Below are positions 1-29,720 of a DNA stretch of 29,720 bases, one piece after another. The position numbers and the translations under genes are program-made. The notes below the pieces were generated by a model that was not told the origin of the DNA, did not search any database, and was given only the letters and a program-made list of their open reading frames with translations. Every line of letters starts with the position of its first letter. The first letter of the stretch is position 1. The DNA is from a virus, in the IMG/VR virus record IMGVR_UViG_3300002835_000788, positions 1 through 29,720 of that record; one strand, 5' to 3'.

Positions 1-327
1 TCCCACCAATCCGCCCGCGATGATGCGCGCGGCCTCTACGCCATCGCGCTGGAGTACGAGGTCGCTGCTCAGGCCGCTGCTCATCGTGCTGATGCGCGAG
101 CTGATCGCGTCGATGCGGCCGATGATGTCCGTGTCGCCGTTGACTCTGAGCTTGTAGCTACCCGAAACGGACGTGTCGATCGCTACGTTTGTCCCGCTGG
201 CGCGAATGGGGGAGTCACCGATCGCCGTGCTTCCGGTGAATTGAGCGAGGTAGCCTGCGGAGCCGCTGCCGCTGATGCCGCCGCCGCCGCCGCCACTCCC
301 GAGGTTTGCTACTGCTTTGAGGCCCAT
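1..327 (-). CDS. Tail fibre-like protein, 3' end cut off by window edge
   Basis: The first 109 residues of a protein are present and the frame stays open through base 1. The ATG at 327 overlaps the stop of the upstream 103-residue gene (TGATG), so the two are translationally coupled. A seven-residue glycine run near residues 11-17 is followed by the motif YLAQFTGSTAIGDSPIR (about 25-41). A closely similar motif, YLSKWTAPSTLGNSIVR, occurs in the fibre-like protein at 648-2072. Motifs of this kind are common in phage tail fibre and appendage proteins. Glycine linkers before fibre modules fit an adsorption role. The exact function cannot be fixed because the C-terminal part is missing. Confidence 0.7.
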   Translation of the reverse strand, partial: MGLKAVANLGSGGGGGGISGSGSAGYLAQFTGSTAIGDSPIRASGTNVAIDTSVSGSYKLRVNGDTDIIGRIDAISSRISTMSSGLSSDLVLQRDGVEAARIIAGGLVG

Positions 328-638
328 CAGAATCCCTCGCCAGGGATTGCGTGGAGCGACCCGCCTGCGGCAGAGCCGATGAACGCGAAGAACTGGTAGT
401 TACGCGGCTTCGTGATGACGCACTTCATGCCAGGCATGATCGTGTAGTCTGCACTGAGGTCTGCCGTGACCGCGTTCGTCTCGCCGAAGCGCACCGAGGC
501 GCGCACCGTCGTCGAGAGGTTCGTGAACTCGACCGCGTTGGCGTTGTTCGGGAACGACTGGACCGCGCTTGCGACGCCTGGGGCGACGGTGACGCCCTTA
601 CTATAATCGGGTGCAAATGGCTGGGTGTAGTAGCTCAT
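327..638 (-). CDS. Small putative virion protein (103 aa)
   Basis: This is a compact protein with alternating hydrophobic residues, predicted by eye to be mostly beta-strand, with no signal peptide or membrane segment. It sits between two tail-fibre-like genes in the late leftward operon. An upstream GAGG about 8 bases before ATG 638 serves as ribosome binding site, and its stop overlaps the next start. Proteins of this size and composition next to fibre genes are often virion decoration, fibre attachment or chaperone proteins. I do not recognise a specific family, so the structural role is inferred from position only. Confidence 0.6.
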   Translation of the reverse strand: MSYYTQPFAPDYSKGVTVAPGVASAVQSFPNNANAVEFTNLSTTVRASVRFGETNAVTADLSADYTIMPGMKCVITKPRNYQFFAFIGSAAGGSLHAIPGEGF

Positions 639-647
639 GGACGTGCC

Positions 648-2072
648 TCAGACGAAGTAGGTTGCGACGGTATAGCGGACAGATTGATTCGCCGGTTGCG
701 TGAACGTAGGCGAGCCAGTCTTCTGGAAGATGGACCGGAAGTTGGCGCCAGCCTTTTGAATCAGGAGGTTCCAGCCGTCGCCGATCGGCGTACCTGCGAC
801 GAGGTTGTTCGCTGGCGTGACGTACGCGGGGAAGTTGTCGAAGTAGTCCGTCGACGACGTGAAGGTGAGCGTCGACGCCGCTGCGGTCGTGATCGTGATC
901 TCTAGCGTCACCTGATTGCCCGTGCGCTGGTAGCGCCCTGCGAACGTGACGGCTCCGACGACGCCCGCACCGTTGTAGACCGGCGTGAAGGTGCCCTCCT
1001 GATAGGCGTCGAGCACGTTCGGGTCGACGCTCGTCGGGGTCGACGCGAGCTTGATGCCCTGCGCGAATTGCGAGGCGTCGAAGACGGTGCCTGGCGCTTC
1101 GAGCGATGTGTCTCCGATCGCCGAAATCTTCAGCTTGGCGGTCGACGTCCCCGCCGTGGTCGTCGAGAGCGTGAGCGACGAGTTACGCGCAGCCGCCCAG
1201 TTGCTCGTCGCGTCGACCTGGATGCGCCCGGCATCGAAGAAGGCCGTGCCGTCGTAGGCCCGCGAGGTGAAGACGCCGAGGCTGTCGCCGCTGAGCACCG
1301 CAGCGGGACCCAGGAGCGTGCCGCGCGCAATGGACGCGCGAAAGCCTGCGGTGCCGGTGACGCCATCGGTGTAGTTGACGGCCTCGACGGTCACCGTGCG
1401 AGGCACAGTGCTCAGCGTGTTGCAGACCGTCAGCGTAGCGTCTGCGTCGCCGATGAGGTTGAACTGACTTCCGTGCACCGCGAGCCTCTGCCCTACGATG
1501 GGCGCGCCGCCGACTGCGGCCTCGGTGCCGTTGTCGCGCACGATTGAGTTGCCGAGCGTTGACGGCGCCGTCCACTTCGAGAGGTAGTTGACGGTTCCCG
1601 ATCCGACGCTGGTCGGCTTAGAGATCGTGTACCAGGCGACGGAAAGCGCGTCGTAGCGCAGCGTGAGCGAGCCGCCAGCCTGGATGCCAGCTGGCGCGCC
1701 GTTCAGCGCCGTCGCGCCGTTCAGCGTGAACGTCAGCGCGGTGACCTCTTGCGAGGTGTAGAGGATGATCTCTTGACCGTCGGCGATGCTCGCAGCGGCG
1801 GGCAGGACGATCGTGCCCGTCGCCATCGTACCTGTTGGCGTGAGCAGCACGAAGAGCGAGTTCGCGCCGGTCGGCAGCGTGAGCGTGAAGCCGGAGAGCG
1901 TCGGCGACGCGGTGACGCGCTGGAAGTCGGGCGACATCCATGCCTGCTCGATGTACGTGAGCAGCGTCGAGAGCGACGCCTTGCGCGCGTCGCCGTTGCT
2001 TGCAGAGTACACCGGAATCTGATCGGACCCCGTGAGCTGATTCAGTGAAGCGAGCTGGTTAATGGTCGGCAT
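648..2072 (-). CDS. Tail fibre-like structural protein (474 aa)
   Basis: Likely a tail appendage protein. The N-terminal region (about 1-45) has the pattern NQLTGSDQIPVYSASNGDAR, frequent at the start of phage structural fibre proteins. Residues about 60-165 are beta-rich with threonine, alanine and glycine. Residues about 177-197 carry the fibre motif NYLSKWTAPSTLGNSIVRDN, shared in form with the adjacent partial gene. The C-terminal part has DAYQEGTFTPVYNGAG and GRYQRTGNQVTLEI, a pattern common at the ends of phage tail fibres (EGTWTP-type). No enzymatic motif is seen. AAGGA lies about 6 bases before ATG 2072. It follows the gp4-like gene, a position where P22 relatives carry tail needle or fibre genes. 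Confidence 0.75.
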   Translation of the reverse strand: MPTINQLASLNQLTGSDQIPVYSASNGDARKASLSTLLTYIEQAWMSPDFQRVTASPTLSGFTLTLPTGANSLFVLLTPTGTMATGTIVLPAAASIADGQEIILYTSQEVTALTFTLNGATALNGAPAGIQAGGSLTLRYDALSVAWYTISKPTSVGSGTVNYLSKWTAPSTLGNSIVRDNGTEAAVGGAPIVGQRLAVHGSQFNLIGDADATLTVCNTLSTVPRTVTVEAVNYTDGVTGTAGFRASIARGTLLGPAAVLSGDSLGVFTSRAYDGTAFFDAGRIQVDATSNWAAARNSSLTLSTTTAGTSTAKLKISAIGDTSLEAPGTVFDASQFAQGIKLASTPTSVDPNVLDAYQEGTFTPVYNGAGVVGAVTFAGRYQRTGNQVTLEITITTAAASTLTFTSSTDYFDNFPAYVTPANNLVAGTPIGDGWNLLIQKAGANFRSIFQKTGSPTFTQPANQSVRYTVATYFV

Positions 2073-2081
2073 GTCGAGTCC

Positions 2082-2564
2082 TTATTCGTAGTCGATCGGC
2101 GCGTCGTTGCCCGCGAGAAGCGGTTCGACGGGTGGCGGAAGGAACGGGTCGCCCTGCCACGTCCACGGCTTGTTGCCTGCGCCTGCGGGCATCGTGCGCG
2201 GGAACTGCTGCTCCTGCGGCATCGCAGCGCGCACTAGGATCGTGTTGTACGCCTCGCGCGCGGTGGCCATCGTCGCGGGCAAGACCTGTTTGCCGTAGCT
2301 CGGGGCAATGCGGCACGCGAGGTTGCAGACGATTGCCTCGTTCGCGCGGTCAGGCACGGCAGTCTGCGAGTCGAGGTCGCTTTGCTGCGGCGAGAGCGGA
2401 AGCGGATAGCCGAGGCGAATGCCGCGCTCGTTCCACTCGGCCATCATGCCGTCGAGACGACGCAGCGCCGTCTGGAGGTCTTGCGGGGTCGAGTTGAAGA
2501 CGTAGTCGGCGAGGCCGATTTCCGTCAGCGCCGCTTCGATGTACTGCCGCTTCGTGTAGCCCAT
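2082..2564 (-). CDS. P22 gp4-like tail accessory / head completion protein
   Basis: The 160-residue protein matches the P22 gp4 (packaged DNA stabilisation) family in length and pattern. It opens with a helix carrying YTKRQYIEAALTEIGLADY. Then come LRRLDGMMAEWNERGIRLGY and a helical segment with ANEAIVCNLACRIAPSYGK, typical of this family. In P22, gp4 binds the portal ring after packaging and begins tail assembly. It lies downstream of the coat gene in the P22 order. The stop of the upstream gene and this ATG are only three bases apart (TAA CCT ATG), so coupling is likely. The acidic, proline-rich C-terminal tail is a detail of this phage. Confidence 0.88.
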   Translation of the reverse strand: MGYTKRQYIEAALTEIGLADYVFNSTPQDLQTALRRLDGMMAEWNERGIRLGYPLPLSPQQSDLDSQTAVPDRANEAIVCNLACRIAPSYGKQVLPATMATAREAYNTILVRAAMPQEQQFPRTMPAGAGNKPWTWQGDPFLPPPVEPLLAGNDAPIDYE

Positions 2565-2567
2565 AGG

Positions 2568-2888
2568 TTAGCCCTTCAGCGCTTCGTCGATGCGCTCTGC
2601 AAGCGTCTTGTCGCTCCAACGCTTGTCGACCTTGATGCCGAGTTCGGCGGCCTTGCGCTCCATCTCATCGCGCGTCGGTGGCGCGTTGTCGTCGCTCACG
2701 TCGAGCGCTGGAGCATCGACCGCGGGCGCGTCAGCAGCGGCGACGGGCACGGGAGGCTGAGCGGGCTTCGGCGCAAGTGCGTCGGCCTTGCTCGTGCACC
2801 AGCCTTCGGCGACGCGCTTGGCGACGAGATGCGGGGCCTCGCTGCGGTATTCGAGCCCATGCTTTCCCTTACGGAAGACAAGAGGCAT
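2568..2888 (-). CDS. Small protein with C-terminal HeH/SAP-like helical motif (106 aa)
   Basis: The N-terminal 40 residues are compact and basic (MPLVFRKGKHGLEYRSEA). A long alanine, proline and aspartate linker occupies about 40-75. The C-terminal 30 residues contain MERKAAELGIKVDKRWSD followed by LAERIDEAL. This helix-extended loop-helix pattern resembles HeH/LEM or SAP-like mini-domains that often end phage structural or nucleic-acid-associated proteins. AAGGGG precedes the ATG by about seven bases and lies inside the end of the upstream gene. Its place between coat and gp4-like genes suggests a virion assembly role, but no function is established. Confidence 0.65.
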   Translation of the reverse strand: MPLVFRKGKHGLEYRSEAPHLVAKRVAEGWCTSKADALAPKPAQPPVPVAAADAPAVDAPALDVSDDNAPPTRDEMERKAAELGIKVDKRWSDKTLAERIDEALKG

Positions 2889-2889
2889 C

Positions 2890-3069
2890 TCACATCCCCT
2901 TCTTCGGCGCAGCCTTCGGCCCCTTCGACGGCTTGCCCGCCTTCTTCGCGGCGGTGCGCGCGGTGTTCAGCGCAACGGCGACGGCCTGTTTCTGCGGCTT
3001 CCCGGCCTTCATCTCCGTCTTGATGTTCTTCGAGACGGAGCCCTTCGAGTATCCTTTGACGAGCGGCAT
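2890..3069 (-). CDS. Small basic protein of the DUF6496-like phage family (59 aa)
   Basis: This short lysine-rich protein begins MPLVKGYSKGSVSKNIKTEM and contains GKPQKQAVAVALNTAR. That is the characteristic pattern of small phage and bacterial proteins annotated as DUF6496; the family name is from memory. The rest is a lysine, alanine and proline tail, suggesting nucleic-acid or charged-surface binding. I chose ATG 3069 because family members begin MPLVKG; an in-frame GTG lies at 3078. Neither has a clear Shine-Dalgarno sequence. It follows the coat-gene terminator directly, so it may be expressed by readthrough. Confidence 0.7.
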   Translation of the reverse strand: MPLVKGYSKGSVSKNIKTEMKAGKPQKQAVAVALNTARTAAKKAGKPSKGPKAAPKKGM

Positions 3070-3095
3070 GGCGTGCACGGTAGCACGCGCAAGAG

Positions 3096-3130
3096 AAAAA
3101 AGAAGGAGCGACCGAAGCCGCTCCTCCTTT
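3096..3130 (-). terminator. Intrinsic terminator after the coat gene, UUCG tetraloop
   Basis: Read on the minus strand, the stem GGAGGAGCGGC closes a UUCG tetraloop and pairs with GTCGCTCCTTC. The stem includes wobble pairs and is extended by A-T pairs. It ends in a run of six T residues (3096-3101). The hairpin begins seven bases after the coat stop codon. A C(UUCG)G loop is an exceptionally stable RNA hairpin cap. The terminator would separate very high coat expression from the downstream tail genes, with partial readthrough. Confidence 0.88.
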
Positions 3131-3136
3131 CTCGAA

Positions 3137-4450
3137 TCAGGACTGGTCGAAGAGCAGGATGCCCGCCATCTCCGGGTTCAGGAGAGCCGTGCCGAAGAGC
3201 ACGTCGACGCGGTAGTTCGTGAGGCTCGAAGCGATGTCGAACTGCTTCTGCATCACGACCTCAAGGCCCTGGTCGGTCGACGCACGCATGACCGCGACGC
3301 CGGCGTTCTCGGGGATCGCGAGGCGACCAGGGAGAAGCTCGATCGCCGACTTGTGCCAGAAGCAGTTGTAGTCGGCGGTCGTGGTGTTGAGGAAGGTGAT
3401 CGCGGCAGCCGCGAGGCCGACGCCAGCGCGCTCGCAGTTCTTGTACTGAAGCTCGGCTTCGGTCGGCAGGTTGTCGGCGCTGATGATCGGCGGCGTGATG
3501 ACAACCGTGTTCGCAGCGCCAACGCTGACGACGCGGAACGTCTTCGGCTGGCCGGTCGGCTGCTTCGTGATGAGGTGCACCGCCTCGATGCCGTCGATGG
3601 TGAAGGCGTCGCCCGCCACCACGCCGACGTTGCTCGAAAGCGTGATCGTCTGGAAGCGGTTGTCGACGTTGAGGATGCCGGCGACGCCGGTGTTCGTCGC
3701 GAGCGGAACGTAGTTGACGTTGCCGCCAGCGTTGAGCGTGTTGACGGTGAGAGCGCCGCCCGCGTACGCGGTCTTACGAAGCGCGTAGTCTTGCTTGTAC
3801 GTCTCGAACGACGACACCATGCCGACGTAAGCGCGCTCAAACGCCTTGTCAGAGCGGTTGTTCGTGCCGAAGGAGCGAGTCGTTCCGACGACGTTGCCCG
3901 CGAGGCCGTTGTAGCTGCGCGAGGAGAGCGAGAGGTAGCGCGAATCGCCTGGGACGCCGGTCTCGTTCATGAGCGAGTCGCAGAGCGCGATGTCGTCGAA
4001 CGAGCCCGCCGGGGTGCCCGTCGTGACGACGAGCGAGCCGAGAGCGGTCGCCGTCTGCATCACCGCGACGTTGATGTCGGAGGCGAGCTTCTGGTTCGCG
4101 CCCTGAGCGAGACGGCCCTCTTGAAGCGCGTCGCGGAGCTCGACGGAGGTCATGCCCCAAGCGACGGTCTTGAGGTTCGTGATGCTCGCCGGGACGGTGA
4201 GCTGCGTCTTGTCCGAGAACGTGACCGGGGTGCCGGGGACGCTCGTCACGCTCGGCATGATGTACGGCTGCGGACGCCAGACCGTTCCGTAGTTCGGCGA
4301 GACGCTCGTCGGCATCGCGGTCGTGCGGGCCGCGTCGGTCTGGTTGTAGTTGTAGACGTTCACGTTGCGGCTCATCACGAGCGCGTCGTTGAAGCCCTCG
4401 AGGAGCTGCTCGAAAGCGACCTTTTCTTCTTTGCTGAACGAGTTTGCCAT
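3137..4450 (-). CDS. Major capsid (coat) protein, P22 gp5-like
   Basis: This 437-residue HK97-fold coat protein forms the capsid shell. It matches P22 coat in length (430) and in several regions recalled from the P22 sequence. VDNRFQTITLSSNVGVVAGD corresponds to [20 protein letters not shown] of P22, followed by a similar FRVVSVGAANTVVITP segment. N-terminal SVELRDALQEGRLAQGANQK resembles the DLRDE helix region, and MQTATALGSLVVT resembles MAAEMGSLVIT. It lies directly after a scaffold-like gene and ends at a strong terminator, as expected for the most abundant virion protein. It starts at ATG 4450 with AAGGAAT upstream. Confidence 0.93.
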   Translation of the reverse strand: MANSFSKEEKVAFEQLLEGFNDALVMSRNVNVYNYNQTDAARTTAMPTSVSPNYGTVWRPQPYIMPSVTSVPGTPVTFSDKTQLTVPASITNLKTVAWGMTSVELRDALQEGRLAQGANQKLASDINVAVMQTATALGSLVVTTGTPAGSFDDIALCDSLMNETGVPGDSRYLSLSSRSYNGLAGNVVGTTRSFGTNNRSDKAFERAYVGMVSSFETYKQDYALRKTAYAGGALTVNTLNAGGNVNYVPLATNTGVAGILNVDNRFQTITLSSNVGVVAGDAFTIDGIEAVHLITKQPTGQPKTFRVVSVGAANTVVITPPIISADNLPTEAELQYKNCERAGVGLAAAAITFLNTTTADYNCFWHKSAIELLPGRLAIPENAGVAVMRASTDQGLEVVMQKQFDIASSLTNYRVDVLFGTALLNPEMAGILLFDQS

Positions 4451-4468
4451 TGTCGTATTCCTTAAACG

Positions 4469-5344
4469 TTACTTCGTCTGCGCTTGTGCCTTCAACTTCG
4501 CCTTGTAGGCGATGACCTTCGTGAGATCTCCGGTCTTGTCGGCCTCTTCGCGCAGGCGTTCGAGTACTTGATCATGAGAGCCGCCCGCGAGGCGAGTCGT
4601 CGACTTGACGATGACCTCGGGGGCAGCGGCGGGTTTGCGTGGGTTCACTTTCAGCTGAGTCTCCAACTTGGCGACCGCGAAGGCGAACCTCACGGGGTCT
4701 GCGATGGCCGCAAGCTCCTTGAGCTTGGCGGGGTCTTTGCCGATGGCGTAGGTGACGAGTGCAGGGTTCTCCGACCCGCTCACGATGATGCCCTGCTGCG
4801 TGACGTTGAGCGTCTCCGTGACGCTTGCTTCGGCGTCGTCGTAGTCGCGCACGCGGAGGGAGGCTTTCGCTTTCCCGTAGGCGTCAAGGCGCGCTTGCCA
4901 TGCCTGCTTCTGCTGCTCCTCGGATTGCTTCTGCTTTGCGGCGTACTCGTCAGCCTGCCGCTTCCGCTCGAACCATCCTGCGAGGGCAACCTCGAACTTC
5001 TCTGCGTCGTAGTCGTGGTCTTCGAGCTTGGGTTTCGCGCCGACCGCAGGCGGTTGGTTCTCGATCTGCGGCGTCTGTACCTTGGCTCGAAGCTCGCGCA
5101 CTTCGCGCTGAAGCTCCCTCTCTCGTCGCCGAAGCTCGCGCACCCATGCGGGCGCCGATTGCTTCGGCTCCTCGGCCTGCACTGGCTTGTCGCCGATGCT
5201 GACCTCGACCTCATCGTCGATCGCGTCCTCGTCTGCCGCTGCGGCCTCCGGCGTAGTCTCGTCGGCCTGCGGTGCCTCGGGCGTCTCGCCCTCTGGCGTC
5301 TCGATCGCGATCGTCTCTTCGGTCGTTCCTTCGGTGTCTTCCAT
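4469..5344 (-). CDS. Scaffolding protein
   Basis: The 291-residue protein sits between portal and coat genes, the scaffold position in P22-like phages. Residues 1-65 are very acidic with many Glu, Asp and Thr. Residues about 65-95 form a charged Arg/Glu helix (RRRERELQREVRELRAKV). A central coiled-coil, Gln-rich region (about 130-160) follows. The C-terminus ends in a basic helix, LTKVIAYKAKLKAQAQTK; in P22 a basic C-terminal helix-turn-helix binds coat. The assignment is therefore by context and composition. I prefer ATG 5344, with GAGGG six bases upstream, over the in-frame GTG at 5347. Confidence 0.82.
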   Translation of the reverse strand: MEDTEGTTEETIAIETPEGETPEAPQADETTPEAAAADEDAIDDEVEVSIGDKPVQAEEPKQSAPAWVRELRRRERELQREVRELRAKVQTPQIENQPPAVGAKPKLEDHDYDAEKFEVALAGWFERKRQADEYAAKQKQSEEQQKQAWQARLDAYGKAKASLRVRDYDDAEASVTETLNVTQQGIIVSGSENPALVTYAIGKDPAKLKELAAIADPVRFAFAVAKLETQLKVNPRKPAAAPEVIVKSTTRLAGGSHDQVLERLREEADKTGDLTKVIAYKAKLKAQAQTK

Positions 5345-5382
5345 CACGTGCCCTCTGCTCGGCGATAGGCTCGCCGGGTGCC

Positions 5383-7431
5383 TTACGACTGCGTTGGCGG
5401 TTGCGCGGAAGTGGCTCGCGCTATCGCTTCGGCGGTCTTGATAGCCTGATCCTGTGCGGAAATGTTGACCGATGCAAGGGTCTTGACAGTTTCCGCTTTC
5501 GTCTTCTCGCTGTTGGCGATTGCGAGCTGCGTGTCGGCCTGAGCCTTCATCGCCTTCGCTTGCGCCTCTTGCGCGGCGGCTTGCAGGTAGAGCGCTTGCG
5601 GGTCGGGCTGCGCGTTCTGCGCGGCTGCGGCCATCTCCTGCGCCTCTTCCTCGGTCGGCTTCACCGCGCCCATCTGCACGAGCTTCTTGCGGAAGAACGC
5701 GCGCACGTCGGAGACGCCCTCGCCCTCGATGTTCATCATCGCGAGGGCTTCGAGCACGGCCTTCGTCTGCGGGTCAGAGGCCACCGCGATGAGCGGCGTG
5801 AGCGTGCGCACCGTCGCGCTTCGCTTGCTCTGCGACGATGGGCCGACTTCAACGCTCACGTCGAAGCGTGCGCGCGAGAGGTCGTTCGCCATCTCGACGG
5901 TGCCCGTCTCGCCGATGGTCGGTTGAAGGAGCTCGACGGCAGACGCGCCGCCTTCGGCGTCGACGGTCTTCATGCTGCGGCCCTCTTCGACGTAGACCTC
6001 GCGCGCCATGCCGAGCCACACCTCGCCGCAGCGCTTCATGGCTTTGGCGAAGTTCGAGACGTAAATGAACGTCTGCATGTCGAGGCGCTGCTGAACGGCG
6101 GCGACCGTCTCCGCAGCGACGTTCGCGCGCACCTGCTCGCCGGCCTCGGCGTTGCCGAGCACGTCGCGCATGTCCTGCTCGGCGATCTGAATCAGCGCGG
6201 CGAGAGCAGGCGGAACCTGCGGCGGCTTCGTGTAGCCGAGCGGACCCGCTGGGGCCGACGAGCCGTCGGGGTTCGTCAGGCGGTTCAAGAGCAGGTACGG
6301 GAAGTTGCGCAGGTTGTCCTGCTCCCACATCCATTGATGGCCCGCGACCTGCTCGGGATCAAAAAGCGGCTTTTCGACCGACGAGAGCGCGCTGATCTCG
6401 GCGAGCTTCGAGCGCTGCATGTTTGCGATTCGCTGCGCGTCCTTCGCGAGGCGGACGTGCCCCATGCATCGCTCGATGTTGTCGACGAACCAGCGCTTAC
6501 CGTACGTGACGATGATCGGGATGTTCGGGCCTGCGATGAGGCCGAAGTCTTCGAGCACGCGACCGCCGGATAGCAGGTACTTGTGCACGCGGCGCGTCTT
6601 GCGGCGCTTCGACGGAAGCTCGGTCGCGCCGGTCGACGCGAGCATCTGCTCGAGGTTCTCGTCCTCGTCGAAGTCGGCGCGGGTGTAGGTCTGCTCCGAG
6701 CCGTCGAGCAGGCGGAAGACGCGAAGCGTCTCCGTGCGCTCCTCGACGCGATAGTATTCCGCGATGTACACCACGTCGGGCGAGCACCAGTCGAAGTACG
6801 TCTCGTAAATCTGCTTCGGCCAGCTCGACGGGTTGTCTTCGAACTGCGCCTCATACTCCTCGGGCGTCATCGACGAGATGACGAAGCAGTATCGCGCATC
6901 CGACTTGTCCTGCCGCTTCGCATCAAGGTCGAAGTAGACCGACGTGTCAGCGTCGAAGATAGGCTCAATGCGGATGCGCTGCTTCTCGTTCTCGGGGTCG
7001 AGCTCGTCTTCGAGCACGGAGCGAAGACGCCATGCGCCCATGCCGCCGCCGACGGCTTCCTCGAAGGCGTTGTCATAGGCTTCGTCGGCAACGCTGTCCT
7101 GCTCGTCGGCGCGATAGAGCCCGTCGCAGAGGTCGGCGAGCTTGTCGGCCTCGCGGCCGTCCTTCGGCACGTAGTCGACCGTGATGCGGTTCGCGCGGTA
7201 CTCGTTGATGATGCGCATGACCGAGAGCGCGACCTTGTTCACTTCGAGCCGCGGGCGGTTCTCGAACTGGCGCTGAAGCGGCCCCTCCCACTGCGCGCCC
7301 GCGATCGAGTAGAAGCGCCGGTCGTCGAGGCACTGACGACGCTCGTCCTGCAAGGCAAACTGAATCGTGTTGAAGCGACGAAGCGCCTCGTCGTGAATGC
7401 GTGCGAGCTTCGCTTCTTTCGTCTCGGCCAT
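5383..7431 (-). CDS. Portal protein, P22 gp1-like
   Basis: The 682-residue protein is close in size to P22 portal (725). It has the family signature near the N-terminus: DDRRFYSIAGAQWEGPLQRQ, then FENRPRLEVNKVALSVMRII and NEYRANRITVDYVPKDG. The dodecameric portal forms the unique capsid vertex for DNA entry and exit, and docks TerL and then the gp4-like adaptor. The C-terminal 120 residues are Ala/Gln-rich and helical (QAAAQEAQAKAMKAQADTQ), like the barrel of P22 portal. GGGGGAG lies just before ATG 7431, and the TerL stop is 12 bases upstream. Confidence 0.93.
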   Translation of the reverse strand: MAETKEAKLARIHDEALRRFNTIQFALQDERRQCLDDRRFYSIAGAQWEGPLQRQFENRPRLEVNKVALSVMRIINEYRANRITVDYVPKDGREADKLADLCDGLYRADEQDSVADEAYDNAFEEAVGGGMGAWRLRSVLEDELDPENEKQRIRIEPIFDADTSVYFDLDAKRQDKSDARYCFVISSMTPEEYEAQFEDNPSSWPKQIYETYFDWCSPDVVYIAEYYRVEERTETLRVFRLLDGSEQTYTRADFDEDENLEQMLASTGATELPSKRRKTRRVHKYLLSGGRVLEDFGLIAGPNIPIIVTYGKRWFVDNIERCMGHVRLAKDAQRIANMQRSKLAEISALSSVEKPLFDPEQVAGHQWMWEQDNLRNFPYLLLNRLTNPDGSSAPAGPLGYTKPPQVPPALAALIQIAEQDMRDVLGNAEAGEQVRANVAAETVAAVQQRLDMQTFIYVSNFAKAMKRCGEVWLGMAREVYVEEGRSMKTVDAEGGASAVELLQPTIGETGTVEMANDLSRARFDVSVEVGPSSQSKRSATVRTLTPLIAVASDPQTKAVLEALAMMNIEGEGVSDVRAFFRKKLVQMGAVKPTEEEAQEMAAAAQNAQPDPQALYLQAAAQEAQAKAMKAQADTQLAIANSEKTKAETVKTLASVNISAQDQAIKTAEAIARATSAQPPTQS

Positions 7432-7443
7432 GTCTCCCCCGTA

Positions 7444-8745
7444 TCACCGACGCCAAGCGTGCGCCACGGGTTGCGGTGGCTGGAGTTGCACGGGCTTCGC
7501 AGCCTGCACTCGACGCGCGCCCTCGCAGGCGTAGCGCAGGGCGTCGATGACGTGGTTGTCGCGGTCGTCGAGCACCGGAAGGACCGCGCCCGTCAGCGGG
7601 TCGGCCTTGTACGAGTAGAGCGTCAGCTCGTCGATGAGGTGCACGCAGCGCGGGTGAACAACGATGTCGTGCGAGCGCAGCCACTCGACGCCCTCTTCGA
7701 GCGAGCGCGGACCCTTCACCGCCGCCATGATCTTCGGGAAGCCGTGCCGCCGCATGTGCGCGATGGTCTCCGGGCGCGCCGAGTCGGCGACGATGGGCCA
7801 CGTCTCCGAGCCGGGCACCGTCAAGAAGAGCGCGGGCGTGTCGACGATCTCAACGCCGACGCCGTACGCCTCGTGGTCGACGTAGAGCGTGCGGCCCTCG
7901 ATGTAGCAGCGCACGAGCACCGTCGGGTCGACCGCGAAGCCCCAGTCTGCGCCGAAGCGGATGACCGCATCGCGCGGGGCCTCGAACTCCTCGACGCGCC
8001 AGTTGCGAAAAACCCGGCGTTCGCTGTTGCGCAGGTACTCGCCAGCCCAGACGTGACGGAACTTGTCCGGGTCGCGCTTGCGGTCGTACTCCAGCTCGGC
8101 GCGCAAGACCTCTGGGAACCAGGGGTTCGATTCGTAGTTCACGCCGACGACGACGGCGTCGGGCGGCAAGCGCTCGCCGCGAAGGAGCGCATCTACGGGG
8201 TCGGTCGACTGGCTCGGGTTCCAGGTGAACCAAAGCTCCGAGCCCGGCTTGCGAATCGTCGGACGCAGGAGGTCGAGCGAGCGCTGCGAGAGGCTCTGCG
8301 CTTCCTCGACCCAGGCGCAGTCGTAGCCTTCGAGGCTCTTGATGCTGTCGGCCGTGTGGTTCTGCATGCCCTGAAAGATGATGCGCCCGTCGCCCTTGCG
8401 GCTCTTGATCACCGCCTCCTGAACCTCGAAGTACGCGCCGACGCCGAGCGCTTCGATCTTTGCCTCAATGAGGCGCTTCACTGACTGGCTCAGGCTCTTC
8501 TGAACTTCGCGCACGCAGACCGTCGAGCGGTTCGCGTCGAGCACATGCGCCTCGACGAGCGCCTCGGCGAAGGCGTGGCTCTTGCCGGACCCGCGCCCGC
8601 CCCACGCGCCCTTGTAGCGCGCCGGAGCGAGGAGGGGCATGAACCACCGCGGCGTCTCGATGCGGAGCGTTTTAGAGGCATCCTGGCGCGAGGAACGGGT
8701 ATCCGTTCGGCGACTGCTCAGGTGCTTACTTGTCGGCCTTGTCAA
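7444..8745 (-). CDS. terL: Terminase large subunit (packaging ATPase-nuclease)
   Basis: This is the DNA packaging motor and genome-cutting nuclease, of the PBSX/Terminase_3 type. Walker A is GGRGSGKS at 49-56 and Walker B ends in VEEA at 146-149. A coupling-motif-like TWNPS lies at about 174-178. The RNase H-like nuclease carries aspartates at 267 (FGADWGF), 321 (VADSARPE) and 401 (HVIDALRYA). The start is a TTG at 8745, overlapping terS by 20 bases, with AAGGG upstream. The first in-frame ATG (codon 36) would remove the conserved ETPRWF segment, so a non-ATG start seems real though its exact position is uncertain. The small subunit is upstream and the portal downstream. Confidence 0.95.
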   Translation of the reverse strand: MTRPTSKHLSSRRTDTRSSRQDASKTLRIETPRWFMPLLAPARYKGAWGGRGSGKSHAFAEALVEAHVLDANRSTVCVREVQKSLSQSVKRLIEAKIEALGVGAYFEVQEAVIKSRKGDGRIIFQGMQNHTADSIKSLEGYDCAWVEEAQSLSQRSLDLLRPTIRKPGSELWFTWNPSQSTDPVDALLRGERLPPDAVVVGVNYESNPWFPEVLRAELEYDRKRDPDKFRHVWAGEYLRNSERRVFRNWRVEEFEAPRDAVIRFGADWGFAVDPTVLVRCYIEGRTLYVDHEAYGVGVEIVDTPALFLTVPGSETWPIVADSARPETIAHMRRHGFPKIMAAVKGPRSLEEGVEWLRSHDIVVHPRCVHLIDELTLYSYKADPLTGAVLPVLDDRDNHVIDALRYACEGARRVQAAKPVQLQPPQPVAHAWRR

Positions 8746-9121
8746 CGATGACCCTTTCGATGCGGTCGAAGGCGATCGGAGCGCCGTCCGGTCCAGAGAG
8801 TTCGTGCTTCTGCGTCTCGGCCCACCGGAGCTGCGTCTTTGACCACCAGATCATCGCAGCCGTATCGCCGCCGGTAGCCTTCTGGAAGAGCGTGCCGCCA
8901 ACCTTCGCGTTCGCCTTTGCCTTGCCTGCGACGAGTTCCGTCTTGAAGTGCTTCATCAGCGTGTCGCAGTCGATGCCGCCGTCACGCACGAGGATCGCGA
9001 TCTGCTCGTACGGGAGGCCGTAGCCGCTAAGCGTCTCGACGCGCTTTCGCTCGGCGTCCGTCGGCACGAACCCTACCGGCCCACGCTTTTTCTTTCCTTG
9101 ATCCGAAGGATTTGCGGCCAT
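8726..9121 (-). CDS. terS: Terminase small subunit-like DNA-binding protein
   Basis: The 131-residue protein precedes terL and overlaps it. The N-terminal part contains a helix-turn-helix-like segment (RKRVETLSGYGLPYEQIAIL), expected for recognition of the packaging site. The central part, TELVAGKAKANAKVGGTLFQ followed by ATGGDTAAMIWWSKTQLRW, is typical of small proteins found before terL in many phages of Gram-negative bacteria. TerS rings bind pac DNA and hand it to TerL. Its ATG overlaps the methylase stop (TGATG). The call rests on position and pattern; no experimental pac information is visible. Confidence 0.82.
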   Translation of the reverse strand: MAANPSDQGKKKRGPVGFVPTDAERKRVETLSGYGLPYEQIAILVRDGGIDCDTLMKHFKTELVAGKAKANAKVGGTLFQKATGGDTAAMIWWSKTQLRWAETQKHELSGPDGAPIAFDRIERVIVDKADK

Positions 9122-10392
9122 CAGCCCACCTCATCGAAAGCGACGCCATCGGCCTCGCGAGTTGCCTTCTTGCCCGTGTAATCCTGCCACCGCTTCACGA
9201 TGACGTCCACGTAGCGCGGGTCGAGTTCCATCAGGCGCGCGACGCGGCCTGTCTTTTCGCAGGCGATAAGCGTCGAGCCGGAGCCGCCGAAAAGGTCGAG
9301 CACGGTGTCTCCGCTTTTGCTGCTGTGGATAATCGCGTGCTCCGGAACGTCGACCGGCTTCTCAGTTGGATGCCCTGATTTTCCGTTAACTTTAGCAATT
9401 TCCCACACCGAAAGCGCGTGCCCTTCCGTCGGGAAGTTGAAGGTGTGCTTGCCGCGCGTAGCGTAGCAAATCATCTCCGCGTTCCACGTCCAATGCCTCT
9501 TCATCAGCGATGGCATCGGGTTCGGCTTGCTCCATGCGCACCAGCTATGATGGTTGCTCCATTCCTTCATCCATGCCCAGATGGATGGCGCAAGGTGATG
9601 CGACGTGCAGACGTAAACTGTTGCATTTTCAGCAAGAAACGCAAACAAGCAGGACTGAACGTCTTCGAATCGAAAGTTCATATCCCACGCGCTGTTCATC
9701 AGCTTTTCGTGTGCTTTTGACACGTTGGACGCTACGCCCTTGTTTTCGCTGGCGATGTTGTACGGCGGATCCGTCCAAACAAGATCCGCCACCGCGCCCG
9801 CCATCAGCGCTCCCACCGCATCCACGCTAGTCGAGTCGCCACACATGACGCGGTGCTTACCGCAGAGCCACACGTCGCCGAGCACGCTGCGCGGAACGTC
9901 TGGGGCCTCTGGCACCTCGTCGGGGTCGGTGAGCGCCGCAGATTCCTCGGACGGCGTGAGGCCGTCGAGTTCCTCGTCGGAGAACCCCGTCAAGTCGAGG
10001 TCGAACCCAAGCTCGCCAAGCTCGCCGAGTTCGAGCGAAAGCATCTCGGCGTCCCATCCGGCGTTCAGCGCGAGTTTGTTGTCGGCGATGACGTAGGCCC
10101 GGCGCTTCGCGTCGCTCCAGCCACGAGCGACGACGACGGGCACCTCCGCCATGCCGAGCTGGCGAGCCGCGAGCACGCGACCGTGCCCGGCGATGATGCC
10201 GCCGTCTTCGTCGACGAGAACCGGCGTGGTCCAGCCCCACTCGCGAATCGACGCCGCGAGCTGCGCCACCTGCTCGTCGGAGTGCGTGCGGGAGTTGCGG
10301 GCGTACGGCGTGAGCTTGTCGAGCGACCAGCGCTCGATCTCGTCGGCTGGGTTCGCCTTTCCTGTAATCTCTTTCCCTACCTTTGCTTTCAT
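9121..10392 (-). CDS. ParB-like domain fused to DNA methyltransferase
   Basis: A two-domain protein. Residues about 15-75 form a ParB/Srx-type domain, with LTPYARNSRTHSDEQVAQLA and then GGIIAGHGRVLAARQLG. Residues about 175-400 form an amino-methyltransferase: DPPYN at about 208-212 (catalytic motif IV) precedes the AdoMet motif DLFGGSGST, an order typical of beta-class N4-cytosine or N6-adenine enzymes. GHPTEKP is also typical. Such fusions occur beside terminase genes in many phages. Likely roles are shielding phage DNA from host restriction or marking DNA for packaging or replication. I prefer ATG 10392, preceded by GAAGGAAAG, to the in-frame TTG at 10422. Confidence 0.92.
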   Translation of the reverse strand: MKAKVGKEITGKANPADEIERWSLDKLTPYARNSRTHSDEQVAQLAASIREWGWTTPVLVDEDGGIIAGHGRVLAARQLGMAEVPVVVARGWSDAKRRAYVIADNKLALNAGWDAEMLSLELGELGELGFDLDLTGFSDEELDGLTPSEESAALTDPDEVPEAPDVPRSVLGDVWLCGKHRVMCGDSTSVDAVGALMAGAVADLVWTDPPYNIASENKGVASNVSKAHEKLMNSAWDMNFRFEDVQSCLFAFLAENATVYVCTSHHLAPSIWAWMKEWSNHHSWCAWSKPNPMPSLMKRHWTWNAEMICYATRGKHTFNFPTEGHALSVWEIAKVNGKSGHPTEKPVDVPEHAIIHSSKSGDTVLDLFGGSGSTLIACEKTGRVARLMELDPRYVDVIVKRWQDYTGKKATREADGVAFDEVG

Positions 10393-10459
10393 CTTTCCTT
10401 CGCCTTCTCTCTGCTGCGTCAAAACTCGTAGCAGGTATCCGTAGCGCCCGCTGCGTAAT

Positions 10460-10569
10460 GGTAACTACGTAACCCCTTCTATAGAAGGGGGGTTACGTTA
10501 CGTTACCTATTTCCGCGCCCTGCCCACGTAACAAATTACCTGAAAATTACGTTTCGTTACCATAGTTAC
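10460..10569. repeat. Cluster of GTTAC/GGTAAC repeats (origin-like or operator cluster)
   Basis: About eight copies of the pentamer GTTAC or its complement, or a one-base variant, lie in 110 bases. They include 10461-10465, 10469-10473, three tandem copies at 10492-10506, 10528-10532, 10556-10560 and 10565-10569; variants TTACC and ATTACG lie at 10537 and 10547. Most extend to GGTAAC on the minus strand. The stretch is far more AT-rich than its surroundings. It lies immediately after the primase-helicase stop and before the methylase-terminase operon. Iteron-like repeats beside a replication gene suggest a replication origin. An activator-binding array for the late operon is the alternative. 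Confidence 0.7.
10473..10490. promoter_or_regulatory. 18-bp perfect palindrome within the repeat cluster
   Basis: CCCCTTCTATAGAAGGGG is a perfect 18-base palindrome, flanked on both sides by GTAAC/GTTAC pentamers, so the symmetry extends imperfectly outward. It has no T-tract suited to termination in either direction. A palindrome in the middle of repeat units is typical of a protein-binding site or a strand-opening element. The central TATAGA could also act as a -10 element for leftward transcription of the methylase-terminase operon. None of these roles is proven. Confidence 0.6.
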
Positions 10570-10571
10570 CA

Positions 10572-12455
10572 TCACTTTCTTGACGCGATGCGCAACGCAT
10601 TTGCGTGCTCACTTTCGACCATCCGCCAGCCGTGTTCGTGCGCCTCGATGGCCCCGCCTTCGAGGAGCTGCTGCACGAATTTGCCCCCGGTCGGCTTGAT
10701 GGTCTGCCGCGCACTGGTCTCCTTCATGCCGCCCTCGACGAGGTAGGCGACGGCAGCGGAGCGCGAGAGGTACGGCAGGCCGTCGCGGAACTCGGCCCCA
10801 GCGTGCCACCAGGCAGCCTCGTACGTGCGCCGCGCCTTGTCGACGGGGCCTTCACGCTTCGGCTTCTGCGGAGCCGCTGGTGCGTCGTTTACGCGCACGA
10901 ACACGGCTCCAGAGATCTCCTCGCCGTCCTCGTCGACCCACCCGAGCGCGACGGGTTCGAGCTTGCCGAACATCGGCGCAGGCGCTTCGGCATCCTTCAT
11001 CTTCGCGCAGGAAAGCTCGATGGTGCCGTCGTCGGCCTTCGAAACCATGATGGAAGCGTCGAGCGACGCCTTAAACGCAGAGCTGCCACGCGCGCGCCCC
11101 TTTGCCCCTTCGCCGTGCCCGACGTGGTGATTGAGCACGACCGCCGAGCGAAGCGCACTCGCGACAACGTTGGCCGCGTTGAAGAAGTTTCGCACGTCGC
11201 GCGCTGCGTTCTCGTCGCCGGACATGTGGTTGTTGACGGTGTCGATGACGACGACGACCGAATCGGCGTCGGTCAGCTCGCGCACGGCTGCGATGATCTG
11301 CGCCGCAGCAGAGGCCGAGTCGAGGTCGATGCCTTTGTTCGAGATGAGCAGGTTGTCGAGCTGCTCGACGCCGTGATGCTTGCACCACGCAGCGACGCGC
11401 TGCCGGATGCCGTAGTTGCCCTCGCCTGCCATGTAGACGACGACACCCGGCTTCGTCCGGTTGCCCATCCAGTCGAGCCCCGCCGCGATGCTGCACGCGA
11501 TGTCGAGCGTGACAAACGTCTTTCCCGCGCCGGATTCGCCGAAGACCATCGTCGTCCCGCTCGCGGGAATCCACTTCTTGACGGCCCACTCCAGCGGCGC
11601 AGGCTGCGAAAGGAAGCTCGTCGCGCGGCTGAAGAAATACTCGCTCGGAGCCTTCGCCTCGACGAGCGCGAGGATGTCGCGGGCGATGTCGTCCCCGAGC
11701 GCAGCGTTTGCGGCCACGTCGTGCTCGACCTCGTAGCGCGACGCCGAGTGCACGAGCTGGCGCAGCTCCGAGGCCGGAAGCGGAACGTCGCAGCGAGTTT
11801 CGTTCGTGACGCTGAGCGCGGCGAGAATCTCCGGCTCACCCATGCCGTAGCGGCGCATCACGCCTGCGAGGGAGTGCAGGCCGTTGTTCCTGTTGCCCGT
11901 GATGAGCGAGCCGTCGCCGGTGAGCGCGACCGGCTGTCGCCGCTTCGCCTCGATGCCTTCGAGCCAGCGCTGCGGGACGCCCATCGGCGCCACGCCGTCG
12001 AACGGGTCAGAGCTGAGCTCCCATCGGTACTCTCGCCCTTCGATGCGGCTCGGGAACGCGACGAAGTAACGGCCATCGGAGAGAAGGTCGATGCCGTCGC
12101 GCAGCTTGCAGGAGCGGACGCCCTCGACGTACGCGGCGAGGTAGTGCTGACCACCTCCTGCGGTGAGCTGCACCGCGCCGTCAGGCTGCGCGCCTCGCTC
12201 GTCGGTCCACGCGCTCCACGAGTCGTCGCCACCGTTGCGCGGGTCGATGTCGAACACCACGAGCCCCGAGGCCGCGCCGCAGGCGATGCCCACGTTCCGG
12301 TCGTCGTGGCCCTCGAACCATCGACGAATGGTCGCCTCGTCCGTCGTCGCGTCGTTTACGCCGTGTTGCGTCGCCGGGAGCTTCCCGTTCGGCACGATGG
12401 GAAGGACTGGCCAGCCCCACGAGGCATAGGCGAGCGCCGCATCGAGCGGGGTCAC
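10572..12455 (-). CDS. Replicative primase-helicase (Prim-Pol plus RepA-like ATPase)
   Basis: A 627-residue fusion. Residues about 1-175 are a bifunctional primase/polymerase domain: MTPLDAALAYASWGWPVLPI, then FDIDPRNGGDDS with the metal-binding acids, QLTAGGGQHYL and a GIDLLSDGRYFVAFPS segment. Residues about 290-500 are a hexameric RepA/KaiC-type ATPase: Walker A GESGAGKT (about 306-313), Walker B VVVVIDTV (Asp about 405), and VVLNHHVGHGEGAKGRARGS with sensor residues. It would prime and unwind phage DNA for the host polymerase. The C-terminal 90 residues may be a small DNA-binding domain. The start is GTG 12455, overlapping the preceding stop. It is followed by the GTTAC repeat cluster. 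Confidence 0.9.
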   Translation of the reverse strand: MTPLDAALAYASWGWPVLPIVPNGKLPATQHGVNDATTDEATIRRWFEGHDDRNVGIACGAASGLVVFDIDPRNGGDDSWSAWTDERGAQPDGAVQLTAGGGQHYLAAYVEGVRSCKLRDGIDLLSDGRYFVAFPSRIEGREYRWELSSDPFDGVAPMGVPQRWLEGIEAKRRQPVALTGDGSLITGNRNNGLHSLAGVMRRYGMGEPEILAALSVTNETRCDVPLPASELRQLVHSASRYEVEHDVAANAALGDDIARDILALVEAKAPSEYFFSRATSFLSQPAPLEWAVKKWIPASGTTMVFGESGAGKTFVTLDIACSIAAGLDWMGNRTKPGVVVYMAGEGNYGIRQRVAAWCKHHGVEQLDNLLISNKGIDLDSASAAAQIIAAVRELTDADSVVVVIDTVNNHMSGDENAARDVRNFFNAANVVASALRSAVVLNHHVGHGEGAKGRARGSSAFKASLDASIMVSKADDGTIELSCAKMKDAEAPAPMFGKLEPVALGWVDEDGEEISGAVFVRVNDAPAAPQKPKREGPVDKARRTYEAAWWHAGAEFRDGLPYLSRSAAVAYLVEGGMKETSARQTIKPTGGKFVQQLLEGGAIEAHEHGWRMVESEHANALRIASRK

Positions 12456-12622
12456 TTGGCCACCGCCTTCGCCAGCCCCCAGAACGCCCGCGCCTGGTGC
12501 TGCTCGGCGTAGAGGCGCACCTCTGCCGCTCGGATGGCGTGCGCGCGATCCTCGACACGCACGATGCGCTCGAACAGCCAGTCTCCGATGATGGCGCGCG
12601 CCTGCTTTTCGTCTGCGTTCAT
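12452..12622 (-). CDS. Small hypothetical protein (56 aa)
   Basis: A short open frame fits tightly between the HTH gene and the primase gene: its ATG at 12622 overlaps the HTH stop (ATGA) and its stop overlaps the primase GTG (GTGA). The protein is charged and probably helical throughout (MNADEKQARAIIGDWLFERI, later AEVRLYAEQHQARAFWGLAK). It has no Cys, signal peptide or membrane segment. The double coupling strongly supports that it is translated. Function unknown; a replication accessory protein or primase partner is possible from context. Confidence 0.7.
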   Translation of the reverse strand: MNADEKQARAIIGDWLFERIVRVEDRAHAIRAAEVRLYAEQHQARAFWGLAKAVAK

Positions 12623-12792
12623 GGTCGCGCCTCCAGATAGGCGCTCAGCGCCACCAGCGTCGCGTGCTTCGGGTTCGCGTTCACCCCGTTTCGGATGCGC
12701 GCGATCGAGTTGACGTGCAGCCCCGTCGCCTCGGCCACGATGTCGAGCCGCCGATCAGCGAGCCGTTCCTTGATTTCTTCGAGCGTCAACAT
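12619..12792 (-). CDS. Cro/C1-type (XRE) helix-turn-helix regulator (57 aa)
   Basis: The protein is a minimal HTH domain. Residues 17-36 have the helix-turn-helix pattern DIVAEATGLHVNSIARIRNG, with LVALSAYLEAR as the final helix. Minimal XRE proteins act as Cro-like repressors on divergent promoters. A strong ribosome binding site, AGGAGG, lies eight bases before ATG 12792. It is the first gene of the leftward unit and faces the rightward early operon across a 166-base control region with inverted repeats, so autoregulation and early-gene control are likely. No larger CI-type repressor is visible in the window. Confidence 0.88.
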   Translation of the reverse strand: MLTLEEIKERLADRRLDIVAEATGLHVNSIARIRNGVNANPKHATLVALSAYLEARP

Positions 12793-12813
12793 GGTTCGAG
12801 CCTCCTGCGGCGC

Positions 12814-12844
12814 ATCCTACCACTGTTCGTAGTCTACAGCGCAA
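12814..12844 (-). promoter_or_regulatory. Candidate leftward promoter for the HTH-primase unit
   Basis: On the minus strand TTGCGC (12844-12839) and TAGGAT (12819-12814) are separated by 19 bases and could be -35 and -10 boxes. They lie about 22 bases upstream of ATG 12792, with the AGGAGG site between. The spacing is longer than ideal and the match moderate. The operator-like palindrome at 12823-12839 occupies the spacer, which suits repression. Confidence 0.35.
12823..12839. promoter_or_regulatory. Candidate operator for the HTH regulator
   Basis: CTGTTCGTAGTCTACAG is a 17-base sequence with CTGT and ACAG at its ends and a perfect inner palindrome, GTAG-T-CTAC, at 12829-12837. Its size and symmetry fit a dimeric XRE-family protein. 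It lies 31 bases upstream of the HTH gene, inside its likely promoter spacer. Binding would give autoregulation. Confidence 0.5.
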
Positions 12845-12871
12845 GAAATAAAAAACGCACGTCGATGTCGA

Positions 12872-12906
12872 TTGTCTTCGACAACGGGAACGCACTCGCG
12901 TAGAAA
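12872..12906 (+). promoter_or_regulatory. Candidate early rightward promoter with overlapping inverted repeat
   Basis: TCGACA (12879-12884, five of six -35 consensus bases), a 16-base spacer and TAGAAA (12901-12906) form a plausible sigma-70 promoter. The -35 box is part of the inverted repeat TTGTC-TTC-GACAA (12872-12884), so a bound protein would block it. Transcription from here would start near 12913, just before the shared leader block at 12921-12944. It would drive the whole early operon. Confidence 0.45.
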
Positions 12907-12958
12907 CAACACATCGCCCAAACGGAATTACCCGACCGAGGCGAAGAAAGACCGAACC

Positions 12959-13165
12959 ATGATGCTCGCAGCCGCTCCCGCCGAACTCTTCCCCGTCCGC
13001 GTTGCCGCCATCGCTTCCGCTCGTGATGCGCGCCGCGCCGCGAGTGAGGCGGTCGCGAACCGCAAGGACGATTCCAATATCGCTGAGCTTATGAAGGCGT
13101 TTTACGATGCGGTTGATGCGGAATGCTCGGCGCTCGGCATCAAGTTCGACCGCGGCGGGCGCTGA
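12959..13165 (+). CDS. Small early protein (68 aa), unknown function
   Basis: The first gene of the rightward early unit. Two adjacent start codons, ATG 12959 and ATG 12962, are possible. An in-frame ATG at 12872 lies upstream but falls within the promoter region, and the residues it would add look non-coding. The protein is alanine-rich and helical (ARDARRAASEAVANRKDDSN), with a second helix carrying AELMKAFYDAVDAECSALGI. No known domain is recognised. First genes of phage early operons are often host takeover or anti-defence factors, but this is position only. Confidence 0.65.
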   Translation: MMLAAAPAELFPVRVAAIASARDARRAASEAVANRKDDSNIAELMKAFYDAVDAECSALGIKFDRGGR

Positions 13166-13175
13166 CCGCCACCCC

Positions 13176-13254
13176 AGCCCCGCCCCATGAGGGCGCGCAA
13201 CGCTCGATGCGTTGGCGGGGCTCTGCCTCAACCCGAATGACCGGACCGAGGCGA
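13176..13254 (+). ncRNA. Structured leader RNA element, copy A
   Basis: Outer stem AGCCCCGC (13176-13183) pairs with GCGGGGCT (13215-13222). Directly inside is CCCATGAGGG (13184-13193), then four bases, then inner stem CAACGC (13198-13203) with loop TCGAT and return GCGTTG (13209-13214). Seven bases after the outer stem begins the block AACCCGAATGACCGGACC (13230-13247), followed by a purine-rich run to ATG 13268. The second copy at 13432 has the same plan with different, still complementary, stems. It lies in the leader of the 50-residue gene. The role is probably cis-regulatory; I do not recognise it as a known riboswitch class. Confidence 0.75.
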
Positions 13255-13267
13255 GAACGAGACGACC

Positions 13268-13420
13268 ATGAACTTTGACGACAACGACCTCACCGCCCTT
13301 GAACTCAAGTGGAACGCCAACCCAGACGATCCACGCACGTGGGTTGTGATGGACTTGCTTCACGACCTTTTGAGGGCACGTGAAGAAATTAAGCGGCTCA
13401 AGGAGACCGCAAAGGAGTGA
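13268..13420 (+). CDS. Small early protein (50 aa), unknown function
   Basis: The frame begins MNFDDNDLTALELKWNANPD and ends in a charged helix, RAREEIKRLKETAKE. It is acidic at the start and probably a short helical or coiled-coil protein. It is bracketed by two structured leader elements, and its stop codon TGA lies in the loop of an intrinsic terminator. A ribosome translating to the stop would disturb that hairpin, so its translation could influence readthrough into the recombination genes. The purine-rich leader just before the ATG resembles that of its neighbours. No family recognised. Confidence 0.68.
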   Translation: MNFDDNDLTALELKWNANPDDPRTWVVMDLLHDLLRAREEIKRLKETAKE

Positions 13421-13432
13421 CCCTCCTTTTTT
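13411..13432 (+). terminator. Intrinsic terminator or attenuator overlapping a stop codon
   Basis: AAAGGAG (13411-13417), loop TGACC and CTCCTTT (13423-13429) form a perfect seven-base stem followed by further T residues; the T-run spans 13427-13432. The loop contains the stop codon of the 50-residue gene. The last T is the first base of the outer stem of the second leader element. As a moderate terminator inside the early operon it could act as an attenuator, with the adjacent RNA elements governing readthrough. Confidence 0.75.
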
Positions 13433-13512
13433 GCGCAGCCCATGAGGGAAATGCGGGGCTCGATGCCCCGCCTGCGCACCCCGACAAACCCGAATCACCG
13501 GACCAGTCGGAG
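13432..13512 (+). ncRNA. Structured leader RNA element, copy B
   Basis: Outer stem TGCGCAG (13432-13438) pairs with CTGCGCA (13472-13478). CCCATGAGGG (13439-13448), four bases, and inner stem GCGGGGC (13453-13459) with loop TCGAT and return GCCCCGC (13465-13471) fill the inside with no unpaired bases on the right. Eight bases later begins AACCCGAATCACCGGACC (13487-13504), identical to copy A at 17 of 18 positions. The stems differ from copy A yet pair perfectly, so base pairing is what is conserved. It forms the leader of the Sak4-like gene (ATG 13526). Confidence 0.78.
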
Positions 13513-13525
13513 CAAGGACAATCGA

Positions 13526-14203
13526 ATGGCAATCAGCATCAAACGCACCCGCGAAGCGCACGCGAACGGGGTCAAGCTCCTCGTCTTCGGCGCGGCTGGC
13601 GCAGGCAAGACGAGCCTTATCCGCACGCTCCCGAACCCCATCATCATCAGCGCGGAGGCCGGTCTCCTCTCGCTCGTCGGCGAAGACCTGCCGTACGTCG
13701 AAGTGTCGAGCATGGCGACGCTGCGCGAGGCGTACGAGTGGCTTGCAGGCTCTGACGAGGCGCGCGGCTTCGAGTCGGTCGCCGTCGACAGCATCTCGGA
13801 GATCGCCGAGGTCGTGCTGAACTACGAAAAGAAGATCGCCAAAGACCCGCGCCAGGCCTACGGGGCCATGCAGGAGCAGATGACAGACCTCATCCGCGCC
13901 TTCCGCGACCTGCCAGGCCGGCACGTCTACATGTCCGCGAAGCTGGAGAAGTCCACCGACGAGATGGGCAAGGTCTTCTACGCGCCGTCGATGCCCGGCA
14001 ACAAGACCGGCCAGCAGCTGCCCTACTTCTTCGACGAGGTGCTCGCACTCCGAGTCGAGAAGGACGCCGACGGCGTGCCGCAACGCGCGCTCATGGCGCA
14101 CCCGGACGGCCTCTGGACGGCGAAGGACCGCTCGGGGCGCCTCGACGCGTGGGAGGCGCCGGACCTTGGCGCGGTCATCCGCAAGATCGGGGGTGCATCG
14201 TGA
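13526..14203 (+). CDS. Sak4-like RecA-fold ATPase / recombination protein
   Basis: The 225-residue protein is a phage ATP-binding protein of the AAA_24 type. Walker A is GAAGAGKT (22-29), and the Walker B-like segment FESVAVDSISE has its Asp near 88. QMTDLIRAFRDLPGRHVYMS and YFFDEVLALRV are typical of the family. Sak4 proteins are RecA-core single-strand annealing recombinases that act with an SSB; here a DUF669 protein is encoded three genes on. I chose ATG 13526, with AAGGA about seven bases upstream and after leader element B, over in-frame starts from 13442 that run through that element. The stop overlaps the next GTG. Confidence 0.87.
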   Translation: MAISIKRTREAHANGVKLLVFGAAGAGKTSLIRTLPNPIIISAEAGLLSLVGEDLPYVEVSSMATLREAYEWLAGSDEARGFESVAVDSISEIAEVVLNYEKKIAKDPRQAYGAMQEQMTDLIRAFRDLPGRHVYMSAKLEKSTDEMGKVFYAPSMPGNKTGQQLPYFFDEVLALRVEKDADGVPQRALMAHPDGLWTAKDRSGRLDAWEAPDLGAVIRKIGGAS

Positions 14204-14430
14204 ACGAGTTCCAAGCGTTTGAACGAGATGTCTGGACGTTGTTTTATGCCGCCGATCGAACTCACGACGAATTTGGAGAAACGCACGTCATGAACATCGC
14301 AAGTGGCGCGATTTTCCGCGAGCGGATGCACATATACAAGGCGATGACGATGTGTTTCGTCCCCGGAATTGAGGCCGGCGAAGACCACGAAGGAAACACC
14401 AGCACGCGGCAGATCGGCGGTGAGCAGTGA
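14200..14430 (+). CDS. Small hypothetical protein (76 aa)
   Basis: It starts at GTG 14200, overlapping the stop of the Sak4-like gene (GTGA), and its own stop overlaps the next GTG. The protein begins VNEFQAFERDVWTLFYAADR and has a central hydrophobic stretch with Met-rich IYKAMTMCFVPG. It is soluble by appearance and no domain is recognised. Base composition looks lower in GC than its neighbours. Its place inside the recombination cassette and its double coupling support a real gene with an accessory role. Confidence 0.65.
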   Translation: MNEFQAFERDVWTLFYAADRTHDEFGETHVMNIASGAIFRERMHIYKAMTMCFVPGIEAGEDHEGNTSTRQIGGEQ

Positions 14431-14831
14431 GTCGCGAACTCGACGACCTCGCGCACCAATGGTGCATCGCCAAGGCCGAAGAGGCGAACGCGGTGGCGCA
14501 TCGCCGTACCATCGAAGACCGCCTCGTGGAGCTGCTCGCGCTCGACGAAGGCAAGGAAGGCACGACCAACGCCAAGACCGAGCAAGGCTACGCGATCAAG
14601 GTCGTCGGCCGCATGAACCGCAAGGTTGACGCCGAGCGCCTTCAGGAACTCGCCGCCGAGCACGGCCTCTCCGAGCACCTCGGCTCGCTCTTTCGCTGGA
14701 GCGCCGACATCAACGCCGCAGCTTGGAAGAGCGCAGCGCCGACCATCACCGCGCCGCTTCTCGGCGCAATCACGACGACGCCCGGACGGCCGTCGTTTTC
14801 CATCACTGCACCCATCAAGAAAGAATCCTGA
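14427..14831 (+). CDS. Phage protein of the recombination cassette (134 aa)
   Basis: Residues 1-45 form a helical region (AHQWCIAKAEEANAVAHRRT). It is followed by EGTTNAKTEQGYAIKVVGRM and NRKVDAERLQELAAEHGL, then a less ordered Pro/Thr-rich end. Proteins with this helix, beta-hairpin and NRK-D pattern commonly sit between Sak4-like and DUF669 genes in phages; they are annotated only as domains of unknown function. It starts at GTG 14427 overlapping the previous stop. A role in single-strand annealing or nuclease control is inferred from position only. Confidence 0.72.
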   Translation: MSRELDDLAHQWCIAKAEEANAVAHRRTIEDRLVELLALDEGKEGTTNAKTEQGYAIKVVGRMNRKVDAERLQELAAEHGLSEHLGSLFRWSADINAAAWKSAAPTITAPLLGAITTTPGRPSFSITAPIKKES

Positions 14832-14834
14832 ATC

Positions 14835-15305
14835 ATGGCATCATTCGACTTCAACCCGTCCGACGTTCCCGCCACCGAGAAGTCTTTCGAGGTGCTCGCC
14901 CCCGGCTGGTACACCGCCAGCGTCACCGGCGCGGAGGTCAAGCAGACCAAGAGCGGCACCGGGCAATACTTGCGCGTCGAGTACACGATCTCGGGGCCGT
15001 CCGGCGCAGGCCGCAAGGTCTGGTCGAACTACAACGTCAGGAACGAGAACCCGAAGGCCGAGAGCATCGGGCGCGAGCAGCTCGCGGAGCTCTGCCGCTG
15101 CGTCGGGCTCGCGCGTGTCAACGACACCGACCAGCTCCTCGGCTGCAACGTCAGCGTCAAGCTGAAGGTGCGCGACGCCGCCAACGGTTACGAGGCGTCC
15201 AACGAGGTGCAGGCGCACAAGGCCCTCGAAGGCTCCGCGCCGCCTGCACCCGCAAAGGCTGCTGCCGCGCCGAAGGCCGCGCCGAAGCCGCCCTGGGCGA
15301 AGTGA
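14835..15305 (+). CDS. DUF669-type single-strand-binding-like protein
   Basis: The 156-residue protein has the DUF669 pattern: a short lead, then APGWYTASVTGAEVKQTKSG, YLRVEYTISGPSGAGRKVW, and NYNVRNENPKAESIGREQL in the usual order. Such proteins lie beside Sak or Sak4 genes and are thought to have an OB-like fold and bind single-stranded DNA. The C-terminus is a Lys/Ala/Pro-rich linker ending PPWAK, reminiscent of the SSB C-terminal tip that recruits partners but lacking its acidic character. It begins three bases after the previous stop and is followed by a terminator hairpin. Confidence 0.8.
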   Translation: MASFDFNPSDVPATEKSFEVLAPGWYTASVTGAEVKQTKSGTGQYLRVEYTISGPSGAGRKVWSNYNVRNENPKAESIGREQLAELCRCVGLARVNDTDQLLGCNVSVKLKVRDAANGYEASNEVQAHKALEGSAPPAPAKAAAAPKAAPKPPWAK

Positions 15306-15331
15306 CGCACGCCGCGCAGTAGCGCGAACAA

Positions 15332-15379
15332 GGTGAGGGGCGCGGACGGAAGGCGTTCGCCCGCGTCCCTCGCCGTTTT
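15332..15379 (+). terminator. Strong terminator hairpin after the DUF669 gene
   Basis: A 17-base left arm (15332-15348) pairs with 15358-15374 across a nine-base loop, with two wobble pairs and one mismatch, followed by GTTTT. The T-run is short but the stem is long and GC-rich. It lies 27 bases after the DUF669 stop and just before the ribosome binding site of the nuclease gene. It probably reduces transcription between the annealing genes and the nuclease-helicase genes. Confidence 0.72.
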
Positions 15380-15400
15380 GAATAGCACAGGAAGGCAGAG

Positions 15401-16423
15401 ATGAAGATCCCCGAACCCCAGAACACCATTGCCGCCCTCATCGACGCGGCGCACGAAGCGAAGCGCGCATCGCACAAGGAGTGCTTTCGTCCGCACATGG
15501 GCGCCTCGACGCTCGGCGAAAAGTGCGAGCGTAAGCTCTGGCTCTCGTTCCGCTGGGCCGTGCGCGAGCAGTTTCCAGGCCGCATCCTGCGCGTGTTCCG
15601 CCGCGGGCACCGCGAGGAGGAGACGGTCGTCGAAGACCTGCGCGCCATCGGCATGAAGGTGCGCGCGACGGGATCCGACCAGACGCGCGTGGAGTTCGGC
15701 TCGCACGTCAGCGGGTCCATCGACGGCATCATCGCCGCAGGCGTGCCAGATGCCCCGAAGGCTGCGCACGTCTTGGAGATCAAGACGCACGCTCGCAAGT
15801 CGTTCGACTCGGTCGAGAAAGAGGGCGTCGAGAAGTCGCAACCGAAGCACTTCACGCAGATGCAAGTGTACATGCGCGGCACCGGCGTCGACCGGGCGCT
15901 CTACGTTGCAGTCTGCAAGGACGATGACAGGCTCTACACCGAGCGCGTGCGCTACGACCGCGAGCACGCAGAGCGAGCCATCGAGCGCGGACAGCGCATC
16001 GCCCTCGCCGACGAGATGCCGCCGCCGATCTCGACTGACCCGACGTGGTACGAATGCAAGTGGTGTAGTGCGCACGACCTCTGCCACGGCTCGAAGGTCG
16101 TCAAGGAGATCAACTGCCGAACCTGCGCGCACTCGACCGCCACGCCGGAAAGCGTTTGGACCTGCGCAAAGCATGGCGAGAACGTCATCCCGACGGACTG
16201 GCAACGCGAGGCCCATGACTGCCACGCGCTGCACTTCGATCTCGTGCCATTCGAGTTCGTAGGCGTGCGGGACTGGGCGATCGTCTTCCGCATCGACGGC
16301 GCAGAAGTCGTCAACGGCCCCGGCGGCTTCAGCTCGGCCGAGATCGTCGCGAATCCCAGCGCGTGCGTCGACCCTGACGTGGTGCGGCTGCGCACGAAGT
16401 TTGGCGGAAGGATTCTCGCGTGA
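15401..16423 (+). CDS. Cas4/RecB-like iron-sulfur PD-(D/E)XK nuclease
   Basis: The 340-residue protein has the PD-(D/E)XK exonuclease core: HVSGSIDGII supplies the Asp, HVLEIKTH supplies the E-x-K, and FTQMQVYM supplies the Q-x3-Y motif. Cys42 in GEKCERKLW together with Cys219, Cys222 and Cys228 (ECKWCSAHDLC) fits a Cas4/AddB-type 4Fe-4S cluster. A further Cys/His region (NCRTCAH, then WTCAKHG and HDCHALHF) may bind zinc. It probably resects DNA ends for the Sak4-like annealing protein. AGGAAGG lies before ATG 15401. The stop overlaps the helicase GTG, so the two are coupled. Confidence 0.87.
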   Translation: MKIPEPQNTIAALIDAAHEAKRASHKECFRPHMGASTLGEKCERKLWLSFRWAVREQFPGRILRVFRRGHREEETVVEDLRAIGMKVRATGSDQTRVEFGSHVSGSIDGIIAAGVPDAPKAAHVLEIKTHARKSFDSVEKEGVEKSQPKHFTQMQVYMRGTGVDRALYVAVCKDDDRLYTERVRYDREHAERAIERGQRIALADEMPPPISTDPTWYECKWCSAHDLCHGSKVVKEINCRTCAHSTATPESVWTCAKHGENVIPTDWQREAHDCHALHFDLVPFEFVGVRDWAIVFRIDGAEVVNGPGGFSSAEIVANPSACVDPDVVRLRTKFGGRILA

Positions 16424-18015
16424 GCGTCACTCTCCGCGAGTACCAACAACGCGCCATCAACCAGCTCTACTCCTGGTTCGAGTCGCACCCGAGCGGGCAC
16501 CCGTGCCTCGTGCTTCCGACGGGCGCGGGCAAATCGCACATCGTCGCCGCGCTTTGCCGCGACGCGCTCACGAGCTGGCCGGAGACGCGCGTGCTCATGC
16601 TCACGCACGTCAAGGAACTCATCGAGCAGAACGCCGAGAAGATGCGTCAGCACTGGCCAGGCGCCCCCATGGGCATCTACTCGGCGAGCATCGGACGGAA
16701 GGAACTCGGCGAGCCCATCACCTTTGCGGGCATCCAGTCGATTCGAAAGCGCGCCGCCGAGGTCGGTCACGTTGATCTCGTCATCATCGACGAGTGCCAT
16801 CTCGTCAGCCACAAGGATGAGGGCGGATACCGCACCTTCATCGCCGACCTCGTGCGCATCAACCCTGCGCTCCGCGTCGTCGGTCTCACCGCGACGCCGT
16901 ACCGTCTCGGGCACGGCCTCATCACCGACGAGCCTGCGCTCTTCGCCGACCTCATCGAGCCGGTGAGCATCGAGGAACTCGTGCACAAGCGCCACCTGGC
17001 CCCGCTGCGCTCGAAGGTCACGCAGGCGAAGCTCGACACGGCGGGCGTGCACAAGCGCGGCGGCGAGTACATCGAATCCGAACTGCAAGCGGCGGTCGAC
17101 ACCGCCGACAAGAACGCCGCCGTCGTGCGCGAGGTTCTCGCGCTCGCAGGCGACCGAAAGAGCTGGCTCTTCTTCTGCTGCGGCGTCGAGCACGCGAAGC
17201 ACGTTTGCGACGCACTACAGGCCGAAGGCGTCGCCGCTGCGTGCGTGACAGGCGAGACACCGAAGGCCGAGCGTCAGCGCATCCTAGCGGCGTTTAAGCG
17301 CGGAGAGCTGCGCGCCCTCACGAACGCAAACGTCCTCACGACGGGGTTCGACGCACCGAACATCGACCTGATCGCGATGCTTCGCCCGACGCTCTCGCCG
17401 AGCCTCTACGTGCAGATGGCGGGGCGAGGGCTCAGGCCGAAGGCGCACACCGATCACTGCCTCGTGCTCGACTTCGCTGGCGTCGTCGCAACGCACGGCC
17501 CCATCACCGCCGTGCAGCCGCCGGACAAGGCTGGCGAGGGCGACGGCGAGCCACCCGTGAAGGTCTGCGACGAGTGCGGCGAACTCGTGCACCCGACGGC
17601 GCGCGTGTGCCCATCGTGCGGCTTCGAGTTCCCGCCGCCGAAGGAGAAGAAGTTCGCGCTCAGGAACGACGACATCATGGGCGCTGAAGGCTCGGATCTC
17701 ATCGTTACCGAGTGGGACTGGCGTAGGCACGTCAGCGCGTCGAGCGGCCTCGAAATGCTGCGCGTGCGCTACTACGGCGGGATCGCCGAGAAGCCCATCG
17801 ACGAGTACCTGACGATCGCGCATCCTGGCTACGCTGGCGACAAGGCGCGCCGCTCGCTCGCGACCATCGCGCAGAGCGCAGGCACATCGCCAGGCTGGGC
17901 GCTGGAGAACAACATCGACGCGATCGCCGCTGCGATGAACGATGCGAAGCCGCCGAAGGTCGTGACGTTCGAGCGTGACGGGAAGTTTTTCAGGGTACGG
18001 AGGCGCGAATGGTGA
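16420..18015 (+). CDS. SF2 DEAD/DEAH-type helicase with zinc ribbon
   Basis: A 531-residue helicase. The Q-like start is LREYQQRAI. Motif I is PTGAGKS (33-39), motif II DECH (124-127), motif III TATPYR (about 157), and motif VI QMAGRGLRP (about 332). A CxxC-x10-CxxC zinc ribbon lies at about 383-400, followed by a C-terminal domain of about 130 residues. It belongs to the type I restriction/RecG-related phage helicases (SSL2-like) that unwind DNA during replication or recombination. It is coupled to the nuclease by a GTGA overlap, suggesting a joint end-processing unit. Confidence 0.9.
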   Translation: MSVTLREYQQRAINQLYSWFESHPSGHPCLVLPTGAGKSHIVAALCRDALTSWPETRVLMLTHVKELIEQNAEKMRQHWPGAPMGIYSASIGRKELGEPITFAGIQSIRKRAAEVGHVDLVIIDECHLVSHKDEGGYRTFIADLVRINPALRVVGLTATPYRLGHGLITDEPALFADLIEPVSIEELVHKRHLAPLRSKVTQAKLDTAGVHKRGGEYIESELQAAVDTADKNAAVVREVLALAGDRKSWLFFCCGVEHAKHVCDALQAEGVAAACVTGETPKAERQRILAAFKRGELRALTNANVLTTGFDAPNIDLIAMLRPTLSPSLYVQMAGRGLRPKAHTDHCLVLDFAGVVATHGPITAVQPPDKAGEGDGEPPVKVCDECGELVHPTARVCPSCGFEFPPPKEKKFALRNDDIMGAEGSDLIVTEWDWRRHVSASSGLEMLRVRYYGGIAEKPIDEYLTIAHPGYAGDKARRSLATIAQSAGTSPGWALENNIDAIAAAMNDAKPPKVVTFERDGKFFRVRRREW

Positions 18016-18212
18016 AGCTGAAGACGATTCAAGAGTGGCGCTCGGTCGTGAATAATCCGCCGCGCTGCTGCGTGAACTGCGACAACTACGTCAGCCAATT
18101 TGGCGACTGGGAAGAAGGTGCAAGATGCAGACTGTTCGAGCAAAGCCCGCCGCGCGAGTTCGCCGAAGCCGAAAACGGGTGCCCGGCATGGCTTCAGCTG
18201 ATCCCATTCTGA
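18009..18212 (+). CDS. Small Cys-rich phage protein, probable zinc binder (67 aa)
   Basis: It contains RCCVNCDNYVS, ARCRLF and NGCPAWL, giving at least four well-placed cysteines for a zinc site. The ending EFAEAENGCPAWLQ is common in small phage proteins near helicase or nuclease genes. The ATG at 18009 overlaps the end of the helicase gene by seven bases, implying coupled translation. The likely role is as an accessory of the neighbouring helicase or nuclease, but the function is unknown. Confidence 0.72.
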   Translation: MVKLKTIQEWRSVVNNPPRCCVNCDNYVSQFGDWEEGARCRLFEQSPPREFAEAENGCPAWLQLIPF

Positions 18213-18553
18213 GAGTCCCCACCGAGCACGAAGAGCAACGCAACCTCGTGCGATGGTTCCGCCAGACGTTCGGTCTCGTCGGCGTGCGCATCTTCGCCAT
18301 TCCAAACGGTTCGCAGCGCAGCCGAACGACCGGCGCGAAGCTGAAGGCCGAAGGCGTCAGCGCCGGAGTGCCTGACCTCTTCATCCCGGCCTTCTCGCTC
18401 TGGATCGAGATGAAGCGCTCCGAGGGCGGAAGCGTGTCCGCCGAACAACGCGACTGGCACACTTACCTGCGGAGCATCGGCCACACGGTGCTCGTTTGCC
18501 GTGGCTTTTCCCACGCGAAAGAAGAAATCGAAGCCTTCGTGAGAAAGATGTAG
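18188..18553 (+). CDS. VRR-NUC nuclease
   Basis: The 121-residue protein is a stand-alone VRR-NUC domain of the PD-(D/E)XK superfamily. TEHEEQRNLVRWFR supplies the helix with the conserved Glu. IPNGSQRSRTTGAKLKAEG leads to GVPDLFIP (catalytic Asp) and WIEMKRSEGG (E-x-K). SAEQRDW, then GHTVLVCRGF, complete the fold. Family members cut structured or Holliday-like DNA; in phages they are often beside helicases. ATG 18188 overlaps the upstream gene by 25 bases. An ATG at 18125 with a better ribosome binding site is possible but would overlap by 88 bases. Confidence 0.88.
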   Translation: MASADPILRVPTEHEEQRNLVRWFRQTFGLVGVRIFAIPNGSQRSRTTGAKLKAEGVSAGVPDLFIPAFSLWIEMKRSEGGSVSAEQRDWHTYLRSIGHTVLVCRGFSHAKEEIEAFVRKM

Positions 18554-18574
18554 ACGAGAGTTCTTTTCTCTCGT
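18554..18574 (+). other. Perfect hairpin right after the VRR-NUC stop codon
   Basis: ACGAGAG, loop TTCTTTT and CTCTCGT form a seven-base perfect stem beginning at the first base after the stop. No T-tract follows, so it is not a classical intrinsic terminator. It could protect the 3' end, mark processing, or form part of the control region for the accessory genes starting at 18645. Confidence 0.6.
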
Positions 18575-18644
18575 AGAACATCACTCGTCGACGCAATCGC
18601 GACGACGCCGCCGGACGGGCGGGGAACTGAGAAAGGCAACGACG

Positions 18645-18821
18645 ATGAACAAGGTTACTCTTCACCGCGACGGTTCGATCAGCTTTTGGTCGGTCTACAA
18701 CCAATGCTGGACGCGCACCGTGCGCGTTTCCGACCGCGAGCTGGCCGCGATGCACGCCGACGACCGCAAGCGCTGCCAGCGCCAGATGGCGCGCTACAAC
18801 GCCGCGACCGAGGCCCTCTGA
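18645..18821 (+). CDS. Small hypothetical protein (58 aa)
   Basis: The protein starts MNKVTLHRDGSISFWSVYNQ and ends in a basic helical part with RELAAMHADDRKRCQRQMAR. Tryptophans and a beta-like start suggest a small globular fold. It is preceded by a 91-base leader with hairpins and a purine-rich run (GGGGAACTGAGAAAGG) that gives a ribosome binding site. Its stop overlaps the next ATG (TGATG). It opens the accessory gene block; no family is recognised. Confidence 0.65.
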   Translation: MNKVTLHRDGSISFWSVYNQCWTRTVRVSDRELAAMHADDRKRCQRQMARYNAATEAL

Positions 18822-19099
18822 TGAGCATCCTCACCATGACCATCGCAAACCAGCTGGCGGACGACGCCTGCGGCCCCGTCTGGGGCTCGCAGCTCCGCAA
18901 GGACACGAAGCGCGGGCGCATCGCTCGTGCGGCTCGCAGCGCCGCCGCTAGCGCGCTGATTCGCCACCTAGGCGACGTTGAGCCGGGTGCGTGGCACTAC
19001 GCCGCGCCTGGCTTCGACGAGCGTCTCGCGGTGGCGCGTAGCGTCGCAGGCGAGGCGTTCGAGGCGGAGGTCTCTTATTTGAAGGAGCATGGGGCGTGA
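18821..19099 (+). CDS. Small hypothetical protein (92 aa)
   Basis: The protein begins MSILTMTIANQLADDACGPV and has an alanine-rich, basic helical middle (RGRIARAARSAAASALIRHL) and an acidic end. ATG 18821 overlaps the previous stop and its stop overlaps the following GTG, so translation is chained. There is no membrane segment or Cys motif. The function is unknown. Confidence 0.65.
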   Translation: MSILTMTIANQLADDACGPVWGSQLRKDTKRGRIARAARSAAASALIRHLGDVEPGAWHYAAPGFDERLAVARSVAGEAFEAEVSYLKEHGA

Positions 19100-19350
19100 T
19101 CGATAGCTCGCCCGACGCTCGCCTCGTCCAAGACGATCTGGTGCGCGAAGTGCGCTGGCTTCTCGAAATGCTTTCGCCCGTCGAGGCGTACGTTCTTCGA
19201 AATCGCTTCGGTGTTGACGGTGGCGAAGAGCTTTCACTTCAGGCGATCGGAAATCGTTACGGTCGCTCAGTCGAGCGTATGCGCCAAATCGAATGTCAGG
19301 CGTTGCGCAAACTTCATCGGTATTACCGCAACTTGGAAAACGACGAATGA
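19096..19350 (+). CDS. Stand-alone sigma-70 region 4 protein (84 aa)
   Basis: Residues about 26-76 match sigma-70 region 4: LSPVEAYVLRNRFGVDGG, then LSLQAIGNRYGRSVERMRQI and ECQALRKLHRYY. In RpoD the equivalent is LTPREAKVLRMRFGID with RERIRQIEAKALRKL. This is the -35 recognition and beta-flap binding domain; regions 1-3 are absent. A phage protein of this kind could bind RNA polymerase and redirect it, serve as a late-gene activator, or displace host sigma region 4. It starts at GTG 19096 in a GTGA overlap and its stop overlaps the next ATG. Confidence 0.85.
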   Translation: MIDSSPDARLVQDDLVREVRWLLEMLSPVEAYVLRNRFGVDGGEELSLQAIGNRYGRSVERMRQIECQALRKLHRYYRNLENDE

Positions 19351-19421
19351 AGACGATCGAAGAACTACGAGCCAAGTTAGAAGTGGTCACGCGCGAAGCG
19401 GCGAAGAAGGCGACAACATGA
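19347..19421 (+). CDS. Possible 24-residue peptide between overlapping genes
   Basis: ATG 19347 overlaps the sigma-like gene stop (ATGA) and the frame ends at 19421, again overlapping the next ATG at 19418. It encodes MKTIEELRAKLEVVTREA and a short basic end, a plausible single helix. Its value may be only to carry ribosomes to the next gene. The chained overlaps are the sole evidence. Confidence 0.4.
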   Translation: MKTIEELRAKLEVVTREAAKKATT

Positions 19422-19729
19422 GCGCGGGCTTCGATGTTGTGGACGCTCTCGCAGGCTTGTCAGAGGACTTGCGTAGCGAGGGAGAATTCGTGTCACGGAT
19501 TCACGATGCCGTGGAGAAATTAAAGCAAGAGCGCGACGAAGCGCGCGCCGAGGTGGGCATGCTGGAAGACCGCTTGAGCGAATCGCGTGCTGAGGTGGAC
19601 CGCCTCACCGACGAACGCGACGAGCTTCTCGTTCGCGTGGCCGACCAAGGCGCGGAGCTCCGCGCGACGCGGGAGGCATACCGCGATGTCTATCGCCGCC
19701 TGTGCGCGCCGATGTGGGAGGAGCCATGA
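19418..19729 (+). CDS. Coiled-coil protein (103 aa), unknown function
   Basis: After a short globular start (MSAGFDVVDALAGLSEDLRS), residues about 30-95 form one long coiled coil with heptad Leu/Val and alternating charge (RDEARAEVGMLEDRLSESRA). No catalytic or metal-binding residues are seen. GAAGAAGG precedes ATG 19418. The stop overlaps the next ATG. It may oligomerise or bridge partners; proteins of this kind are common among phage accessory genes. Confidence 0.65.
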   Translation: MSAGFDVVDALAGLSEDLRSEGEFVSRIHDAVEKLKQERDEARAEVGMLEDRLSESRAEVDRLTDERDELLVRVADQGAELRATREAYRDVYRRLCAPMWEEP

Positions 19730-20088
19730 TCGACCTCGACGCAATCGAAGCCCGCGCATCGCGCCGGTCAGACTCGTTCGCAGACCGCGAAGAGTTTAAC
19801 CGCCACGCCCGCACCGACGTGCCCGCGCTCATCGCGCGCGTGCGTGAGCTGGAGGCGGAGTGCGCCGAACTGCGCGCGGAGCCGAACACGTGGGCGGTGC
19901 AAAAGTTCTTGCAGATGATTCGCCAGCATGCCGAGCAAATGCGCGCCTACGGCATCAGCTACGAGGGCGTGCGGCAGGTGCTGCGCGAGTACAACGACGG
20001 GGATATCTCGTTCGGGAAATTGATGGACTTGATCCGCGCCGCAGCGCGGGCGATGGCGGAGGACATGGCGAAAGAGGCCAAGCCATGA
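19726..20088 (+). CDS. Phage accessory protein with Ea22-like pattern (120 aa)
   Basis: The start MIDLDAIEARASRRSDSF and the segment ARTDVPALIARVRELEAECA resemble the D-LDAIEARA...HARTDVPALI pattern seen in many phage accessory proteins of the Ea22-like type. The second half is an independent helical region (AVQKFLQMIRQHAEQMRAYG). GGGAGGAG precedes ATG 19726, which overlaps the previous stop. The function of this group is unknown; they are typically dispensable early proteins. Confidence 0.68.
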   Translation: MIDLDAIEARASRRSDSFADREEFNRHARTDVPALIARVRELEAECAELRAEPNTWAVQKFLQMIRQHAEQMRAYGISYEGVRQVLREYNDGDISFGKLMDLIRAAARAMAEDMAKEAKP

Positions 20089-20291
20089 CTTCCGACGAAG
20101 CCCTGGACGCGATTGACCGGCTTGGGAATCAAGCGCTGCACGTCTTCATCATCATGGTCCGAAACGATTCGTTTCAAGCCGCGTGTGATCACTGCCGCGA
20201 ACGTCGCGTGCTTTACGACAACACCGCGAGCATCGACGACGTGGTGACGTTTGCGCGCGCACACATCAAGTGCAGAAAGCCAAAACAATGA
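20085..20291 (+). CDS. Small hypothetical protein with Cys/His pair (68 aa)
   Basis: The N-terminal helix MTSDEALDAIDRLGNQALHV is followed by AACDHCRERRVLYDN, a CxxC that could bind zinc with a later His/Cys (ARAHIKCRK). ATG 20085 overlaps the previous stop (ATGA) and its stop overlaps the next ATG. Base composition seems lower in GC than its neighbours, hinting at separate acquisition. The function is unknown. Confidence 0.6.
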   Translation: MTSDEALDAIDRLGNQALHVFIIMVRNDSFQAACDHCRERRVLYDNTASIDDVVTFARAHIKCRKPKQ

Positions 20292-20644
20292 CCCATCGAA
20301 AAGACGTGGTGACATGGGCCGATATCATGGCGATGCCGCTCGACCAGATTCCGAAGGGCGACCCATTTGCGCGTGGAAGGGGCCCCGCTGATCCGCTTCG
20401 CGCGCAGTCGATGGCGAGTGCGTTGCGTATGCAGGCGCGCAGGCCCTCCGACGATCTGCGCCGCCAAATCGAGGCGATCGATTCGATGCCATGGAAAGAG
20501 CTTCGCGACAGCCTACGCCTCGCGCTCGTGGAGCTTGCCGAGGTGAAGCCAGCGCTTCACGACGCGCTGTGCGAGCGCGACAAGCTCCGCGCCGAATGCG
20601 CCGCGCTTCGCCGCGAGATCGCCGCGCTCATGGACGACCACTGA
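20288..20644 (+). CDS. Hypothetical protein with coiled-coil end (118 aa)
   Basis: The protein begins MTHRKDVVTWADIMAMPLDQ and ends in a coiled coil with CERDKLRAECAALRREIAAL. ATG 20288 overlaps the previous stop, and its stop overlaps the following ATG (TGATG). No known domain or membrane segment is present. Like the genes at 19418 and 19726 it combines a small globular start with a charged helix. Confidence 0.62.
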   Translation: MTHRKDVVTWADIMAMPLDQIPKGDPFARGRGPADPLRAQSMASALRMQARRPSDDLRRQIEAIDSMPWKELRDSLRLALVELAEVKPALHDALCERDKLRAECAALRREIAALMDDH

Positions 20645-21006
20645 TGCGAGTGCGCCTTCCGCCCCTCGAAGTGGGCCACCGACACCACCACCTCGTCTGC
20701 ATCAGCGTTCGCCCCGTCATCCTGCGGTGCGACTGCGGCACTGAGTTGCGCAAGCGCACGCTCTCTCACCTGCAAAGCGGCATGAAATCGTGCGGCTGCG
20801 TCTTCCGCGCATCGCAGGCGAGGCGCCTCTCGTCTCAGCTCGACGGCCTCGGGTTCGAGGCGGTTGCGTACCACGAGGGACCGAAGCAACGCTATTCAAC
20901 GTGGGACGTGCGCTGCGTGCGCTGCGGCGAGGCGTCGACCATCTCCGACACGCATCTGCGCTTCGGGCGCATCCGAGGGAGGTGCGGCAAATGCCCGCGC
21001 GACTAG
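20644..21006 (+). CDS. Cys-rich repeat protein, zinc-ribbon type (120 aa)
   Basis: Two degenerate copies of a Cys module are present. The first is RCDCGTELRKRTLSHLQSG ending in KSCGC; the second is RCVRCGEASTISDTHLRFG ending in RCGKC. This resembles the repeat in the next gene, in which CxCG is followed about 18 residues later by SCGC. In databases such modules precede AP2 or HNH domains in mobile-element proteins; here no nuclease core is seen. DNA binding is a reasonable inference. It overlaps its neighbour by 16 bases. Confidence 0.68.
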   Translation: MRVRLPPLEVGHRHHHLVCISVRPVILRCDCGTELRKRTLSHLQSGMKSCGCVFRASQARRLSSQLDGLGFEAVAYHEGPKQRYSTWDVRCVRCGEASTISDTHLRFGRIRGRCGKCPRD

Positions 21007-21419
21007 ACCTGACCGGGCAGCGCTTCGGCCTGCTCACCGTCTGCGAGCCAGCGCCACGCCCTGCAAGCGACCGCAAGGGCAACACCTGGTGGGCGTGCGT
21101 GTGCGAGTGCGGCGAGCGCGTCACCGTTCGCGCGACGCACCTACGCACGAAGCAGACGCGCTCGTGCGGGTGCGTGCGACGCTTCGACCTGTGGGGGCAT
21201 CGCTTCGGTCGTCTCGTCGTAGTCGACCGCTCCGCGAAGCAGCTCGACGGCCTGAGCCGCTGGGTGTGCGAGTGCGACTGCGGCTCGCCTGCCGTCCTCC
21301 GCGATGCCTGGCAACTTCGATCCGGTGACACAATCTCATGCGGCTGCGCGCTCAGGGAGGCGCAGGCGAAATTTGGAGAGCGCGCGACAGTCGCGCGAAG
21401 AGGGCGACGACATGACTGA
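20991..21419 (+). CDS. Duplicated GQRFG/SCGC zinc-repeat protein (142 aa)
   Basis: Two clear repeats make up most of the protein. Repeat 1 (about 5-60) has DLTGQRFGLLTVCEPA, CVCECGERVTV, LRTKQTRSCGC. Repeat 2 (about 64-120) has DLWGHRFGRLVVVDRS, VCECDCGSPAVLR, LRSGDTISCGC. The L-GxRFGxLxV opening and SCGC ending are typical of modules attached to AP2/HNH proteins of phages and integrative elements. No HNH catalytic motif is present, so this is probably a pure DNA-binding form. ATG 20991 lies inside the upstream gene. Confidence 0.78.
   Translation: MPARLDLTGQRFGLLTVCEPAPRPASDRKGNTWWACVCECGERVTVRATHLRTKQTRSCGCVRRFDLWGHRFGRLVVVDRSAKQLDGLSRWVCECDCGSPAVLRDAWQLRSGDTISCGCALREAQAKFGERATVARRGRRHD
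21381..21397. promoter_or_regulatory. 17-bp perfect inverted repeat upstream of gene at 21412
   Basis: CGCGCGAC-A-GTCGCGCG is a perfect palindrome with a single central base, lying 15 bases before ATG 21412 but inside the coding end of the previous gene. The size suits a dimeric repressor. The coding constraint and high GC content mean it could be chance. Confidence 0.35.
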
Positions 21420-22047
21420 CCATGACACGATCGCCCGCATGGCGATCCGCCTCGCGAGGGGCTACCGACAAGGGTGGGCGATTCGAATCCCAAAGACGCA
21501 CGGCGTCGAATGGAACTGGACGACGGCGAGTGAGTACGCGCAGGTCGGGAGAAGCCTTCCGACGTTTGACCGCACTGCTGGAGTTATCAGCTACGCGACG
21601 AACAAGATGCGGTGGACACTGAGCGTCGACGGTGACATCGAGGTCGAAATCGACTCGCAGTCTGGCCTCGCCTGCTCGATCGAGGCGACGCGCTGCGGTG
21701 GAGCGAACGGCGCTGCGACGCCCTGCATCGTCGCTCGGGTGCCGGACCTCGACGGCCTCAGCTCGCACGACCTCTGGAAGGTCGACGTAGCGATCACCTC
21801 GCTTGCCTGCGGCCCCTGGAAGCCGCTCCACAATCTGCCTCCGCTGCGCGTAGTCGGCGACGTGATTCGGCTCCCTTCGACGCCCTGCGCGCTCGTCTAC
21901 GTCGGCGACAGGATCACCGCGCGAAGGCCGGATGACATCTCGTCGAATCACCCGTTCGAGGAGCATCTCGCCGAGTTTGGAAGGCGCGGCGGCTTCAGGA
22001 AGTGGGAGAGGCTGCTTGTTCGAAAAGTGACGAAGGAAGGCGTGTAG
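21412..22047 (+). CDS. Hypothetical protein (211 aa)
   Basis: The largest of the late accessory block genes. It begins MTDHDTIARMAIRLARGYRQ, has a beta-rich middle (MRWTLSVDGDIEVEIDSQSG), and a basic end. No signal peptide, membrane segment or known motif is visible. ATG 21412 has GAGGG upstream and overlaps the previous gene by eight bases. An in-frame upstream start at 21304 would run through that gene and is unlikely. The function is unknown. Confidence 0.68.
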   Translation: MTDHDTIARMAIRLARGYRQGWAIRIPKTHGVEWNWTTASEYAQVGRSLPTFDRTAGVISYATNKMRWTLSVDGDIEVEIDSQSGLACSIEATRCGGANGAATPCIVARVPDLDGLSSHDLWKVDVAITSLACGPWKPLHNLPPLRVVGDVIRLPSTPCALVYVGDRITARRPDDISSNHPFEEHLAEFGRRGGFRKWERLLVRKVTKEGV

Positions 22048-22048
22048 A

Positions 22049-22252
22049 ATGGAACCGATGGGAAGTTTTGCAGAGTGGAAGTGCGCCGCGTGCGGCGTCG
22101 TGCGCAACGTGCCGACACGCGAGGTCGAGGCGGTGAAGCGCCGCCGAAGGCGCGCCGTCGACTGGCCGACCGGGTGGACGTACCGGGCGACCGGACGCTT
22201 CGGGCTCGTCGTCTGCGACCGCTGCACGCAGCGCGAGGAGGCGACGCCATGA
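22049..22252 (+). CDS. Small zinc-finger-like protein (67 aa)
   Basis: It has WKCAACGVVRNVP near residues 10-22 and VVCDRCTQRE near the end, a CxxC...CxxC arrangement suited to one zinc ion. Between them lies a very basic stretch with KRRRRRAVDW, suggesting nucleic-acid contact. AAGGAAGG lies before ATG 22049. Its stop overlaps the next ATG. The role is unknown. Confidence 0.65.
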   Translation: MEPMGSFAEWKCAACGVVRNVPTREVEAVKRRRRRAVDWPTGWTYRATGRFGLVVCDRCTQREEATP

Positions 22253-22509
22253 GCCTTCCAAGCATCCGCCGGCGAGGCCCAGACGGGCGCGTTCACGCGA
22301 GCGCGTCGGCCTACTGCGAGAGCTGGCGACGCGAACTTGCGCCGCTCGTCGAGCTGACCGGGTGGGCGATCCATTCGTTCGGGCACGAGTGCGCGAAGCT
22401 CGTCTCGCCGGACTACCAGCACACGCAGGTCATCGACCTTGCGTTCGCCGAGGCCCTGCGCGGAAAGCTGCCGAAAACTTTACCCGCCGACGCGAGCGCG
22501 CGAAAGTAG
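22249..22509 (+). CDS. Hypothetical protein (86 aa)
   Basis: The protein begins MSLPSIRRRGPDGRVHASAS, with a middle containing LVELTGWAIHSFGHECAKLV and an alanine-rich end. GAGGAG lies nine bases before ATG 22249, which overlaps the previous stop (ATGA). No known family is recognised. The compact, Trp-containing middle suggests a small globular domain. Confidence 0.62.
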   Translation: MSLPSIRRRGPDGRVHASASAYCESWRRELAPLVELTGWAIHSFGHECAKLVSPDYQHTQVIDLAFAEALRGKLPKTLPADASARK

Positions 22510-22513
22510 TCGC

Positions 22514-22702
22514 ATGAAGGCACGCTACACGCTCCGACCGCAAACGACGCAAACGCAACTGCGCGGCATGAGACCGCCCGTCTACGCCCTGCGCTTCGAG
22601 CTTCCCGAGCCCCGCAGGGGGATGATTCGGGCGTTCTTGCTCGACGTGCTCGCGGCGACGCTGGCCGTCACCGCTGGGCTAGCCCTCATGGTCGACGGCT
22701 AG
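22514..22702 (+). CDS. Small protein with C-terminal membrane segment (62 aa)
   Basis: The first 40 residues are basic and soluble (MKARYTLRPQTTQTQLRGMR). Residues about 38-60 form a likely transmembrane helix, AFLLDVLAATLAVTAGLALM. This tail-anchored layout could serve as a holin accessory, membrane-directed inhibitor or superinfection factor. It is the last rightward gene; its TAG shares the four bases CTAG with the stop of the converging lysis enzyme gene. Confidence 0.62.
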   Translation: MKARYTLRPQTTQTQLRGMRPPVYALRFELPEPRRGMIRAFLLDVLAATLAVTAGLALMVDG

Positions 22703-23553
22703 CGACGAGCGCCGAACCTGCCCGTCATCGCACCGACGAGCCACACGAGGAGCCGCACCCACCAGGGACGCGGCTCTTCGTCTCTCGTGAGGCCGATGCC
22801 GATCTGCGGAAGCGTGGCCACGGGGGGCGCTTCGCCCACCGGACGCGGAGCCTCATCCCTGGGCGCTGATGGGGCCATGGCGGGGCTTTCGGGCTCGGGA
22901 GCAGGCACACTCGCCGCGACGCTGACAACGGGCTCAGTGGGCGGCATGGGCGTCACTGGCGCGGGGTCGGCGGGCATGGTGCGCGTGTACTCGCGAGCGA
23001 GGCTGCGCACGGACGCGCGGTAGGCGTCGGCGTCGCCCGTGAAGTAGCCGAGGCGGTGGCACTCGGTGACGTAGGCCTCCGCGTCGCGCGTGCCGACGGC
23101 CACCTCGACGGCGGAACGGTAGCGACCGAGGAGGAAGGCGACGTGGTGCTCAATCGCAGCGTCGAGGCTCTCGAAGGCGACGAAGCGATTGACAGGATGC
23201 TTGCCCTTGAAGCGCAACGTCCACAAGTCGCCGGAGCGCTCGACGAGCTCGACGGCCGAGTCTTGCGGCACCTCGTCGAGATACTTCTGCGCGGTGCGCA
23301 TCGGCAGGCGCTCCGTCGTGGCAAAGTGCTGCCAGCATCCAGGCCAACTCTTCGAACACTTGATGCCGCCGAGGTTGTAGTTCATCACGCTCTTGAAACG
23401 CCCCGTCTCCAGGGCCATCTGCCCAAGCATGATGGCGACGGCTTCACGCGGTGGCGGTGCCCCGAGCTGCGCGGCAAGCTGAAGGCGCAGAGCGAGGAAG
23501 ACTTCGGCGGCTTGCACCGGCGTCGCCCTAGCAGGTAGCTCGCGCGCGGTCAC
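22699..23553 (-). CDS. Cell-wall hydrolase (endolysin) with C-terminal hydrophobic segment
   Basis: Residues about 10-170 form a lysozyme/glucosaminidase-like domain: AIMLGQMALETGRFKSVMNY with a likely catalytic Glu in ALETG, and NLGGIKCSKSWPG after it. The pattern fits glycoside hydrolases that cut the glycan chain of peptidoglycan. Residues about 190-265 are a proline-rich linker. The last 20 residues include WWVRLLVWLVGAM, a strongly hydrophobic amphipathic or membrane segment, unusual at this end of an endolysin. There is no N-terminal signal peptide. The start is GTG 23553 overlapping the previous stop. It is the last gene of the late operon. Confidence 0.82.
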   Translation of the reverse strand: MTARELPARATPVQAAEVFLALRLQLAAQLGAPPPREAVAIMLGQMALETGRFKSVMNYNLGGIKCSKSWPGCWQHFATTERLPMRTAQKYLDEVPQDSAVELVERSGDLWTLRFKGKHPVNRFVAFESLDAAIEHHVAFLLGRYRSAVEVAVGTRDAEAYVTECHRLGYFTGDADAYRASVRSLAREYTRTMPADPAPVTPMPPTEPVVSVAASVPAPEPESPAMAPSAPRDEAPRPVGEAPPVATLPQIGIGLTRDEEPRPWWVRLLVWLVGAMTGRFGARR

Positions 23554-23846
23554 GTCAGCCTGCGCAACGCAGCTTCGAGCCGTCGACGGTCGAGGCCCTG
23601 CGAGTTGAGCGCCGCGATGCTGATGGCCGATTCAAGTTCCGGGTCGGCGTCGCACGCTGCGCGCAGGAGCATGTTTGCGATCTCGGCAGGGTCGAGCAGC
23701 CGCGCCGCGACGACCGCCGCCTGGCTCTCGGGCATGAGCAGCTTGCCGTCGTCGAAGCGAGGCAGCTGACCGATGGCGTCCTCGACCTTCGCAACGACAG
23801 TGATCACCGTGTCGAGCCACGTCAGCACGTTCGCCGCCGTGCTCAT
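23550..23846 (-). CDS. Hypothetical late protein (98 aa)
   Basis: It begins MSTAANVLTWLDTVITVVAK, has a moderately hydrophobic helix at 8-20, and continues as helical, acidic sequence (DPAEIANMLLRAACDADPEL). The ATG at 23846 overlaps the lipoprotein stop (ATGA). An upstream in-frame start at 23918 would overlap that gene by 76 bases and is unlikely. Its position between lipoprotein and endolysin genes suggests a lysis or virion accessory role. Confidence 0.62.
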   Translation of the reverse strand: MSTAANVLTWLDTVITVVAKVEDAIGQLPRFDDGKLLMPESQAAVVAARLLDPAEIANMLLRAACDADPELESAISIAALNSQGLDRRRLEAALRRLT

Positions 23847-24076
23847 CGCGCACCTACGTCGTTCGCGCACGAGCCAGTGAGGAGGCCGCGCTTCACCACG
23901 CCGTAAGCGGTCGCGCACGCCGCAGCAAGCTGACCGTCCCCTTTGTCGAGCGCGGCCTTCGCGCAGTCCCCGTCAAGCGTGATCGCGTCTGACGCGACGC
24001 GGGCGCACGGAGAGCCGCAACCGGCGATCGCGCTCGGGACCACGAGCAGAGCGAAGAACTTCACGAACGTCTGCAT
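23843..24076 (-). CDS. Small lipoprotein in the lysis region (77 aa)
   Basis: Residues 1-19 form a signal peptide, MQTFVKFFALLVVPSAIAG, followed by Cys20; IAGC is a lipobox, so the mature protein would be lipid-anchored at that Cys. The remaining 57 residues contain four more cysteines (GSPCAR, GDCAKA, AACATA, GSCAND), suggesting two disulfides. An Rz1-type outer-membrane spanin is possible by position and lipid anchor, but the proline-rich sequence usual for Rz1 is absent. The ATG overlaps the previous stop. Confidence 0.7.
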   Translation of the reverse strand: MQTFVKFFALLVVPSAIAGCGSPCARVASDAITLDGDCAKAALDKGDGQLAAACATAYGVVKRGLLTGSCANDVGAR

Positions 24077-24288
24077 CACTTGCCTCCTTCCGTCATCTCG
24101 CCGAGAGCTTGAACCATCTTCACGGGGTCGACGCCGACCGATCGCATGAAGCGCGTGAACGCTGCGAAGCGCGGCGTGCGCTCGCATCGCTCGACCCATT
24201 GCTCAGGCGTTCGCGTGCGGAGAAGCACATTCAGCACGCCGGAAACGACGGGCCACCAGACGGCGACCTTCAGCGCAAGGGCTTCCAT
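24076..24288 (-). CDS. Small protein with hydrophobic N-terminal segment (70 aa)
   Basis: The first 23 residues (MEALALKVAVWWPVVSGVLN and on) are hydrophobic and could insert in or lie on a membrane. The rest is soluble: TPEQWVERCERTPRFAAFTR followed by SVGVDPVKMVQALGEM. ATG 24288 overlaps the upstream stop; a GTG just before, at 24291, is an alternative. Proteins of this type occur in phage lysis regions and are annotated as hypothetical. A holin role is possible but only one weak segment is seen. Confidence 0.6.
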   Translation of the reverse strand: MEALALKVAVWWPVVSGVLNVLLRTRTPEQWVERCERTPRFAAFTRFMRSVGVDPVKMVQALGEMTEGGK

Positions 24289-24542
24289 CACTGCACCTTC
24301 GTCTCGACGACGGCGACGCGCTGCGAGAGGTCGCCGAGTTGCTTCGAGTGCGCTTGCAGGTCGGAGCGAAGCTCCTTGCGCATCTCGTGAATATCGTCGC
24401 GGATCTGCTTCATCGCTTCGGCCATCGCGTTAAACGAACTCGCGAGCTTCGCAGCCTCGGTGCGTGTGCCGACGTAAACGCCGACGATGGAGCCGCCGAG
24501 AGCGAGGAGCCCGATCAGTTCGCCGATTCGGATGCTGTCCAT
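24288..24542 (-). CDS. Membrane-anchored coiled-coil protein, holin or spanin candidate (84 aa)
   Basis: Residues about 7-26 form a transmembrane helix (IGELIGLLALGGSIVGVYVG), followed by a long amphipathic coiled coil (AEAMKQIRDDIHEMRKELRS onward). An inner-membrane anchor with a periplasmic coiled coil is the layout of Rz-type spanins, and of some small holin-associated proteins. AGAGG precedes ATG 24542. It lies just downstream of the tailspike and near the lipoprotein gene, a plausible Rz/Rz1 pair although not nested. Confidence 0.65.
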   Translation of the reverse strand: MDSIRIGELIGLLALGGSIVGVYVGTRTEAAKLASSFNAMAEAMKQIRDDIHEMRKELRSDLQAHSKQLGDLSQRVAVVETKVQ

Positions 24543-24556
24543 GTCAACCTCTTACG

Positions 24557-26383
24557 TCAGACGCCGAAGACGGTCCAGTTGGCTCCGTTCCAAATGACGA
24601 AGCCAGAGAAGACGCCGCCGCCTGCGGCAACGGCACCAAAGGTAGGTGCTACCGATAGGTTAGTGCAGCGCGCCATCGTGCCGATGGGAGGGCCAGCGGG
24701 AAGGTTTGCAAACGTCGACGACGGCACGCCGGGACCGACCGAGAAGCCATCGGTTGCGCTCGTCGGGTCGGTGCCCTTGATGCGGAGATTGCCCGTCGAC
24801 GAGTCGACCCAGAGACGCCAGCCGCCAAGCTCGAAGACTTCGTTAACGCCAGCGCCGAGCAGGCGAAAGCGAAAGGCGTTGACGCTGCCGCCGACGGTAA
24901 ACGTCGAGTACCCACCGCCGAAGCTCATCGTCGTAGGGCCGACGTACGACGCCGAACGGCTGAGGAAGACAGATCCGCCATCGGGCAGAACCTGCGTCGT
25001 TCCCGCGCTCGCGTCGACCTTCGCGCCAAACAGCTTCGAGCAGTTGACGATGCGGGTGATCAGCGCCGACGCGGTGAGCGAGTACGCCGTCGAGCCCGTG
25101 CAGTCGATCGAGCAGCCGTCGAGGCTGAGGTCTTCGCAGGCGTTGCCATAGACACCGACGACAGACGATGCGGAGTTTTGCCCAACGAACGTGCAGCCGT
25201 AGGCGAGGCACGCGGTCGACGTGCCCACGCCGCCGTCGAAACTAAGGTGCCGCGCAGTCGTGGTCGACGTCGTAGTCGTGAAGGTGCATCCGAAGAGGCG
25301 AACGTCTCCAGCGCCATCAAGGACGTTGACGTTGTGCACCGCGTTCGAGCGGAAGCCCGCGCCGGTCGCAGTCACGCCGCTCGGGGCCGCGCCGCCGTCT
25401 GCTGCGACGTTGAGCCCGTGGCGAAAGTTCGACTCGAAGGTGCCGCCGACGATGGTCGTGAAGAAAGCCTCTTGGCCGACGAGCACGCCGTCGAGGCCGC
25501 AGACGCGCGCCCATACGTCGTTCAGCGCGTTGTGCGCGCCGCGCTGGAGCTTGATGCCGTTCGTGCCGCAGCTAAGTAGCTCGATGCGCTCGAAGATGCT
25601 CTGCGACGTGTAGTCGCAGAAGATGCCGTCGCCGGAGCCGACGGTGCCCTGGATCGTCAAGTCGCAGACGTGCAGCGACACGTTGTAGAAAAGCAGGTTG
25701 CCGATCGACGTGATGCAGGGGCCTTGCCCGTAGTTGTGGATGATTGCGTTGCCGCGACCAGCGCCGCGAAGCGTCTTCGACGCTAGGACGTTGGGGATCT
25801 GAATCGCCCCGTTCGTCGTCGTTCCGTCGTTCGAGACGCGGTACGCGCCCTCGGGAAAGAACACGTCATCCGCCGCTGCAATCGCCGCGTTGATGGGCGC
25901 GGTCACGTCGATGAGCAGCGTGCCCGCTTGCACGTCGGCGATCTGCGCCGCCGTCATGAAGTCGAAGACGGACACCGACTCTTGCAGCTTGCTCGTCAGC
26001 GTGCGCGTCGTCGAGCCGATGCCGCCTTCGGTGTAGTCTACACGGTCGGCGCTGATGCTGCCCGTCGTCGACGCGAGCGGGATGCGCACCGTCGAGTTGA
26101 GCGACGAGAAGACGAGCGTGTTGTCCGACTGGTTGACCGCGATCGAGAAATCATCGGCGTTGACGTAGAGCCGGCACGCCGCGCCCTGGTACTGCGGGAA
26201 GCCGTTGAGCGTGCGCACCGGTTGCGCCGCTGGAATCGTCAGCGCCGCGTCGACGTAGACCGGGATGGGGTTCGACTGCGCAGGGAAGCCAGCCGCGCCG
26301 AAGTAGAGAAACCCCGCGTCGAGCGGCTGGCCGTCGCGGTCGCTGAACGTCGGAAAGGGCTCGGAGACAGAAAAGGCGCTCAT
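24557..26383 (-). CDS. Tailspike with P22-like head-binding domain and beta-helix
   Basis: The 608-residue protein begins with a head-binding domain similar to P22 gp9: SEPFPTFSDRDGQPLDAGFL, then NPIPVYVDAALTIPAAQPVR, and RLYVNADDFSIAVNQSDNTL. P22 has NPRPIF, IPVYIENEDG and MAIYDANG in the same order. Residues about 136-190 are a pectate-lyase-type entry (VFDFMTAAQIADVQAGT, FFPEGAYRVS). Residues about 200-430 are a right-handed beta-helix with regular rungs. The C-terminal 150 residues probably form a trimer or lectin-like tip. It would bind, and perhaps cut, surface polysaccharide. The catalytic residues are not identifiable by eye. Confidence 0.87.
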   Translation of the reverse strand: MSAFSVSEPFPTFSDRDGQPLDAGFLYFGAAGFPAQSNPIPVYVDAALTIPAAQPVRTLNGFPQYQGAACRLYVNADDFSIAVNQSDNTLVFSSLNSTVRIPLASTTGSISADRVDYTEGGIGSTTRTLTSKLQESVSVFDFMTAAQIADVQAGTLLIDVTAPINAAIAAADDVFFPEGAYRVSNDGTTTNGAIQIPNVLASKTLRGAGRGNAIIHNYGQGPCITSIGNLLFYNVSLHVCDLTIQGTVGSGDGIFCDYTSQSIFERIELLSCGTNGIKLQRGAHNALNDVWARVCGLDGVLVGQEAFFTTIVGGTFESNFRHGLNVAADGGAAPSGVTATGAGFRSNAVHNVNVLDGAGDVRLFGCTFTTTTSTTTARHLSFDGGVGTSTACLAYGCTFVGQNSASSVVGVYGNACEDLSLDGCSIDCTGSTAYSLTASALITRIVNCSKLFGAKVDASAGTTQVLPDGGSVFLSRSASYVGPTTMSFGGGYSTFTVGGSVNAFRFRLLGAGVNEVFELGGWRLWVDSSTGNLRIKGTDPTSATDGFSVGPGVPSSTFANLPAGPPIGTMARCTNLSVAPTFGAVAAGGGVFSGFVIWNGANWTVFGV

Positions 26384-28473
26384 GGGGTCGGTTGCTCCTC
26401 GGGTGTCGTCGTGCGCGCGGTCATTGCGCCGCTGATGCGCTTCAGAATGGCGGCTTCTTCGGGGCTGCCGACCTTCGTCGACGGGATTCGTAGCAGAAGA
26501 TTGCGCACCATGGGCGACTCGTAGAGGCGAGCCATAAGGCCAGCGCCGCCGAGGGCTGCTGCGCCGCCGAGCGCGCTTCCGCTGACCTGGCCAGCTGCAA
26601 GCGCAGTGACAGCAGGCACGGCTTGCTGACCCGTGTTCGTCATCACGCCTGCCTCAGCAGCGCGGCGCGTTGCGCCGAGCACGCGCGTGAGCCCTTCGAT
26701 GCGCCGCTTGTCATCGCCCTTGAAGAAGACGCCAAACTGAGGCCCGAGCTTGTCGACTTGCGAGACGAACCGCTCGACGCTCAGCACGTCGTTCGTCGTA
26801 GCCTTCTCTGCTGCGTGAGCGAGCAGTGCGGCCTTTGCGTTCTCTCGCCCTGCGTCGCTCAGGTTGCGGTAGAGAAGCCGCACGTCGCTTGGCTTCGACG
26901 AGAAGAGGATTCCGCGAATCGCCTCCGGCGTTTCGGTGCCCTTTTCGAGCGCAGACTTGAGCGCGCCAGTCTTGAGTTCGCCAGCCATCGACGCGAGTTT
27001 CTTGTTCGCGTCGGTCCACTTCGCAACGTCTTGCGGCTGTCCGTTGTCGCGGATGAAGGCGCCCATGTCGTCGCGCAGTGCGCCGTAGATGGAGGAGAGT
27101 GCCTTCTCGCCAGTGCTGCGAACGCTCGCAAGTTCCGGGGCTTTGAACGCCTCGCCAAGCTGCTTGCGCAAGTCTTCGATGTTCGTGAGGTTTTGCCCTT
27201 GAATCGACTGCTTCCAGTCTTCGAGGCGCTCGATGACTGGGCGGACCTCTTTGGTCTTAAGCCCCGTCAGCTTGCTGATTTGCTGATCGATTGCCGCGAT
27301 TGCGCCGGGAACCGGAACGGTGCCAGCCTGCGAAAGCCGGTTGATCACATCGGTCTTCTGCGATGCGTACTTGCTGAGCGACCCGCCGCGCGTTGCCTGG
27401 AGATCGGCCATCACCGCATCGGATGCCTGCGCAGCGGAGCTTGCTCCAAAGTCGTTGAGAACGTCACGCACTGCGCTGATGCGCGCTTCCTGCTGCGCTT
27501 GACGCACGGGGCCAGTGCCGACAACAGGCACGCGCTCGCCGAGCGACTGCGCAGCCTTGCCAACGAACGTGCGCGGCGGCGCAACGTCGCTTGTCATCAG
27601 AGGGATGCCGGCCTTCTCGGCTTCGGTCACGAGGGCGCGCTCGGCTGCGCTCGCCTGCGCTGCCGGAATGACTTGCGTGCGTGCGGCTCGGGAGCCAGCC
27701 ATGCCGCCGATGAGCGCCGCAGCAGCCTGGCCGGCGGCCCCGAGTCCTAGTTCGGATGCCGCCTGCGCCGCGAGGCCGGAGCCAACGCCGCCCGCAAGCT
27801 GCGTCGCTGGCTGTTCGGCGAGCATCGCACCAGCAGCCTGCGCAACCGGGGCGGCGCTCTTCATGAGCGCCTGGCCTGCGCCGACGCCGGTAGCCACGTC
27901 TGCCGCGCTGCCAGCCGCCGACTGAAAGAGCCGCTCGATCGCCGTGGTTGGCTCTGCGACGCCTGCGCGCGTCATGAGTTCGTTCAGCTTCTCGACGAAC
28001 GGCTGATCGACGCCGAGCACCTTCGACGCTAGGAGAGCGCCGCCGCCAAGCGCTGCGCCAACAGGTGCAGCAACCCCGACGAGCGGTGCCGCAAGCGCGC
28101 CCGCGCCCGCCAGGACGGCAGCAGGGGCGATGCCGCGCGAGATTGCGCCACCAATGCCCGCGAGCGTCGTCTCAGGCTCTACGACCTGCCCTGCGCCCTC
28201 GGGAAGCCCCGTAGGCGTGCCTGCGCGCGGCGTTGCGTAGGTCGGCTCGATGCCGACGGGCGCGGCGGGTCCGCCGCCGTACTTCGTGTAGGATTCGCGC
28301 GCTTGCTCGAATTTGGTCGGAGGCGCTGCGGCGGGAGCGGCGGCGCGCGGAGTCTTTGCTTGCGCCGCGTAGGCCCTCTTTGCCGCCGCACCGATTTGCT
28401 CAGGCGTCGCGTTGTCGGGGCCTTCGAGCTCCAGAATCGACCCGTCGGGGGCTTGCACTTCGTAAGTGGCCAT
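26380..28473 (-). CDS. Ejection (internal virion) protein (697 aa)
   Basis: The first 40 residues, MATYEVQAPDGSILELEGPD then AAAKRAYAAQ, are a small module found at the start of many phage internal virion and DNA-transfer proteins. Residues about 105-165 and 200-265 are Ala/Gly-rich hydrophobic helices (LAGAGALAAPLVGVAAPVGA) able to enter a membrane. The middle is helical and charged, and another hydrophobic helical part lies at about 630-660. In P22, gp16, gp20 and gp7 form a trans-envelope channel for DNA entry. Position before the tailspike supports this role. ATG overlaps the upstream stop. Confidence 0.78.
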   Translation of the reverse strand: MATYEVQAPDGSILELEGPDNATPEQIGAAAKRAYAAQAKTPRAAAPAAAPPTKFEQARESYTKYGGGPAAPVGIEPTYATPRAGTPTGLPEGAGQVVEPETTLAGIGGAISRGIAPAAVLAGAGALAAPLVGVAAPVGAALGGGALLASKVLGVDQPFVEKLNELMTRAGVAEPTTAIERLFQSAAGSAADVATGVGAGQALMKSAAPVAQAAGAMLAEQPATQLAGGVGSGLAAQAASELGLGAAGQAAAALIGGMAGSRAARTQVIPAAQASAAERALVTEAEKAGIPLMTSDVAPPRTFVGKAAQSLGERVPVVGTGPVRQAQQEARISAVRDVLNDFGASSAAQASDAVMADLQATRGGSLSKYASQKTDVINRLSQAGTVPVPGAIAAIDQQISKLTGLKTKEVRPVIERLEDWKQSIQGQNLTNIEDLRKQLGEAFKAPELASVRSTGEKALSSIYGALRDDMGAFIRDNGQPQDVAKWTDANKKLASMAGELKTGALKSALEKGTETPEAIRGILFSSKPSDVRLLYRNLSDAGRENAKAALLAHAAEKATTNDVLSVERFVSQVDKLGPQFGVFFKGDDKRRIEGLTRVLGATRRAAEAGVMTNTGQQAVPAVTALAAGQVSGSALGGAAALGGAGLMARLYESPMVRNLLLRIPSTKVGSPEEAAILKRISGAMTARTTTPEEQPTP

Positions 28474-29720
28474 CAGCGTCGACCCTTGAACGTGAACCCA
28501 TCACCGAGCGACATCGACGGCATCATCGCCGGAGCCGCCTGCGAAACCTGCGGCGGAGCCTTCGAGACTTGCGGGCCTGCTTGCGCTGCTGCCTGCTGCG
28601 GCTGCTCCTCTTCTGGCGCAGACAGGAAGATGGCAGACGGTTCGAGGTTAAGACGCTTCGCTTCGGTCGTGTACTGCGTACGAATGCGCGAGCCCTCTTT
28701 CTTGTATCCTTCGTAAATCTTTGCGCCCTGCGAACGGAAAGACGTGCGCTGTTCAGGGTTCAGCCGTTCGCCGCTCTTCAACTTGTTCCACTGATTGCGA
28801 ATCTGGTCGGGGACACCCGCCGCGTTCTGCGCGTTTGCGAACTCGCTCTCTCGCACCGCAGAGCCAGGGTCGAGCATCTTCATGTAGTTGAAGATCAGCG
28901 CAAGGTCGCCAGCGGCGTCGTCCTGTGCTGAGTTTAGGCGGTCGTACGAACGACGCATCTCCGTGATCGGCTTCATGGCGTCGTTGAAGTTGTCGCGCAG
29001 CTTGCCCTCGACGCCGATCTGATCTTTCAGCGAGAGCGCTGGCTTCGCGGCGACGCCGCCTGCGCCGATGGGCTTCGGCTTCAGCTTGTCGACTTCGAGT
29101 TGTTCGCGAAGCTCGGCGAACTTCGCCTTTGCCTCCGCGATCTTTGCGTCCGAGTACGCCTTCAGATTCGTCGAATCTTCGAGCATCCGGTCTCGTCGCT
29201 GGTCTTCGAGCTTGACGAAAGTTTCGTTGTACTTCTCCGGCCCCATCGCCATCGCAACCGCCGTGTTGAGGCTCGTCTGCGCTGCGTTGAGGTCGCCGTA
29301 GAGGACGAGGTTCTTCTGCACGTCGGCTGCGTCGGCCTCGCGCGTCTTGCCCGCGTTGCGGAGCGCTGTCACTTGGCTGTTGAGTAGCTCGCCAGCGGTG
29401 ATGCGATCGCCCGCGTTGATTGCGGCGACGATTGGCTGAATCTCTGAGACCTTCGCCTCGCGCTCCTGCGTGCTGAGATTCGCGAACGGCGTCTTAAGCT
29501 GCTCGACGGCCTCCGGGTATTTCACCATGAGCTCGTTAAGGCTCTTGGACGAAAAGCCCTCTGCGCCGAGCTTGCCGAGCTCGCCCTGAAACTCACGAGC
29601 GCGCTGCGCCTTCGCCTGAAGCGCCTGGTTTTCAAGAAGCGTTTGCTGCTTCTGCGCCGCCATGAGGTCGGCGCGCTCCATCATGCCGCCGAGCTGGATG
29701 CCTTGCTGAAGGCCGCCGGT
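28473..29720 (-). CDS. Ejection-type structural protein, 5' end cut off by window edge
   Basis: The frame stays open to base 29720, and the residues before the first ATG (29684) read GLQQGIQLGG, natural for the opening of this protein type. The true start is therefore probably outside the window. The visible 415 residues are mostly helical and Gln/Ala/Lys-rich with long coiled-coil stretches (MMERADLMAAQKQQTLLENQ; KIAEAKAKFAELREQLEVDK). The low-complexity C-terminus is rich in Gln, Ala and Pro. Helical, Gln-rich proteins upstream of a gp16-like protein match P22 gp20-type ejection proteins. Confidence 0.72.
   Translation of the reverse strand, partial: TGGLQQGIQLGGMMERADLMAAQKQQTLLENQALQAKAQRAREFQGELGKLGAEGFSSKSLNELMVKYPEAVEQLKTPFANLSTQEREAKVSEIQPIVAAINAGDRITAGELLNSQVTALRNAGKTREADAADVQKNLVLYGDLNAAQTSLNTAVAMAMGPEKYNETFVKLEDQRRDRMLEDSTNLKAYSDAKIAEAKAKFAELREQLEVDKLKPKPIGAGGVAAKPALSLKDQIGVEGKLRDNFNDAMKPITEMRRSYDRLNSAQDDAAGDLALIFNYMKMLDPGSAVRESEFANAQNAAGVPDQIRNQWNKLKSGERLNPEQRTSFRSQGAKIYEGYKKEGSRIRTQYTTEAKRLNLEPSAIFLSAPEEEQPQQAAAQAGPQVSKAPPQVSQAAPAMMPSMSLGDGFTFKGRR

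Follow-up and report, generated by a model that had tools for sequence, protein, structure and literature searches.

The closest described counterparts of the RNA element reported here are the model substrates and tRNA-like targets of bacterial RNase P, which include acceptor/T-arm minihelices, the tRNA-like domain of tmRNA, mascRNA (a tRNA-like RNA released by RNase P), the C4 RNA of phages P1 and P7, and sites in polycistronic mRNAs. The determinants used by the bacterial enzyme are a 12-bp rod reaching from the T-loop to the cleavage site, the pair G1-C72, and G53, A58 and G71; D73-C74-C75 of the substrate pairs with GGU of RNase P RNA, and hairpins comprising the acceptor and T arm alone are cut (PMC11143913). 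Polycistronic mRNA and the P1/P7 C4 RNA are among the RNAs on which RNase P acts (cited in PMC11143913). Two further systems invite comparison: the put RNA of phage HK022, a cis-acting structured RNA of a phage early operon that folds as two stem-loops, ~70 nt in all (PMC9378689), and the integron attC site, a folded element past the stop codon of exchangeable small genes.

We analyzed 29,720 nt of the IMG/VR virus record IMGVR_UViG_3300002835_000788 (the window), in which an early operon carries two copies of a structured RNA, element A, and three copies of a further hairpin, B. The covariance model for A is R1 and that for B is R2. The relevant features, with positions of A numbered in the tRNA register adopted below, are as follows.

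12619..12792, minus strand: Cro/XRE-like regulator, divergent from the early operon (PHROG 18104, E 4e-15)
12878..12906, plus strand: weak sigma-70-like promoter of the early operon, TCGACA-17-TAGAAA (by inspection; the strict scanner does not pass the site)
12914..12944, plus strand: hairpin B copy 0, with no A ahead of it (R2 match 12912-12946, 41.9 bits, E 4.7e-10)
12959..13165, plus strand: accessory gene 1, an ORF of 68 aa (one of 12 unrelated families upstream of A)
13176..13222, plus strand: element A copy 1, 5+7 bp stack; G1 = 13177, C72 = 13221, N73 = 13222 (R1 match, 51.1 bits, E 3.9e-8)
13224..13253, plus strand: hairpin B copy 1 (R2 match 13222-13256, 20.4 bits)
13268..13420, plus strand: accessory gene 2, an ORF of 50 aa
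13411..13432, plus strand: terminator-like hairpin AAAGGAG-TGACC-CTCCTTTTTT (by inspection; fold -10.9 kcal/mol; no scanner call)
13432..13478, plus strand: element A copy 2, 6+6 bp stack; G1 = 13433, C72 = 13477, A73 = 13478, with C74-C75 at 13479-13480 (R1 match, 75.2 bits, E 1.5e-13)
13481..13510, plus strand: hairpin B copy 2 (R2 match 13479-13512, 26.0 bits, E 1.2e-4)
13526..14203, plus strand: Sak4-like ssDNA annealing ATPase, the conserved gene 3' of A-B (PHROG 124, E 4e-53; Pfam AAA_24)

The operon order is weak promoter-like site, B0, gene 1, A1-B1, gene 2, A2-B2, Sak4-like ATPase. Related phage genomes keep the gene order, with the Cro/XRE-like regulator divergent from the early operon, and a close relative (L125/L038) has TTGACA-17-TAGAAC in place of the weak promoter of the window.

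In copy 1 of element A the outer stem (AGCCCCGC, 13176-13183, with GCGGGGCT, 13215-13222) encloses CCCATGAGGG (13184-13193), then CGCG, then the inner hairpin CAACGC-TCGAT-GCGTTG (13198-13214); in copy 2 an outer stem of different sequence (TGCGCAG, 13432-13438, with CTGCGCA, 13472-13478) encloses the same CCCATGAGGG (13439-13448), then AAAT and GCGGGGC-TCGAT-GCCCCGC (13453-13471). A preliminary description of this DNA had reported these copies as an unrecognised structured RNA, each upstream of an early gene, in which pairing is selected and sequence is free. Both are read directly at those sites and their predicted folds are as earlier drawn (z -2.9 for copy 1 and -3.4 for copy 2, against dinucleotide shuffles); each precedes an early gene in the window layout, and Rfam holds no such family. 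Selection on pairing was likewise confirmed. Across 21 distinct variants, the covariation score was 0.318 versus 0.078 when shuffled, none of 500 shuffles scoring as high, and sliding the partner strand left every register at or below 0.068. The alignment was padded with N (plain MAFFT misplaced the junction); pairing percentages in the padded alignments of A and B are therefore partly by construction, and it is the slid and shuffled controls that constitute the evidence. Eight pairs changed on both sides, five in the outer stem and three in the inner. Outer stem types include GCGCAG/CTGCGC, GCGCGG/CCGCGC, GCACCG/CGGTGC (with a G-U intermediate) and GCCCCGC/GCGGGGC, and about three stem types are independent. 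Both loops are invariant among the 21 variants while the stems vary; what is fixed in the element is about 19 bases of the loop region, the stems being free. From these sequence comparisons we conclude that pairing of the stems is under selection; it is apparently on the mRNA strand that the constraint acts, as the wobble pairs there lean to RNA (two G-U versus one A-C).

An exact scan of IMG/VR with the loop pattern (CCCATGAGGG, 4-14 bases, GCTCGATGC) retrieved 41 contigs. The outer and inner stems are present in 38 of these related phage contigs, all metagenomic fragments, which together hold 44 copies of A and the 21 variants, distinct over the core; the homologues with covarying stems that the preliminary description proposed to seek are thus at hand. 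The remaining three (L005, L052 and L074), with the loop pattern and without stems, were rejected as carriers. R1 also found A in seven loci besides the window that had been fetched through the neighbouring ATPase rather than through the loops; the same two loops occurred every time, and no copy with free loops was seen in the loci examined. A relaxed viral pattern with a shorter first hairpin returned 89 stretches and no further member, and the 24 exact loop-pattern matches in GTDB genomes all lacked stems, as expected of chance, so that no bacterial A was found. Most relatives whose ATPase is 74-89% identical are without A. Element A is restricted to one phage clade, and within it solely to the early operon. 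Rfam had no match at the gathering threshold, for A or for B, either in the window or in ten loci that bear B or are related; permissive scans gave chance-level matches only, one weak tRNA-like lead (below) excepted, and both elements are undescribed in the open-access literature searched.

Without exception A comes after the stop codon of an exchangeable small gene, a codon starting 16-25 bases before the CCC hairpin of A, and ahead of the next cistron; downstream follows B, or directly the next gene, usually the Sak4-like ATPase and otherwise another small gene. In two loci (L082 and L109) no B follows, so B is not needed by A. Among A-bearing phages with a readable upstream gene, the ORFs ahead of A measure 49-102 aa and form at least 12 clusters without detectable similarity; neither accessory gene of the window matches Pfam or PHROG, and neither was placed in a family. 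One upstream gene may be followed by different stem types (L068 versus L079; L054 versus L111), so the element does not go with either neighbour. Anti-host or anti-defence genes are likely to be found in the slot ahead of the ATPase (window 12959-13420; also L002-L202). Two observations concern its contents. In L123 (1115-1408; also L004, L061 and L078) the accessory ORF starts ILFHGTN...LTDDRRIAAEYG, which we take to be reminiscent of ADP-ribosyltransferase-like proteins; Pfam gave no significant match. Three different small ORFs upstream of A in L006, L033 and L082 share the C-terminal RAASFDDAEFVAAGAY, as if from intragenic recombination.

A folded element at the border between so many unrelated small genes and a conserved ATPase, with structure conserved over sequence, might be a DNA-level, single-strand recombination site used to exchange the accessory genes, in the manner of integron attC. 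We consider this very improbable: inspection found no core sites (GTTRRRY/RYYYAAC) at the ends of A, no recombinase or integrase was seen nearby, the stem type is independent of the neighbouring gene, and wobble pairs on the mRNA strand lean to RNA not only in A but also in B (about eight G-U versus one A-C).

Relatives without A show what may take its place. In L129, whose ATPase is 88% identical, the site of A is occupied by a sigma-70 promoter, followed by the same CACCCCG (with its ACC) and B. In L153 and L140 a terminator-like hairpin called by the scanner lies just 5' of the ATPase with no promoter call between, and in L128 terminator-like hairpins precede two B copies (by inspection). 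As such hairpins stand before the ATPase or B, the operons of these relatives probably need read-through, and a separator of some kind between accessory gene and ATPase is probably common among them; a real tRNA was not found at the site of A in any relative. Two loci deserve separate mention: L128 (5410-5990) has two near-identical terminator-like hairpins, GCCCGC-TCCTCTCACGAGG-GCGGGC, at the site of A, with a B-like hairpin after each, and L140 (553-950) and L149 have tandem promoter-B units in which the second B has a CAG/CTG inner stem, a terminator-like hairpin abutting the ATPase.

The hairpins in L128, L140, L149, L153 and L160 thus share with A its site between accessory gene and ATPase, and A could itself be an insulator, which would block 3' exonucleases or serve as a terminator or attenuator for the accessory gene with partial readthrough. 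The occurrence of terminator-like hairpins at this site with no promoter before the next gene (L153 and L140; twice in L128) accords with such a role, as does a T-run hairpin just 5' of A in the window and in L201. Unlike the relatives' hairpins, however, A has no U-run, ACCCCG coming next, and has two invariant loops that a terminator does not need; moreover, the T-run hairpin and A co-occur in the window, and we regard an insulator as improbable. A strictly intrinsic terminator was rejected: such a terminator is a G+C-rich hairpin with a U-run after it, whereas A is followed by ACC or TCC and has no U-run. In the window the terminator-like hairpin (13411..13432) overlaps the stop codon of gene 2 and abuts A copy 2; this T-run hairpin at the upstream stop codon (window 13409-13436; L201 3030-3061) can extend into the 5' strand of A (CGCAAAGGAG...CUCCUUUUUUGCG), and the two could be competing structures in both phages.

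The preliminary description had joined to the stems of A, across 7-8 bases, an 18-base block. The two blocks (13230-13247 and 13487-13504) do agree at 17 of 18 positions; they are nevertheless the core of hairpin B, to which those intervening bases also belong, and A and B are two elements with different distributions. Nor does the count of two hold beyond A, since B has a third copy in the window (12914-12944), without A and near the weak promoter-like site. In B, an outer stem of 5-7 bp leads through a short, A-rich internal loop to an inner stem of 3 bp, capped by a 4-6 nt loop whose first base is A; in the window the outer pairings are (T)GCCTC/GAGGC(G) and CCGAC/GTCGG, and the inner stem they enclose is CCG/CGG. 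The stems covary strongly, and the inner stem with them (CGG/CCG, CCG/CGG, CTG/CAG, CAG/CTG, TGA/TCA and TGC/GCA), with a covariation score of 0.79 versus 0.155 shuffled in an alignment hand-padded to the structure, plain MAFFT again misplacing the junction. Of 70 leaders of related ATPase genes, 44 contain B according to a sequence-aware descriptor that accepts 0.03% of shuffled leaders, and several of its misses are near-misses by eye; R2 gave 62 matches in 81 sources, all on the operon strand. In dozens of phages, isolates among them, B opens the early mRNA: it normally comes 7-10 nt past a sigma-70 promoter and ahead of the first early gene's ribosome-binding site. It was matched by the covariance model in the Manatee Spring phage genome MW202867 and seen by eye in Idiomarinaceae phage 1N2-2 and Salicola phage CGphi29, where the ATPase follows it and a small gene the size of a regulator diverges from it. 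It also occurs in L275-L278, as a leader hairpin of Sak4-type phages. A DNA operator was rejected for B: both sides of its internal loops are rich in A on one and the same strand, and its G-U pairs exceed A-C by about 8 to 1.

These positions bear on two functions proposed in the preliminary description. To a small riboswitch nothing points. A put-like antiterminator, acting on RNA polymerase and formed by A or by A and B together, would suit an operon in which internal terminator-like hairpins imply readthrough, and B lies directly 3' of promoters, as putL does. By position, then, the likeness holds for B and fails for A, which is intercistronic: in the loci read, the promoter-proximal leader has no A, A comes after rather than before the terminator-like hairpins, and its three-way junction differs from the two stem-loops of put, to which no sequence relation was seen. 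Even at a distance from any promoter, moreover, B keeps its place immediately 5' of the ribosome-binding site, suggesting a role at the level of the cistron. Antitermination by either combination strikes us as quite unlikely.

A different comparison emerges when A is aligned with tRNA, a likeness that is new relative to the preliminary description. The outer and inner stems would stack into a 12-bp rod resembling an acceptor/T-arm, capped by a G-CUCGAUG-C loop and ending N73-C-C. This register was chosen after the data were seen. Counted from position 60 in the loop to where the outer stem ends, the 3' strand measures 12 nt in 22 of 22 tabulated contexts; as in tRNA, the inner and outer 3' strands adjoin with no unpaired base, and the length stays constant while the junction shifts between 6+6 and 5+7 bp. 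All 12 pairs are perfect in 21 of the 22, the remaining one having a single A-C mismatch. G1-C72 and G71 are present in all 22, although, with about three independent stem types, this invariance weighs less than 22 observations suggest. C74-C75 follows the stack in 21 (ACC 17, TCC 3, GCC 1; TCT 1), N73 being A in 17, U in 4 and G in 1; a full ACCA occurs in two copies, both without B following. Compared with the T-loop consensus G53-UUCRANY-C61, the loop of A matches at G53, U55, C56, G57, A58 and C61 and differs in having C54 and G60 for U54 and Y60; these two bases could pair, leaving a UCGAU pentaloop unlike a true T-loop. D-loop GG, anticodon arm and variable loop are absent, and one invariant 10-nt hairpin, CCCAUGAGGG, with 3-4 nt, is all that lies between outer and inner stems in place of the D and anticodon arms. 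A thus shares the rod, G1-C72, G71, N73-C-C and gapless 3' strand of RNase P targets, and differs from them also in sitting between exchangeable phage cistrons and in being missed by tRNA models. ARAGORN called no tRNA in A, and since A lacks both the arms and recognition by tRNA models, we do not class it as a tRNA. Applied to A by itself, mode tests gave negative or junk results. A permissive cmscan of one variant against 4227 Rfam families placed mascRNA-menRNA first (14.9 bits, E 0.49, gathering threshold 42.5), with two tmRNA fragments also listed; because the same scan of window copy 2 and of the 5+7 variant L016 gave no tRNA-like match, we take the mascRNA match as a lead and not as support.

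On the strength of this geometry our best, still tentative, reading is that A is a tRNA-like RNase P target in mRNA, a punctuation element that would split the operon transcript. Cotranscribed and acting in cis between early-operon cistrons, A would fold as a minimal tRNA mimic in which the CCCAUGAGGG hairpin replaces the D and anticodon arms and may contact the loop. Host RNase P would cut 5' of G1, just past the stop codon of the accessory gene, separating accessory-gene mRNA from downstream mRNA. The latter would begin with A, or with B should a 3' tRNA-processing enzyme also cut past N73, and each downstream gene would gain a leader like those of relatives in which a promoter stands directly before B. 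The promoter found at the site of A in L129, with the same ACC and B, argues for this reading; the ACC after A, which also precedes B in promoter-type leaders, may instead belong to B.

Invariant loops presented by variable stems are also the usual pattern of protein-bound RNA, and A could be a site at which a phage or host RNA-binding protein, acting as a translational operator or as a decay or processing factor other than RNase P, reads the two loops. The loops CAUGAG and CUC(G)AUG are complementary and could form a kissing platform; the chance that two random loops form four pairs around a single bulge is 1.6%, and the loops of A never vary. No candidate RNA-binding gene adjoins A, however, the element is found with 12 gene families upstream and several genes downstream, and the constant 12-nt 3' strand and NCC would be left unexplained; we judge a protein site rather unlikely. 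Least probable of all, to our mind, is a new self-cleaving ribozyme making the 5' end of each B leader. The compact junction and two invariant loops do occupy the very spot at which a new 5' end would serve a purpose, yet about 19 fixed bases in the loop region with free stems are all that is constrained, and neither a known core (such as hammerhead CUGANGA/GAAA) nor an Rfam ribozyme match was found.

Cleavage of A by RNase P is a prediction of the favoured reading. If true, A would be the phage counterpart of tRNA punctuation: by means of a short RNA, exchangeable accessory genes could be slotted before a recombination gene with its leader intact. The more general proposition, that phages use minimal tRNA mimics (acceptor and T-arm halves, with a 10-nt hairpin for the other arms) as RNase P punctuation of an early operon, so that unrelated small genes can swap ahead of an important gene and leave its leader undisturbed, is one we put forward as possible though doubtful. 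Should the RNase P reading prove wrong, A still stands as a well-supported RNA family, hitherto undescribed and distinct from hairpin B, that marks the border of an accessory-gene slot; B, likewise undescribed, is a leader hairpin with a wide distribution that includes cultured phages.
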